Below, in pieces: positions 1 to 64,000 of a stretch of 64,000 nucleotides of DNA. The notes under the pieces were generated by a model. The model did no database searches. It was given only the letters and a program-made list of their open reading frames with translations, and was not told the origin of the DNA. The translations under genes and the position numbers were made by a program. Origin of the DNA: Paludibacter sp. Lineage in GTDB: Bacteria > Bacteroidota > Bacteroidia > Bacteroidales > Paludibacteraceae. The stretch lies in the NCBI GenBank assembly GCA_024710005.1, contig JANJVQ010000028.1, positions 1-64,000 on the forward strand. The letters are read 5' to 3'. Positions within the stretch are counted from its first letter, which is position 1. Each line of letters opens with the position of its first letter.

Positions 1-211
1 CTTTTATTCCTTTTTTGTTACGCTCTATTTTCCTGATTGCTCAAAAAAATATGAATTGACGTGGTATAATGTTTCTTTCCCTTTCCTTTATAATATTATA
101 CTACTTTTCGTCTTGTCATTGTTTAATCATTTCAAAGATCGTTTTCTTGTTGCACATTTCCTCTCGAAATGGACTGCAAAATTAGTCGGTTTATTTGAAT
201 CTGCCAAATAA
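1..211 (+). CDS. 3' end of a truncated gene, probable membrane protein (C-terminus ...FLSKWTAKLVGLFESAK*)
   Basis: Open frame from position 2 to a TAA at 209-211, hydrophobic translation; absent from the ORF track because its start lies outside the window. Confidence 0.55.
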   Translation, partial: FYSFFVTLYFPDCSKKYELTWYNVSFPFLYNIILLFVLSLFNHFKDRFLVAHFLSKWTAKLVGLFESAK

Positions 212-273
212 TATTTGAAAATTTGACAAAGAAAAATCAACCCTGAATATTATAGCTCTGATAATGTGAATAG

Positions 274-942
274 TTAGATTGAAAACTTTTTTTGAAAAAT
301 TTCCAATAATGCTGCTTTAACCTTGTTCATATCCTGTTTTTCGCCTAATTCTTGCTCAAGGGAGGTCACTCCTTTGTCGGTAAAGCCACAGGGATTGATG
401 TGCCCGAAGTAGGCTAAATCCGTATTTATGTTCAATGCAAATCCATGCATAGTTACATACCGGGAACTTCTGACCCCGATAGCACAAATTTTTCTTGCCT
501 GTTTAGTACCGGTATCCAGCCATACGCCGGTAGCACCTTCCAGTCGCTCCGACCTGATATTATATTGCTGCAACAACTCAATAATGCTGGCTTCGATCCT
601 GTTGATGTATTCTTTTAATCCGATTCCAAAATTTGCAAGGTCAAAAATGGGATATCCCACTATCTGTCCCGGGCCATGATAGGTTATGTCACCTCCCCGA
701 TTGGTGTGCACAAATTGTGCATTATTGGCTTGTAACTGAATATAATTCAGCAATAAATTTTGTTCGTCTCCACTTTTACCGAGGGTATATACATGTGGAT
801 GCTCACAAAAAATCAGATAATTCTCCGTTTCAAGTTCCTGAATCTTACGTGATATGGTTTCTGCAAAAATTGATTCCTGCTCTTTCCAGGCCTGATTGTA
901 TTCTACTAAACCCCAATCAACCGGTTTAATTATTTTATTCAT
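274..942 (-). CDS. lipB: lipoyl(octanoyl) transferase
   Basis: Family motifs GGDITYHGPGQIVGYPIFDL, GATGVWLD, KICAIGV, HGFALNINTDL. Confidence 0.95.
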   Translation of the reverse strand: MNKIIKPVDWGLVEYNQAWKEQESIFAETISRKIQELETENYLIFCEHPHVYTLGKSGDEQNLLLNYIQLQANNAQFVHTNRGGDITYHGPGQIVGYPIFDLANFGIGLKEYINRIEASIIELLQQYNIRSERLEGATGVWLDTGTKQARKICAIGVRSSRYVTMHGFALNINTDLAYFGHINPCGFTDKGVTSLEQELGEKQDMNKVKAALLEIFQKKFSI

Positions 943-1670
943 TTTTTCTTTTGATCCTTTAAATTGTTGTCTGATTGATCAAAATCAACCCGTGGAATTT
1001 TATTCATCAAGCCCATAATCTGACCTTTTCTGCGTTGAATATAGGAAGATGGACGAACCGGACTGAACCTGCGGGGATTAGGTAGACAAACAGCAATCAG
1101 AGCTGATTGTGACTTACTTAATTCAGATGCATTTTTTCCAAAATACTCCAATGCCGCCGCTTCCACACCATAGATTCCGTCACCGGTTTCAATTACATTG
1201 AGATAAACCTCCATAATTCGTTCTTTCGACCAGAATATTTCAATCAAGACAGTAAAGTAAGCCTCTAATCCTTTGCGAAGGTAGGAGCGTTTATTCCATA
1301 GAAACACATTCTTAGCTGTTTGCTGGGAAATCGTGCTTCCTCCTTTTATTCGTCTGCCTTTCTGGTTATTTTTCCATGCTTTTTTAATATCTTCGAATGA
1401 AAAACCGTTATGCTCCATAAATAAGTTATCCTCAGACGCAACAACAGCCTGTATCATGTTTGGAGATATCTTCTCAAGAGGTATCCATCTCTTGCTGTTC
1501 TTAGGCATCTCTCCATCTGCTATTGCTTCTACCGAACGAATAAGCATCAATGGAGTCAGGTAGACAGGTACAAAACGAAGCACAATTGTCCAACCAATTG
1601 AAATAACAAAGAATAATATGATGATATTACGTATGAAACGCCAAAACTTTCCCCAAAAATTTCCTTTCAT
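939..1670 (-). CDS. mtgA: monofunctional biosynthetic peptidoglycan transglycosylase
   Basis: GT51 motifs EDNLFMEHNGF, KGGSTISQQTAKNVFLW, YLNVIETGDGIYGVEAAA. Confidence 0.93.
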   Translation of the reverse strand: MKGNFWGKFWRFIRNIIILFFVISIGWTIVLRFVPVYLTPLMLIRSVEAIADGEMPKNSKRWIPLEKISPNMIQAVVASEDNLFMEHNGFSFEDIKKAWKNNQKGRRIKGGSTISQQTAKNVFLWNKRSYLRKGLEAYFTVLIEIFWSKERIMEVYLNVIETGDGIYGVEAAALEYFGKNASELSKSQSALIAVCLPNPRRFSPVRPSSYIQRRKGQIMGLMNKIPRVDFDQSDNNLKDQKKK

Positions 1671-1781
1671 AAGCGGATAACTGCTATTTCATCTATATAA
1701 AACATAAAATGCGACTAACTTGTATAACGTTTACCTTTCGTTTTTGTTAAATAAAAAAGTATTTCAGATAAAAATGAAATT

Positions 1782-1814
1782 AAAAAAACTCCTTTGCCGG
1801 ACAGCAAAGGAGCC
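1782..1814 (-). terminator. Rho-independent terminator after the rluB-like gene
   Basis: ctcctttgc/gcaaaggag stem; on the minus strand it is followed by a T-run. Confidence 0.75.
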
Positions 1815-1838
1815 TTATTAATTTTGCACCGGAAGTCA

Positions 1839-3170
1839 TTATTCGTACGCTCCCATTTTAAGCATATTTACTTCTCTTTCTGTCAGGAAGCGGTATTTAC
1901 CTCTGGGTAAATTCTTTTTGGTAAGACCGGCAAAGAATACACGATCCAGCCGAACGACCTTATAACCTAACTTTTCAAAAATCCGGCGAACCACCCTGTT
2001 TTGTCCGGAGTGAATTTCAATACCAATTTGTCTGAAATCATCATCCTTGATAAAATTGAGAGCATCAGCAGCTATTTTCTCGTCATCCAGCATCACACCT
2101 GCTAAAACTGATTCGAAATCAGGTATTTCAAGTGGTTTATCCAAAGTCACATGATAGATTTTCTTTTTATCATATTTAGGATGTGTCAGGCGGGATGCCA
2201 GGTCACCATCATTAGTAAGAAGCAAAACACCCGTTGTGTTTCTGTCGAGACGACCAACCGGATAAATTCTTTCGCTACAGGCATTCTTAACCAAATCGAG
2301 TACAGTTCTACGTTCGTGTGTATCCTCAGCAGTTGTAACCGTATCTTTCGGCTTGTTTAACAACAGATACACTTTTCTTTCAGAGCGAACTAATTGATTG
2401 TGGAACATCACCTTGTCCGAGTGCATTACTTTTACACCCATTTCTGTAACAATTTCCCCGTTCACGGTAATTACGCCAGCCTTGATAAACTCATCAGCTT
2501 CACGACGGGAACAAATACCTGCATTCGCGAGAAACTTATTCAAACGCACCGGTTTTGTGTAATCAATTTCGTTTCTGCGGTATTCCAGTTGTTTCTTCTT
2601 GCTGTATTTAGCATTCGGATTGTAGTCGGATGTTCTGATTCTCGGACGACGGTTATTATCCTGATTATCAAATCTCGTTTCAATATAATTACCCTGCGTG
2701 GAAGCGTCTCCTTCTTTTTTCACAGAAAACCTGGGACGACCACCGGTTGGTTTAAACCTGGGGCGACCACCTTCACTTCTTTCTGAAGAATATGGTCTGT
2801 TGTCATTCCTGTCTGAAGAATAAGGTCTGTTCTCATTTCTGTCTGAAGAATATGGCCTGTTGCCACCTCTATCCGAAGAATACGGTCTGTTGCCACTTCT
2901 TTCATAAGGTTTTCCTTCTCTTTGAAAGGAATTATCCCTGTTTTCAAAACTTCTTTTTTCGTAAGAATTTCTGTTTTCTTCTCTTTTCTCGAAATTTGGT
3001 TTAAATGATGGGTAATCATTGTCTCTCGACTGATTCGGGGTATACTTTGCTCCACCCCGTGTACCTTTCAGTATTGACTTCACATCGCGTTTTTCATACG
3101 GTTTACCATCACGGCCGGCACCGGCACCCGACCTCCTCGGGCTACCCTGCCAATTCTCATTGTTTGTCAT
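1839..3170 (-). CDS. rluB: RluB-family rRNA pseudouridine synthase with a long low-complexity N-terminal extension
   Basis: S4 domain (RLNKFLANAGICSRREADEFI), catalytic motif PVGRLDRNTTGVLLLTNDGDLA; N-terminal NRPYSSDR repeats. Confidence 0.9.
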   Translation of the reverse strand: MTNNENWQGSPRRSGAGAGRDGKPYEKRDVKSILKGTRGGAKYTPNQSRDNDYPSFKPNFEKREENRNSYEKRSFENRDNSFQREGKPYERSGNRPYSSDRGGNRPYSSDRNENRPYSSDRNDNRPYSSERSEGGRPRFKPTGGRPRFSVKKEGDASTQGNYIETRFDNQDNNRRPRIRTSDYNPNAKYSKKKQLEYRRNEIDYTKPVRLNKFLANAGICSRREADEFIKAGVITVNGEIVTEMGVKVMHSDKVMFHNQLVRSERKVYLLLNKPKDTVTTAEDTHERRTVLDLVKNACSERIYPVGRLDRNTTGVLLLTNDGDLASRLTHPKYDKKKIYHVTLDKPLEIPDFESVLAGVMLDDEKIAADALNFIKDDDFRQIGIEIHSGQNRVVRRIFEKLGYKVVRLDRVFFAGLTKKNLPRGKYRFLTEREVNMLKMGAYE

Positions 3171-3495
3171 TGTGTTAACTAAATTATATATGTATTTTAT
3201 TGAACTTGCAAATATCGGAATAATTCTTGATTCCGCAAAACTCTTTTTTCACTCTGTACCAGCGCATTCACGTGCAAGTCATCACTTGAATGCGCCTGTA
3301 ATTGACTTTATACCTAAATATTTCCTGCAAAATTATAAATTTTTTAAATTACAAGGATAAAAAGCAGCTTATAAATAGTAGATTTTCTGACATTTTAAAG
3401 AATATTTGGTTTTCCAATCTTCAAAAACTAAATTTTGTATTGAATAATTATTGTAATTTTGTGAATCATACAACAAATTTAATTTACAAATCCAC

Positions 3496-4764
3496 ATGCA
3501 ACCCCTTGCTGAACGGTTACGTCCAACCACATTAAATGAATACATTGGCCAGAAACACCTGGTTGGTGATAAGGCTATTTTGCGCCAAATGATCGAATCG
3601 GGACATATCGCATCGTTCATCCTGTGGGGACCTCCCGGTGTGGGAAAAACAACCCTCGCCAGGATTATCGCCAACCAGCTCGACCGTCCGTTTTACACGC
3701 TGAGCGCTGTTACATCCGGAGTAAAAGATGTACGTGATGTGATTGAAAAAGCCAAATCGAACCGCTTATTCGCTCAGGGGAAGAGTCCCATCTTATTTAT
3801 CGATGAAATTCACCGTTTCAGCAAATCACAACAGGATTCGTTACTTGGTGCTGTTGAAAACGGTACGGTAACCCTAATCGGCGCCACAACCGAAAATCCT
3901 TCTTTTGAAGTTATTACACCTTTACTTTCCCGCTGTCAGGTATATGTACTGAAATCGCTAAACAACGACGATTTGCTTGAATTGCTCAACAGAGCTATTA
4001 CGAGCGATGCTGAACTTAGAAAATTGACGATTTGCGTAGATGAAACAGAAGCAATTTTACGTTTTGCCGGTGGCGATGCACGAAAACTGCTTAACATCAT
4101 CGAACTGGTATGTTCGGCTGAACAGGAAGGCGAAATACACATCAACAACCAGGTGGTAACAGACAAGCTTCAGCAAAATCCGATGGCTTACGATAAAAAC
4201 GGAGAGATTCACTACGATATTATTTCCGCCTATATCAAATCCATTCGGGGTAGTGATCCCGATGCTGCCATTTATTGGTTGGCGCGTATGATTGCGGGAG
4301 GCGAAGACCCCAAATTTATTGCGAGGCGTTTACTAATATCTGCTGCAGAAGATATCGGACTCGCGAATCCCAATGCCCTGTTGCTCGCGAATGCCTGTTT
4401 CGATGCCCTGCAGAAAATCGGCTGGCCCGAAGGCAGAATCATACTGGCTGAAACCACGATTTACCTGGCTTCATCTCCCAAAAGCAATTCAGCCTATCTG
4501 GCTATTGATGAAGCGCTTGCTTTAGTTGAGAGAACAGGGAATCTACCTGTTCCCCTGCACCTGCGAAATGCACCTACCAAACTGATGAAGGAACTGAATT
4601 ATGGCACTAACTATAAATACTCTCACGATTACCCCAATCATTTTGTAGCACAGCAGTTTCTGCCGGATGAAATCACCAAAGAAAGCATCTGGAAAGTACA
4701 GGATAATCAGGCAGAAAAAAAGCTCGGAGACTGGCTCCGGGCTTTATGGAAAAACAGATTCTGA
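3496..4764 (+). CDS. rarA: replication-associated recombination protein A (AAA ATPase)
   Basis: [19 protein letters not shown], Walker [12 protein letters not shown], Walker [10 protein letters not shown], RarA C-terminal region. Confidence 0.93.
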
Positions 4765-4773
4765 TCTTTTCAA

Positions 4774-6447
4774 TCAATTGATACTGACTGAAGAACCTCC
4801 TGATTTATACTGCTTTACAAAAAATGGTTTTCTACCTGTTCTGAAATGACTGGCACCACTCACATCCACAATCAGTGAGTCCGACACATTGGCCTCAATT
4901 TTACTGGCAGCTACACCGAAAACTTTCGCATTTCTGACCAGTAAATCATCTGCTTCAAGTTGAGAAGCTCCAGACACATCAGCATATAATTTATAGGCAT
5001 GACCGTCTATTTCAGCCTTGGAAACTCCTGACAAATACACCTTTAAATCCTGTGCTACACGTACATCCAGGTTTGCCTGGCTTACACCTGATAGTTCAAT
5101 TTTCATATTTTCAGCAGTAATTTTGCCAAAAGAATTAACCTTACAAGCTCCGCTGGCCACAACTTCAGCTATATTTCCGGCAGCAATACGGACTTTAGCC
5201 GGACTATTTACATGTAATTTCCTGGTATATAATTTCAGCACTCCCCTGTCATCCACTTCGGTAATCAGATAAGGTAATAAAGACGGTCTGCTACTTACCC
5301 TGACAGATTGTACAGAATCCTGCGTTAATTCGACCTCGATATTACCCGATATTTCCAACCCGTTGAAAGCAGCCACCGTGCGCATCTCATCCACGAAGTC
5401 CTCTTCATCGTTTGACCAGTAGATTTCAAACTTGTCAAAGTCAGCATTTCCCAGGTTTACAATGGTTTTTGCACTAAGCCCTGCAAACATAAAGATGCCT
5501 ACAAACCACAGGATTACCATCACCCAGCTGAAAGCGCCTGAACTTCTTCCCCTTCCGGTAATAATTCTGATTGCCCAGTATATCAGCATAAATATAGGTA
5601 TGCCAATAATCAACAACAAGGAAATAACCATCAGAACCGCCCTGTCGGGTGAAAATATATTCAACTCAGGAATAATTCCGGTAAATATCGACGGGTCAAA
5701 AATGAGAAATGAAAGTAACAGCAGCAATACGCCGAGTAAAATAAACCCTACAAATCCCATGATGGCGCCGATGAAGCCGAGTAACACTTTAAATACTGCC
5801 CGAATTACTTCACCCAGTTTATTGCCGATTCCGGTTGCTGATTCTTTAAACTTATCACTCTCAACATAATTTTTCAGGTTATTGATTTCCGACTTAATTC
5901 TTTCAGCGGTCACATCCTCTCCCTGCATTTCAAGTTTTTGTGAGATAGTTTTGGCAGCAGGTACAATCAACCATAAAACCAAATAAATAGGAATAATAGT
6001 CCCCCATCCAAAGAGGAGGATGAGTATCATCAACACCCTTACCAGCACGACATCCCAACCTATAAAAACAGCTAAACCGGCGGCAACCCCACCCAAAACG
6101 CCATTATCAGGATCACGGTAGAATTTTCTTTTAAATCTGCCACCTTCCGCTTTGGCCGATTGTTTTGTTTCTTTTTCAGTTTCTTCTTCTTCGCTGAACT
6201 GATTGGGTTTACCCAGAATGTTAATTACTTCTTCAACATCCTGAATATTAATTACATTTTTACCTTTCTGAAGTTTTTCGCTGAAAAGTTCTGAGATACG
6301 GCTCTCTATATCAGCCATTACCTCCTGCTTTTCGTCAGGCGACAAACGCTCTTCAACCTCGTTCAGGTATTGCTGTAGCAGTTCATAAGCATCATTATCA
6401 ATATGATAAACCGTATTGTTGAGGTTTATCGTCAAAGTTTTTTTCAT
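4774..6447 (-). CDS. PspC-domain membrane protein with C-terminal DUF2807-type adhesin-like domain
   Basis: RDPDNGVLGGVAAGLAVFIGWDVVLVRV PspC signature; repetitive beta-helix-like C-terminus (ELSGVSQANL, YLSGVSKAEI, DVSGASQLEA). Confidence 0.85.
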   Translation of the reverse strand: MKKTLTINLNNTVYHIDNDAYELLQQYLNEVEERLSPDEKQEVMADIESRISELFSEKLQKGKNVINIQDVEEVINILGKPNQFSEEEETEKETKQSAKAEGGRFKRKFYRDPDNGVLGGVAAGLAVFIGWDVVLVRVLMILILLFGWGTIIPIYLVLWLIVPAAKTISQKLEMQGEDVTAERIKSEINNLKNYVESDKFKESATGIGNKLGEVIRAVFKVLLGFIGAIMGFVGFILLGVLLLLLSFLIFDPSIFTGIIPELNIFSPDRAVLMVISLLLIIGIPIFMLIYWAIRIITGRGRSSGAFSWVMVILWFVGIFMFAGLSAKTIVNLGNADFDKFEIYWSNDEEDFVDEMRTVAAFNGLEISGNIEVELTQDSVQSVRVSSRPSLLPYLITEVDDRGVLKLYTRKLHVNSPAKVRIAAGNIAEVVASGACKVNSFGKITAENMKIELSGVSQANLDVRVAQDLKVYLSGVSKAEIDGHAYKLYADVSGASQLEADDLLVRNAKVFGVAASKIEANVSDSLIVDVSGASHFRTGRKPFFVKQYKSGGSSVSIN

Positions 6448-6469
6448 ACGTTTTTATTTTACTTTTCTG

Positions 6470-6793
6470 TTATGCTTTTAATTTACCGATAACCTGGTTA
6501 ACTTCTTCCCAGGCATTTTCAAGTTCTTCCAGAGCAAGTTTTCCTTTCTCTGTCATTTCATAATACTTCCGCGGAGGTCCCTGTGAAGATTCCTCCCAGC
6601 GGTAGTCGAGCAAATCCGCATTTTTTAAGCGCGTCAGTAAAGGATATAAAGTTCCTTCCACTACAATCATTTTCGCATCCTTCAGTTCGGAAATGATATC
6701 GGATGCGTAAGAGGCTTTCTTTTTCAGAATAAGCAGGATGCAATATTCCAAATAGCCCTTTCGCATCTGGGATTTTATATTATCTGCGTTCAT
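6470..6793 (-). CDS. PadR-family transcriptional regulator
   Basis: KGYLEYCILLILKKKASYASDIISEL...VVEGTLYPLLTRLKNADLLDYRWEES. Confidence 0.92.
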   Translation of the reverse strand: MNADNIKSQMRKGYLEYCILLILKKKASYASDIISELKDAKMIVVEGTLYPLLTRLKNADLLDYRWEESSQGPPRKYYEMTEKGKLALEELENAWEEVNQVIGKLKA

Positions 6794-8091
6794 TTTAATA
6801 ATTCTAACACTTTAATTCTCAATACATACTCATACTTCGATTGAGAAAGCTCCGATAACACTTGTGTCAGATTTGATTTTGCCTGATATAATTCATATAC
6901 CGATGCCCTGCCTGCTTCGTATTTTTGTTCAGCATACCGGTATGCTTCTTTCGAAGCAATTTCCGATTTTTGAGCAGCTGCATACCTGGCCTGTGCTGCC
7001 AGTGCATTCTGATATGCCTGCTGAATGGTTTTACGAAGCTCCAGTTTTACATTTTCAATATCCAACTTACTGCTTTCGATGGCTAACTTCGAAGCCGACA
7101 CCCGGTTTTTAACTTCAAAACGGTTAAAAATAGGTATCTGAAGACTAAAACCAACATTGGTACTGAGGTTATCATTTAATTGTTTATTAAAAGAATCATT
7201 AGGTATTCCACTTAAATTATAATAACCCGTACCCACCTGAGCACCAAAACTCAGTGAGGGAAAAAAAGCAGACCGCGCGATATCCGCATTTTTCATATTG
7301 CTCTGAAGCCTGTACTCGGCTCCTTTAATCTCCGGCCGACTTTGAACAGCAGTCCGATACACCTCTTCAGCTGATAAGAGTTGATAGGCTGCTATTGTCA
7401 TATCTCCGGAAATTTCCACATCAAATTCCTCAAAATTATCGAGTTCGATAATCTGAGCCAGATCCAACAATGCAAGCTTGTGATTATTCTCTGCCTGTGT
7501 CAGATTTAGTTCTTCCTTGGCTAACTGTGCTTTTAACTCGTACAGTTCACCTTCGGGCTGTTTTCCTGCATTAACAAGTGCTGTTTTCTGTTCAATTTTT
7601 TGTTTTGTCAGTTCAAGCTGTGCTTCCAGTGTTTGCAAATTTTCCTTATACAACAGCAGCTGCAAAAATGCGACCGTCACATTCAGTTCAATATCCGACT
7701 TGATTTTCTCCAGATCGGCTTCAGATGCTTTCATCTCTGCCTTCCGGGCATCAATATTATATTTCATCTTCATCCCGTCGAACAAGGTAATACCGCTGGA
7801 AATATTAAATGAGGTCTGAGAAGAATTTACATTCCTGTATGTATTGTCGGCTACCAAAGAACGACCGAGCATAAAACTTTGTCCCGCCGATGCATTGAGA
7901 TTGGGTAATAAATCCATACGGGCCTGCTCATAAGCAATTGCTTTTGACTGACGGTTAATGTCCTGCTGCTTCACATTCCTGTTGTTTTGCAGTGCTGTGT
8001 CAACACATTGCTGTAAGGTATATATCTTCTTAGCAGACATATTCAGTGTTACCAGGAACATGAGGAGACCTATGTATAATAGCTTTTTCAT
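6790..8091 (-). CDS. TolC-family outer membrane efflux protein
   Basis: Signal peptide, OEP repeats, efflux gene context. Confidence 0.9.
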   Translation of the reverse strand: MKKLLYIGLLMFLVTLNMSAKKIYTLQQCVDTALQNNRNVKQQDINRQSKAIAYEQARMDLLPNLNASAGQSFMLGRSLVADNTYRNVNSSQTSFNISSGITLFDGMKMKYNIDARKAEMKASEADLEKIKSDIELNVTVAFLQLLLYKENLQTLEAQLELTKQKIEQKTALVNAGKQPEGELYELKAQLAKEELNLTQAENNHKLALLDLAQIIELDNFEEFDVEISGDMTIAAYQLLSAEEVYRTAVQSRPEIKGAEYRLQSNMKNADIARSAFFPSLSFGAQVGTGYYNLSGIPNDSFNKQLNDNLSTNVGFSLQIPIFNRFEVKNRVSASKLAIESSKLDIENVKLELRKTIQQAYQNALAAQARYAAAQKSEIASKEAYRYAEQKYEAGRASVYELYQAKSNLTQVLSELSQSKYEYVLRIKVLELLK

Positions 8092-8128
8092 CGTTATAAA
8101 TTTATTTAATGCTTCTTATGCTGAGGAA

Positions 8129-9271
8129 TTAATTTACAGCAGCTGGTTTCTTTTCTATAATTTCAGCTCCGCGTATTTTATCTTTTAACTTCAAGCCACT
8201 TTTTATTTCGATATTGATACCATCGGACAATCCTGTCACAACCTGTTTCTTTTCAAATGTCTGAGGTTCTTCTGTTTTCAGCACATGCACGTAGGTGGTA
8301 TCCTGACTGAATTCCAGACAACTTTCAGGCACAATAAATATCTGTTCTGCACGATCGAAAATTATTTCGGCATTGGCGCTGTAACCGGCCCGGATGAACA
8401 CATCACCGGGAACTTTCACAGCAGCTTTCATATCGAACATGATGGCGCCATTGCTTTCAACACCTTTTGGGGCAATGTATTCCAACACAGCATTTAATCT
8501 CACATCCTGAATGGCTCCAATGGTAATTTCCATCGGCATGCCAGCTTTAATACGACCCACCTCAGTCTCGTCAAGTTTACCAACGAAAAGCATATCATTC
8601 ATATTGGCAACCGAGGCAATGGTTGTTCCGTCATTGAAGTTATTCGACTGAATCACCGAATTTCCAACTTTTACCGGAATATCCAGGATGGTTCCGTTGA
8701 TAGTTGAACGAACCAGGGTGTTACTCAACAAGGTTTTATCCCCGGTTATCCCGTCGCGTGTAAGACTCAGGTTATCCTGCGCAGCCTTCAATTCTGCTTT
8801 ATCGTTTTGATATTGCAACTGACTTTTTTCAAATTCTTCACGAGAGATTACCTTTTCCTGAAATAATTTTTTGTCCCGTTCAAAATTACTGTTACTCTGA
8901 TCAAATGCCAATTGCGCTTTCACCACCCTCGATTCGGCACTGTTGAGCGTAACCATATCGGGTATAAGCTTGATTTTTGCAATTACATCACCGGCTTTAA
9001 CAGCATCGCCGGCTTCTTTGTAAATCTCTGAAATAATCCCTGATAACTGTGGTTTAATCAGAATTTCGTTGCGTGGTTCTACCTTACCGGTTGCAACAGT
9101 TTTCTTTTCAATTTTACCCTGAGTTACTTCAACAACCTCATATCTGATGACTTTAGGCTGCGATTTTTTCCATAAAAATATAAAAGTGCCGATAACACCT
9201 ACTGCCAGTACAGCAATTATGACAAATCTGAAAACTTTTTTCATATACTTTTTATTATTGTCTCCAGTCAC
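8129..9271 (-). CDS. HlyD/MacA-type periplasmic adaptor subunit
   Basis: TM helix then GKVEPRNEILIKPQLSGIISEIYKEAGDAVKAGDVIAKI biotinyl-lipoyl-like domain. Confidence 0.9.
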   Translation of the reverse strand: MTGDNNKKYMKKVFRFVIIAVLAVGVIGTFIFLWKKSQPKVIRYEVVEVTQGKIEKKTVATGKVEPRNEILIKPQLSGIISEIYKEAGDAVKAGDVIAKIKLIPDMVTLNSAESRVVKAQLAFDQSNSNFERDKKLFQEKVISREEFEKSQLQYQNDKAELKAAQDNLSLTRDGITGDKTLLSNTLVRSTINGTILDIPVKVGNSVIQSNNFNDGTTIASVANMNDMLFVGKLDETEVGRIKAGMPMEITIGAIQDVRLNAVLEYIAPKGVESNGAIMFDMKAAVKVPGDVFIRAGYSANAEIIFDRAEQIFIVPESCLEFSQDTTYVHVLKTEEPQTFEKKQVVTGLSDGINIEIKSGLKLKDKIRGAEIIEKKPAAVN

Positions 9272-9318
9272 CGGTCTCCAGACACCAGTCTGATGACTGG
9301 AGGCAGATGACAGTCGTC
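9261..9318. repeat. Heptamer-periodic array (CYGGWGW-like, minus strand)
   Basis: gtctcca|gtcaccg|gtctcca|gacacca|gtctgat. Confidence 0.65.
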
Positions 9319-9323
9319 GTTTA

Positions 9324-10571
9324 TTATTCTTCTCTTATTGCTTCGATTGGTTTTATTTTCATGGCCCGGTTGGCCGGAATAAATCCTGCCAGTGTTCCGA
9401 TAATCAACAATATTAACAGGGCCCCGATTCCAACTCCAAATCCAATCTGAGGATCTTTGAGGATTCCCGTTGAATTTTCGAGTAATTTTCCGGCTAAAGA
9501 TAAAATGCCGACACCAAACATCAGGCCCGCAGTACCAGCCATGAGTGTTAACACAACGCTCTCAGTTAATATCTGGCTCACAATCACGCGTGGCGTAGCA
9601 CCCAGGGCTCTCCTGATGCCAATTTCACGGGTTCTTTCCCGCACGGTAACCAACATGATATTACTTACCCCTACTGCTCCGGCAAACAAGGTACCTAATC
9701 CAACAATCCATATCAGGGAAGAAATTCCTATTCCCAGGTACAGAAACATGGTAAACTGATCTTCCATATTCATTCCTCCGACCGCTGTCGGATCATCGGG
9801 CGAAATATTATTGGCTGTTTTCAGGGCTGCATATACTTTCTTTTCCACCTCACTTACTTTTACCCCCGGCTGAGCCGTAATAGCCATGAAATGGATGCTG
9901 TTTCCCATGTTAAACACCTGTTGCATGGTTGAAAAAGGCAAAATAACCGATTCCATACTATCGCCCCCAATGTTGATATTGGCATTGCTTCGGGTTACCC
10001 CGATGACCTGAAAATAAATACCCCTCACCTGAATGCTTTTACCGATGGGGTCTTCTCCATGTGGAAAGAGCACTTCATAAACACGTTCACCAATCACACA
10101 CACTTTTCTTTTTTCAGCTATATCCACATCATTTATGTACCTGCCAAAAATCAGTTTTTGATTATCAATCAGGTTATAAGCGGGCAAATTACCTTTGATA
10201 TGATAGGAACCCGCTTTATCGTTTCGGGTAACATTATTGTTGGTATTACCTGCAAAAATCATCGGCGCCATGTATTGAATCTCAGGTACAGTCGATTTCA
10301 ATATCTGCAAATCTTTATTTTCCATGTTCCATTGCCTGCCTTTTCTGAATCCTTTATAGGGCAATGAAGTCCTGTCGGTCCAGATGAAACAGGAATTGGT
10401 TGCAAAGCCTTCAATCTGAGACGATATTCCCCTCTCCAGCGCTATACCGGTTCCTACCATCACAACCAACATAAACATACCCCAGAAAATTCCAAAGGCA
10501 GTCATCACACTACGTGATTTGTTGTGCGTGATGGTAATCCATATTTCCTGAAATTTATCTAAATCGAACAT
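9324..10571 (-). CDS. MacB-type ABC transporter permease
   Basis: MacB_PCD/FtsX architecture; VGVSNIMLVTVRERTREIGIRRALGATP. Confidence 0.92.
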   Translation of the reverse strand: MFDLDKFQEIWITITHNKSRSVMTAFGIFWGMFMLVVMVGTGIALERGISSQIEGFATNSCFIWTDRTSLPYKGFRKGRQWNMENKDLQILKSTVPEIQYMAPMIFAGNTNNNVTRNDKAGSYHIKGNLPAYNLIDNQKLIFGRYINDVDIAEKRKVCVIGERVYEVLFPHGEDPIGKSIQVRGIYFQVIGVTRSNANINIGGDSMESVILPFSTMQQVFNMGNSIHFMAITAQPGVKVSEVEKKVYAALKTANNISPDDPTAVGGMNMEDQFTMFLYLGIGISSLIWIVGLGTLFAGAVGVSNIMLVTVRERTREIGIRRALGATPRVIVSQILTESVVLTLMAGTAGLMFGVGILSLAGKLLENSTGILKDPQIGFGVGIGALLILLIIGTLAGFIPANRAMKIKPIEAIREE

Positions 10572-10579
10572 AATATTCT

Positions 10580-10704
10580 GTCTAATGTCAAAAGTCGAAA
10601 GTCTTATTTGACTTAAATGGTTTAAAAGTTTAAGTGTTTAAGAGTTTAATGCCCGCTAATCACTATTCGTTATTCGTTTTCCGTTTTCCGTTTTCCGCTT
10701 TAAT
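10580..10704. repeat. Composite short-word repeat: 7-mers, four 8-mers, then GRWWARY heptamers
   Basis: gtcaaaa|gtcgaaa; gtttaaaa|gtttaagt|gtttaaga|gtttaatg; minus strand ggaaaac x3|gaataac|gaatagt|gattagc. Confidence 0.8.
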
Positions 10705-11950
10705 TTTCATCCCTTATCGCTTCAATCGGTTTTATTTTCACCGCCTTTCTGGCGGGCATATAACCTGCAATGATGCCTGCAATAATCATGATCATGGTCG
10801 AGAAATACACATAATTTAAATTAACCGTTGGATTCTTAAATACCGACATCCCGGAAGGATTGGCAGCTGCCGATTGTTCCAAAACCATGTTAACCAGTTC
10901 TGTAATAGTGATTCCCGCCATCATACCCATATAGCCAAATATGGCTGTAATCAGAATGGATTCCAGAATAATGGTAAAAAGTATCTGGGCAGGAGGAGCT
11001 CCAATCGCTTTTCTGATGCCAATTTCGCGGGTTCTTTCCTTTACCGTCACCAGCATTATATTACTTACACCCACCACACCGGCAATGAGCGTGAATATTC
11101 CGATGACCAGCACAAACAAACTAATGCCGTTAAATATATTCATGGTTTGCAGGTAGTTCTGTTGCGAATTATTAATCCACAAGGCCTGCGCATCTTTAGG
11201 ATCAAATAACATCGTTTGTGAAACATTTTCTTTCAGACGATCATTAAACTCCTCATTTGCCTCTTTGGTTTCCAGTCCTTCCACCACCATCGCCATGCTG
11301 TAGAACTTCTTATTGGGATTGAAAACCATTTGTGCAGTAGAATAAGGAATATAAGCATTACCATCGCCCCACCTTTCTTTTTTACTATTCACACCAACCA
11401 CCTGAAACATAACCTGATCAACTTTTACAAATTTCCCCATTGGAGCTTCTTCTTTAAAAAGTACCTCCTGAATTTTTTTATCAATCACAATTACTTTTCT
11501 GTTACCCCTTATGTCCGCTTCATTGATAAACCGGCCTCCATCGGCATCAAACTCTAAATTGAAAATATTTTCGTAACGTGGCAACACTCCTTTTACCGGA
11601 TAAGAACCATATTCATTTTTATAGCTGATATTGAGATTTTTATCAACTATCGGGGTTTCATTGACTGCTTCTGCAACCTCCAGTTTTACCTTATTGAGTT
11701 CTTTTTCCGTAAAACTCAAATTCCGGCCCGATTGATATCCTTTGTAGGGTAAAGATGTCCTGCCCGGCCATAGCTGTACGGTATTGGTTGATCTGTCACT
11801 GAAGTTGGAAGTTACCCCGTTTCTCAATCCATTGCCTGCACCCATCAGGATAATCAGGATGAATATTCCCCACGAAACAGAGAGTCCCGTCAGAATAGTC
11901 CGTAACTTGTTACGTTTCAGACCCGACCATATTTCCTGCAGAATATCCAT
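10700..11950 (-). CDS. MacB-type ABC transporter permease (paralogue of the neighbouring gene)
   Basis: VVGVSNIMLVTVKERTREIGIRKAIGAPP; C-terminal MPARKAVKIKPIEAIRDE. Confidence 0.92.
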   Translation of the reverse strand: MDILQEIWSGLKRNKLRTILTGLSVSWGIFILIILMGAGNGLRNGVTSNFSDRSTNTVQLWPGRTSLPYKGYQSGRNLSFTEKELNKVKLEVAEAVNETPIVDKNLNISYKNEYGSYPVKGVLPRYENIFNLEFDADGGRFINEADIRGNRKVIVIDKKIQEVLFKEEAPMGKFVKVDQVMFQVVGVNSKKERWGDGNAYIPYSTAQMVFNPNKKFYSMAMVVEGLETKEANEEFNDRLKENVSQTMLFDPKDAQALWINNSQQNYLQTMNIFNGISLFVLVIGIFTLIAGVVGVSNIMLVTVKERTREIGIRKAIGAPPAQILFTIILESILITAIFGYMGMMAGITITELVNMVLEQSAAANPSGMSVFKNPTVNLNYVYFSTMIMIIAGIIAGYMPARKAVKIKPIEAIRDEN

Positions 11951-11955
11951 TACGA

Positions 11956-11992
11956 AGTGGTTAGTGGTTAGTGGTTAGTGGATAGTTATGGT
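11956..11992. repeat. Heptamer array GGTTAGT x3 + GGATAGT
   Basis: Direct reading. Confidence 0.88.
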
Positions 11993-12662
11993 TTGATTCG
12001 ATGGATTCGATCATACCGTCTTTGATGTGTATTACCTTTTTGGTTGCATCTGCTACCGATTTCTCGTGTGTCACGATAATGGTGGTAATACCACCTTTAT
12101 TCAGGTCTGTAAGCAACTGCATTACTTCTTCCGTCGTTTTACTATCGAGCGCACCCGTTGGTTCGTCAGCCAGCAAGATTTTAGGTTCCGAGATAATGGC
12201 ACGCGCAATGGCCACCCGCTGTTTCTGTCCACCCGACATTTCACTGGGTAAATGATAAGCCCAATCCTTCAATCCCATCTTGTCGAGATATTCCATCGCG
12301 ATGATGTTTCTTTTCTTCCGGCTGATTTTACGGTAATACAACGGTAAGGCTACATTTTCCAACGCATTTTTAAAATTAATCAGATTAAACGACTGAAATA
12401 CAAAACCTATCATTTCGTTCCGGTACTTAGCAGCCTGTCGTTCCGATAAATTTTTAATCAGAATATTATTCAAATAATAATCACCGGTATCATAATTATC
12501 GAGCATCCCCAGGATATTCAACAGCGTTGACTTCCCCGAACCGGACGCCCCCATGATGGAAACATAATCACCCGATTCAATAAGCAAATCAACACCTTTC
12601 AATACATGCAGCGAAGTTGCCTCTGTATAATACGTTTTATTAATGTCTGAAAGTTTTATCAT
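11961..12662 (-). CDS. ABC transporter ATP-binding protein (LolD/MacB type)
   Basis: Walker A GASGSGKST, signature MSGGQKQRVAIARA, Walker B LLADEPTGALD. Confidence 0.94.
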   Translation of the reverse strand: MIKLSDINKTYYTEATSLHVLKGVDLLIESGDYVSIMGASGSGKSTLLNILGMLDNYDTGDYYLNNILIKNLSERQAAKYRNEMIGFVFQSFNLINFKNALENVALPLYYRKISRKKRNIIAMEYLDKMGLKDWAYHLPSEMSGGQKQRVAIARAIISEPKILLADEPTGALDSKTTEEVMQLLTDLNKGGITTIIVTHEKSVADATKKVIHIKDGMIESIESNHNYPLTTNH

Positions 12663-12686
12663 AGGGATATTGTTGTAAAAACGTTA

Positions 12687-12733
12687 CAAAAGTATAAAAC
12701 TATATAGTACCTTGCAATACATAGTACTATATA
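12687..12733 (-). promoter_or_regulatory. Candidate operon promoter and operator (inverted repeat TATATAGTAC-N13-GTACTATATA next to a TAnnTTTG -7 box)
   Basis: Minus strand TACTTTTG fits the Bacteroidetes -7 consensus TAnnTTTG; perfect 10-bp arms at 12701-12710 and 12724-12733. Confidence 0.55.
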
Positions 12734-12897
12734 TTCTACAATTAATTTGTCAACCAAATGACTATATATTTGATATACTGATATTTAAACAATCACAACA
12801 GATCAATGAATTAACATTTTTTATAATAACCAATAAGGCTTTAGTATAGCGGAAGAGAGAAAATGTTCATCGGATTTCAAGTTTCAACTTAAATTAA

Positions 12898-13638
12898 CTA
12901 AAGGTCATTATTGATTACATGCCAGGTATCCTGCATTAACTGCGGTGTTTGTTCCGCATCATAAAGTTTCACATCAATCGGGTCATGAAAAATCATTTCG
13001 ATTGTACCAGAACTGACATACATGGTGTTACGGGGCAAACGCTCGAAACTTCCCCTGATGGTTACCGGTACTATCGGGAGTAACAAATCGGTTGCAATGC
13101 GAAAAGCACCCTTTTTAAATTTAGACATCAACCCGGTTTTGGTTCTGGTACCTTCCGGAAAAATTACAACTGAAACTCCATTTATCAACTGTTTCTCCGC
13201 CCTTTTCAGACTTTTTTGAGCCGCGATGGGATTAGAACGATCAATAAAAATATGACCGGCAGATTCACAAGCCTTACCTACCAGCGGAATCTTCCGGAGT
13301 TCAGCTTTCATAATCCATTTAAAGATATTTGGTAACCAGCCGTACATCGCGAAAACATCAAAAATTGACTGATGATTGGCTGCAACTATATATGAGTCTG
13401 TAACTTTTAATTTTTCAACGCCTGTAACCTTCACCCGGATAAACAACAAATAGCAAATCAACCTACTCCACCATTTGGCAGGAAAGTGGGATACGGGACT
13501 ATTGGGAAATGACGGTGCCAAGATGATGGTGGACAAAGCAGTTAAAACAGTCAGCACCAGGATTACCGGCCAGGCAATTAAATACTGATACAGAAAATAA
13601 AACGGATTGATTTTCATATAGTATACATTTTGCCCCAA
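12898..13638 (-). CDS. 1-acyl-sn-glycerol-3-phosphate acyltransferase family protein
   Basis: PlsC motifs NHQSIFD and FPEGTRTKTG. Confidence 0.88.
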   Translation of the reverse strand: MGQNVYYMKINPFYFLYQYLIAWPVILVLTVLTALSTIILAPSFPNSPVSHFPAKWWSRLICYLLFIRVKVTGVEKLKVTDSYIVAANHQSIFDVFAMYGWLPNIFKWIMKAELRKIPLVGKACESAGHIFIDRSNPIAAQKSLKRAEKQLINGVSVVIFPEGTRTKTGLMSKFKKGAFRIATDLLLPIVPVTIRGSFERLPRNTMYVSSGTIEMIFHDPIDVKLYDAEQTPQLMQDTWHVINNDL

Positions 13639-13648
13639 TGAGCATCAA

Positions 13649-14590
13649 TTAATATTCAGTTACCTGCGTGATTTCTTCAATTTTTGCAGGAATTTTCCTT
13701 TTTCGGGATAACTGACTGACAAAAAGGCCGGAAACAACCACAGCGATACCTATCCACTGATTAAATCCGAGTTGCTGCCCAAGCAGTAACCAGGAAAATA
13801 AGGCTGTAAAAACAGGTATCAGGTTCACAAATACATTGGTTTTAGCAATTCCGATTTTTCTTACCACACCTGCAAACAATACAAATGCTAAAACGGAAGC
13901 AAATATAGCTAACATTAACAAAGCCTCCAAGGATTTATAAGTAATTTTTATATCCGTTATGGTTGCATAATCAGTAATAAAGAATGTCGGTACGAAGAAA
14001 AACAAACCTATAATGCTCTGATAGAGGATAATATTAACAGTTTTATAGTGTAACGAAATTTTCCGCAGGGTAATGGCATAAAAGACTGCCGAGAAAACAG
14101 CCACGAAAACAAGTACAATACCCCAGAATCCTGCTTCCATTCCGGACTGAGGTTCATATATCACCATTAATACTCCCAACAAAGAGACAATTATCCCCAG
14201 AATATTTACCGGGCTGATTTTTTCTTTCAGGAATAAAAAAGCAAAAACCGGAGCAAAGAGCGGAATTGTAGCAATAATAACGGCTACAAGTGTCGGATTT
14301 AGCATCGTCAGACTGTAGGTTTCGCCCATATAATACATATAGGGTTCGAAAAATGCCAGCAGAACAAACCACTTCAAATCAGCGCGTTTTATGAATTGAA
14401 ACTTTTTCGTTGCTGTTGCATATGCATACAATAACAAAACAGCAATAACCAAACGCAAGGTCACCAGAGTAACCGGCTGAAAAGATTCAATGGCGATCTT
14501 AGTCCAGATAAACGAAAAAGCCCAGAAAATCATTGCCAGCACAATGGCACCATACATTCTGATGTGTTGAAACATAATAAACAGGCTCAA
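13649..14590 (-). CDS. EamA/DMT-family transporter
   Basis: Ten-TM protein with two EamA repeats. Confidence 0.88.
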   Translation of the reverse strand: MSLFIMFQHIRMYGAIVLAMIFWAFSFIWTKIAIESFQPVTLVTLRLVIAVLLLYAYATATKKFQFIKRADLKWFVLLAFFEPYMYYMGETYSLTMLNPTLVAVIIATIPLFAPVFAFLFLKEKISPVNILGIIVSLLGVLMVIYEPQSGMEAGFWGIVLVFVAVFSAVFYAITLRKISLHYKTVNIILYQSIIGLFFFVPTFFITDYATITDIKITYKSLEALLMLAIFASVLAFVLFAGVVRKIGIAKTNVFVNLIPVFTALFSWLLLGQQLGFNQWIGIAVVVSGLFVSQLSRKRKIPAKIEEITQVTEY

Positions 14591-15583
14591 TTAATTTTCA
14601 ATACCTGCAACTATCTTTTCCACTTGCCGGTTGATTTTTTCCCAGGTATGTTCATCCATTTTAGCACCCAGCACTTCTACCACCTGCGAAGAGACAAAAG
14701 AACCTATCAATCCACATTTATCCAATGATAAACCACAAGCCATACCATACAGGAATCCCGCGGCGTATAAGTCACCCGCACCTGTGGTGTCGATACAAGC
14801 TGCCAAATAAGGCTTTATGGTATGTTGGGAATCACCGGACCGAACAAACGAACCATCCTTACCTATCTTGACAACAGCTATATACGCATGCTCAGCGATA
14901 TGTATCAGCGCCTCTTCCGGCTCCTTACCGGTAAAAGCTTTTGCCTCTTCCTCATTGGCAAAAACAACATCCACATAATCAGCAACAATCGACTCCAGAA
15001 AATCCAGGTTTGCTTCTACCACATTATAGCTGGCCAGGTCAACCGAAACCAGCAACCCGGCTTCTTTTGCCATTTTGATGGCAGTATGTATCAGATCATG
15101 ATTCTGAACCAAATACCCTTCGATGTGAAAAATATCGTAACCTGTAAACATTTCCGGTTTCAAATCAGTAGGTTCCAATTCACAGGCAGCTCCCAGAAAT
15201 GTACAAAGTGTCCGCTCCCCATCATCGGAAACCAACACCGTACAAGTACCCGATTTTTGCTCGCTATAACTTAAATGCGGAACAACGCCGTTGTGCAAAG
15301 TATCCTGCATGAAGAACTCCCCTACTTCATCCCGGCCTATTTTTCCAAAAAAGCCGGCATTTCCACCCAGTCGGGCAATCCCATTTACCGTATTGGAAGC
15401 TGAACCTCCGGTTGCCATTTTCGCACCGGACATATTAAAATTCCCCTGTATTTCGGTTACTTTTTCAGAATTTATCAATTGCATTCCACCTTTTAACAAA
15501 TTCAGCTTTTTTAATAAATCATCATTCTCTATTTGCAACAAAATGTCTGTCAGGGCATTACCCATACCCAATATTTTCTTCAT
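14591..15583 (-). CDS. PfkB-family (adenosine/ribokinase-like) carbohydrate kinase
   Basis: GGSASNTVNGIARLGG and DTTGAGDLYAAGFLYG motifs. Confidence 0.9.
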   Translation of the reverse strand: MKKILGMGNALTDILLQIENDDLLKKLNLLKGGMQLINSEKVTEIQGNFNMSGAKMATGGSASNTVNGIARLGGNAGFFGKIGRDEVGEFFMQDTLHNGVVPHLSYSEQKSGTCTVLVSDDGERTLCTFLGAACELEPTDLKPEMFTGYDIFHIEGYLVQNHDLIHTAIKMAKEAGLLVSVDLASYNVVEANLDFLESIVADYVDVVFANEEEAKAFTGKEPEEALIHIAEHAYIAVVKIGKDGSFVRSGDSQHTIKPYLAACIDTTGAGDLYAAGFLYGMACGLSLDKCGLIGSFVSSQVVEVLGAKMDEHTWEKINRQVEKIVAGIEN

Positions 15584-15684
15584 CTTATTATCTCTTTTTT
15601 ATATTGCTATTTTTTTGCAAAGATATTGCATAATTCAGAAAAACCTATTACTTTTGCATCGCATTTGACAAAAATGTGGTTAAT

Positions 15685-15758
15685 TCTTCCTTAGCTCAGT
15701 CGGTTAGAGCATCTGACTGTTAATCAGAGGGTCCTTGGTTCAAGTCCAAGAGGGAGAG
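15685..15758 (+). tRNA. tRNA-Asn (GTT)
   Basis: Cloverleaf: tcttcct/agggaga acceptor, anticodon loop CTGTTAA, T-loop TTCAAGT. Confidence 0.95.
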
Positions 15759-15759
15759 C
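15739..15759. repeat. attL core (inside the tRNA-Asn gene)
   Basis: Identical to 27261-27281. Confidence 0.88.
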
Positions 15760-15772
15760 AAATTAGTTATAT

Positions 15773-15808
15773 AATCCGCTGTAAATCAATCATTTACAGC
15801 GGATTTTT
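15773..15808 (+). terminator. Rho-independent terminator immediately inside the island, after tRNA-Asn
   Basis: aatccgctgtaaat / atttacagcggatt perfect 14-bp stem followed by T-run. Confidence 0.85.
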
Positions 15809-16155
15809 AATTTACGGGTACGGAAATTAGTACGAAGAATTGGTTCTTTTTTTTTGGCAAACTGCCTCTAAATTTATCCAAAAAAGACTATCAATTTCAG
15901 ATTGCTGACAAAATATATTATTTTTTCAACAAGTTTACTTCTCTTATTAAATGATCAATGCACTTTACTATATAAATTTTGATGTATAATTTCAAAAACA
16001 TTTAATCACTTTTTCAATCAATTATCTATTTCTTTTGCATTTAAAACATAAAAATATATTAAAATTTTAATACGCATACTTTTTTATTGTAATATAATGA
16101 ATTATAATATATTACTTAAAATAAATTGCCCTTTCAGGGGTGCTTGTTATGATAC

Positions 16156-17220
16156 TTATTTGACAGTTTCTTTGATTAATCTTACCAAATCAAAAACGGT
16201 TACATCCCTTCCTTTTGGATTTTCTGCCTTTTTAAAATGAATAATTCGATTTAACCATACACAAAAAGCTTCACTAAGATTTTCACCTGTATGTAGATTA
16301 TATAAGAATTCTGAAAGTGAAATTTTTTTGACTTTACAAAATGAATTAATTGGCTCTCTTTTTGCCTTTATTTCCATCCGATGAACATTTTTTTCCATAT
16401 CCAACCATTTATATATATATTTCTTTCCACTTATACTATCAATCTCTCTTGATTTATTATAACATTTAAGTTCAAGTCGACCCTTTGTTTGTTTAATATA
16501 ATAGGCTAAATTTACTGGTCGTTTTCTTGTAGTACCGTAATACAGGGATGTATTGTTAATAACATCTCTTGAATCAATATCTATATATTTTACTTGATTA
16601 ATAACAGGTATATATTTCTCATTTGAAACAGTTTTCTTTATAATTTTTGCGAAATTAATATTGCTGTCATATGCTATTTCAAGATTTGATATACTGACAA
16701 GTTCGAGACCTAATCGACTTGCCATTTCTTCAAGAAAAAAGATTGTGTTGTATTGAGTTTTAAATGTTTTGGCTGGAACTCTAAGCTTTTGCTTTATTTT
16801 AGTATAATTGCTTATATATTCTAATATATTTATATTTTTACTTATATTATTATTCTCTTTTTTCCATTCAATTACTTCATGATGTAGTGCAAATGGTTCA
16901 TATAATCGTCTATTATCAATTTTTATAAAACACTTCCCAAAAAAATTTGGATCATCAGCCGATTTAATTGTTAAGTCTCCAAAAACTAAAAATTCACCTT
17001 TTAGATTTTCTGATGGTATAAGTATCTGAAAATCAAACTTACTGTTTTTGACTCTTCGTAATCTAAAATCCTCAGTATGTTCATCAAAATAATTAGGAGA
17101 CGTAAATACAAAACTGGGATTTTCACAAGGGTTTTCAGTCAGTTTCTCGTATGCCACTTGTTTTATTTGATAACAGACCTTCAATGCATCAACCGTAAAT
17201 TTAAATTTAATTCCTTGCAT
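16156..17220 (-). CDS. Putative replication initiator (resembles phage/plasmid gpII/X-type rolling-circle Rep)
   Basis: YYGTTRKRPVNLAYYIKQTKGRLELKCYNKSREI...VHRMEIKAKREPI resembles the SR/YNK/RxExK pattern of gene II/X-family proteins; placement in the element. Confidence 0.5.
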   Translation of the reverse strand: MQGIKFKFTVDALKVCYQIKQVAYEKLTENPCENPSFVFTSPNYFDEHTEDFRLRRVKNSKFDFQILIPSENLKGEFLVFGDLTIKSADDPNFFGKCFIKIDNRRLYEPFALHHEVIEWKKENNNISKNINILEYISNYTKIKQKLRVPAKTFKTQYNTIFFLEEMASRLGLELVSISNLEIAYDSNINFAKIIKKTVSNEKYIPVINQVKYIDIDSRDVINNTSLYYGTTRKRPVNLAYYIKQTKGRLELKCYNKSREIDSISGKKYIYKWLDMEKNVHRMEIKAKREPINSFCKVKKISLSEFLYNLHTGENLSEAFCVWLNRIIHFKKAENPKGRDVTVFDLVRLIKETVK

Positions 17221-17853
17221 AATATTAAATTATTGATTTTTCTGTATTAATTTTCAAAACTCAAAGGTAATATATTTCAATAGATAATATATATTATAAA
17301 TGATTTCAAAATCATATATTTTCACTTAAAACCTCATTTTGAAAATTCTCAAAAAAAATGGTGGAAAATTTTTTCCGGTGAACCGTGCCCCAAGTTTAGA
17401 GGGGTACAAGCATGGTCACGTAGGTAGGTGAGGTACAAGGACTTACGGGAGGTAGAGCTTTCGTTAGGGAGGTCATTTTTGCAGTTTTGTCCCTTACTAT
17501 TTAAACATATCGAAAAGCGAATAAATTCAATTGAAATATTATTGCTATAAATCATTGATAACAATGCAGTTGCAAATACAATGATACATAAAATGTAAAT
17601 ATGTAATAATTATATTAGTACAAAAAAAACAACGGTCAATTAAATAAATTGTTACAGAAAAAAAATGACCCTTACAAACTCAACTGAGTATCTGTAAATG
17701 TATCAATTTAATCTTTAAATCACAATTTGATACAGATACTTTTTGGATCAGATTAATTTAATTGATTATATATAATTAACTTGGAAGAAAAAAATTGATT
17801 ATGAGTGATTTTTTAAAACTTCAAACTATTTATTATAAAAAGAATATCTAAAT

Positions 17854-18225
17854 ATGAAAAATCTAAATGAAAAATCGATTTCAAATAAAATTAATGATAG
17901 AATTAAACAATTTAAAGTTCTCGTGGATTTAGAAAATGATGTGATTATTTTATCTGCGATTTGTCAATTTGAAATCCCCTACGATCAATTAGCAGCAAGT
18001 CTTTTTGTTGATCAAAAAAGAATAATTCTAAGTCAATCATTTTGCAATTTATCTTCAAGAGATAAACTTCTCGTAATAAAAGCAACCATGTTTACACATT
18101 ATAATCTTTTGAATGGTGAAATTCCTGGACATGGAGAAATAAAAGGCTATCAATTATTCTATAATGCAAATTTATTTGTGTTTGATTTGAAGGGAAGATT
18201 AATTTCAGACAATGTATTAGTATAA
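17854..18225 (+). CDS. Hypothetical protein
   Basis: 123-aa ORF in the island. Confidence 0.5.
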   Translation: MKNLNEKSISNKINDRIKQFKVLVDLENDVIILSAICQFEIPYDQLAASLFVDQKRIILSQSFCNLSSRDKLLVIKATMFTHYNLLNGEIPGHGEIKGYQLFYNANLFVFDLKGRLISDNVLV

Positions 18226-18756
18226 TTATAGTATTGGTATAATTTAATGTTTTTCCCTGATAATCAATTCAAATATTTCATATAATATTTTTTTATTGTA
18301 CGGTTATATATGATATTTTCAATTATAGAATGTGTAGTAAATCAATATTATTTATTTGCTTAATCAATTGAAAATAAATAAATTAATTTATAGGAATCAA
18401 GAAAATAATATTTTGTATACAATACGTTGTTATTTTATGCAACTGGTGAATTTCAATTTATACGAATTGCTTTTGTATTATTTTTTACATTGTTTATTCA
18501 ACTTTTGTTTATATTTTTGGAGTGATTTTTTTTGACACTTCAATTATTAAAATCCTTAAAGTGAAATTTTGTATGCGAAACACCCTCATTTTCTCCTGTT
18601 TTTCTATTTCATGTATTTACAGTGTTTTGATCAATTTCTCATCAACAGTTAGGGCGGATTTATGAGAAATACTGGTTTGCATACAGAAAAGGCGTTTCGT
18701 ATAGGGGGATGTGAGCGGTAAGTGTAAGAAATAAAAACGAAATTGTTATCAAATTT

Positions 18757-19341
18757 ATGAATCCCGAAGATGATAATACATTTTTCGCTTTTTGTGAAAA
18801 AAATAAAATTGGAATTCACGATATTAGGACTATGGATGGGAAATCTTATTTCTCAATCTCTATTGATGAATTTCATAGACTTGAAAAATCAATGATGATT
18901 TTTGATTCAACAAATGGTGGTTTAGTACTTGGAAAGCTTCACGTAGAAGGTGGAATTCATATGATAAAATTCAATTTTAAAAGTTTACGTTATGACTATA
19001 TCGGTGAAATGGAAGGTTGGGAATATTTAAGTTCAGATTTAAAGAGTCACGAACACAAAAGAAAACTGATTGAAATTAATGAACTCAAATATGGTCCATT
19101 AACTGCTGAAAGGACAGATTTTGAAATTCCTACAAATTGCAAATTAATTGATACAAAAAACATTGAAATTGCTGTCATTAAGATTTCTTATCACGGTAAT
19201 ATAATTATAAATAGAGTTTCTACGAAAAATTATATAAATCAAATAATTGAAGTTGAAAAGAAATTTAATCCTACCATTTCAGAATTAAATCAATGCTCTT
19301 TTAAAAGATTATTTCAAAAGTTGTTTAATATAAAAATTTAA
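18757..19341 (+). CDS. Hypothetical protein
   Basis: 194-aa ORF, closely followed by the next ORF. Confidence 0.55.
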   Translation: MNPEDDNTFFAFCEKNKIGIHDIRTMDGKSYFSISIDEFHRLEKSMMIFDSTNGGLVLGKLHVEGGIHMIKFNFKSLRYDYIGEMEGWEYLSSDLKSHEHKRKLIEINELKYGPLTAERTDFEIPTNCKLIDTKNIEIAVIKISYHGNIIINRVSTKNYINQIIEVEKKFNPTISELNQCSFKRLFQKLFNIKI

Positions 19342-19344
19342 TTA

Positions 19345-19860
19345 TTGATTAATATGAAAAAATTATTAGCAACATTAATTCTAAGTTTTATTGTGATTTC
19401 AATTTATTCACAAGAATTTACTAAATTAACACTAACAAATAGTGGTTTAGAACTATTTGATTATTATAGAAAAGTTCGGAACAAATATTCTCATGAATAT
19501 ATTGATGATTTAAAGATGGAAAAGGCTTATAAACAGATCACTAATTTAAATACACAGATTTCAAGTTGTTATCCTAAACTAAATGCACCTAATGAATTTG
19601 ATAAAATAAATTTTGACGACTTCATTTTGTTTACTCGATTAGTTAAAGATATTGCATATGGACTAACTGACATAATTCAACCTATAAGTAATAATTTGCT
19701 GGTAGACTATTATCGTCGGAAAGACATGTTTAAACATCTTGGTCAAAATTTACCGAGAAAGACTAATGCAATTAAAGGTCATTTAAGAGAGTATTTTGGA
19801 ATAGTTGATGATTCGGAGGAAATTATATGTTTGTATATATCTCACTCGCCTAATGGTTAG
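19345..19860 (+). CDS. Hypothetical exported protein; C-terminus overlaps the tRNA-like element
   Basis: Probable signal peptide MKKLLATLILSFIVISIYSQ; stop codon lies inside the tRNA-like sequence. Confidence 0.5.
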   Translation: MINMKKLLATLILSFIVISIYSQEFTKLTLTNSGLELFDYYRKVRNKYSHEYIDDLKMEKAYKQITNLNTQISSCYPKLNAPNEFDKINFDDFILFTRLVKDIAYGLTDIIQPISNNLLVDYYRRKDMFKHLGQNLPRKTNAIKGHLREYFGIVDDSEEIICLYISHSPNG

Positions 19861-19935
19861 GGCATCCCCCTCCATGATGATATTATTAATATCATCATGA
19901 AGGGGCAGGTCGAAGTTCGAATCTTCGGTGAGATA
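19839..19935 (+). other. tRNA-like element with a 27-nt perfect palindrome in place of the anticodon loop
   Basis: Acceptor atctcac/gtgagat 7/7, U8, D-stem gcc/ggc with GG in the D-loop, T-arm cgaag-TTCGAAT-cttcg; catgatgatatta-t-taatatcatcatg in the anticodon arm. Confidence 0.65.
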
Positions 19936-20066
19936 CAAAAAAACACGAACGCACAACATAGCCAATAAGGATTCCAGTCGTATAAGAAGGTTAGTAACCC
20001 TCTTCTGCTTTTCGTGTAACATGAAATGAAATCGCCAGTTAGGCTTTATTTATTAAATCATTAGCT

Positions 20067-20333
20067 TTGTGCCTTATAACCAAAAATAAAAATTTATCTG
20101 TTATGACACACTATTTAGAACCAGAAGATTATTGCATTGAACTCGAAAATGCCGATTTGGATATTGTTGATACTATGATTTCAGATTGTCCATCCGGGCA
20201 TGTAATTGTCAAAGAAAGAGCAACAAAAAAGTTTTATGTTTTTGAAAATGGACTTTGGGAAGATATAATTTCAATCGGTGATAGATTGAAATTTAAATTG
20301 TACTATAAATCAAATTCAGGAGTTAAGATTTAA
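20067..20333 (+). CDS. Small hypothetical protein (start may be the ATG at 20104)
   Basis: ORF; MTHYLEPEDYCIELENADL... Confidence 0.45.
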   Translation: MCLITKNKNLSVMTHYLEPEDYCIELENADLDIVDTMISDCPSGHVIVKERATKKFYVFENGLWEDIISIGDRLKFKLYYKSNSGVKI

Positions 20334-20629
20334 CCATAAATAAATTCATTGAAAAACATTCAAAAATATACGAAAAACAATATAAATGAATGTTCGGGAA
20401 AGGAGTAAATTAAAGAATTTCACGATATATTCCATATACGTCTGACTAACAGACATATATAAAGTTTATCGAATATTCACTTTTGTACAAACTGAATATT
20501 TTAATTTTAAACCAATGATTGATTTATTTGTTTTGTTAAAATGAATTTAGAAAGAGAAATTTTTACTTATTTTGTGGGTTCTTATTAGTTCTCATAGTCA
20601 TAAAGTTAATTTATCCAATAAATGATAGT

Positions 20630-20908
20630 ATGGAGAATTCACAAGTACTTCATCTAAATCTAACTAAAAGGTGGTTCGATATGATTCATGAAGACATCAA
20701 AACGGTAGAATATCGAGACGTTAAACCATTTTATAGTAAAGTGTTTAAAGATGGTAATATTAAAATTAAAGGAAAATACTATTGTCCAACTGAAATAATC
20801 ATATGCTTTTCAAACGTTTATTCAAAGAATAGGAGACAAATAAATTTTACTTGCAAAAGTTTAATTATTGGATTTGGAAAGCCTCATTGGGGTGGATTCA
20901 GAAAGTAA
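20630..20908 (+). CDS. ASCH-domain-like protein
   Basis: LTKRWFDMIHEDIKTVEYRDVKPF and terminal LIIGFGKPHWGG resemble the ASCH family. Confidence 0.6.
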   Translation: MENSQVLHLNLTKRWFDMIHEDIKTVEYRDVKPFYSKVFKDGNIKIKGKYYCPTEIIICFSNVYSKNRRQINFTCKSLIIGFGKPHWGGFRK

Positions 20909-20939
20909 AATATTATGTATTAGATTTAGCTAACCCAAT

Positions 20940-21857
20940 CTAAAATGATTTTACATTCCCATCAAGTAAAGATTTTAGGTTGTTGAAATTACTTTTTGTA
21001 ATTTTAAGTTGTTTCAAAACGTTTGAAATATTCTCTCCAATCGCATTTCCTTTTATTGATAGTGGATTGTCGAATACAAGTTCACAAACAAGTTTATCAT
21101 TTAAAATTTTCCAGTCGACATATACAGCAAGTGGTCTATCTCCATCCCATTTTTCTTTTTCACATCTGTAATTTAGTGCTTTGCAAGCAAAATAAATTTC
21201 TTGCTTTTCTGCGAATGGCTCTATTTCGACCATTTTTTTAAGATAATAGTCAAGCGACATATCATATCTGTCGGCTTCAATGATATAATTTGCTATACCT
21301 GAATCTTTTATTACTTTACCATTTACATATGAATCTCTTTTTTCAATGGGTAAGTTAGTACCTGCATAAATATCAATTTTCTGCTTTTTTGTAAGGGGAA
21401 TCTTACCAGATTTCTCTCCTCCTGCTTTATTGAGGAATTCGAATTTCCACCCCATTTTTAAACATTTGGCATCGGTTCTTTTGTGTGATCTAAAATATAC
21501 CATATAGTCATCTTCAAAAGATTTCTTTATTGACATGGTCGCAGCTTTTATTATTTCTTGTGCGTCCTTTCCTAAAATCTCTATTGCCCTTTCAAGTTTA
21601 ATTTTATTTTCAAGGAAATCTGCATCATTTTGTTTAAATGAAATTTTGAACTCCTTCTGCTGTTTCGTATCAGTTTCTGCTAAAACATAAATGTCTGTTT
21701 TACATTCCCCATTAGGGGGACAAGGCTTGCCTGAATCCAAAACAGTATAGTTAATACCTGCAAATTGGAATTTACTACCAATCGGGAATAAATTTTTCAA
21801 GTACCTTTCATTAATTCCGTGCTTAGCCATAATATTTTTAATAAATTTGATCAACAT
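20940..21857 (-). CDS. Type II restriction endonuclease, predicted HaeIII-like
   Basis: Adjacent to a HaeIII-like methyltransferase and a C-protein-like regulator; TDIYVLAETDTKQQKEFKISFKQNDADFLENK resembles a nuclease-type D...ExK core. Confidence 0.65.
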   Translation of the reverse strand: MLIKFIKNIMAKHGINERYLKNLFPIGSKFQFAGINYTVLDSGKPCPPNGECKTDIYVLAETDTKQQKEFKISFKQNDADFLENKIKLERAIEILGKDAQEIIKAATMSIKKSFEDDYMVYFRSHKRTDAKCLKMGWKFEFLNKAGGEKSGKIPLTKKQKIDIYAGTNLPIEKRDSYVNGKVIKDSGIANYIIEADRYDMSLDYYLKKMVEIEPFAEKQEIYFACKALNYRCEKEKWDGDRPLAVYVDWKILNDKLVCELVFDNPLSIKGNAIGENISNVLKQLKITKSNFNNLKSLLDGNVKSF

Positions 21858-21860
21858 TGA

Positions 21861-22064
21861 TTATTTTATAAGATTTTCAAGTGGAGTGTTTAATGCTCTT
21901 GCAATTTTAGAGGCTATCAATAAGGATACATTTCTTTTACCTGTCTCTAAATTAGGCAAATAAGTTCTATCTATCTCAGCTAAATTTGCAAGTTTTTCCT
22001 GTGAGAGACCAAGTGCTTTACGCCTCTCTTTAACTCTTATGCCAAAGATTTCATTAATATTCAT
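21861..22064 (-). CDS. XRE/Cro-type HTH regulator, likely R-M controller (C protein)
   Basis: VKERRKALGLSQEKLANLAEIDRTYLPNLETGKRNVSLLIASKIARALNTPLENLI. Confidence 0.85.
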   Translation of the reverse strand: MNINEIFGIRVKERRKALGLSQEKLANLAEIDRTYLPNLETGKRNVSLLIASKIARALNTPLENLIK

Positions 22065-22107
22065 TTTCGGTAATTTATTTGTTTTAATGATACAAAAATC
22101 GTTTTTA

Positions 22108-22136
22108 TAGGACTATCGTACAACGGACTATTGTCT
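22108..22136. promoter_or_regulatory. Candidate C-box: two tandem GGACTAT half-site blocks in the divergent C/MTase intergenic region
   Basis: tagGGACTATcgtacaacGGACTATtgtc between the C-gene start (22064) and MTase start (22230). Confidence 0.5.
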
Positions 22137-22229
22137 ACATTATTTATTGTTTTTATATATAAAAAACATCGTCAATTTCTTTGTATCTTAACTTTTTATT
22201 GATACTTTTGCAAACTAAAAAATAATTGA

Positions 22230-23231
22230 ATGAATATTATATCTTTTTTTTCGGGTGCTGGGGGGTTAGACCTCGGTTTTTCAAAGGCTGGATTTAATAT
22301 AGTTTGGGCTAATGAGTATGATAAGGAAATATGGGAAACTTATCAAAAAAATCATCAAAATACGTTTTTGGATAAAAGAAGTATCACTCAAATAGAAGCT
22401 TCCGAAATTCCTGATTGTGACGGTATTATTGGTGGACCACCATGTCAAAGTTGGAGTGAGGCTGGTGCAGGAAGAGGTATGAATGATAAAAGAGGTCAGT
22501 TGTTTTTTGATTTTATAAGGATACTTAAAGCTAAACAACCCCTGTTTTTTTTAGCTGAAAATGTCTCTGGAATGCTTGCAAATACTCATTCATCTGCATT
22601 CTTGAATATTCAAGAGTTATTTAGAGATGCTGGATATAGGCTAACCGTTAATCTTGTCAATGCAAAGGATTATAATGTCCCACAGGACAGAAAGAGAGTA
22701 ATTTTTGTAGGTTATCGAAATGACTTGAACATGGAATTCTCTGTACCATCTAAAAGTCCAAATAAGTTAACACTTAAAGATGCGATATTTGATTTGAATG
22801 AATCAGCTGTGCCTGCATTGGATAAGAACTATACTAATGTACATACTGGAAAGTTCTCAAATAATGAATATATGATTGGAGGTTTTTCAACATTATACAT
22901 GTCCAGAAATCGAGTTAGGTCGTGGGATGAACCCTCTTTTACAATTCAAGCTGGTGGTAGACATGCTCCTATACATCCGATAGCACCGAAAATGGAAAAG
23001 GTTGAAACTGATAAATTTGAATTTAGAAAAGGAGCTGAAAATAATTATAGAAGGTTAAGCGTTAGGGAATGTGCAAGAATTCAAACTTTCCCTGATGATT
23101 TTGTTTTTTACTACAATAATTTAGCTTCTGCTTACAAAATGATAGGCAATGCTGTTCCAGTTAATTTAGCATACGAATTAGCAAAACAAATCAGAACCGA
23201 TTTAAATAAGAGAAAGATTGATGTTTTCTAA
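22230..23231 (+). CDS. DNA (cytosine-5) methyltransferase, M.HaeIII-like
   Basis: FFSGAGGLDLGFSKAGF, CDGIIGGPPCQSWSEAG, FFLAENVSGM, RMIGNAVPV-type motif X; strong resemblance to recalled M.HaeIII sequence. Confidence 0.92.
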   Translation: MNIISFFSGAGGLDLGFSKAGFNIVWANEYDKEIWETYQKNHQNTFLDKRSITQIEASEIPDCDGIIGGPPCQSWSEAGAGRGMNDKRGQLFFDFIRILKAKQPLFFLAENVSGMLANTHSSAFLNIQELFRDAGYRLTVNLVNAKDYNVPQDRKRVIFVGYRNDLNMEFSVPSKSPNKLTLKDAIFDLNESAVPALDKNYTNVHTGKFSNNEYMIGGFSTLYMSRNRVRSWDEPSFTIQAGGRHAPIHPIAPKMEKVETDKFEFRKGAENNYRRLSVRECARIQTFPDDFVFYYNNLASAYKMIGNAVPVNLAYELAKQIRTDLNKRKIDVF

Positions 23232-23251
23232 TTTAAATCCAATATTTTTTT

Positions 23252-23285
23252 AAAAAAATAGCCCTTAGAAAAATCTAAGGACTAT
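23252..23285. terminator. Terminator-like hairpin between the converging MTase and downstream ORFs
   Basis: ccttaga-aaaa-tctaagg stem flanked by T and A runs. Confidence 0.55.
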
Positions 23286-23307
23286 TTATATGGGATTCGC
23301 ATATTAA

Positions 23308-23553
23308 TTATAATATTAGTTCTTTTGTGTCTGTCCAGACCATATGAACAATCTTACTACCAATATATGATTTAACTATTGGATGATATAAAAATTTCTT
23401 TGCTTCTTCTATCGTATCATAGCATCTCGCAAAATTGAAGTTATCAGTCCATCCAAATTTTGGATGTGTGCTCAAATATTTGTCATTTGCTTCATTTGTA
23501 AAACATACTAAATGTACTGTGGTCGTTATACAACCTTTCATGTCAATTATCAT
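23308..23553 (-). CDS. Hypothetical protein
   Basis: 81-aa ORF abutting the next ORF. Confidence 0.45.
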   Translation of the reverse strand: MIIDMKGCITTTVHLVCFTNEANDKYLSTHPKFGWTDNFNFARCYDTIEEAKKFLYHPIVKSYIGSKIVHMVWTDTKELIL

Positions 23554-23820
23554 TTATATAACAAATAAGTACGTACTTGCAACTTTGTGAATTGAATCAA
23601 TATCAGGTTCTTTCTCACTACTATCTTCATTATTCCTGATAAGAGTTGATAATTTGTAGGTGTCACATTCGCTATTAGATTCACCCTTTAAGCAAATTTC
23701 AAGTTCATGTGTTTCTTTGTTTACTGCAAGAACCGAATATGAAGGGTTAGAATCAATATCTGCTAAATACTCTTCAATAATTTCAATAATTTTTTCTTCA
23801 AACTGTTTTAAGTTCAACAT
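23554..23820 (-). CDS. Hypothetical protein
   Basis: 88-aa ORF abutting 23308-23553. Confidence 0.45.
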   Translation of the reverse strand: MLNLKQFEEKIIEIIEEYLADIDSNPSYSVLAVNKETHELEICLKGESNSECDTYKLSTLIRNNEDSSEKEPDIDSIHKVASTYLFVI

Positions 23821-23867
23821 AACTGCTGTATTCGCTCATATTGGTTATTTTTAATACAAAGATAATT

Positions 23868-24455
23868 TTAAAACTTTAATAACTCATAGGTCTCCATTAA
23901 CTCATCATTTCTTAGTCCTAAGTACTTTCTTGTAGTTCTTACATCTGAATGATTAAATAATTCAGACAGCTTTACAAGCGCAAATTCGGCATTGTTTTCG
24001 GAATTGTTATAAACAGCTCGACCGAAAGTTTTACGCATGCTATGGGTGCTAAAATGGTCAATTTTGATATTGTATTTCCTTTTTAACTCTTTTAAAATAA
24101 CATTAATACGCTGAACACTATACACAGTTCCTTTTTGACTTATAAAACATTTACTATCAATCTTACTTGGTTGTATTGCTTTGTAGCATTCTAAAATGTG
24201 TTTTTGAAGCTGAGAGTTGATTTTAATTTCTCTTCTTTTACCAGTTTTCCTTTCAAATATTTCAAGGGATTCTGTATTTAAAATCTGATTCCAAGTAAGA
24301 TCTAATATGTCCGAAATTCTAAGACCCCAAAATGACCCCAGAGCAATTAATAAACTCATTTTGTAATTACCATCTTTGAAAAGATTGCGTACAAGAATCA
24401 ACATTGTATCCCATTCTATAAAGTCGCTTGTAGTATTGCTGTATTTTTTGCTCAT
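23868..24455 (-). CDS. Minimal tyrosine recombinase (catalytic domain only)
   Basis: GLRISDIL, HSMRKTFG, HSDVRTTRKYLG; 195 aa with no N-terminal arm/core-binding domain. Confidence 0.82.
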   Translation of the reverse strand: MSKKYSNTTSDFIEWDTMLILVRNLFKDGNYKMSLLIALGSFWGLRISDILDLTWNQILNTESLEIFERKTGKRREIKINSQLQKHILECYKAIQPSKIDSKCFISQKGTVYSVQRINVILKELKRKYNIKIDHFSTHSMRKTFGRAVYNNSENNAEFALVKLSELFNHSDVRTTRKYLGLRNDELMETYELLKF

Positions 24456-24650
24456 CTTGTTTAATTTTTAATGTTATCTTTTTTGTTTAAACAGTAATCT
24501 TCTGAGTATCTTTTTATTGTTGTTTGCTTCACAAAGATATGGCATATATTCAATATATGCAATATATTGAAGTTAAATTTTATTAATAATATGACATATA
24601 ATTACTATATGCCATAATTAATATTATATTTGCAAAAAAAATAATATGAA

Positions 24651-24893
24651 ATGGTGAAACAAGAAAGAACAGTGATTCACATTGAATTTGCCTCGAAACA
24701 TTACTATTTCGGAAGTTTAAAAGCCATGACCGATCAGTTCCCAAAAGAAAAAATAGGAATAGAATATAGTAGTTTGCGTAACTATAAACTATCGGATATA
24801 AAGCCCTACACAAATGCTAAATGTATAATTAGGAAAGGAGTTTTAAAAACCGTTGAAGGTGGGCGGGGTAAACATCTGGAAAAAAATGAATAA
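24651..24893 (+). CDS. Small hypothetical protein
   Basis: 80-aa ORF, upstream TATATTTG -7-like box. Confidence 0.5.
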   Translation: MVKQERTVIHIEFASKHYYFGSLKAMTDQFPKEKIGIEYSSLRNYKLSDIKPYTNAKCIIRKGVLKTVEGGRGKHLEKNE

Positions 24894-24952
24894 ACAAATA
24901 ATAATTTGAACAAGATATTATTGTGTAAATTATCAGGTTGAAATAAAATAAA

Positions 24953-25669
24953 TCATTTCCGAAGTTTCAAATAATATCTTTTTACATCATCTTTTTTAAA
25001 TTGTTGAGGACGTTTGCTTTTATCGATAGGAATTATTACACCTTCTTTTACCCAGCGATTAATTGTTCTCTGGTCTTTTCTGAAAAATTCTGCTAAATCG
25101 AAAGTAGTTAAAATATCCGGCTTATCTTTTAATATATTATTCCAATTATCTTTATCAATCTGCTGTTCGGTTATTGTCTGTTGTTGCGTTTTGGGGCTGT
25201 ATATATTATTGATTTTCAGCAATTCAATTTTAGTTTTATCTATGAAATAGTTTTGGGTTTTTATCATATTAATAAAGAAATCTACTGTATCTCTCTGTTT
25301 TTTTAATTTTTGGTACAACGGATATTCATTGATCTTTTGTTTCATATCCTCGTTGAGTACTTGTTTGTTGCTAATCCAAAATTCCAATGTGCTTTTCAAT
25401 TCAAATTCATTTTGAATTTCGTTAAAGAGGGTTATTTTTGTTTGCATGAATTTTAAGGCTGTTTCAATATTCTGTAATACAAGCACATCAATATGAGTTC
25501 GCAAATTCAAAAAATAATCGTTATGTAAACTTTCTAAGTAGATTGAATAAGCCTCTGCACCTTCCGCACCTGAAAACCCGTTAAAGTAGTGATTTTCAAA
25601 CGAAATAGTATCGTTATCAGAAGATATTTCAAAACGTTGTAATGCTAATTCAAAATTATTACTTTTCAT
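24953..25669 (-). CDS. Excisionase-like protein with C-terminal MerR/HTH_17-type helix-turn-helix
   Basis: ILTTFDLAEFFRKDQRTINRWVKEGVIIPIDKSKRPQQFKKDDVKRYY; overlaps the integrase ORF by 11 nt. Confidence 0.65.
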   Translation of the reverse strand: MKSNNFELALQRFEISSDNDTISFENHYFNGFSGAEGAEAYSIYLESLHNDYFLNLRTHIDVLVLQNIETALKFMQTKITLFNEIQNEFELKSTLEFWISNKQVLNEDMKQKINEYPLYQKLKKQRDTVDFFINMIKTQNYFIDKTKIELLKINNIYSPKTQQQTITEQQIDKDNWNNILKDKPDILTTFDLAEFFRKDQRTINRWVKEGVIIPIDKSKRPQQFKKDDVKRYYLKLRK

Positions 25670-27077
25670 TTTTTTGCTGTGATTTTTGAAATTTATTATA
25701 AATCAATATTGCTTTTTGCTTTCCTGACAGTTTATCGTATTTTGATATCATTGAATTGTTTTTATGTCCAGTTAAATAACCGATTTCACTTTCAGTAAAA
25801 CCTCGTTTTATCATATTACTAATGAAACTGCGCCTACCACTGTGATTCGTGACCATTTCCCATTTTTCATTTGTAACTTTTACATTCTTACCGCCAATTA
25901 CCTTATTCCATTGCATTTTCTCAGAAAACGAGTCTATTTCTTTGCAAATTAGCTTAATATAATCGTTTATTGTTTGATCTGCTAACATTGGCATATTGTA
26001 ATTATATTTTTCAAAAATAGTTTTTATTTCGTCCCAAAGAAGTGGTATATATACAGTTTCTGATGTTTTCCGAAGTGTTCTTAAAAGGATCTTTATTTTT
26101 TCATTGTTTTGATTGTATATATCAACAAAATCATTGTTGGAAATTCGAGTGTTGAAATCAGAGACCCTTAATCCAGTAAAACAACCAATCAAGAATAAAT
26201 CTTTTGCAAGATTATGCCCTGAATTTTTCGTCTGAAAATCAAATATTTGTTTTAACTCTTCTTCACTAAGGGCTAAATCAGTTTTACTTGTATTAGAATC
26301 TTTTTGAGGACGAATAAACCATTCCTCAGTAAACTTTTTATTATTACTCACCTCTTTTCTCACAGCATATTTCATCAAAAATTTTAAATTTTTAATATAA
26401 CTGCCAACTGATGCTTGCTCTAATTCCTTTTTTTCAAAAAGTTTTACATTACCTTGCTTATCTTTATATGTTTTAGATTGTTTTTGTGTTAGAAACTGAA
26501 TTAAACCATTATACCAATCAACATTAATTTGACTAAATGTAGTTTTATGATTATATGCTTCTAAAATTTGGGCAGTATATCTATATTTGTCAATTGTAGT
26601 TTTCGCATATCTTTTTGTTGAAACTAAATGTAAAACACCTGTTTCCATTTCATTAATAGTTTGCAGGCAAAATTGATGTAATGTGATTTCACCTTTTTTT
26701 TCGCAGAATCCCATTTTTAAATTTAGTTCTGACCTCAATAAATCATTATTTATTGTCCTGTTTTTAGACACCGCTTCATTAATAACTTCATTTGTATACA
26801 CTTTTAATTGATCAATAGTTTCTGAAATTGTTTGTATGTTATACGTTTCGTTCCGATATTTTGGTGGTATTTTACTTTTGGGAAGAGGGTATTGTTTGTT
26901 TTTATCCCAAAGTGGAGGATAGATTTTAAGTACACGATTAACTTTATCTTTAACAATAAATGAAAAGGTTTTATTTTCATAATACAGACGTAGTACAATT
27001 TCTTTTTTGTCTGATTTTGAATTTTTTAGTGTAAATCGTGCATTAAACTGTGGCATATGATATTTTTTTATCAGCAA
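25659..27077 (-). CDS. Site-specific tyrosine recombinase/integrase
   Basis: SAM-like N-terminal region, TGLRVSDF, HSGRRSFISNMIKRG, LTGHKNNSMISKY; adjacent to attR. Confidence 0.92.
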   Translation of the reverse strand: MLIKKYHMPQFNARFTLKNSKSDKKEIVLRLYYENKTFSFIVKDKVNRVLKIYPPLWDKNKQYPLPKSKIPPKYRNETYNIQTISETIDQLKVYTNEVINEAVSKNRTINNDLLRSELNLKMGFCEKKGEITLHQFCLQTINEMETGVLHLVSTKRYAKTTIDKYRYTAQILEAYNHKTTFSQINVDWYNGLIQFLTQKQSKTYKDKQGNVKLFEKKELEQASVGSYIKNLKFLMKYAVRKEVSNNKKFTEEWFIRPQKDSNTSKTDLALSEEELKQIFDFQTKNSGHNLAKDLFLIGCFTGLRVSDFNTRISNNDFVDIYNQNNEKIKILLRTLRKTSETVYIPLLWDEIKTIFEKYNYNMPMLADQTINDYIKLICKEIDSFSEKMQWNKVIGGKNVKVTNEKWEMVTNHSGRRSFISNMIKRGFTESEIGYLTGHKNNSMISKYDKLSGKQKAILIYNKFQKSQQKNEK

Positions 27078-27260
27078 AGCTACAAAATTAAGTTGATAAA
27101 ATTATATTGAAAAGAAAAATAGTACGGAATTTAGTACGGAATAATTGTGACTTTAACATACATAATAAGTTATATAACGTCATACCTATTTTCTATTCCC
27201 CTTATTTACTTTAATATATATTAAACAATTACGTCCTAATGTTTGTTAGTGTAACATATA

Positions 27261-27281
27261 TTCAAGTCCAAGAGGGAGAGC
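27261..27281. repeat. attR core (duplicated 3' end of tRNA-Asn)
   Basis: Identical to 15739-15759. Confidence 0.88.
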
Positions 27282-27290
27282 CCAGAACAA

Positions 27291-27321
27291 AAAACCTCGC
27301 TTACGCAAGTAAGCGGGGTTT
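27291..27321. terminator. Hairpin terminator, probably the ancestral tRNA-Asn terminator
   Basis: aaacctcgcttac-gcaa-gtaagcggggttt just outside attR. Confidence 0.7.
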
Positions 27322-27440
27322 GCTGTTTTCTGTATCTATCAACGTTTTACGGAGATGGAGGATCAATAGATCAATCGGAAAAGGGATCAATCGGAAAAGA
27401 TGCGTTTCTATTAAGTGAGGTACGTATGCAATAAATAAAA

Positions 27441-27468
27441 ACCCCTGAAATCATACAATTTCAGGGGT
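27441..27468 (-). terminator. Terminator downstream of tRNA-Ser
   Basis: acccctgaaat / atttcaggggt 11-bp stem followed by T-rich sequence on the minus strand. Confidence 0.75.
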
Positions 27469-27471
27469 CAT

Positions 27472-27560
27472 GCGGAAGCTACGAGATTCGAACTCGTGGA
27501 CCGGTTGCCCGATCGGCAGTTTAGCAAACTGCTGGTTTCAGCCACTCACCCAAACTTCCG
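27472..27560 (-). tRNA. tRNA-Ser (GCT)
   Basis: Minus-strand cloverleaf cggaagt...gcttccg with long variable arm; anticodon loop TTGCTAA. Confidence 0.92.
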
Positions 27561-27686
27561 TTTTGCTTTAGCGGCTGCAAATATAGAAAAGAAATTCGGA
27601 TTATCCAAAAAAAGAACAAACAATAAATTTAAAAACTTATGTGTATTTTTGCATGCTCAAAAATTATCATAATGCATCTCATGTAA

Positions 27687-28730
27687 ATGACTATGTCGAA
27701 AAACAAAAAAAGTCTGTCGGGAAAAATATTCTTAGCTGTTGGGGTAATATCAGCCCTCTTTTTCATCTTGGCAATTTACGCAATCCTGCTCCCAAATACT
27801 TCTATAAAGGATGAGGATACTTACCTTTACATTTCAGACAATGATCAGTTTGAAGATGTTCTGGCACAAATTAAAGACAGATCGTTACTTATCAGCGATT
27901 TTACATTTAAACTACTTGCAAAACAAATCAAATACGATCAGAAAATCCGGACGGGACGATATAAAATCACGCCGGGCATGTCGAATTTTGTGCTGCTTCG
28001 CAAGCTCAGGGGAGGAAAACAGGATCCGGTAAAGCTGGTCATCAACAACATTCGTACAAAAGAACAATTAGCCGGCAAGTTATCTTCCATGATTATGGCT
28101 GATTCTTTAAGCCTCATAAACGCACTCAACGACTCTGTTTTTTTGAAGCAATATGATTTAAATCCATACAATGCCGTAATTTTATTCATTCCCAATACCT
28201 ACGAAGTCTTTTGGGACACTGATACAAAAGAACTCTTTGAAAGAATGAAAAAGGAATTCAATGCATTCTGGGATGAAGAGAGGTTAACCAAAGCAGCTGC
28301 TATTCCGATGACACAAACGGAAGTGATGACATTGGCTTCTATCGTAGAAGAAGAAACAAATAAAAAGAAGGAACATCCGATCATAGCCGGACTCTACATC
28401 AACAGACTGAAAATCAATATGCCATTACAGGCATGTCCCACTATCCGGTTTGCGTTGAACGACTATTCAATCAACCGGGTTCTCATCAAACATTTAAAGG
28501 TGAAATCTCCTTTCAACACTTACAAAAATAAGGGTTTGCCTCCGGGTCCGATTCGTCTGCCATCACCGGCAACGATTGATGCCGTTTTAAACTATGAGAA
28601 ACATGATTATTTGTTTATGACCGCCAAGGAAACTTTGAATGGCGAGCATAATTTTGCCGTTACCTATGCTGAACACAGCATTAATGCAAAAAAATATCAA
28701 CAAGAATTAAACCGGCTCGGAATAAAATAG
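27687..28730 (+). CDS. mltG: endolytic murein transglycosylase (YceG-like)
   Basis: LASIVEEETNKKKEHPIIAGLYINRLKINMPLQACPTIRFAL. Confidence 0.92.
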   Translation: MTMSKNKKSLSGKIFLAVGVISALFFILAIYAILLPNTSIKDEDTYLYISDNDQFEDVLAQIKDRSLLISDFTFKLLAKQIKYDQKIRTGRYKITPGMSNFVLLRKLRGGKQDPVKLVINNIRTKEQLAGKLSSMIMADSLSLINALNDSVFLKQYDLNPYNAVILFIPNTYEVFWDTDTKELFERMKKEFNAFWDEERLTKAAAIPMTQTEVMTLASIVEEETNKKKEHPIIAGLYINRLKINMPLQACPTIRFALNDYSINRVLIKHLKVKSPFNTYKNKGLPPGPIRLPSPATIDAVLNYEKHDYLFMTAKETLNGEHNFAVTYAEHSINAKKYQQELNRLGIK

Positions 28731-28731
28731 T

Positions 28732-29802
28732 TCAGAAAATAAAGTTTACTTCAGGAATCAGACTAATTCCAAACTTATCGGCCACAGATTGTTGAATCAT
28801 CGCCGCAAGTTCTGCTATTTCTTTACCTTTTGCACCTCCGTAATTGACCAAAACGAGTGCCTGTTTTGCGTGCACGCCAACATTACCGATGGTACGTCCC
28901 TTCCATCCACACTGTTCAATCAACCAACCGGCCGGAATTTTCTCTGCCTGTTCGCTTATGTAATAATGCGGCATCTCTGGATATTGCAATTGTAATGCTT
29001 CATATCGTTCCCTCTTCACAACCGGATTCATAAAGAAGCTACCGGCATTTCCGAGGACTTTGGGATCCGGCAATTTTGATTCTCTGACCTGAATAATGGT
29101 ATTTCTGATATTTTCCAGATTCATGACTCCATTTTTGAGTACTTCTTTTTCCAGGTGATTGTATGACAGGTTGAAAACCGGTTTCTTTGACAACCGGATT
29201 ATCACGGAAGTTACGATAAACTGACCTTTTAGCTCTTTCTTAAATACACTTTCCCTGTAAGCGTAACGACATGCCTCCAGCTCAAAAGTACAGTGCTGTC
29301 CGTCCGCAATACGTACAGCATTTACCTTTTGCACCACATCTTTTATTTCAACACCATAAGCACCGATATTTTGAATGGCAGCAGCGCCGGTTTCCCCCGG
29401 AATCAACGAAAGGTTTTCAATACCCGACCAGCCTTGTTTCACGCAGTATTCAACTAAATCATCCCAGATTACACCCGAACCGACCTTAATTATTACGGCA
29501 TCTTCAGTTTCTTCTATCACCTGAATTCCTCTGATGGCCGAATGCAATACTACACCATCAAAATCATTCAGAAAAAGTAAATTACTGCCTTGCCCGATTA
29601 CCAACAAGGGGTTTTCTTTTATAAGTTGATGCTGCAGTATCTCAATCAATTCATTTTCAGAATCAAATTCAAAGAAATGCCTGGCGTTAACATTTAATCC
29701 AAAGGTGTTGAAATTTAGAAGAGAATGGTTTTGATAAAAATGCATGGTGTGTGTTGTTATGTAGTCACTAAAGTTGCTTGTGGCAATCAAGTCGGGAATC
29801 AA
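28732..29802 (-). CDS. murB: UDP-N-acetylenolpyruvoylglucosamine reductase
   Basis: NTFGLNVNARHFFEF, VIGQGSNLLFL, GETGAAAIQNIGAYGVEI, LGNAGSFFMNPVV. Confidence 0.94.
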   Translation of the reverse strand: MIPDLIATSNFSDYITTHTMHFYQNHSLLNFNTFGLNVNARHFFEFDSENELIEILQHQLIKENPLLVIGQGSNLLFLNDFDGVVLHSAIRGIQVIEETEDAVIIKVGSGVIWDDLVEYCVKQGWSGIENLSLIPGETGAAAIQNIGAYGVEIKDVVQKVNAVRIADGQHCTFELEACRYAYRESVFKKELKGQFIVTSVIIRLSKKPVFNLSYNHLEKEVLKNGVMNLENIRNTIIQVRESKLPDPKVLGNAGSFFMNPVVKRERYEALQLQYPEMPHYYISEQAEKIPAGWLIEQCGWKGRTIGNVGVHAKQALVLVNYGGAKGKEIAELAAMIQQSVADKFGISLIPEVNFIF

Positions 29803-29880
29803 GTCATGGGTTCATCTGTCACTAAAGTTGTTTGTGGGAATCAATTTGGGAATCAAGTTGAGAATCAAGTTTAGAATCAT
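29762..29880. repeat. 12-bp periodic minisatellite (gggaatcaagtt-like) with a higher-order duplication
   Basis: gggaatcaattt|gggaatcaagtt|gagaatcaagtt|tagaatcatatc; gtcactaaagttg occurs twice. Confidence 0.8.
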
Positions 29881-29903
29881 ATCTTAGTAGGATTTAAAAC
29901 TTA

Positions 29904-30689
29904 TCAAATCCTTGTCTTCTTCTTCAGCTCGAAATCCCTTCCCAGGTATTTTTCTCTTACTACCGGATTATCAGCCAGTTCCTGCGAAGTTCCCTGATAC
30001 AATATCCTTCCTTCGAATAAAAGATAAGCCCGGTCGGTAATACTCAGGGTTTCATCCACATTGTGGTCGGTAATAAGGATGCCGATATTTTTATCTTTCA
30101 GTTTCCAGACTATGTCCTGAATATCCTGCACGGCAATTGGGTCGACACCGGCAAAAGGCTCATCGAGCATGATAAAACGGGGTTCGATTGCCAGACAGCG
30201 GGCAATTTCTGTACGTCTGCGTTCTCCTCCTGACAGCCGGTCACCGATATTGTGACGAACATGTTCCAGGTTAAATTCGGCAATGAGTGTCTCCAGCTTT
30301 TCATGTTGATATTCCTTGCTGAATTTGGTCATCTCGAGCACCGACCTGATGTTGTCCTCAACCGACATTTTGCGGAAAACCGATGCTTCCTGAGCCAGAT
30401 ACCCGATACCACTTTGCGCTCTTTTATACACCGGATAGTTAGTAATATCCACATCATTCAGGAAAATGTTTCCGGAATTTGGTGTGACCAACCCGGTTGT
30501 CATGTAGAATGTTGTTGTTTTACCGGCACCGTTCGGTCCAAGCAAGCCAACAATTTCCCCCTGCTTCACATCAATGGAAACATCATTTACAACCAGACGT
30601 TTACCGTATTTCTTATATAGATGTTCGGTGCGTAGCACCATTCCTTCGTTATTCATATTATTATCGTTATTCATGTAGAGACAGGGCAT
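29904..30689 (-). CDS. lptB: LPS export ABC transporter ATP-binding protein (real start probably at an internal Met, e.g. MVLRTEH)
   Basis: [62 protein letters not shown]. Confidence 0.94.
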
Positions 30690-30702
30690 GCCCTGTCTCT
30701 AC
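30675..30702. repeat. 28-bp perfect palindrome gtagagacagggca|tgccctgtctctac
   Basis: Direct reading; 14-bp arms. Confidence 0.9.
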
Positions 30703-30733
30703 GTTTTCCGTTTTCCGCTATTCGCTATTCGCT
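30702..30733. repeat. Heptamer array (minus strand gaatagc x2, ggaaaac x2)
   Basis: Direct reading. Confidence 0.85.
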
Positions 30734-31246
30734 TTTTTTATACCACCCCGCATACATGGCGTAATTATGTGCAATTTTACGGTTCATCTCATGTGTTTGT
30801 TCAGGTTCAACGTTCTTGACAAATTTGGCCGGCACTCCTGCCCACAAGGTATAGGGCGGAATTTTCGTATTACTCAACACCAGGGAACCGGCTGCTACAA
30901 TGGCACCCTCTCCTACTTCAGCATAATCGAGCAATGTTGCACCCATACCTATCAGGGCGTAATTATCTATTTTGGCTCCGTGTACTGTAACATTATGTCC
31001 CACTGAAACATAATCTCCAATCTCAACAACCGACTTCTCGTATAAAGTATGTAACACTGAGCCATCCTGAATATTAACATGATTTCCGATGCGAATCGAA
31101 TTTACGTCGCCACGAAGTACCGCATTGAACCAAATACTACAACCATCACCTATTACAACATCCCCTATGATGGTGGCATTTTCAGCCAAATAACAATCTT
31201 TTCCAAATTTCGGGTCATAACCCCTGACCGATTTAATCAATGCCAT
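30725..31246 (-). CDS. gamma-carbonic anhydrase family protein
   Basis: Left-handed beta-helix hexapeptide repeats, VSVGHNVTVHGAKIDNYALIGMGA. Confidence 0.9.
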   Translation of the reverse strand: MALIKSVRGYDPKFGKDCYLAENATIIGDVVIGDGCSIWFNAVLRGDVNSIRIGNHVNIQDGSVLHTLYEKSVVEIGDYVSVGHNVTVHGAKIDNYALIGMGATLLDYAEVGEGAIVAAGSLVLSNTKIPPYTLWAGVPAKFVKNVEPEQTHEMNRKIAHNYAMYAGWYKKSE

Positions 31247-31259
31247 AAATAAACTAATT

Positions 31260-32489
31260 TTATCTGAACTGAAGTCCTTTATCTGTCGGAATAAAAAGAA
31301 TATGTAACAAACGTTCTTCTCTCCAGATAACCCTGACCAATACCAATATCAATAATGGGATAATTGAAGTTAAAGTTCCATGAGAAATGAACAAGGTTAT
31401 TACTACATATAGCACGATTAACAACAAATAAATGACATTGTAGAAGAAGAAAAACTTCCTGGGACTTCTTTTCCATAACATCAAAGCCAGCATGATATTC
31501 ATGGGATTTAGCCACAAAATATTCAGGTTGCTACCAGTAATCGGATGTTCGGAAAAAAACATAAAAAAGAAGATCAACATACCGCCTAAACCCGTCGTCA
31601 AATATAAAATTGTATCAAATATTTTATTGGCGATGTCATCCATATTTGTTTTAAAAATCATCAGTATAATGCCGATTATCAACCAAATCAGACTGATTGT
31701 AAAAGGGTGAAGTATCCAGAAGGTTGTCGAAGCGGTTTCAGTTACCGGTTCACCTTTAACAAGCATTTTAACACTCTTTACTATCTTTCTTTCCTGCAAT
31801 CCGTTGTTCAGGCTCATTATCTTTGACCTTTGGATGACGTCCTTTAATTTTTCAGGTAAAAAAACACTTGATTGCATCCCTACATTTCTATCTGCATCAA
31901 CACCAAAAAGCAAATTGATACCCACTTCTGCCCATGGAACATCCGAAAGATAAGCGGTTATCATGTTGCGATACGAATCCTCCTCCAGCTGATTATCGCC
32001 TACAAGCACTCCACTCAACGACTTACTAATCATTTCATAGGGACGGGTTGCACAATTATCATACACAAAATTATACCTGTACATCCTGTTTTGAGGAAGG
32101 TAGTTAATCGTGAGCAGCTCAATCAGTTTACGCTTTTCACCTTGAGTCAAATCCAGTTCCTGTTCCCATACCGTTGATCCTCTCTCCCTGTATTCCTGAA
32201 GGAAATTCTCTGTAGGGTATACGCCAAGCAGATAATCGGTATGCCCTCTCATAAATTTCCAGTAAAAATGTTCGGTTCTGAAATCAAAAATACCGTAATT
32301 AAAAACAATATCGACGCCTTCTGTATCACGGATTCTGATTGCAGTATGTCCGAATTTTGCATACAAGGCATCGCCCGGCTCACAGGTAATTAAACTCACA
32401 ACTGTCGAGTCACCAAGATTAATGGTCTGGGAGTTCAGATTATAAATTCCCGTTAGCAAAAAAATAAGCAGAATAATACGTTGTCTCAT
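31260..32489 (-). CDS. DUF4105-type membrane protein
   Basis: ALYAKFGHTAIRIRD...NYGIFDF, YDNCATRPYEMI. Confidence 0.8.
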   Translation of the reverse strand: MRQRIILLIFLLTGIYNLNSQTINLGDSTVVSLITCEPGDALYAKFGHTAIRIRDTEGVDIVFNYGIFDFRTEHFYWKFMRGHTDYLLGVYPTENFLQEYRERGSTVWEQELDLTQGEKRKLIELLTINYLPQNRMYRYNFVYDNCATRPYEMISKSLSGVLVGDNQLEEDSYRNMITAYLSDVPWAEVGINLLFGVDADRNVGMQSSVFLPEKLKDVIQRSKIMSLNNGLQERKIVKSVKMLVKGEPVTETASTTFWILHPFTISLIWLIIGIILMIFKTNMDDIANKIFDTILYLTTGLGGMLIFFFMFFSEHPITGSNLNILWLNPMNIMLALMLWKRSPRKFFFFYNVIYLLLIVLYVVITLFISHGTLTSIIPLLILVLVRVIWREERLLHILFIPTDKGLQFR

Positions 32490-32678
32490 GTTGTACGGGG
32501 TTGGATTAGTTCCGGCAAAAGTAAGAATTTTTATTCAATAGTTAAAGAACAATCCGCTGAATCATCATAATCAATAATCACCAAAAATGTTTTTTTTACA
32601 TAAAAATATTGTTTTTGTCAAAAAACAATTAAATTTGTGCTGTAAAACAGTGTTATCTAACATATTTTATTTTTAGAT

Positions 32679-33380
32679 ATGGCTAAAAAAATTACTTCAG
32701 CTCCCAGATCAATTGACGAAGTGATGACCGTATGGGATGTTTTGACACCGGACGAAAGACAGTTTGTCAGGCATAACCACACCATACATCATTTCAAAAA
32801 AAATGAAATGATTCACTGCGAGGGTGAAATACCTACACACATGATGATCCTTGAATCCGGAAAGGTAAAAGTTTATAAAGAAGGTGTCGGAAGCCGCGCT
32901 CAAATAATCCGCATGTTAAAACCCGGCGAACACTTCGGCTACAGGGCAATCATTGCCAACGAACCATACAACACCAACGTGGCGGCATTCGAAGCATCAA
33001 CCATCTTTATGATCAAGGCTGAAATTTTTCTATCTATTCTGAAACACAATAACGCTTTTTGTTACAGATTTTTGGAAGAAATTGCGAGTGATCTGGGTGC
33101 ATCCGATGCCCGTACAGTCAACCTGACCCAGAAACACATCCGGGGCAGACTGGCAGAAGCCTTGCTGATGCTCAAAAAAAACTACGGCATGGAAGAAGAC
33201 GGGGCAACCATCAGCATCTATCTTTCAAGAGAAGATTTGGCAAATCTATCGAATATGACAACATCCAATGCCATACGTACCTTATCCAACTTTGTAAACG
33301 AACAGGTGATTGCCATGGATGGCCGTAAATTAAAAATTATTGATGAAGAAAGGCTGGTCAGAATCAGCAAAATGGGTTAA
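32679..33380 (+). CDS. Crp/Fnr-family transcriptional regulator
   Basis: cNMP-binding fold and LSREDLANLSNMTTSNAIRTLSNFVNEQVI HTH. Confidence 0.9.
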   Translation: MAKKITSAPRSIDEVMTVWDVLTPDERQFVRHNHTIHHFKKNEMIHCEGEIPTHMMILESGKVKVYKEGVGSRAQIIRMLKPGEHFGYRAIIANEPYNTNVAAFEASTIFMIKAEIFLSILKHNNAFCYRFLEEIASDLGASDARTVNLTQKHIRGRLAEALLMLKKNYGMEEDGATISIYLSREDLANLSNMTTSNAIRTLSNFVNEQVIAMDGRKLKIIDEERLVRISKMG

Positions 33381-33391
33381 CCATACAAATT

Positions 33392-35605
33392 ATGACTGCA
33401 TCTCAGATTGATTCAACATACAAAGCAATTGTCGGTTTATTACAAACAGGTAAACTCAAACTCGCGTTTGACAAGACACGCATGCTGGTAAATGAACTCC
33501 AGTGGGGAGATATCAATGACCAATTTGAGGAAATGCTTCAAAACTACCGGTTTATGCTTCAGTATTTCATAGCCGGCGTTGAAGATCCTGATCGCAAGGT
33601 CATTTACAACAAACTGATAGCCAAACTAATCAACATCAACGCTTTACTAAGAGAAGAATTGATGATGCGCAATGCTACCAGTTTCGAGTTTACCCAAAAA
33701 AGATATTTTCCGCACAAATTACATTTCAGCTCAACAGCTGATTTATACGATTCGCTGTTGTATTTTCACCAGCAAAAAGCCATGCTGGATGACCTCTTGC
33801 CCGATGCAGAAAAAGAAGCCAAAAGATTAAGAAATAATTTCGAAAAACTACTCCCTGATTTATTTGCCATTTTCTGGTTGAACACCAGAATCAGGGGTGA
33901 CGAGAAACGTGTTTTCCAGCAAATACTGCAGACCTCTTATCCAGGGAATCTGGAAAAAAGTCTGCTTATCTCAGCGCTGACCCTCAACTTGTGGCGCATG
34001 TTCGATGAAGAAAAACTCTTGCTTTTGCTTGATGCCTGTACGCATGAGCATATGGCTGTCAGGCAAAGGGCATTAGTCGGTCTGTGCTTCATTCTCACCA
34101 AACACAATAGTCTGATGCCCTATTATCCGGCAGTAAGAAACAGACTTGTGGTTCTGGCAGATGAAACATCCATCGTTGAGAGCCTGAAGAACATTATGCT
34201 ACTTATTATCGGAACAACCGATACCGACAGGATTACAAAGAAAATGAAGGAAGAAATTCTTCCGGAAGTAATGAAAATCAGTCCGATGATTAAGGATAAG
34301 TTTGATGCAGAAACCCTGATGAAATCTGACGAGTGGGATGAAGAAAATCCGGAATGGAATGAAATTTTGGAACAAAGTGGCGTTGCCGACAAACTTCAAG
34401 AGCTTACTGAGTTACAGATGGAAGGAGCAGATGTGTACATGAGCACCTTTTCAATGCTGAAAAACTTCCCTTTTTTCAATGAAACAGCACATTGGTTTTT
34501 GACTTTTGACCCTGATTTTTCTGCCGTTCATGAATTATTCGAAAAAAATGACAAATCCATTCTTGCTGCATTTCTGAACAACAGTGTAATCTGCAATTCA
34601 GATAAATACTCATTTTGCCTGAGCGCGCTCCAAATGCCTTATAGTCAGCGCGACATCATGAGCCGCACTTTCAAGGCTGAGGCAGAACAGCTCGAGGAAA
34701 TCAATAAAGATGAGGCGATTCTGAATCCGGATTTAGCAGCCAGGAATATTGCCCGTCAGTATATTCAGGATTTATTCAGGTTCTTCAGGATACACCCTCA
34801 TCATACTGATTTTCAGGATATGTTTAACTTCTCATTGAACATACATGAGACTGGATTTTTCGATTTACTGGCATCGGGGAGTGACATCAAAATGCAGGTT
34901 GCAGAATATTATTTCACTAAAAAATTATACCCGCAGGCAATTGTACTTTTCTCAGAATTGATTGAAGAACAGGAGCCTTCAGCTGCTTTATACCAGAAAA
35001 TCGGATTTGCTTACCAGAAGAACTCACAAATTCAGGAAGCATTGGATGCTTACATCAAATCTGATATGATTTTGCCGGATGATATCTGGACGGTTAAGAA
35101 AATTGCCTTGTGTTTCCGTTTAACAGGAAATTATGAAAAAGCCCTGGAACACTACAAACATGCTGATTTTCTTAAGCCCCATCAGTATAATACAAAAATG
35201 CAGATAGCCAACTGTTTAATCGGATTAAACAAGCATAAAGAAGCCCTGCACATTTATGCTGATATAGAAAAAACAGATCCGGACAATGAAAAACTGTGGA
35301 AAGCAATCAGTTGGTGTGCTTTTGTTTCTAAAAACATCCATCAGGCTGATTATTATATGGAAAAAGTCCTATCAAATGTCCCGGATGCGACTGATCTACT
35401 GAATGCCGGTCACATTGCATTTTGCAGGAAAGACAGAGCACGCGCCTTAAAATATTATCAAAACAGCCTGGAATTACGCGATGGAAATCTGCAATTAATC
35501 ATTGATCAAATCAATAAAGACAGGGAATTCCTGATTTTAAACGGCATTTCCCCGGACGAAATATCCCTGCTTTCAGATGAATTATCCTTTCACACCGAGC
35601 AATAA
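33392..35605 (+). CDS. TPR-repeat protein
   Basis: C-terminal TPRs. Confidence 0.75.
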   Translation: MTASQIDSTYKAIVGLLQTGKLKLAFDKTRMLVNELQWGDINDQFEEMLQNYRFMLQYFIAGVEDPDRKVIYNKLIAKLININALLREELMMRNATSFEFTQKRYFPHKLHFSSTADLYDSLLYFHQQKAMLDDLLPDAEKEAKRLRNNFEKLLPDLFAIFWLNTRIRGDEKRVFQQILQTSYPGNLEKSLLISALTLNLWRMFDEEKLLLLLDACTHEHMAVRQRALVGLCFILTKHNSLMPYYPAVRNRLVVLADETSIVESLKNIMLLIIGTTDTDRITKKMKEEILPEVMKISPMIKDKFDAETLMKSDEWDEENPEWNEILEQSGVADKLQELTELQMEGADVYMSTFSMLKNFPFFNETAHWFLTFDPDFSAVHELFEKNDKSILAAFLNNSVICNSDKYSFCLSALQMPYSQRDIMSRTFKAEAEQLEEINKDEAILNPDLAARNIARQYIQDLFRFFRIHPHHTDFQDMFNFSLNIHETGFFDLLASGSDIKMQVAEYYFTKKLYPQAIVLFSELIEEQEPSAALYQKIGFAYQKNSQIQEALDAYIKSDMILPDDIWTVKKIALCFRLTGNYEKALEHYKHADFLKPHQYNTKMQIANCLIGLNKHKEALHIYADIEKTDPDNEKLWKAISWCAFVSKNIHQADYYMEKVLSNVPDATDLLNAGHIAFCRKDRARALKYYQNSLELRDGNLQLIIDQINKDREFLILNGISPDEISLLSDELSFHTEQ

Positions 35606-35617
35606 AGCTATTAAACA

Positions 35618-36541
35618 ATGAAAGGACTCGTAATAAAAAACACAGGCAGTTGGTATCAGGTCAGAACAGATCAGGAGGAAACTTTTGAATGTAAAATAAA
35701 AGGTAATCTGCGACTGAAAGACATCAAAAGCACAAACCCCATTGCTGTGGGCGATTTTGTTGAATTTAGCGCGATAGAAGAAAAGGTTGGATTGATTTCA
35801 GCCATTTACGACCGAAAGAATTATATCATCCGCAGATCTTCCAATTTATCAAAACAGTCACATATTCTGGCTGCAAATCTGGATTTGGTAGTATTGGTAA
35901 TTACAATCAGATATCCGGAGACCTCCACTGTTTTTATCGACCGATTCATAGCTTCAGCCGAAGCATACAATGTTCCGGCCTGTATCCTGATTAATAAAAC
36001 CGACTTGTATACCGAAGATGAAATGCAATATGCAGAAGCGCTAAAAACACTGTATGAGTCTATTGGTTATCCGGTATTTATGTTATCTGCCATCAAACCG
36101 GATACTTTTGATACTTTTAAGCAATTCTTAACCGGAAAAACCATCCTGATTTCGGGCAACTCGGGTGTAGGCAAATCCACCTTAATCAACGCGATTTTAC
36201 CAGAGTCGCTGGCAAAAACCGGTGAGATTTCAAGTTATCACAATAAAGGTACCCATACAACGACCTTCTCTCAACTCTATCAACTTGAGAATGGTGCACA
36301 GTTAATTGACACTCCCGGGATCAAAGGATTTGGCACAGTAGACATGGAGGCAGATGAAATCAGCCATTACTTTAAAGAGATATTCAAAACATCAAAAAAA
36401 TGTCGGTTTACAAATTGCACACATGTACATGAACCGGGATGCGCTGTACTGATGGCAGTTGAAAATCACCAAATCAGTCTTTCCAGATACCAGAGTTATT
36501 TAAGTATTTTATCGGATTTTAAAACAGGTAAGTACAGATGA
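35618..36541 (+). CDS. rsgA: ribosome small subunit-dependent GTPase A
   Basis: GNSGVGKSTLINAIL, DTPGIKGFG, CRFTNCTHVHEPGCAV zinc motif. Confidence 0.94.
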   Translation: MKGLVIKNTGSWYQVRTDQEETFECKIKGNLRLKDIKSTNPIAVGDFVEFSAIEEKVGLISAIYDRKNYIIRRSSNLSKQSHILAANLDLVVLVITIRYPETSTVFIDRFIASAEAYNVPACILINKTDLYTEDEMQYAEALKTLYESIGYPVFMLSAIKPDTFDTFKQFLTGKTILISGNSGVGKSTLINAILPESLAKTGEISSYHNKGTHTTTFSQLYQLENGAQLIDTPGIKGFGTVDMEADEISHYFKEIFKTSKKCRFTNCTHVHEPGCAVLMAVENHQISLSRYQSYLSILSDFKTGKYR

Positions 36542-36550
36542 AAATTCATA

Positions 36551-39316
36551 CTACTGATTTTTCATAAAATATGCAACCCGTGTATATTGCCCGTTATTAA
36601 CCTTTACAAAATACAATCCCGGCAACAAATCATTTACCTTCAGCATTACCTCGTGATTATATGTTTTGTGATATTTTAGTAATTTACCACGAAGATTAAA
36701 GATATTTATTTCAGTAACATTGGAGTTAATTTGATCAAACTGTATATGTAAATTATCGACTACCGGATTGGGACTTAGCCTGCATTGAAAATCCGGGTAT
36801 TCTTCAATAACAATCCCTGAAACAACATCAGTTTCGAGTTCTGCATTGATTTCGTATGTACCTGGATTCACTTCAAAAACAATATATTTACCTTCAACCT
36901 CACTGTATGAGGTTTTATAATCCTGTTCAATAAAAAAATTATCGGACCAGATAACTGTATTATTCAAATAGATTGATTTTATTTTCTTGTCAGGATACGG
37001 ATTTACGGGTATCCCAATCACTGCTTTTGTTTTGTCCGGCGATATGAGTTTCAGTTGATATTTCAGTGAATCCTTGATTATTTCTACTTCAATATTTCCC
37101 TTAACGGATGGTGTAACAGACCTGACATAATTCAAATTTCCTTCCTGAGGAAAAACCCGGTATGTATCAAAACCCGGGGTCAGTGGGGCAACTCCACTGC
37201 AGTACTTCGACATAAGAATCAAAGGCCCACCCGACCAGGCATGATTATTCGATCCTCCACTATCAAAATACTCAGACAACGTTGTTCCGGGATCTTCTAC
37301 CATTCTTAAATATCGGTCCGGATGTTTCATACGTGCCATTGCATCCTTTTCATAGCCCATCACAAATAAAGCTTCAAGCACGTATTTCTCCATATAGGGG
37401 CTCGCACCTCTCCTTGTCAACAATAAATTTCTGATTTTGCTCCATTTGGTTTTATCTGCAAAGCCTGCTAAAACAGCCATTGCATTAGCCCTGTCATCAG
37501 TTAACCCAGTGTAAGTCGGGGATCTGTACCCAAGTCCATTCCAAAAGACATCATTAAAACTATTTTTTATATATTGCATCCGGTTATGGTACACTAATGT
37601 ATCCATTGGATTCCCCGATAAAACCGCCATTTCTTTGGCTGCTTTCAAGGCCAGATAATACCATGTATTTTGAATGATTTCAGAATCAATATCTTCACCC
37701 CAGTCCGACCAGTCCCATCCACCGAGCCTGTAAGTCAGCAAACCATTGGATTTAAACATCCACAAGTCAAGATAATTTTTGATATTTGGATAAACTTCAG
37801 CAATTGTGGTTGTATCACCCGTGTACATAAAATAATTCCAGAAACCGAATTCACCTACCGTGGCCAACATCTGTGCAGGCAATTCATTCTCCCAGTTTCC
37901 TGAAGGGACCGGAGCATATAAAGACCTGTCCTCTCGTTGCCATTCAATTAAGTTACTGATTGATTTTCTGGATAACAGGTCAGATTTTCTATCAAGCGCA
38001 TAAAATGATTTCCCGATATGGATTACAGCATCTCCCCACCACAACGCCCTTTCCCTGTCGGGACAATCCATATAATTATCACGCATGGCCAGATAAAGCG
38101 TTCGTTGCGCTTTTTGCCATAATTTATTATAAAAAACATCATCGGACAGAAACGAACCTGCCATTTCAGCATCATAGCCCGACTCTCTGTATTTAAGCGA
38201 CTTAACCGTCACACCAACCGGAATAGAATAAAAAAGCTTATGTCCGTTCATCCATCCTAATGATTCATATCGCGAGATTCCTGGAGCAGCAAGATATTCG
38301 GCCATAACCCCTTTATCGCGCCAGTTATGATAACTATCGCCATAAATAAAAATTTCTTTACTTTCCGTTGTTTCAATTTCAAGGTAAGGAGTTATCTGCG
38401 CGTTATAAGGTAAATCCGCGACAATAAGAACTCGCTTCGTTGTTCTATATGGCAGGGTAATCTGTTGCCCTTCAACAAAAATACTTTCATAATCACGTAA
38501 TTCAGAATTCTTCCATTGCGGTATAGGTCTCAGCCACAACGAATTCCAGGGAGCAACAGGAGGAATGCCTTTTTCAACTGCTACCGGCCAAAAAGAATCA
38601 TCATATTCAGGCTCTTTCCAGTCACCAATTGTATCATTAACTGCATTATACCTGATCAACGATTCTGAAAGTCTGACGTTAGGCTGGCTGTTTACTGTCG
38701 ACCTTTCATAAGATGGATGAATGATCATTTTCCAGGTAGCATCACTTTTAATGATAACATTTCCCAAATTACATTCAAATAAAAATCCGCCTTTACTACT
38801 GTCATGATGCGAGAACCCGTCTTTACCGAAATACCATACCTGTACAGCAATCACATTTTTTCCGGTTCGCAGGAACTTTTTTATATCAACCAGTTCATAA
38901 TAAGTGTCATCGGGGGTTGGACCGCGTTTCAAACCACCTTCAAGAATAACCTCCTGTCCATTGATCCATAACCAGTATTTGGAATCAACCGCTATTTTTG
39001 CTTTTGCTGTTACAGGAATTTCATCAAGCAAAAAAGTTTTTCTGAAACAAGCCCATGTATTTGCCGGTCCATCTGCTTCCTGCCAAATCCAATTAGCATT
39101 CCATGTAGTTATTCCAACATTCAGCTTTTTACTTTTAATAACAGAAAACAAATTTCTGTCAGGTGTCTCATCAGCCGGAAATCCTTTGTTTTGATTATTG
39201 AGGTTAACATCCTGAGCTTTCAAAACAGGAAAAATGGATAAACCTGCAAAAAAAAGTAACAGAAAAATCTGTTTCAGTTTTTTTGTTTGATTGTATTTCT
39301 CAGGAATATCAGCCAT
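36551..39316 (-). CDS. alpha-L-rhamnosidase-like GH78 family protein with C-terminal T9SS sorting domain
   Basis: MRDNYMDCPDRERALWWGDAV and EDPGTTLSEYFDSGGSNNHAWSGGP; C-terminal NPVVDNLHIQF...GLYFVKVNNGQ. Confidence 0.85.
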   Translation of the reverse strand: MADIPEKYNQTKKLKQIFLLLFFAGLSIFPVLKAQDVNLNNQNKGFPADETPDRNLFSVIKSKKLNVGITTWNANWIWQEADGPANTWACFRKTFLLDEIPVTAKAKIAVDSKYWLWINGQEVILEGGLKRGPTPDDTYYELVDIKKFLRTGKNVIAVQVWYFGKDGFSHHDSSKGGFLFECNLGNVIIKSDATWKMIIHPSYERSTVNSQPNVRLSESLIRYNAVNDTIGDWKEPEYDDSFWPVAVEKGIPPVAPWNSLWLRPIPQWKNSELRDYESIFVEGQQITLPYRTTKRVLIVADLPYNAQITPYLEIETTESKEIFIYGDSYHNWRDKGVMAEYLAAPGISRYESLGWMNGHKLFYSIPVGVTVKSLKYRESGYDAEMAGSFLSDDVFYNKLWQKAQRTLYLAMRDNYMDCPDRERALWWGDAVIHIGKSFYALDRKSDLLSRKSISNLIEWQREDRSLYAPVPSGNWENELPAQMLATVGEFGFWNYFMYTGDTTTIAEVYPNIKNYLDLWMFKSNGLLTYRLGGWDWSDWGEDIDSEIIQNTWYYLALKAAKEMAVLSGNPMDTLVYHNRMQYIKNSFNDVFWNGLGYRSPTYTGLTDDRANAMAVLAGFADKTKWSKIRNLLLTRRGASPYMEKYVLEALFVMGYEKDAMARMKHPDRYLRMVEDPGTTLSEYFDSGGSNNHAWSGGPLILMSKYCSGVAPLTPGFDTYRVFPQEGNLNYVRSVTPSVKGNIEVEIIKDSLKYQLKLISPDKTKAVIGIPVNPYPDKKIKSIYLNNTVIWSDNFFIEQDYKTSYSEVEGKYIVFEVNPGTYEINAELETDVVSGIVIEEYPDFQCRLSPNPVVDNLHIQFDQINSNVTEINIFNLRGKLLKYHKTYNHEVMLKVNDLLPGLYFVKVNNGQYTRVAYFMKNQ

Positions 39317-39384
39317 ATAAAGATAAACTATTTAAATGTAACAACTTAAACACGGTTAAGTTCGACAAAGATAGAAAATCTTTT

Positions 39385-40683
39385 TTATTTCACGTTAAAG
39401 GCTATGCGCAACTCATCAATCTCTTTATCACCCATGGGCTGAAGTGGCCCGATGGAAGAAGCCATGACTAATGAATTGGCACTGAATTCGGCCACTTCAA
39501 GGTAATCAAATGTATTTAATAATTTATCGCCTGTTACAAATACACAATCGTTCTCAATAAGGATTGCACGATGATGATTGAACATGGTTGCTATCTTATC
39601 TATCTCATTATAAATCAATCCGAATGGAACAGATGGAACATCCTGCAGGAAAATCCAGCTTTCAGGAATGGTTCGCACATCGAATGCCTTCCGGCTCACT
39701 GCATGCGCCATCAGGTTAACAGGTTGCGTGGTTATGATTGAATTGATATGCGGATTAAGTTGATAAATACGGTGATGCAAAGCAACTGAACGACTCGGCA
39801 CCTTTCCTGCTTCGGCCATGCCATTTTTAATCTGCACGATATCATTCGGCTGAATGTCCCAACGGGCAACATCCCGTGGTGTAATCAAAAAATCGTTGTA
39901 ATGCCACCGTACCGAAACGGTTCCATAGGTTGAAATCATCAATCCCTGATCGCAGGCACGACGGATTATCTTGACCATATCCGAACGCAAAGCCCTTTCA
40001 TCCGAAGGATACTCAACATCCATATAATGAGCAATATTTTTCGGAAAGTGATGAATATATTGTGCTATTTGCTCATCGGTCAACACATTGACGTTCCCAA
40101 TCCTACCTGCATTCACAATGGTGCGGCAACAGAACTCAAGTGTCTCGAAACGTTGATAAACATCCATCATATTTGTGCCACCCAATACCACTCCGTGGTT
40201 TTCCATGATAACAGCCTTATAACGCTTATTTTTAAATTCCGTCGCAATTTTTTCACCCAGGTCTTCACTCCCCGGACAGCCATAAGGAGCAAAACCTATT
40301 TCGCCACAGATATCCCTCGCCTGCGGAACGATATTCGTATCCGGCACTTTGCGTGCAATGCTAAAAGCGACTAATCCCGGCGGATGTGCATGAATGATGG
40401 CTGTCAGTTCCGGTCTGGCTTTGTAAATAGCCTTGTGAAAAGGATATTCCGAAGAAGGTTTATGCGGACCGACTATCGAACCATCTTTTTTAATCAGTAT
40501 TATATCTTTGACTGTCAACGACCCTTTATCTACTCCTGAAGGAGTTATCCAAATATCTCCGTTTGCATCTTTGATGGAAATATTACCACCGGATGTAGTG
40601 GTCATGCCACTCCGGTAAATGCGTCCGATGATCACGTTGATTTGCTCGGAGGGATGCATTAAATTGATGTCTAATTGTTTCAT
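39385..40683 (-). CDS. Two-domain class II aldolase/adducin family protein
   Basis: N-terminal SGGNISI, IHAHPPG, MENHGVV; second aldolase-like domain from about residue 220. Confidence 0.85.
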   Translation of the reverse strand: MKQLDINLMHPSEQINVIIGRIYRSGMTTTSGGNISIKDANGDIWITPSGVDKGSLTVKDIILIKKDGSIVGPHKPSSEYPFHKAIYKARPELTAIIHAHPPGLVAFSIARKVPDTNIVPQARDICGEIGFAPYGCPGSEDLGEKIATEFKNKRYKAVIMENHGVVLGGTNMMDVYQRFETLEFCCRTIVNAGRIGNVNVLTDEQIAQYIHHFPKNIAHYMDVEYPSDERALRSDMVKIIRRACDQGLMISTYGTVSVRWHYNDFLITPRDVARWDIQPNDIVQIKNGMAEAGKVPSRSVALHHRIYQLNPHINSIITTQPVNLMAHAVSRKAFDVRTIPESWIFLQDVPSVPFGLIYNEIDKIATMFNHHRAILIENDCVFVTGDKLLNTFDYLEVAEFSANSLVMASSIGPLQPMGDKEIDELRIAFNVK

Positions 40684-40697
40684 TTTAATATTTTTAT

Positions 40698-40813
40698 ACC
40701 ATATAAGTCATATAAGTTACATATAAGTTGAATAATAACATCATTTTTATATTAATGAGTGTAAGCAAAAAATTATATAAAAGCTTATATGTAACTTATA
40801 TGACTTATATGGT
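40698..40813. repeat. CATATAAG palindromic repeat, copy 1
   Basis: accatataagtcatataagttacatataagtt ... aagcttatatgtaacttatatgacttatatggt. Confidence 0.92.
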
Positions 40814-42081
40814 TAATTAAATTCATTCAGTAAATAACTTTCAGCTTCCACATTCCACAAACCATTGTGCCGGTCGCATATCTCAGCCAGTTTTTTAAAT
40901 AAATCATTGGTTTCACCTAATTTAGCAAAATCCGTTATGGGTGTCAACGGCATTTCGATGTGCGTATAAATCAGTTTTTTACCCCCGGGAATTTCAGGCA
41001 AATGTTTTGTTGCATCGATAACCGCATCTAATCCACCGATATGCGTTACCAATCCCGCCGGGTCAAGACCTTTTGACATTAAATCCAGGGCCTCTACCAT
41101 ATCATCATTATTACCACCACTGGTTCCCACGACGTGGGTGTAAGCATAATGCACATTGTAAAAATTAAACATGGCACTGAAATTCGGATCTGAAGGTCCT
41201 GCAAAGAAATTCAAACAGCCGTCGAAAGCTAAAATAGCATCCGCCTGTTCCACAACAGGTTTAACCGGAGCAAACACAAATACATCGTCGTATCCGGTCC
41301 CTGCTGAAATAGCTTTCAACTCTTCTGCCGGATTTTCCATTTTAGCTGTGTTTACATAACGTAAATCGATGCCTACTGATGCCGCAAATTCAACCGTATA
41401 AAGCAATGCTGCCCGGTCGAGCCGAACCTGATCCACATCCGTCACCACACAGAGCGAGGGACGCCGGTCGGGTCGGTGTAATACATAATTGATGGCTGCC
41501 AGTCCCATGGGTCCCACGCCTGCTAAAATAGCCATTTTGCCACCTTCAACGATATCCATTTTATGAACATAACTTCCGGGAGTTGTATGATAGTTAGCAT
41601 GCATGGCACCGATCACGCAGGAAAGTGGCTCAGCCAATGATGCCGGATAATACCCTTCGCCCTGATAGGCTAACAGGCAGTCTTTTTCCATCACTTCCTT
41701 CGGAATGATGACGTAAGTTGCATCTCCACCGATGTATTGGTAACTATAACCCGGTGCACTGAGAATTCCCACCGGACCCTCTTCGTAATTCAATGCAGGC
41801 TGAATAGAAAATTTATCTCCCGCTTTAAACTGATGTGCCCATTTAGCACCCACTTGCACCAACTCACCTGCGAATTCATGCCCGATGATGATGGGATTTT
41901 CCGCCACATCATCCGGAATGCGTTTGTGATCAGTCCCTTGTGAGGAAGCCTTGTAAGATGACATACAAAGGGAATCCGATACAACTTTTGCTAATATCTC
42001 ATCTTCTTTAATTTGTGGCAATTCAAATTCCTCCAGTCGGAGGTCCTTTTTGCCGTATAATCTGATTGCTTTGGTTTTCAT
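40813..42081 (-). CDS. Zinc-dependent medium-chain dehydrogenase (sorbitol/L-sorbose-1-phosphate reductase-like)
   Basis: GHEFAGELVQVGAKW, AEPLSCVIGAMHANY, AILAGVGPMGLAAINY. Confidence 0.82.
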   Translation of the reverse strand: MKTKAIRLYGKKDLRLEEFELPQIKEDEILAKVVSDSLCMSSYKASSQGTDHKRIPDDVAENPIIIGHEFAGELVQVGAKWAHQFKAGDKFSIQPALNYEEGPVGILSAPGYSYQYIGGDATYVIIPKEVMEKDCLLAYQGEGYYPASLAEPLSCVIGAMHANYHTTPGSYVHKMDIVEGGKMAILAGVGPMGLAAINYVLHRPDRRPSLCVVTDVDQVRLDRAALLYTVEFAASVGIDLRYVNTAKMENPAEELKAISAGTGYDDVFVFAPVKPVVEQADAILAFDGCLNFFAGPSDPNFSAMFNFYNVHYAYTHVVGTSGGNNDDMVEALDLMSKGLDPAGLVTHIGGLDAVIDATKHLPEIPGGKKLIYTHIEMPLTPITDFAKLGETNDLFKKLAEICDRHNGLWNVEAESYLLNEFN

Positions 42082-42096
42082 TTAGATTTATTTTTT

Positions 42097-42211
42097 ACCA
42101 TATAAGTCATATAAGCTACATATAAGTATTCTGTAAAAATATCAATTGTTATACTCTTTTTTTTAAAGTTTTGGTTTTAAACTTATATGAAGCTTATATG
42201 ACTTATATGGT
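42097..42211. repeat. CATATAAG palindromic repeat, copy 2
   Basis: accatataagtcatataagctacatataagt ... acttatatgaagcttatatgacttatatggt. Confidence 0.92.
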
Positions 42212-42221
42212 TTATTTCAAA

Positions 42222-44183
42222 TTAAGCCAGCATTACCTGCCCCCCTGTAACCGGCAAGGCCTGTCCGGTTTCACCGCATTGCTCCATCAGGTATAATACC
42301 CCTTTGGTAACATCTTCAGGTGAACAACCTTTCTTCATGGGTACCTGCGACAGGTAAAATTCCTTGACATCATCAACAGTTTTTGCTCCGGGAACCTTGC
42401 CTGCACGGAGATATTGCACGAACAGGCCATTATCGGGGTCACTCCAGAGCGGACCTTCATAAAAATTACCCGGACAAACCGCATTTACCTTGATATTGTA
42501 TGGCGCCAGTTCCAGTGCGAAAGACTGCGTTAAACCGATGCCACCGAATTTTCCGCCTGCATAAGCAAAATTGGCTTTACTACCCCGCAATCCCGACTTG
42601 GAGTTGATTTGAATGATATCTGCAAAGTAGTCCGGCCTTGCATATTTCGTTTGTAGTTTCATGATTTTACTCACTACTTTCGTGCAATAGAAATAGGCAT
42701 TGTAATTTATCTTTGTAACAAAGTCAAAGTCTTCAGGAGTCATTTCATCCAAACTCCCTGCTTTTAATACCCCGGCATTACTGATAAATGCATCAATTCC
42801 ACCAAAATGACAAATGCTCTCGTGAATCAAGTTTTCGATGCTTGGAATTTCACTTACATTTGTTTTTACAAAAATGGCGCGGTTACTTTTTGTCAAACCA
42901 TTGAAACGTTCAACGGTATCTTTTCCAACCGTTTCATTCATATCTGCCACGACTATATTCGCACCTTCCTGCAACAAACAACGGGCAATCCCTTCACCAA
43001 AACCCTGAGCTGCACCCGTTACAATAATGGTTTTATTCTCAGCGCGACCTGCAGAAACACCAATAGCAACAGATCGCCGGTAGTTCTCAACTTCCCAGTT
43101 ATCGATAAAATCTATTTGTTCCTGTGTCATGGGATGCGCACCGCCAAAAGATTTTGCCCAATACGCAATTTTCATTGCATCTTCAAAAACATCTAAAAGG
43201 ATTTCGCACTGTTTCGCATTATCTCCTACTGCCACTAATCCGATGCCTTTGATAAGTATTATTTTTGGCAAATAATCGTTTTTCACTTTGAATGCAGCAA
43301 TGATTTTTTCAGCTTCAGTCAAGACTATTTCAGGATCTTCTTCGTTCAGAAAAATATAGCTGGATTTACAATATACAATGGCATCCGGTGTATACGGACG
43401 AGCAATATTTCGTTGCTCTGTTTCACTATCATAAAAGAATTTAATCAGCTTATTTTTTCTCACTTTCAGGGTTTTCAGACCTTCTTTTGAAAGCATCATC
43501 CTCAAACCGGGCAAAATCAATTCGGTACAGGAACAATAAGGTCTATCTCCCGAAGGAAGCTTTATACTTACAGCCTTTTCTAATGTCTCAATAATATCTG
43601 TATAAATTTGTTTTATTTCAGCAGTGGTATTGGCAGCTACAAAAATGCCATGATTTTGCAACCAGATAAGCTGTGGTTCCTCCTTGTATTTTAATTTATA
43701 CGCATTAATTTTCTCCTCTACCTTTTTAAAAAGCACATAACCAGGGTCAGTATAAGGGACATATACATTCTTCTCTCCAAAAAGGCGGAATAATTCCTTT
43801 TCAGCATCCTCAGCGCACATCAAACCATTTACCAGTGTAGGATGCAAATGCACCACATAAGCATATCCAATGATATTATGCATGGAAGTCTCTACCGATG
43901 GACGTTTGCCTTTTGTCAGGGTAGCATCAGCCAAATCATTTTTCACCTGTTCTTCCCGTTCTGTTGCATCGGAGCTGTAAACCTTTTCCGACATCCGGCT
44001 GAGTTTTTCCCTGTCCAACACAGCAAATCCATCTTCAGTAATGGTTGCTAAAGAAGAACCACTGGCTTTAACCCAGATTTTCTCATCATTTTTATACGAT
44101 GTATTTCCTCCCCCGGCAATCACGAATCGTTTGTCGTTGCCGTAGTAGCGGGAAATGTCGATTAAATCCTGTATTGCTTTCAT
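42222..44183 (-). CDS. Bifunctional rhamnulose-1-phosphate aldolase / short-chain dehydrogenase (RhaEW-like)
   Basis: N-terminal class II aldolase (VVHLHPTLVNGLMC, LQNHGIFVA) fused to SDR (IIVTGAAQGFGEGIARCLL...YAGGKFGGIGLTQSFALELAPYNIKVNAVCPG); rhamnose context. Confidence 0.88.
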   Translation of the reverse strand: MKAIQDLIDISRYYGNDKRFVIAGGGNTSYKNDEKIWVKASGSSLATITEDGFAVLDREKLSRMSEKVYSSDATEREEQVKNDLADATLTKGKRPSVETSMHNIIGYAYVVHLHPTLVNGLMCAEDAEKELFRLFGEKNVYVPYTDPGYVLFKKVEEKINAYKLKYKEEPQLIWLQNHGIFVAANTTAEIKQIYTDIIETLEKAVSIKLPSGDRPYCSCTELILPGLRMMLSKEGLKTLKVRKNKLIKFFYDSETEQRNIARPYTPDAIVYCKSSYIFLNEEDPEIVLTEAEKIIAAFKVKNDYLPKIILIKGIGLVAVGDNAKQCEILLDVFEDAMKIAYWAKSFGGAHPMTQEQIDFIDNWEVENYRRSVAIGVSAGRAENKTIIVTGAAQGFGEGIARCLLQEGANIVVADMNETVGKDTVERFNGLTKSNRAIFVKTNVSEIPSIENLIHESICHFGGIDAFISNAGVLKAGSLDEMTPEDFDFVTKINYNAYFYCTKVVSKIMKLQTKYARPDYFADIIQINSKSGLRGSKANFAYAGGKFGGIGLTQSFALELAPYNIKVNAVCPGNFYEGPLWSDPDNGLFVQYLRAGKVPGAKTVDDVKEFYLSQVPMKKGCSPEDVTKGVLYLMEQCGETGQALPVTGGQVMLA

Positions 44184-44195
44184 ATTTTCTTTGGA

Positions 44196-44310
44196 ACCAT
44201 ATAAGTCATATAAGTTACATGTAAGCTTTCTGTGCAGATACTAAATGTAATTTTCAATTATTAATAAATTGAGGTTTTAACTTATATGTAACTTATATGA
44301 CTTATATGGT
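44196..44310. repeat. CATATAAG palindromic repeat, copy 3 (overlaps the PHP gene stop)
   Basis: accatataagtcatataagttacatgtaagct ... aacttatatgtaacttatatgacttatatggt. Confidence 0.92.
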
Positions 44311-45462
44311 GTTATTTATTAATTCATCACCGAGTTTCACAAACTCTCCTCGTTTAGATCGATCTGCTTTACCCTCAGCATCCACATATCCCCTGAGTCC
44401 CTGCGCCACCAAATGCTGATGCGCGGCTATCACGCAAGCGCCTTCATAGTTGATTTGCATCAACATCTCCGTAAGCGCTGTATTATTTCGTGCAAAAAGT
44501 TCGATGGGCTCCATGGCCGGGGTATTGTGTTCGCTGCCGAAAGTCACCACAAAACCCTGTTCATACAAATAGGAAGCATATTTCTCTAACAAGACCACAT
44601 CATTTCGGGTAGAAATAAACTCCACCGAATGAAATCCCCTTTCGGTAAGCTGTTTTGCTACCCGTTCCAAATCCCCTTCAAAATCAGTATAAACACCTTT
44701 CGCATCATCAGCCAGAAAAGGATAAGTCGGGATGCCTCCTGCGGCAAGGATAATCTCGCAAACGGTTTGCATCGGCAAAAAAGCCTTCGGATCTTCCGGC
44801 ACAAATGCTCCACCACCAGCTTTGAGTAGATTAGCTCTAATTTCATTCTCAACTCCGGCGAAATCATCTACCTGAGACTTCAGTTCTTTTCCTCCGAATA
44901 TTTTACTGAAAATTTCATTTATTTTCTCCTCATCATTTTCACAAGTCTCATACACCTTCAACCGCAACGCTTTAGCCAAATGACGTTCGCGGAACATCCC
45001 TTTTGTCAGGTTACTCTTTATCCATTTGATATCGAGAATAAAACCCGCATCCACATCCAACAGGATACCATTTAGTTTCCGGCACATGGCATCTACCTGT
45101 GCATTCGACTCTTTCAATACCGATGCAAGTTGGGAATTATATGGCTCACTCAACTTAAAAGGATAAGCAAGCCCCTTCCCGCTGATATATGTTCTGCCCG
45201 GATTTCCGGGATCATTTACGCGCAATCCTGCTTTTTGATCCGCTTCATTCAGACTGATAAACTCTATGTTGAAAAGTGGATACAACCCCCTTTCCTTACA
45301 ACCTTTTGACCATGCATCATAACCGGCAGCAGTATAAAAATCATTGATACCAACTACTTTTACATGTTCAGCCACAGCCCTGTCGAGTGCCTCTTCGAGA
45401 TGAGAAAAAGCACTGAAAGAATATGGGGTGTGGAGGTGTGCGTTGACTTTAATCATTTTCAA
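44302..45462 (-). CDS. PHP-domain metal-dependent phosphoesterase-like protein
   Basis: NAHLHTPYSFSAFSHLEEALDRAVAEHVKVVGINDF; FVTFGSEHNTPAM. Confidence 0.75.
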   Translation of the reverse strand: MKMIKVNAHLHTPYSFSAFSHLEEALDRAVAEHVKVVGINDFYTAAGYDAWSKGCKERGLYPLFNIEFISLNEADQKAGLRVNDPGNPGRTYISGKGLAYPFKLSEPYNSQLASVLKESNAQVDAMCRKLNGILLDVDAGFILDIKWIKSNLTKGMFRERHLAKALRLKVYETCENDEEKINEIFSKIFGGKELKSQVDDFAGVENEIRANLLKAGGGAFVPEDPKAFLPMQTVCEIILAAGGIPTYPFLADDAKGVYTDFEGDLERVAKQLTERGFHSVEFISTRNDVVLLEKYASYLYEQGFVVTFGSEHNTPAMEPIELFARNNTALTEMLMQINYEGACVIAAHQHLVAQGLRGYVDAEGKADRSKRGEFVKLGDELINNTI

Positions 45463-45495
45463 TTCATTTTTATAGATGTTGGCACATTGACAAAT

Positions 45496-47982
45496 TTACA
45501 CTCCCAGCTTCGCCCTTCTGATTATCTCTCCATCCGTGAAGTTTTGTCCAGGCACATAACCCGCCAATGGTTGAATTCTTTCATGGATGATATCTAAAAA
45601 CCAATTAACCTGCGGGAAGAAAGACTCTTCCAGTTCAAAAGCCGGCGTAATCCAGTTGCGGGAACCCAGTACTGCCACAGGGGCGTCTAAGTAATCGAAA
45701 CAAAGTTGTGAGATATTGGCCGCCATATCATTCAGGAACGATCCACGCGTACAGGCATCGCTGGCAACAATCACCTTTCCTGTTTTCTTTACCGACTCAA
45801 CCACTTTCTCGTAGTTAAACGGAACCAGACAACGGGCATCAATCACTTCAGCACTCATACCATATTTCTCTTCCAACACCCTGGCAGCCTGTAAAGCCGG
45901 ATAAAGCGTATGACCCACGGTAAGAATTGTGATATCATTTCCTGCTTTTTTCACATCCGGTTCGCCAAATGGTATTTCATAATAATCTTCGGGAACACCA
46001 CCCTCGTGGAACTGCTCTCCGATATCATAGATACGCTGACTCTCAAAATAAATCACCGGATCGGTGCCCTGTAAAGCCGCGTTCATCAAGCCCTTGGCAT
46101 CATAGGGAGTAACCGGAAAACAAACCTTAATACCGGGAATCTGGGCAACAAGCGATGTCCAGTCCTGTGAGTGTTGAGCACCATATTTGGAGCCGACCGA
46201 GACCCTGAGCACAACCGGCATCTTGAGCACATTACCACTCATGGCCTGCCATTTGGGCAATTGATTGAAAACCTCATCACCACAACGACCCAGAAAGTCG
46301 CAATACATAATCTCCGGCACTACCCTTCCCCCGCACATGGCATAACCGATGGCAGTTCCCACGATAGAAGCTTCAGATATTGGGGAATTGAATAGTCGGT
46401 GATAGGGCAAAGCTTCCGTCATACCACCATAAACGGCAAAAGCGCCGCCCCAATCCCGGTTTTCTTCGCCATAGGCTATCAGTGACGCGTCTTTATAAAA
46501 ACGATCCATCATCGCCTCGAAGATACCGTCACGCAGTTGATATTGTTTCATTTTGCTAAAAGGTTTTCCGTCTGCATCAAAAGCAAAACGTTCTTTGGCA
46601 GCTATTTTCTTTACCCTTGGATTATCAGCCAATGGCATCAGTACATCGGGTTTGGCTGCCGACATGGCATCCACCGAGCCATTCGAGAACATCATATCAC
46701 CGATGATGTCTGCATTTTTCATCCGCGGAGAGATTGTATCATCAATGGATTTGAGGAACATTTCATAAATCACTGTTTTGATTTCTGTCCATGTTTCATC
46801 CAAATCTGCTTGTGAGGCAACGTTTGCATCTATCATTTGCTTTCCGAAAGAAGCAATACAGTCTTGTTTCTCCCAGGCTTCCACCTCTTCTTTCGAACGG
46901 TAAGAAGAAGCATCCGAGGGTGAGTGGCCGCTGTAACGGTAAGTCAGCACATCCAGCAACACCGGACCGCGCTTTTCATCTATCACTTTACGTTTGCGTT
47001 TGTAAGCATCAATCACAGCCAGGGGATTGTAACCGTCCACCCTTTCGGCATGCATCTGATCTGCATTCACACCGGCACCAATTCTGGCAGCAATGCCATA
47101 ACCCATCGTTTCACCGCAGGTCTGACCACCCATCCCGTACTGGTTGTTCATGATGTTGATAATCACGGGCAATCCTCCTTTCATATCGCCTTCCCAAAGT
47201 TCATTAAACTGGTCCATGGCAGCAAAACTGATTCCTTCCCAAACCGGACCGCAAGCCATAGAGGCATCCCCAATGTTGGCAACTACCAATCCCGGTTTGC
47301 GGTTCACTTTTTTATACAAAGCAGCACCCACGGCAATATCACCCGAACCACCCACGATGGCATTGTTGGGATACACCCCGAATGGTGTGAAGAAAGCATG
47401 CATAGAGCCTCCCAGTCCTTTGTTGAAACCTGTTTCACGGGCAAAAATTTCAGCCAAAGTTCCGTAAACCAAAAATCGACGAGCCAACTCTTTCGTAGTT
47501 CCTTCAAAACCGTTTTTCACCACATTTAATACAGCCCCATCAAAAAAATTAGTCATGACCTCCATCAAAAACTGATCATTAGCTTTGTGGATAGCCGACA
47601 TGCCTTTGGCTAAGATTTCACCATGACTTCTGTGGCTACCGAAAATAAAATCATCTACGGTCAGTGTCCAGGCCATACCAACAGCTGCCGATTCCTGTCC
47701 GATTGACAGGTGAGCCGGGCCGGGATGGTTATAGGGTGTACCATTATACTCTCCTTTTGTTTTAATCAGGTTCAACATGGTTTCAAACTCACGAATGAGC
47801 ACCATATCATGATAAATGGCTTTGAACTCCTCGTTGGAGAAATTTCCTTTTTCATCTTTCACCGTTTTTTGATACTGGTTTACCGGAATTGGTTGGAATG
47901 AAACATATCCTGGCTTCCTTGATGCAACTGGATCAATGTGTTGTAATTTTGGCATTGTTGTATTTAAATTTAACCTCTCCAA
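45496..47982 (-). CDS. Fused alpha+beta E1 subunits of a 2-oxoacid dehydrogenase; likely real start at 47955 (MPKLQHIDPV)
   Basis: TPP motif GDASMACGPVWEGISFAA...NNQYGMGGQ; beta half YGEENRDWGGAFAVYGG, SPISEASIVGTAIGYAMCGGRVVPEIMYCDF. Confidence 0.9.
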   Translation of the reverse strand: MERLNLNTTMPKLQHIDPVASRKPGYVSFQPIPVNQYQKTVKDEKGNFSNEEFKAIYHDMVLIREFETMLNLIKTKGEYNGTPYNHPGPAHLSIGQESAAVGMAWTLTVDDFIFGSHRSHGEILAKGMSAIHKANDQFLMEVMTNFFDGAVLNVVKNGFEGTTKELARRFLVYGTLAEIFARETGFNKGLGGSMHAFFTPFGVYPNNAIVGGSGDIAVGAALYKKVNRKPGLVVANIGDASMACGPVWEGISFAAMDQFNELWEGDMKGGLPVIINIMNNQYGMGGQTCGETMGYGIAARIGAGVNADQMHAERVDGYNPLAVIDAYKRKRKVIDEKRGPVLLDVLTYRYSGHSPSDASSYRSKEEVEAWEKQDCIASFGKQMIDANVASQADLDETWTEIKTVIYEMFLKSIDDTISPRMKNADIIGDMMFSNGSVDAMSAAKPDVLMPLADNPRVKKIAAKERFAFDADGKPFSKMKQYQLRDGIFEAMMDRFYKDASLIAYGEENRDWGGAFAVYGGMTEALPYHRLFNSPISEASIVGTAIGYAMCGGRVVPEIMYCDFLGRCGDEVFNQLPKWQAMSGNVLKMPVVLRVSVGSKYGAQHSQDWTSLVAQIPGIKVCFPVTPYDAKGLMNAALQGTDPVIYFESQRIYDIGEQFHEGGVPEDYYEIPFGEPDVKKAGNDITILTVGHTLYPALQAARVLEEKYGMSAEVIDARCLVPFNYEKVVESVKKTGKVIVASDACTRGSFLNDMAANISQLCFDYLDAPVAVLGSRNWITPAFELEESFFPQVNWFLDIIHERIQPLAGYVPGQNFTDGEIIRRAKLGV

Positions 47983-48244
47983 CCCACCTCACCCCAGCCC
48001 TCTCCAGAGGAGAGGGAGAGTGCATATAACCATGTGACATGTGACTAAGAGGGGTAATTGTTTATATTCTTAATTTATCATTATGTTTTTACTTAATCTT
48101 GAACCTTTTGCTCACTCCCTCTCCTTTGGAGAGGGCTGGGGAGAGGTTTTTCTTTTGCTCACTCCCTCTCCTCTGGAGAGGGCTGGGGTGAGGTTTTTCT
48201 TTTGCTCACTCCCTCTCCTTTGGAGAGGGCTGGGGTGAGGTTTA
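47971..48244. repeat. Repeat cluster: three tandem 47-bp units (about 48105-48244) plus an inverted partial copy (about 47971-48021)
   Basis: cttttgctcactccctctcctttggagagggctggggtgaggttttt units start at 48105, 48152, 48199; inverse cacctcaccccagccctctccagaggagaggg. Confidence 0.92.
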
Positions 48245-49640
48245 TTGTTTCCTTGAAAATCTCACTTACGGTTGGATGCGGGAATACTACTTCCTGCAAC
48301 TGTTCTATTGTCATTTCCTGCTCAATGGCCATGCAGGCGCCATAAATCATCTCACTGCAAGGGTTACCCAGCATGTGAACGCCAATGACTTCTCCATGTT
48401 TCTCTCCAATTAAGACCTTGCAAATGCCGCTTCCACCTTCATTCTCGGCAACAAACCGTCCGGCATAAACCATGGGCATTTTAGCAATCCTGTATTTTAT
48501 ACCTTTTGCACGGGCTGATTCCTCGGTCTCTCCCACTCCCGCAACTTCAGGATTGGTGTAAACCACCCCCGGGATGGCATGGTAACGCATGTGGTCATTT
48601 CTGCCTGTGAGGTTGTTAACCACCACTTCTCCTTCCCGACTGGCCGTATGGGCGAGTAATGAGAATCCCGTTACATCACCCGCGGCATATATGCCGGGTA
48701 CGTTTGTGCGCATCTTTTCATCGACTTTGATACCGCCTTTGTAGAGTTCCACATGCAGGTTTTCAAGTCCGAATCCCTGAATAACCGGCCTTCTTCCAAC
48801 GCTAACGAGTATTTTGTCTGATTCAATGGTTTCTGTTTTTCCTTCTTTCTCAAAAATGACTTGGTTACCTTCGACCCTCACCACTTTGGCATTGAGGTTA
48901 AACGCTATGCCTTTTTTCGCATAATGATTGCGCAACATGGCTGATATTTCCAAGTCCAATCCTCCAAGAATTTCCGGTAGCATCTCCACAACCGTGACTT
49001 TCGTTCCCAAACTATTGAAAAAACTGGCAAATTCCATCCCGATAACCCCTGCTCCGATAACGACCAACGAATCAGGTTTTTCTTTCAGCTCCAGTATCTC
49101 CCGATTGGTCAGGATGATATTGCCCGATTTATCGCCGGTTTCTTTTAATCCCGGTATGGGGGGAATAAATGCTTCTGAGCCCGTACAAATCAACAAATTC
49201 TTGCCTTTATACAAATTGCCCGCACAACTCACCTCAACACCTTCCTTGCCTCGACCCACAATCATGGCTTCTCCCTTAATTACCGTTACCTGGTTCATCT
49301 TCATCTTGCCTTCCACCCCGGCAACCAGCTTCTTTACCACCTTGTTCTTTCTTGCCATCATGGCAGAAAAATCAAAGCGGATGTTATCACCAAAAACACC
49401 GTATCTATCCCCATGCAGGGCATTCTCATAGGTCTTGGCACTATAAAGGAGTGTTTTGGTGGGGATGCAGCCTTCGTTCAGACACACACCTCCCATGCTC
49501 TTTTTCTCGAAAAGCAACACTTTCAGGCCTTTGTGACCCGCTCGTTCGGCTGCTACGTATCCGGCAGGACCGCCGCCAATGATGATTAAATCGTGTTGTT
49601 CCATATTATTTATTATTTTTTCTAAAACCACAAAAGGCAC
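48159..49640 (-). CDS. lpdA: dihydrolipoyl dehydrogenase (E3) with repeat-encoded C-terminal extension
   Basis: GGGPAGYVAAERAGHKGLKVLLFEKKSMGGVCLNEGCIPTKTLLYSA; HPTVSEIFKETI then NLTPALSKGEGVSKRKTSPQPSPEERE. Confidence 0.93.
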   Translation of the reverse strand: MPFVVLEKIINNMEQHDLIIIGGGPAGYVAAERAGHKGLKVLLFEKKSMGGVCLNEGCIPTKTLLYSAKTYENALHGDRYGVFGDNIRFDFSAMMARKNKVVKKLVAGVEGKMKMNQVTVIKGEAMIVGRGKEGVEVSCAGNLYKGKNLLICTGSEAFIPPIPGLKETGDKSGNIILTNREILELKEKPDSLVVIGAGVIGMEFASFFNSLGTKVTVVEMLPEILGGLDLEISAMLRNHYAKKGIAFNLNAKVVRVEGNQVIFEKEGKTETIESDKILVSVGRRPVIQGFGLENLHVELYKGGIKVDEKMRTNVPGIYAAGDVTGFSLLAHTASREGEVVVNNLTGRNDHMRYHAIPGVVYTNPEVAGVGETEESARAKGIKYRIAKMPMVYAGRFVAENEGGSGICKVLIGEKHGEVIGVHMLGNPCSEMIYGACMAIEQEMTIEQLQEVVFPHPTVSEIFKETINLTPALSKGEGVSKRKTSPQPSPEERE

Positions 49641-49731
49641 AAAAGAAAAACCAAGGAATCACAAAAGATTAAACCTTTAAGTCTTAAACCATCAACTAAC
49701 CCTTGACCACTTACAATTATTATGTTTAACA

Positions 49732-51072
49732 TCAAAATAAGTCTAGTTCCAGTGTTTCAATTTCGAGTGCAATTTGTTTGAGGAAACGGGTTGCTTCGCC
49801 GCCATCCAACGCACGATGGTCGTAGGTAAGGCTTAGTCCAATATAAGGCACAAAGCCATACGCTCCATTACCTAAGTCTTTGGGGCGCGGAACAATCGTG
49901 TTCACACCCAAAATGGCTGACTGTGGCAGGTTAATCACCGGCGTAAACATTTCCACCCCATAGTTACCCAGATTCGAAACCGTGAAGGTAGCTGCTTCGG
50001 CTGATAGTAGTTCCGGAGAGATAGCGCCTTTTTTACAACTGTTAGCTACTTCCTTTAGTTGGTTTGCCAGTCCGATGATGGATAAATCATCGGACTGGCG
50101 GACTGCCGGCACCATCAGTCCCCGTTCCGTATCAACGGCGAGTCCCAGATGTACCTTGTTGAACAAACGCATCGCATCGCCCATGAAATGCGAGTTTACA
50201 TTCGGGAACTTCTTCAGAGCTTTGATCACTGCAAAGCACACCATGTCGTTCAGGGTAATGTTGGTTGACAGTTTGCCTGCCTCCAAAGCCGCTTTTGCTG
50301 ATTTGCGCAGTTCCAGTATCCGACGGGCATCCGCTCCCAGGTGGTGCGTGAGCTGTGCCGAGTTTTGAAGCGAAGCATGCATCGATTTAGCGATGATTTT
50401 GCGCATGTTCGATAGTTTCACGTCCTGGTAATCGACCCCGTAAAGTGCATTGGCAGGTGCTGGTGCCAGATCTGTCGATTTAACTGTGCCAGCAAGTCCG
50501 GTGCCTATGCCTTGTACATGCAAACCCTCTTCAGCTGCAATTTTCTTTGCAAGTGGTGTGAGTTTCGCTCGGTTCTCCAATGCAGCTTTTACATCCTGTT
50601 CTATCACACGTCCCTTGGGCCCGCTACCGGTTAGTTGTGTCACATCAATAGCTTCTTTGATTGCCAAAGATTTGGCGCGAGGGGAAATAAAAATTTCATC
50701 CTGATTGATATTGATTGCTTCAATCTCTGCTTTTACTGGAACACTTTCCTTTACAACTTCTGTTGTGGATTCTTTTTCTTCTTCTTTTGAAGGCGCTATG
50801 GCTGATGTTCCCAGCAATCCCGAATAATCCTCTCCCTCTTCACCAATGACCATCATATTCAGCAACACCTCAACCTCATCTCCTTCATTGTAAAAACATT
50901 CCAGCACGACCCCGTCAACTGGTGATTCTTCTTCAAAAGAGGCTTTGTCTGTTTCGTAAGCGAACAGCACATCTCCCTTTTTAACAACATCACCTTTTTT
51001 CTTTTTAATTTCGGTGATGATGCAACTTTCGACTGATTGACCTTGTTTGGGTAGAATTATTAATGTTGCCAT
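49732..51072 (-). CDS. dihydrolipoamide acyltransferase (E2)
   Basis: Lipoyl domain VLFAYETDKASFEEESPVDG, E3-binding SPRAKSLAIKEAIDVTQLTGSGPKGRVIEQDV, catalytic LSLTYDHRALDGGEATRFL. Confidence 0.93.
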   Translation of the reverse strand: MATLIILPKQGQSVESCIITEIKKKKGDVVKKGDVLFAYETDKASFEEESPVDGVVLECFYNEGDEVEVLLNMMVIGEEGEDYSGLLGTSAIAPSKEEEKESTTEVVKESVPVKAEIEAININQDEIFISPRAKSLAIKEAIDVTQLTGSGPKGRVIEQDVKAALENRAKLTPLAKKIAAEEGLHVQGIGTGLAGTVKSTDLAPAPANALYGVDYQDVKLSNMRKIIAKSMHASLQNSAQLTHHLGADARRILELRKSAKAALEAGKLSTNITLNDMVCFAVIKALKKFPNVNSHFMGDAMRLFNKVHLGLAVDTERGLMVPAVRQSDDLSIIGLANQLKEVANSCKKGAISPELLSAEAATFTVSNLGNYGVEMFTPVINLPQSAILGVNTIVPRPKDLGNGAYGFVPYIGLSLTYDHRALDGGEATRFLKQIALEIETLELDLF

Positions 51073-51102
51073 TATATTATTTACGATTTTTTTATTTACA
51101 AT

Positions 51103-52611
51103 TTAATTGACTGAAGATAATTTTGTGTTTGTGAGAAATTGATGATATGCTTTTGTCCATAGCCCTGTATCTTTCGGAACAAATTCATCTAACTGAACAG
51201 AATCACAGATAATTTTGCGCATTTCCGGCAATGAATCAACCACTCCGGCCGCTTTAGCCTGAATCATGATGTTACCGATCGCGGTAGCTTCGGATGGACC
51301 GGCAACGACCGGAATACCAATGGCATTGGCCGTAAACTGATTCAGCAAAGTATTTTTTGAACCGCCACCGATTACATGCAATTTTTGAATCGGGAAGGGA
51401 GCGAAGGTTTTCAACAAACCAAGTACATAATTGTATTTCAATGCGAGACTTTCGAAAATGCAACGTACTGTTTCTGCATGTGATGACGGGGCATTTTGGT
51501 CTGTAAATATACAGTAATCGACAATCGCCCGGGTCATGCTTGCCGGATTGGCAAACAATGGGTGATCCGGATCAATCATGGATTGAAAGGCTGGAACCGA
51601 TTCTGCCATTTGCACCAGTTTCTCGTACTCATAACAAATACCCTCTTTTTTCCATTCTTTCAGACATTGTTCCAGCAACCACATGCCGGTGATGTTTTTC
51701 AAGAAACGGGTTGTACCCTCTACCCCACCTTCATTGGTAAAATTAAGTCTAAAAGATTCCTCATTGATGATGGCATCTCTTACTTCAATACCCATCAGCG
51801 ACCAGGTTCCTGAACTCAGGTAAGCAAAGTTTTCATTCAATGCCGGAACAGCAGCTACTGCTGATGCTGTATCATGACCTGCAACCGCCACAACCGGAAC
51901 TTTACCCAGTTCACATTCGGCGGCAATGTCATCCCGCAACGTTCCAATTACATGACCGGGCGTGACAATATCACCTAAAACTGAGGGAGAAATTCCAGCT
52001 TTTTCAAGCAACTCATTTTCAAATTTCTTTGTAACCGGGTTCAGCATCTGAGAAGTAGACGCGATGGTATATTCGACCACTTTCTGACCTGTGAGCAAAT
52101 ACGCAAGGGCATCAGGCATAAATATAATTTCTTTCGTCGCTTTCAGCAATGAATTATTGGCCTGACTCAGGGCAAACAATTGATAGAGACTATTGAAATT
52201 CATGACCTGGATTCCGGTCAATTCATATACCCTCTCACGGGGAATTATTTTGAAGTATCTTTCAGGAGCATCGACAGTATGAGGATCACGGTAGGCATAC
52301 GGAGCACCGAGGATTGTACCATCTTCGGCAATCAAAGCAAAATCAACACCCCAGGTATCAATACCAATAGATGTTATTTCAACTCCTTCTTTTTTGGCAG
52401 CTGCTAATCCGGCTTTCAGGCTTTCAAACAATGCATAGATGTTCCAGTGAAGATGCTCTCCGATTTGAAGCATCTGGTTAGGAAAACGTGTCAGTTCCTT
52501 CATCCGAAGTCTGCCGTTTTCGATAGATCCCAATATAGAGCGACCACTGGTTGCCCCAAGGTCGAAAGCTAAAAAAGATTTGTTTCTCATGATACATTTT
52601 AATCCTGACAC
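51103..52611 (-). CDS. rhaB: rhamnulokinase
   Basis: FGGY kinase; FDLGATSGRSILG, SIGIDTWGVDFALI, VAGHDTASAVAAVPA, LSSGTWSLMG. Confidence 0.92.
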   Translation of the reverse strand: MSGLKCIMRNKSFLAFDLGATSGRSILGSIENGRLRMKELTRFPNQMLQIGEHLHWNIYALFESLKAGLAAAKKEGVEITSIGIDTWGVDFALIAEDGTILGAPYAYRDPHTVDAPERYFKIIPRERVYELTGIQVMNFNSLYQLFALSQANNSLLKATKEIIFMPDALAYLLTGQKVVEYTIASTSQMLNPVTKKFENELLEKAGISPSVLGDIVTPGHVIGTLRDDIAAECELGKVPVVAVAGHDTASAVAAVPALNENFAYLSSGTWSLMGIEVRDAIINEESFRLNFTNEGGVEGTTRFLKNITGMWLLEQCLKEWKKEGICYEYEKLVQMAESVPAFQSMIDPDHPLFANPASMTRAIVDYCIFTDQNAPSSHAETVRCIFESLALKYNYVLGLLKTFAPFPIQKLHVIGGGSKNTLLNQFTANAIGIPVVAGPSEATAIGNIMIQAKAAGVVDSLPEMRKIICDSVQLDEFVPKDTGLWTKAYHQFLTNTKLSSVN

Positions 52612-52710
52612 AAAAGTATGTATCCAACAAGAAAATGACCTGAGAAAAATGACATTTAAACCTTACTTTTTGTTCAGTCTTTCACCTCAAGGCTTTTTCA
52701 TCGTTCCATA

Positions 52711-52741
52711 AAACTGATCTGCCCCCAAAAAGTTGGACGAA
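52711..52741. mobile_element. Solo IS-end-like remnant
   Basis: ctgatctgcccccaaaaagttggac resembles IS3/IS150-group terminal repeats; no transposase ORF nearby. Confidence 0.4.
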
Positions 52742-52800
52742 GAAGTGCCTGTAAATTCCTTGAAAGCCCTTCGAAATATGAAATAAGCTTAGCATATCGC
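52735..52800 (-). pseudogene. Short degenerate AraC-family HTH fragment
   Basis: gaagtgcctgtaaattccttgaaagcccttcgaaat matches gaagttcctgtaaactccttaaaagccctgcgaaat in the intact AraC gene near 54408-54443. Confidence 0.55.
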
Positions 52801-52822
52801 CGAAATCACACCATGCAAATTA

Positions 52823-52905
52823 CGTAATATTTGGAGTTATAAACCAATTTTTAGCGTAATATTTGGAGTTAAACATCGTTTTTTTGCGTAATATTTGGAG
52901 TTAAA
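52823..52905. repeat. Three direct repeats CGTAATATTTGGAGTTA with exact 32-bp period
   Basis: Copies begin at 52823, 52855, 52887. Confidence 0.93.
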
Positions 52906-52917
52906 GACAAATTAAAG

Positions 52918-52925
52918 TATCTTTG
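52918..52925 (+). promoter_or_regulatory. Bacteroidetes -7 box TATCTTTG for the AAA ATPase gene
   Basis: Matches TAnnTTTG upstream of the likely start MRNRQYANTLL (52965). Confidence 0.5.
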
Positions 52926-54212
52926 AACAATAAAAATGAATACTTATTTGAATTACATCAGAACATGAGAAACAGACAATACGCTAACACATTACTAAAA
53001 AAAAGTATTTCCAGATTCGGAAGGATACTTGTATTGACAGGAGCACGCCAAACAGGAAAAACAACCTTGGTTCGTCGTCTTTTCCCCGACTACACCTATA
53101 TTTCAATCGAAGATCCGGTAATGCGCAGCACATTCAGCAATCTTACAGCAGAACAATGGAAAAGTATATACCCAAAAGCCATTCTTGATGAAGTTCAAAA
53201 AGAACCGCAACTGATCGAAAGCATCAAAGCCACTTACGATCAGTGGGACGAACCACGTTATATTTTGTTGGGTTCGAGTCAGTTGTTGTTAATGGAAAAA
53301 GTACGTGAGAGTTTAGCCGGAAGATGTTCAATTGTCGAGATTTACCCGCTTACACTACCTGAATTGCAAACAAAAGGTTGGGAAGACCCTGTAGTTCCAT
53401 CTTTGTTTCAACAGGAAATTCAACAACAAATTGATGGTGATTATTTACCTTCATTTTTATTGGACAAGAAACATATTTCGAAGTTGGCTGCTTATAATCA
53501 CTACCTCCAATTTGGTGGTTATCCAGCAGTTAGTGGCTCCGATACAACTCCTGATGAAAAAGCGGAATGGTTAAAAAATTATGTCCGCACTTATTTGGAG
53601 CGTGATGTACGAGATTTGGCTTCGTTTCGGGATTTGGAACCGTTCGTAAAACTCCAACAATATATCGCACTCAATACTGGCTCACTCACCAATGCATCGT
53701 CAATTGGTAAACAGCTGGGTGTATCTGTAAAAACAGTTCAGCGCTATATAAAATACTTCGAAATGAGCTATCAGGCACTTAATTTACCTTCATGGTCACG
53801 TAATCCAAACAAGCGTTTGGTTAAATCATCGAAAGTACATTATATGGACCTGGGGGTGATTCACGCAGTCTTAAATAAACGAGGCGGACTAACCGGAAAT
53901 GAATACGAAAGTGCCATTGTTTCGGAAATCTACAAACAAGCCAAAAGTGTTGATTCAGCAGTACAGTTTAGTTTTTTACGTACACACGATGGCAAAGAAG
54001 TTGATTTACTGCTCGAATTTCAGGACTTTTATTATGCTTTCGAAATAAAAATGGCCGAAAGAGTAAACCGAACTGATGCTAAGCATTTGTTTGGCTTGGA
54101 AGAAATACTTGATAAGCCGGTAAAGAAAGCCTTTTTGTTATCCAATGATGTAGACACAAAATATTTCGACGAAAAAACAATAGCTATACATGCTGCGATG
54201 TTTTTGGGATAA
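52923..54212 (+). CDS. AAA ATPase with C-terminal DUF4143 (likely start 52965)
   Basis: ILVLTGARQTGKTTLVRRLFPDYTYISIEDP, AILDEVQKEPQLIESIKATYDQ, C-terminal nuclease-like region. Confidence 0.9.
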   Translation: MNNKNEYLFELHQNMRNRQYANTLLKKSISRFGRILVLTGARQTGKTTLVRRLFPDYTYISIEDPVMRSTFSNLTAEQWKSIYPKAILDEVQKEPQLIESIKATYDQWDEPRYILLGSSQLLLMEKVRESLAGRCSIVEIYPLTLPELQTKGWEDPVVPSLFQQEIQQQIDGDYLPSFLLDKKHISKLAAYNHYLQFGGYPAVSGSDTTPDEKAEWLKNYVRTYLERDVRDLASFRDLEPFVKLQQYIALNTGSLTNASSIGKQLGVSVKTVQRYIKYFEMSYQALNLPSWSRNPNKRLVKSSKVHYMDLGVIHAVLNKRGGLTGNEYESAIVSEIYKQAKSVDSAVQFSFLRTHDGKEVDLLLEFQDFYYAFEIKMAERVNRTDAKHLFGLEEILDKPVKKAFLLSNDVDTKYFDEKTIAIHAAMFLG

Positions 54213-54216
54213 TCCC

Positions 54217-55125
54217 TCATCCCTTCACCTCCACGCTATTCCGGTACTCCAACGGTGTCATACCCATTCTTTTTTTAAAAAATACCGGGAAGTAGTCAGG
54301 ATTTTCGTAATTCAGACTGTAAGCTATTTCTTTTACGGATTGTGAGGTAGTGGATAACAGTAATTTGGCCTCATTCAGCTTTAATTCCACCATGTATTTG
54401 GAGGGAGAAGTTCCTGTAAACTCCTTAAAAGCCCTGCGAAATCCGGAATAACTTATATTCAACTCTCCTGCTATATCTTCGGCTGAAATATTCTTGTAAA
54501 CCGATTCCCGCATGATTACCTTGGCTTTGTTCATTTTCTGAATCAGGTCTTCATCCTGAAAATCACGGGTTTTGTCACGGTAATACATCAATCCCAAAAT
54601 ATGCATGACAATTCCCAAAAGCGCTTGCTGATAACCTGCCCGCTCTTCGTTGGCAATTTCGATGGCTTTCAAATATAAATCAACAATACGTTCATTGAGT
54701 CCGATTGTAAACACCGGAGGTCGGTTAATAAAAAACCCTTCTTCCACAATTTTATCAATAATATCTCCTTTAAAACCAATCCAGTATTCATTCCACCCCG
54801 ATTTTTGAATGGGTTTGTAGGTATGCCAGACACCAGGCATCAAAAAAAACATTTTACCTTCGGTGATGTAACAGGTTTGTTTATTGGAGGTTCCGAAAGT
54901 AAAAACACCGTTCCCGTTTGTAATGTATAAAAGCTGGTATTCATTTAATACGCGACCCTTTTCCGGATTAAAATAATAACCTTTAGGGTGATTCTTCGGG
55001 GGATAGACTTCGTTTTCTTCTATTTTCTGACAACCGACGGTAGTGACTGTTAATCCCCACAGCTCATCTTCTTCGGAAGTCACCATGTAATTTACATTGC
55101 GGTTTAAATGATGGGGCATTTGCAT
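54217..55125 (-). CDS. AraC-family transcriptional regulator (probable rhamnose regulator)
   Basis: Cupin-like N-terminus and EDIAGELNISYSGFRRAFKEFTGTSPSKYM...SLNYENPDYFPVFFKKRMGMTPLEYR. Confidence 0.9.
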   Translation of the reverse strand: MQMPHHLNRNVNYMVTSEEDELWGLTVTTVGCQKIEENEVYPPKNHPKGYYFNPEKGRVLNEYQLLYITNGNGVFTFGTSNKQTCYITEGKMFFLMPGVWHTYKPIQKSGWNEYWIGFKGDIIDKIVEEGFFINRPPVFTIGLNERIVDLYLKAIEIANEERAGYQQALLGIVMHILGLMYYRDKTRDFQDEDLIQKMNKAKVIMRESVYKNISAEDIAGELNISYSGFRRAFKEFTGTSPSKYMVELKLNEAKLLLSTTSQSVKEIAYSLNYENPDYFPVFFKKRMGMTPLEYRNSVEVKG

Positions 55126-55213
55126 TAGATTTTATGCTATTTAGTTGCAAAAATAGAATAATTATTTTCAAACTGCAAACTAAGGGAGCGTAGCGAGGGA
55201 ACTAAATGTTCAA

Positions 55214-56245
55214 TCAAAGTAAATTCGGTAATATCAGCGAAAAAATCAAGATCAACATCCCTGCAGCCAACACCACGATGGTTTTTGTTCCGGCGCCTTT
55301 CCACTCTTTCAACAAGATTCCCCATACATTGCTGAAAGTAACATTCAGCGACATCAGGATGCTCCACGAGAACAACATCATCACACTTCCTTCGGACAGA
55401 AAACTTTTTCCCAGCGCCAACCCGAAGAACTGCGAATACCACAGGATACCGGCTAAGGCGCAAAACAACACATTTTGGACGAAAACACGACCGGATACTT
55501 TGAAATAATCATTCCCAGTTTTGTTTTTAATATTCTGAAAGATACAGTAAACAGCATTGGTGATAAAACCTCCCGAAGTAATCATCAGGATGGCAGGCAA
55601 ACCGGCAAACAAAGGTTGTGCTCCCAATTCAAGTGCAGCGATTCTGATGGGTTCAGCAGCCTCTAAACCGAGACTGAAACAAGCACTCATCACTCCGGCT
55701 AATAACGCAACCAACAGACCTTTGCCGAGCGCAAAATCTTTCACAGCTGCTTTCTTCTGTTCAGCCGTCATGTTTTTGGAGCGCAGACTCCCTGCATATC
55801 CGATAACAGCAATACCGACAATAGCCACACTTACCCCGATGAGCAATATAAGTCCTTCACCTTTAAACAAGTCAGTACCGACCATCAGAGCAGGAATCAG
55901 CGTACCAAAAGCCGAGCAGGTTCCCAAGGCGATGGATTGTCCGAGCGCAATACCAAGGTACCGCATACTCAAACCAAAGGTGAGTCCGCCCACACCCCAC
56001 AACGCCCCAAAAAACAATGCTTTTAAAGCGGCTCCTTCGCCCGACGAAAGCACCTCTAACAGTGAATGTCCTTCCGGTACCGCCAGCAAAGCACCCAGAT
56101 ACGGAAAAACCAACCAGGCAAAAACTCCCTGCACCAGCCAGAAACTTTCCCATGCCCAGCTTTTGACTTTGTTGATGGGGACATAGGAGCTCGATTGTCC
56201 CATGCTGCCCAACGCGATGATGAATAGCCCGATGACGGTGTTCAT
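55214..56245 (-). CDS. rhaT: L-rhamnose/proton symporter
   Basis: VPINKVKSWAWESFWLVQGVFAWLVFPYL; rhamnose locus. Confidence 0.92.
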   Translation of the reverse strand: MNTVIGLFIIALGSMGQSSSYVPINKVKSWAWESFWLVQGVFAWLVFPYLGALLAVPEGHSLLEVLSSGEGAALKALFFGALWGVGGLTFGLSMRYLGIALGQSIALGTCSAFGTLIPALMVGTDLFKGEGLILLIGVSVAIVGIAVIGYAGSLRSKNMTAEQKKAAVKDFALGKGLLVALLAGVMSACFSLGLEAAEPIRIAALELGAQPLFAGLPAILMITSGGFITNAVYCIFQNIKNKTGNDYFKVSGRVFVQNVLFCALAGILWYSQFFGLALGKSFLSEGSVMMLFSWSILMSLNVTFSNVWGILLKEWKGAGTKTIVVLAAGMLILIFSLILPNLL

Positions 56246-56254
56246 AATTACAAC

Positions 56255-57517
56255 TTATCTTTTAATAGTAACCTCTTTTTCATACTCTTGGATATTCGCA
56301 ATGTATGCATCTCCGGCAGGAACACCTTTTTGCATGCAATAATAATCATACACAGCCGCCCAGGGCAAAGCTTTTGCTTCTTCCAACAATGCCATGCGTT
56401 CGAAATGCTGACCATTTGCTTCGTATTGACGGAGTTGTGTAATCGGCTCAAGTAATGCCTGCAACAAGGCTTTTTGGGTAGCACGAACACCCACTACATA
56501 AGCACCGATCCTGTTGATAGAAGCATCGAAATAATCTAAGCCAACATGTACCCGATCAATGGCATTTGCCCGAATAATCTCCTGCATAATGGCTTGAATT
56601 TCATCGGTCAGCAACACCACATGGTCACTGTCCCAACGCACCCCACGGCTGACATGCAACATGATTTCCGGTGCAAAAAGTAATAAGGAGGATATTTTGT
56701 CTGAAATTACCTCAGTAGGATGAAAATGACCGGAATCAAGTGTTATCATTTTATTATTAGTAACCCCGTACCCCATGTAAAACTCGTGTGAACCAACCAC
56801 ATAGCTCTCACTACCTATACCAAACAATTTACATTCGATGCTGTCGAGCATATAGTCATCATTGGTCTTGTATTCAAAGATTTTATCCAGCGATTCTTTC
56901 AGATTTTGACGATACAGCAACCTGTCAACCGTCAAATCTTTAGAACCGTCCGGAATCCATATGTTATGTATACATTTAGAACCTAACTGGCGACCCATTT
57001 CTTCAGCAATCTTCCGGCTACGAATCACATGGTCAATCCAAAACTCACGAATAGCCGGGTCACGATGCGACAAGGTAAATCCATCAGCCGATTTTTCATG
57101 CGAGAAACAAGTACAATTGAAATCTAATTTATAATTCTTTTCTTTTGCCCAGTCAATCCAGCTCTGAAAATGTTTGGGTTCAATTTCGTTACGATCTACA
57201 CTTTCGCCTTTAAAATCGCCATAAAAAGCATGGATATTCACCCGGTGATCTCCGGGAATCAACGACATGGCTTTATCAATATCGGCACGAAGTTCTGCAA
57301 TTGTACGGGCTTTCCCGGGATAATTTCCGGTAGCCTGGATACCGCCTGTCAGTTCGCCGTCGCCATTCTCAAAACCGGTAACATCATCTGCCTGCCAGCA
57401 ATGCAGCGAAATGGGAAGTTTGTCTAATTGATTGATTGCATTTTCTACATTGATGCCTAACTCTGCATAACGTTCTTTTGCAGACTCGAAAGCCCGGGTA
57501 ATTTGGTTATTTTTCAT
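56255..57517 (-). CDS. rhaA: L-rhamnose isomerase
   Basis: LPISLHCWQADDVTGFE, IQATGNYPGKARTIAELRADIDKAMSLIPG, DSGHFHPTEVISDKIS. Confidence 0.95.
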   Translation of the reverse strand: MKNNQITRAFESAKERYAELGINVENAINQLDKLPISLHCWQADDVTGFENGDGELTGGIQATGNYPGKARTIAELRADIDKAMSLIPGDHRVNIHAFYGDFKGESVDRNEIEPKHFQSWIDWAKEKNYKLDFNCTCFSHEKSADGFTLSHRDPAIREFWIDHVIRSRKIAEEMGRQLGSKCIHNIWIPDGSKDLTVDRLLYRQNLKESLDKIFEYKTNDDYMLDSIECKLFGIGSESYVVGSHEFYMGYGVTNNKMITLDSGHFHPTEVISDKISSLLLFAPEIMLHVSRGVRWDSDHVVLLTDEIQAIMQEIIRANAIDRVHVGLDYFDASINRIGAYVVGVRATQKALLQALLEPITQLRQYEANGQHFERMALLEEAKALPWAAVYDYYCMQKGVPAGDAYIANIQEYEKEVTIKR

Positions 57518-57752
57518 GGGATAATAATTAGAATTTGAGGCAAAGGTATGGATAAGGGAGGTGCAAGATTTTCGAATAATGACAATAAAACTTTGATTTT
57601 TGATATTTATGTTTTACTATGCTATATGAACATATTTTATAAACATCATATTTTTTACTTACAGTTTTAAATATTCTTCCCTCTTTCTAAAAAATTTATT
57701 TATATTTGCAGCATATAAATAGAATATTTAATCAATTCCTGCAATTAACACC

Positions 57753-58250
57753 ATGGGACAACACCGTATCGACCGATTAGACAAAAAAATCCTGCAACTC
57801 ATTTCGCAGGATGCACGCATTCCTTTTTTAGAAGTGGCACGTGAATGCAATGTTTCCGGTGCAGCCATCCATCAGCGCATACAGAAACTCAAAAACAATG
57901 GCATAATAAAAGGTTCGGAGTTTATCATCGACAACTATAAGGTTGGATATCAGACCTGTGCATTTATCGGTGTTACCTTGTCCGACATCAAGGCTTTCGC
58001 GGAAGTTGCAGAGGAATTAAAGAAGATTCCGGAAATCGTGGAATGCCATTATTCTACCGGCAAATACTCGCTATTCGTAAAAATATACGCCCGCGACAAC
58101 AAACACCTGCTCCAGGTTATTGTTGACAAGATAACTGGTATTAAAGGAATATCTCACACAGAGACCTTCCAGATTTCGTTGGATGAAGTCTTCAACCGGC
58201 AATTATCCGCTTTTGATGCAGGAGAGGAAGAAGAGGAGGAAAATGAATAG
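57753..58250 (+). CDS. Lrp/AsnC-family regulator
   Basis: RLDKKILQLISQDARIPFLEVARECNVSGAAIHQRIQKL. Confidence 0.92.
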   Translation: MGQHRIDRLDKKILQLISQDARIPFLEVARECNVSGAAIHQRIQKLKNNGIIKGSEFIIDNYKVGYQTCAFIGVTLSDIKAFAEVAEELKKIPEIVECHYSTGKYSLFVKIYARDNKHLLQVIVDKITGIKGISHTETFQISLDEVFNRQLSAFDAGEEEEEENE

Positions 58251-58256
58251 TTGATA

Positions 58257-58289
58257 ATGGTTAGTGGTTAGTGGTTAGTGGTTAGTGTG
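58257..58289. repeat. Heptamer array GGTTAGT x4
   Basis: Direct reading. Confidence 0.88.
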
Positions 58290-61134
58290 GTGGTCCGCCT
58301 TCACTCCTGCGGTATTCACCTCCACCTGCCGGACGCACGCCAGGCCCCCCTTCTGGTCGCATACCTGGACCGAATTGGCTATCTCTCATTCTGGAGTCGA
58401 ATTCAGTTGAGCGACCACCAAACTGCCTGATGCGATAACTGAAACTTACAATAAAGTAGGAAGTAAGCGTATTGTACCTGGCAAATGTAACAGAGTTATC
58501 ACCTACTGTTTGCCTGATATTCAGCTGTTGATGTAAAATATCAAACCATTTTACAGAAAGTACCCCTTTATTTTTAAACAATGACTTATCAATTGATGCA
58601 TTCCACAATAACTCCGACTGATCGAAATTTGAATATCCCAACCTGTTTGAATAGTTGATGTCACTGTTTAATGTTACATCATAGGGTAATCGAAGCACAA
58701 TATTACCACGTAAGGTCCAGTTGTATGTCTCAGTCAGTTTGTTACTCAGGTTGTTTAATGAATTTGAATAACGAAAAACACCACGACCTCCCAGTTCAAT
58801 CACATCATGAGTAAAAGTCAGAGACAACTGTTCCTGAGCACTGTAGCGGCGGGTATAACTCAAATCACCCAATGTCAGGTTATCCACATCAATGGTACCC
58901 ACATCAAGACCTTTAGATGTATAACCATAATCCGTATTGTAACCGATATTTGTGCTGGTGTTAAAATGAAGTCTTTTTTGAATAATGGGCGTATTAAACA
59001 TGATATTACCATTTAACGCAACAGGTTTTTCCCCTGAATTTACTGTTTGCGTGTATTGCTTTCCTGATTTATCATAAATACGGTTTGTAACCAATTCGTC
59101 TTTCACAAAATCTCCTGACAACCAGGTACTGAACGATGAGAATGTCTGATCGTTAAATGTACTGTACATCAACCTGAGATAATTGGAAAAAGATGGATTT
59201 AAGGCCGGATTTCCTACTGTTTCCCGCATCAGGTCCTCGTTGTTTTTTACCGGTTGCATTTGGTTGATGGAGGGTTGACGGGTGTATCCGCGATAATCGA
59301 CACGTATAAACTCTTTTTTTCTGAAGTTATACTGAAATCTACCATTCGGGGCAAAATTAATGACATTATTCTCCACATCCCTGACATTGCCATTCTTGTA
59401 ATAAGTCTGACTCAATGTTTGCGATGGTTCGGCCTTCATTCCAAGCGTTAGGTTATAATCTTTTTCAGTAAAGCGGTAATTCAACTCCAGCGTTTCCTGC
59501 AGAAAACGGTTTCTAAAAGTATTACTGTATTCATCCACATAAATCGTGTAATCTTCCGGATTTTTATTGTAAAACGCAAGGTTGTCAAGAGAAGCATATT
59601 GATCCTTAATACTGTTTTGTGTCGTTGAACTAAATGCCAACACGGCTTCAAGCATATTCTTATTATTCCACAATGGCTCCACAAATGACACACGGGCATC
59701 CACACTAAACCTGTCCGATGTATTATGGGTGAATTGATTAATTACGGTAGTTGTATCCGACATCTTATTAGAGAAATTATAACGCATGTTTTCGCTTTGC
59801 GAGAATCCCGAACGGACATTGGCTGTGAGGGTACGACCTGGTTTTGAAGGGAATTTTCGACTAACAATCAACCGTAGTCCGGCAGACAACGAATTATTTT
59901 GTCCGGAATTTCTCGCGTTTCCATAACTGGTTGTATCTGCATCCTGCAAATATATATAATCACGGTAGCTTCCCGATGTTTCATAATTGTAGTTGATATT
60001 TGGCTGAACAATAATGGTCGTTAGGCTATCTGGCTTCCATTCAGCTTCGAGTCTCAAATTCGCCTCGTAACTGTCATTAACAGAAGTATTGTAAGTAGAA
60101 TCATTAAAAACCGATTCCCTCAGATAACTTTCTTTCGTGCTATTGGTTTCGCTGAAGTTATTTGAATGATTAAAGGAACCATCACCACCAATTTTAAACC
60201 TGTCATTTACAATGGTATTATTATTTGCACCCAGGTTTTGAGTCTCTGTTATTCCATTATTAGCGCCCCAACTACCTCTTCCCCTGCGACTACGGGCCGT
60301 GTTTACATTATTCGCTCCGGCAACCAATGATGTTTGAGATTCACCATCCATAAAATTAATATTCGCATTACCATCATAACGGATGTCGTTTTCGGTATCT
60401 AATCCGACACCTCCGACTATATTTCCAAAAACCCCTTTTCGTCTATTCGACTTTGTCGTTAAATTGATAATACGTTCTGTCTCTTCGTCCTCAAAACCTG
60501 TCAACTGCGCCATCTCCGATTTTTGCTCCAACACCTGAATTTTATCGATCATTTCTGCCGGAAGATTCTTAGTCGCCATTTCAATATCGCCATCGAAAAA
60601 CTTCTTCCCGTCTACCCTGATTTTTTTAATTTCCTGTCCGTTAACAGTAATTTTACCATCTGTAGTGATTTCCAACCCGGGCATTTTCTTCAACAACTCT
60701 TCCACCACGGCGTTTTCCTGCACTTTAAAAGCGGTAGCATTATATTCAAGTGTATCTCCCTTTACAACTAACTGAGCAGCCGTACCTTTTACCTCCAATT
60801 CCTTCAGCGCCTGCACATTTTCTTTCAACTGAATATTTTTCAGGATGATATCTTTACGCTCTATCGTGATATTTTCACGGTAGTCATTGTACCCAATTGA
60901 ACTCACGATTAACACATATTTTCCCGGGTTAACCCTTTGCAGACTAAACCAACCGTTGCTATTCGTCTGAGCCCCCTGAACTAAGGTTGAATCGGCAGCT
61001 TTCAACAGACGTACGGTAACCATCTCAAGCGGCATCCCGTTATTGGCGTCAAATACAGTGGATTGAATGGTGCGTTGGGCAAAAGCAGCAAGACTTAAAA
61101 GGAGCAGAAGTAGCGCAAAGGAATATCTTTTCAT
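58282..61134 (-). CDS. Outer membrane beta-barrel/TonB-dependent receptor-like protein with N-terminal carboxypeptidase-regulatory-like domain
   Basis: TIQSTVFDANNGMPLEMVTVRLLKAADSTLVQGAQTNSNGWFSL; VVEELLKKMPGLEITTDGKITVNGQEIKKIRVDGKKFFDGD. Confidence 0.88.
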   Translation of the reverse strand: MKRYSFALLLLLLSLAAFAQRTIQSTVFDANNGMPLEMVTVRLLKAADSTLVQGAQTNSNGWFSLQRVNPGKYVLIVSSIGYNDYRENITIERKDIILKNIQLKENVQALKELEVKGTAAQLVVKGDTLEYNATAFKVQENAVVEELLKKMPGLEITTDGKITVNGQEIKKIRVDGKKFFDGDIEMATKNLPAEMIDKIQVLEQKSEMAQLTGFEDEETERIINLTTKSNRRKGVFGNIVGGVGLDTENDIRYDGNANINFMDGESQTSLVAGANNVNTARSRRGRGSWGANNGITETQNLGANNNTIVNDRFKIGGDGSFNHSNNFSETNSTKESYLRESVFNDSTYNTSVNDSYEANLRLEAEWKPDSLTTIIVQPNINYNYETSGSYRDYIYLQDADTTSYGNARNSGQNNSLSAGLRLIVSRKFPSKPGRTLTANVRSGFSQSENMRYNFSNKMSDTTTVINQFTHNTSDRFSVDARVSFVEPLWNNKNMLEAVLAFSSTTQNSIKDQYASLDNLAFYNKNPEDYTIYVDEYSNTFRNRFLQETLELNYRFTEKDYNLTLGMKAEPSQTLSQTYYKNGNVRDVENNVINFAPNGRFQYNFRKKEFIRVDYRGYTRQPSINQMQPVKNNEDLMRETVGNPALNPSFSNYLRLMYSTFNDQTFSSFSTWLSGDFVKDELVTNRIYDKSGKQYTQTVNSGEKPVALNGNIMFNTPIIQKRLHFNTSTNIGYNTDYGYTSKGLDVGTIDVDNLTLGDLSYTRRYSAQEQLSLTFTHDVIELGGRGVFRYSNSLNNLSNKLTETYNWTLRGNIVLRLPYDVTLNSDINYSNRLGYSNFDQSELLWNASIDKSLFKNKGVLSVKWFDILHQQLNIRQTVGDNSVTFARYNTLTSYFIVSFSYRIRQFGGRSTEFDSRMRDSQFGPGMRPEGGPGVRPAGGGEYRRSEGGPPH

Positions 61135-61176
61135 TCTATATTAATTATTTTTTTCGATGTAGAAACTTATCTACAC

Positions 61177-61208
61177 AGACCTGTCAGGTTTATAAACCTG
61201 ACAGGTCT
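61177..61208. repeat. 32-bp perfect palindrome agacctgtcaggttta|taaacctgacaggtct
   Basis: Direct reading; 16-bp arms. Confidence 0.92.
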
Positions 61209-61326
61209 TAATGGTAGAACAACGTCATAAAGACTGCAAAATTACTGAATGGTTTAATGAAATAATAAATTTATCTCCGTTTTTTTTATTTACTTTGCGC
61301 TTTGTTCATTCATAAACCCGCATCGC

Positions 61327-62559
61327 ATGATTCTTAATTACATCTGGATTGGCTTTCTTTTGATTGCCTTTGTCGTAGCCTGCATTCAGGCGCTGTTTTA
61401 CGGCAACACCCAGATTTTCTCCGACATCATCAATTCCACCTTCGATTCGGCCAAAACAGGTTTTGAAATTTCTTTAGGATTAACCGGTGTACTTTCGTTG
61501 TGGTTGGGTATCATGAAAATCGGGGAAAACGGGGGAGTAATCAAGGCTTTTTCTAAGTTAGTTGCGCCTTTTTTCACCAAAATATTTCCGGAGATACCCA
61601 AAGACCATCCCGCTATGGGAAGTATCTTCATGAATATCTCCGCTAACATGCTTGGATTGGATAATGCTGCCACACCCATGGGATTAAAAGCCATGAATGA
61701 ATTGCAGGAAATTAACCCCAACAAAGAGAAAGCTTCCAATCCAATGATTATGTTTCTGGTGCTTAACACATCCGGTCTGACTATTCTACCTATCAGCATC
61801 ATGGTTTACCGGGCGCAATTAGGAGCGCTTAATCCCGCCGATGTATTTTTACCAATTTTGCTGGCGACATTTTTCTCAACGTTGGTTGGCTTTATCAGTG
61901 TTGCCATCATGCAAAAGATAAATTTATTCAATAAAACCATTTTACTGACTTTGCTTGGACTAATCGTTTTCATTGGAAGTTTGATTTTTTTAATCGGTCA
62001 GTTAAGCAGAGAGCAATTGTCTGTATACTCTAATTTTGCCGCAGCTTTTATCCTGTTTTCGGTTATTATTTCATTCGTACTGATGGCGGCCATACGAAAA
62101 GTCAATGTGTACGAATCGTTCATCGAAGGTGCAAAAGACGGATTCAAAGTTGCCGTTGGCATTATCCCTTATCTGATAGCCATTTTGGTAGCTATCGGCG
62201 TGTTCAGGGCTTCCGGCGCTATGGAATTTATTATTGACGGGATTGGTCGGTTTGTTGCGCTATTGGGTATCAACACCGAGTTTGTAGAAGCCCTGCCTAC
62301 GGCGCTTATGAAACCCCTGAGCGGTAGTGGCGCCCGGGGCATGATGATTGATGCCATGAACACTTATGGTGCTGATTCATTTGTGGGGCGACTGGCATGC
62401 ATCGTTCAGGGCTCTACAGAAACTACATTTTATGTACTGGCCGTGTATTTTGGTTCAGTGGGCATCAAAAACACGCGATATGCATTAGGCTGTGGATTAT
62501 TAGCTGATCTGGCAGGAATAATCGCGGCCATACTCATGGGTTATTTGTTCTTTTTCTAA
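61327..62559 (+). CDS. Nucleoside-recognition (Gate) domain protein, fused SpmA/SpmB-like
   Basis: MNISANMLGLDNAATPMGLKAMNELQ and VQGSTETTFYVLAVYFGSVGIKNTRYAL. Confidence 0.88.
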   Translation: MILNYIWIGFLLIAFVVACIQALFYGNTQIFSDIINSTFDSAKTGFEISLGLTGVLSLWLGIMKIGENGGVIKAFSKLVAPFFTKIFPEIPKDHPAMGSIFMNISANMLGLDNAATPMGLKAMNELQEINPNKEKASNPMIMFLVLNTSGLTILPISIMVYRAQLGALNPADVFLPILLATFFSTLVGFISVAIMQKINLFNKTILLTLLGLIVFIGSLIFLIGQLSREQLSVYSNFAAAFILFSVIISFVLMAAIRKVNVYESFIEGAKDGFKVAVGIIPYLIAILVAIGVFRASGAMEFIIDGIGRFVALLGINTEFVEALPTALMKPLSGSGARGMMIDAMNTYGADSFVGRLACIVQGSTETTFYVLAVYFGSVGIKNTRYALGCGLLADLAGIIAAILMGYLFFF

Positions 62560-62572
62560 TGAATAGTTTTTT

Positions 62573-63016
62573 ATGATACAGTTTTTACATGAAAATGTCA
62601 AAGCACCAAACCTGAGGAAACGGGATGTTACTCAATGGATAAAGAAAACGGCAGAGCAGTACGGCAAAAAAACAGGTGAAATTGCCTTTATCTTTTGCAA
62701 TGATGATAAAATACTGGAAATCAACCGGCAGTATTTGCAGCACGATTATTACACCGACATCATCACATTTGATTATTCGCAGCACAATATTATTTCGGGT
62801 GATATATTCATCAGTCTGGACACAGTAAAAACCAATGCTGAAAAATTCGGAGTAGATTTTAACCAGGAACTGCATCGCATTATTATCCATGGCATTCTGC
62901 ATTTATGCGGACAAGATGATAAAACCCCAGAATCCAGAAAAGCTATGACTGCAAAGGAAAACGAAGCATTAAATGATTTAGCGGAAGACGGAAAGCGGAA
63001 AGCGAAGAACGAATAG
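62573..63016 (+). CDS. ybeY: rRNA maturation endoribonuclease YbeY
   Basis: LHRIIIHGILHLCGQDDKTPESRKAM zinc site. Confidence 0.92.
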   Translation: MIQFLHENVKAPNLRKRDVTQWIKKTAEQYGKKTGEIAFIFCNDDKILEINRQYLQHDYYTDIITFDYSQHNIISGDIFISLDTVKTNAEKFGVDFNQELHRIIIHGILHLCGQDDKTPESRKAMTAKENEALNDLAEDGKRKAKNE

Positions 63017-63034
63017 TGATTAGCGATTAGTGGT
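62981..63034. repeat. Heptamer array GRWWARY (plus strand)
   Basis: ggaagac|ggaaagc|ggaaagc|gaagaac|gaatagt|gattagc|gattagt|gg. Confidence 0.88.
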
Positions 63035-63096
63035 TTTGTATTAGCTTTGTTTTTAAAACATATATGCTATATAAGTTTCATGTGAGTCATTTTCCA

Positions 63097-63142
63097 CTCT
63101 CCGCTTTCCGATATTCGCTATTCGCTATTCATTATTCACTAA
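63097..63142. repeat. Heptamer array GRWWARY (minus strand)
   Basis: Minus strand gaataat|gaatagc|gaatagc|gaatatc|ggaaagc|ggagagt|gg. Confidence 0.85.
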
Positions 63143-63319
63143 CATACATTTTATTAATGCAATAAATTGTTAAATAAAACACTTCCTTTACCGGTATTTT
63201 TTTTTCATTAAAAGTAAATCATTACTTTTGTTGCTGCTTTTAAAGCAAAAAAATAATTTATTTAAAATAATACCGTTAAATAGCTGATAACATTCTATTA
63301 TTACTAAGTTATAAGCATA

Positions 63320-63997
63320 ATGTTAAACAAAATCAGAATCTATTTAATAGTGGTATTATTTGTAATTGGCGGCAATTTATTTGCTCAGGAAATTTACACG
63401 ACAGAAATCGGATTCCACGGCGGTGGATCATATTTTCTGGGAGACGTAAAATCGAAATCATTTGATCTTCAGCCTGATTATGGCATTACGTTCAGATATG
63501 TTTTTAACCAGCGTCTGTTTTTACAGGCCGATTACAATCAAACATCAATTTCAGGAAACTATGTGCAACCTGATGAAAACATGTCAAATCCGAATGTAAC
63601 CATTAATCAAAGTCTAAACACGCTGGATTTTACTTTTGCTTTTAATTTTATGGATTACGGACAGTTGGATTATATTTTGAACAGCAGCAATCATTCTGCC
63701 TATTTATTTATGGGCGTGGGACTGATTCACATGCCTGACAACAACATCAACAACCTGAATTTCAGCATTCCGGTTGGTTTTGGGTATAAATTTAAACTGT
63801 CAAACCGCTTACATTTAAACCTGCAATGGACACACAGGCTGATGCTTGCCGACAATATCGAAGGGCATGCGGCTTTGAATAATCCTTTACAGTTAAATGG
63901 TTCGAATATTTTTAATAATGATCACTTAGGCACTGGCACCATAGGTTTGAGCTACGGCTTATTCAGGAGAAAATGCAAATGTCTGAATTATAAGTAA
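63320..63997 (+). CDS. DUF6089/PorT-like outer membrane beta-barrel protein
   Basis: Signal peptide; EIGFHGGGSYFLGDVKSKSFDLQPDYGITFRYVFNQRLFLQADYNQ. Confidence 0.75.
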   Translation: MLNKIRIYLIVVLFVIGGNLFAQEIYTTEIGFHGGGSYFLGDVKSKSFDLQPDYGITFRYVFNQRLFLQADYNQTSISGNYVQPDENMSNPNVTINQSLNTLDFTFAFNFMDYGQLDYILNSSNHSAYLFMGVGLIHMPDNNINNLNFSIPVGFGYKFKLSNRLHLNLQWTHRLMLADNIEGHAALNNPLQLNGSNIFNNDHLGTGTIGLSYGLFRRKCKCLNYK

Positions 63998-64000
63998 CTG

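What the first reader, a model, noticed from the sequence alone, without database searches (positions are those of the whole stretch)
52823..52925. Three repeats in exact 32-bp phase upstream of a DUF4143 AAA ATPase
CGTAATATTTGGAGTTA occurs at 52823, 52855 and 52887 (about three helical turns apart) directly before a TATCTTTG -7 box. Same-face phasing suggests cooperative binding by an autoregulator, perhaps the ATPase itself, whose function is poorly known.
Basis: partly seen in the sequence, partly recalled or inferred. Interest (0 to 1): 0.6.

Follow-up and report, generated by a model that had tools for sequence, protein, structure and literature searches.

The report
Self-read promoter array of DUF4143 ATPase
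The three 32-bp-spaced repeats are the local copy of a widespread promoter-embedded operator array that a very common, functionally unknown family of ATPase–nuclease proteins (DUF4143, a predicted phage-defence gene) appears to read with its own DNA-binding residues, so the protein very probably controls its own gene.

Summary
In detail: CGTAATATTTGGAGTTA lies at 52823, 52855 and 52887, just before the -7 box TATCTTTG (52918) of a DUF4143 AAA ATPase. It is not chance, and not local. Among 200 DUF4143 genes from relatives, 74 have an upstream tandem repeat of exactly 32 bp against 7 of 561 control genes, 4 of which share the array with a divergent DUF4143 gene. One clade uses 22 bp. The 32-bp units are 26-bp dyads with a sequence that differs between paralogues. 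They stand in fixed phase with the promoter (dyad centre about 16 bp upstream of TAnnTTTG).

Operator sequence co-varies with the protein. Of 4823 residue × operator-position pairs, the top four are three residues at the start of the wHTH recognition helix and one loop residue of the PD-(D/E)XK domain. A pre-registered code (K/R→G, Q/E→C, N→T; loop H/Y/F→A, K→C, T/V→T) held in blind tests on newly fetched genes. The window protein (K256, H341) obeys it.

Best reading: an autoregulatory, probably repressing, operator read by the ATPase itself. Novel; I found no prior description.

The parts
52823..52854 (+). repeat unit 1 (dyad centre 52839)
52855..52886 (+). repeat unit 2 (dyad centre 52871)
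52887..52918 (+). repeat unit 3 (dyad centre 52903), 15 bp upstream of the -7 box
52918..52925 (+). Bacteroidota-type -7 box TATCTTTG (TAnnTTTG)
   Evidence: sequence; its position relative to the dyads is conserved in relatives
52965..54212 (+). AAA_14 + wHTH + PD-(D/E)XK (DUF4143) ATPase gene, 415 aa; PADLOC PDC-S01
   Evidence: AlphaFold2 model pLDDT 91.5
53022..53366 (+). AAA_14 ATPase domain (residues 20-134; Walker A GARQTGKT, Walker B LDEVQ)
53637..53786 (+). winged helix-turn-helix (residues 225-274); recognition helix 255-267 with K256 as its second residue
   Evidence: model secondary structure; covariation with operator position -6
53895..54191 (+). PD-(D/E)XK nuclease-fold domain (residues 311-409); D347, E360, K362; loop residue H341 (equivalent of 317) co-varies with the outer end of the half-site

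Best explanation
The repeats are a three-copy autoregulatory operator embedded in the promoter of the DUF4143 (PDC-S01) ATPase and bound by that protein. Each unit is a 26-27-bp dyad of two 13-bp half-sites. The wHTH recognition helix reads the inner part of a half-site (positions -5 to -7) and a loop of the PD-(D/E)XK domain reads its outer end (-12/-13). The 32-bp (three-turn) pitch puts successive protein dimers on one face of the helix, so that they can touch. The last dyad covers the promoter just upstream of the -7 box, so binding should block RNA polymerase and hold expression of a potentially self-harmful ATPase-nuclease low. Shown by sequence: arrays, pitch, promoter phase, operator-protein covariation with blind prediction, and array plus gene conserved as a unit. 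Inferred: direct binding, dimers and contacts between them, repression rather than activation, and release by a change in nucleotide state or by invading DNA.
For: Enrichment and pitch: period 32 in 74/200 DUF4143 upstreams vs 7/561 controls, 4 of the 7 shared with a divergent DUF4143 gene. In newly fetched genes 48/101 and 35/57 have period 32/33. Symmetry: 56/88 arrays exceed the 95th percentile of a unit-shuffled null. Promoter phase: dyad centre to TAnnTTTG about 14-18 bp modulo 32; Rayleigh p~3e-17 (n=59) and ~2e-9 in the new set (n=34). Code: among 99 clean sites K/R to G 39/39, Q/E to C 26/26, N to T 12/13 at -6. Blind test 1: 27/34 for these residues, shuffle mean 10, max 21 (all pre-registered classes 31/44). 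Blind test 2: 20/27 for residue 227 and 26/33 for residue 317, p about 5e-5 each by shuffling. Top-ranked of 4823 pairs: 227/-6, 317/-13, 225/-5, 226/-7. Residue 227 is the second residue of the recognition helix in two AlphaFold2 models. The motif occurs only at its own gene. DNA homology to an 88%-identical orthologue spans exactly 52823-54213, unrelated outside.
Against: No binding or expression data. Right half-sites of the window's own dyads are degenerate (7-8 of 13 pairs match). About half of DUF4143 genes lack a detectable array, including whole subfamilies. Correction for ancestry leaves only modest power: 5-6 concordant, 0 discordant independent pairs, p about 0.03 for K/R-G; the other classes are too few to test. 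Predictions for A, S, L and V at 227 partly failed, A often pairing with A. Shuffle p-values in the blind tests ignore relatedness among the new genes.
Confidence: 0.82

Rival explanations
1. A separate host transcription factor binds the arrays and controls the ATPase gene.
For: Arrays sit in promoters; many defence genes have separate regulators, e.g. RptR, which binds direct repeats in its own promoter (PMC12255303).
Against: Paralogues in one genome have different motifs (window vs L005), the motif is found only at its own gene, and operator bases follow residues of the ATPase's own DNA-binding surfaces, including in blind tests.
Confidence: 0.06
2. The ATPase binds the array as an activator or as a self-sensing or assembly site (a docking platform for nuclease activation), not mainly as a repressor.
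For: Arrays of 2-5 sites exceed what simple repression needs; ORC/Cdc6-, Apaf-1- and NLR-like folds are structural neighbours.
Against: The proximal dyad overlaps the -33/-7 region in nearly all cases, and in one class a second dyad lies downstream of the -7 box (offset -14), where activators do not normally act.
Confidence: 0.1
3. Neutral tandem duplication of a promoter segment.
For: Some arrays are near-perfect copies, e.g. Bacteroides uniformis plasmid CP054202.1.
Against: The same 32-bp pitch recurs with unrelated sequences across deep branches of the family; most units are dyads; promoter phase and protein covariation are not expected.
Confidence: 0.02

Closest known systems
DUF4143 / AAA_14 ATPases (Pfam PF13635 + PF13173), PADLOC candidate defence system PDC-S01
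   Same: The window protein is a member by Pfam (over the cut-off) and PADLOC models.
   Different: No operator, DNA site or self-regulation is described in the library; 'DUF4143' occurs in one paper, PF13635 in none. [quoted passage not shown]
RptR repressor of defence islands (PMC12255303)
   Same: Represses its native promoter through multiple direct repeats overlapping the core promoter, binding cooperatively.
   Different: RptR is a small dedicated repressor with 9-bp repeats; here the effector-like ATPase-nuclease itself carries the reading residues, with 26-bp dyads 32 bp apart.
Cdc6/Orc1 initiators and STAND ATPases (structural neighbours)
   Same: AAA ATPase fused to a winged helix that binds DNA; Foldseek hits 2qen, 2qby, ORC and Apaf-1.
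   Different: Low TM-scores and identity at most 16%; a PD-(D/E)XK domain is fused; sites are in the gene's own promoter, not shown to be an origin.

Membership tests
DUF4143 AAA ATPase (PF13635/PF13173) | profile match over gathering score | tested here: met
   DUF4143 114.4 bits (cut-off 28.1), AAA_14 85.9 (27)
DUF4143 AAA ATPase (PF13635/PF13173) | Walker A/B and PD-(D/E)XK D, E-x-K residues | tested here: met
   G31, K32, D75, E76, D347 and E360 invariant, K362 nearly invariant in 47 sequences; catalysis not tested
PDC-S01 candidate defence system | PADLOC model match | tested here: met
   E 6.7e-85
PDC-S01 candidate defence system | protects against phage | not testable with these tools
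   family called a candidate awaiting validation
Autoregulated DNA-binding protein | sites in own promoter, overlapping core elements | tested here: met
Autoregulated DNA-binding protein | site sequence read by the protein's own residues | tested here: met
   covariation and two blind prediction tests; indirect, no binding assay
Autoregulated DNA-binding protein | protein binds the site and changes transcription | not testable with these tools
   needs EMSA and reporter
Iteron / replication initiator system | repeats at an origin, initiator function | not tested
   considered because of the 22-bp class; arrays lie in promoters of chromosomal genes and the protein has DUF4143, not a Rep domain

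The most novel reading that the evidence does not exclude
DUF4143/PDC-S01 proteins are self-repressing one-gene defence machines whose DNA specificity is written in a readable code spread over two domains: three residues at the start of the wHTH recognition helix read positions -5 to -7, and a loop of the PD-(D/E)XK nuclease fold, next to the catalytic Asp, reads positions -12/-13. Operators of unstudied members could then be predicted from protein sequence.
Probability: 0.55. Interest if true: 0.88.

Novelty: new variant of a known kind. Interest (0 to 1): 0.82.

Why it matters
PDC-S01 is reported as one of the commonest candidate defence genes in prokaryotes, yet nothing was found on what DNA it recognises or how it is regulated. 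A defined cognate DNA site, a residue-to-base code and a promoter-embedded array turn an unknown gene into one with immediate biochemical assays, and suggest that the effector senses and silences itself instead of using a separate repressor. Use of a nuclease-fold loop for operator reading would be a surprise for specialists.

Tried and rejected
Regulon: no other copy of the motif in the genome. RNA element: no Rfam family in 52600-53100. Viral decoys: no exact match of the window array or of two idealised operators in IMG/VR. Close solved homologue: none full length; best are 2fna/2qen-type Walker ATPases. A general property of upstream regions: rejected by 561 controls. Same 32-bp pitch for every DUF4143 gene: rejected; one clade uses 22 bp and others show none. 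Early orientation errors for minus-strand loci were corrected from then on.

Full report
OBSERVATION. The three 17-bp repeats are present exactly as described, at 52823, 52855 and 52887, before TATCTTTG at 52918. No dinucleotide shuffle of the window gives three such matches even with three mismatches. The gene downstream (52965-54212) encodes AAA_14 plus DUF4143 and matches PADLOC's candidate defence system PDC-S01 at E = 6.7e-85. AlphaFold2 gives a confident model (pLDDT 91.5): AAA domain, winged HTH with recognition helix 255-267, and a PD-(D/E)XK fold. The catalytic D347 and E360 are invariant and K362 nearly invariant in 47 relatives.

A FAMILY PROPERTY. The genome has seven DUF4143 matches, and the exact motif occurs only at this one. 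A second copy (L005) has its own repeat, TTTCTGTAATTTCAAA at 22 bp. I therefore collected DUF4143 genes from relatives and named genomes. In 200 distinct genes, the best upstream tandem repeats cluster on 32 bp (55 at score 15 or more) with a few at 33 and 22; 561 control genes from the same loci show scattered periods. At a fixed period of 32 and score of at least 11, 74/200 genes have a repeat against 7/561 controls, and 4 of those 7 share the intergenic region with a divergent DUF4143 gene. The 32-bp class spans deep branches of the protein tree; the 22-bp class is one clade. Two later sets, fetched for blind tests, again gave 48/101 and 35/57 genes with period 32 or 33, with only four and zero genes at any other period. 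Named examples outside Bacteroidota include Treponema saccharophilum plasmid pTS1 and, weaker, a Desulfosarcina plasmid; a Bacteroides uniformis plasmid carries two perfect 32-bp copies; an Agrobacterium member shows none.

ANATOMY. The 32-bp units are dyads. Symmetry about a shared centre exceeds the 95th percentile of a unit-shuffled null in 56 of 88 arrays, and the common half-site is WWTTTTNSGATTN. Window dyads are centred at 52839, 52871 and 52903, with conserved left and degenerate right half-sites. Array and promoter are in register: the -7 box TAnnTTTG starts about 14-18 bp from a dyad centre modulo 32 (Rayleigh p about 3e-17, n = 59; about 2e-9 in the independent set, n = 34). The box itself is found within 100 nt upstream of 67.5% of DUF4143 genes and 20% of controls. 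In the 22-bp clade the TTTCAAA elements stand at about -14/-15, -36/-37, -58/-59 and -80/-81 from the -7 box. The proximal dyad thus covers the core promoter, as a repressor site would (inference).

WHO READS IT. Operator and protein co-vary. With dyad centres chosen by a matrix blind to the specificity positions, K/R at residue 227 (L078 numbering; K256 in the window) goes with G at -6, Q/E with C, N with T: 39/39, 26/26 and 12/13 among 99 clean sites. Residue 227 is the second residue of the recognition helix in both models. The rule was written down before new genes were fetched. Blind test 1 gave 31/44 correct for all classes (shuffle mean 11.7, max 22 of 5000) and 27/34 for K/R/Q/E/N. On the pooled set, the four strongest of 4823 residue × position pairs were 227/-6, 317/-13, 225/-5 and 226/-7. 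Residue 317 lies in the FWRT-X loop of the PD-(D/E)XK domain, just before the catalytic Asp; H/Y/F go with A, K with C and T with T at -13. That rule was also registered and tested on a third set: 26/33 for 317 and 20/27 for 227, p about 5e-5 each by shuffling. The window protein has K256 and H341, and its half-site AATATTTGGAGTT has G at -6 and A at -13, as predicted. Phylogenetically independent pairs support K/R–G (5-6 concordant, none discordant, p about 0.03); the other classes are too few to test.

CASSETTE. The 99% orthologue is syntenic, but DNA homology to the 88% orthologue spans exactly 52823-54213, from first repeat to stop codon, and other orthologues match from the array or gene start to the gene end. 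The array belongs to the gene, not to the place.

MECHANISM. Most likely dimers of the ATPase bind each dyad with both the wHTH and the nuclease-fold loop, neighbours at three-turn pitch touch each other, and the promoter is shut. Binding, oligomer contacts, repression and the release signal are inferred, not shown. Wording about defence rests on the PADLOC classification; PMC12988326 describes PDC-S01 as very common, with validation pending for most such candidates. A library search found no description of regulation or DNA sites for this family; subscription literature was not searchable.

VERDICT. Observation confirmed. The autoregulation idea is supported far beyond its original basis and extended to a family-wide, decodable operator system.

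Noticed in passing
52733-52791 and 54398-54455: A 59-bp stretch upstream of the array is 83% identical to part of the AraC-family gene downstream of the ATPase: a relic or partial duplication flanking the cassette.
   Followed up: partly
52714-52738: A 25-bp sequence (CTGATCTGCCCCCAAAAAGTTGGAC) that recurs, exactly or but for its first base, at several places in two related genomes looks like an insertion-sequence end about 85 bp upstream of the first repeat.
   Followed up: partly
L009 (G000:C35): Another DUF4143 gene of the same genome has two similar elements (TTTGTGnnnATAACCATAAAAA) 41 bp apart, close to four helical turns.
   Followed up: no
L005 and clade (L031, L037, L051, L061, L062, L067, L202): The 22-bp class uses direct repeats (TGTAATTTCAAARTT) without obvious dyads; its reading residues were not worked out.
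   Followed up: partly
L020 (G010:C324): A truncated, stop-containing relative of the window gene still keeps two CGTAATATTTGGAATTA repeats 32 bp apart.
   Followed up: no
48105-48243: Three tandem copies of a 47-bp repeat at the end of the neighbouring lipoamide-dehydrogenase-like ORF.
   Followed up: no
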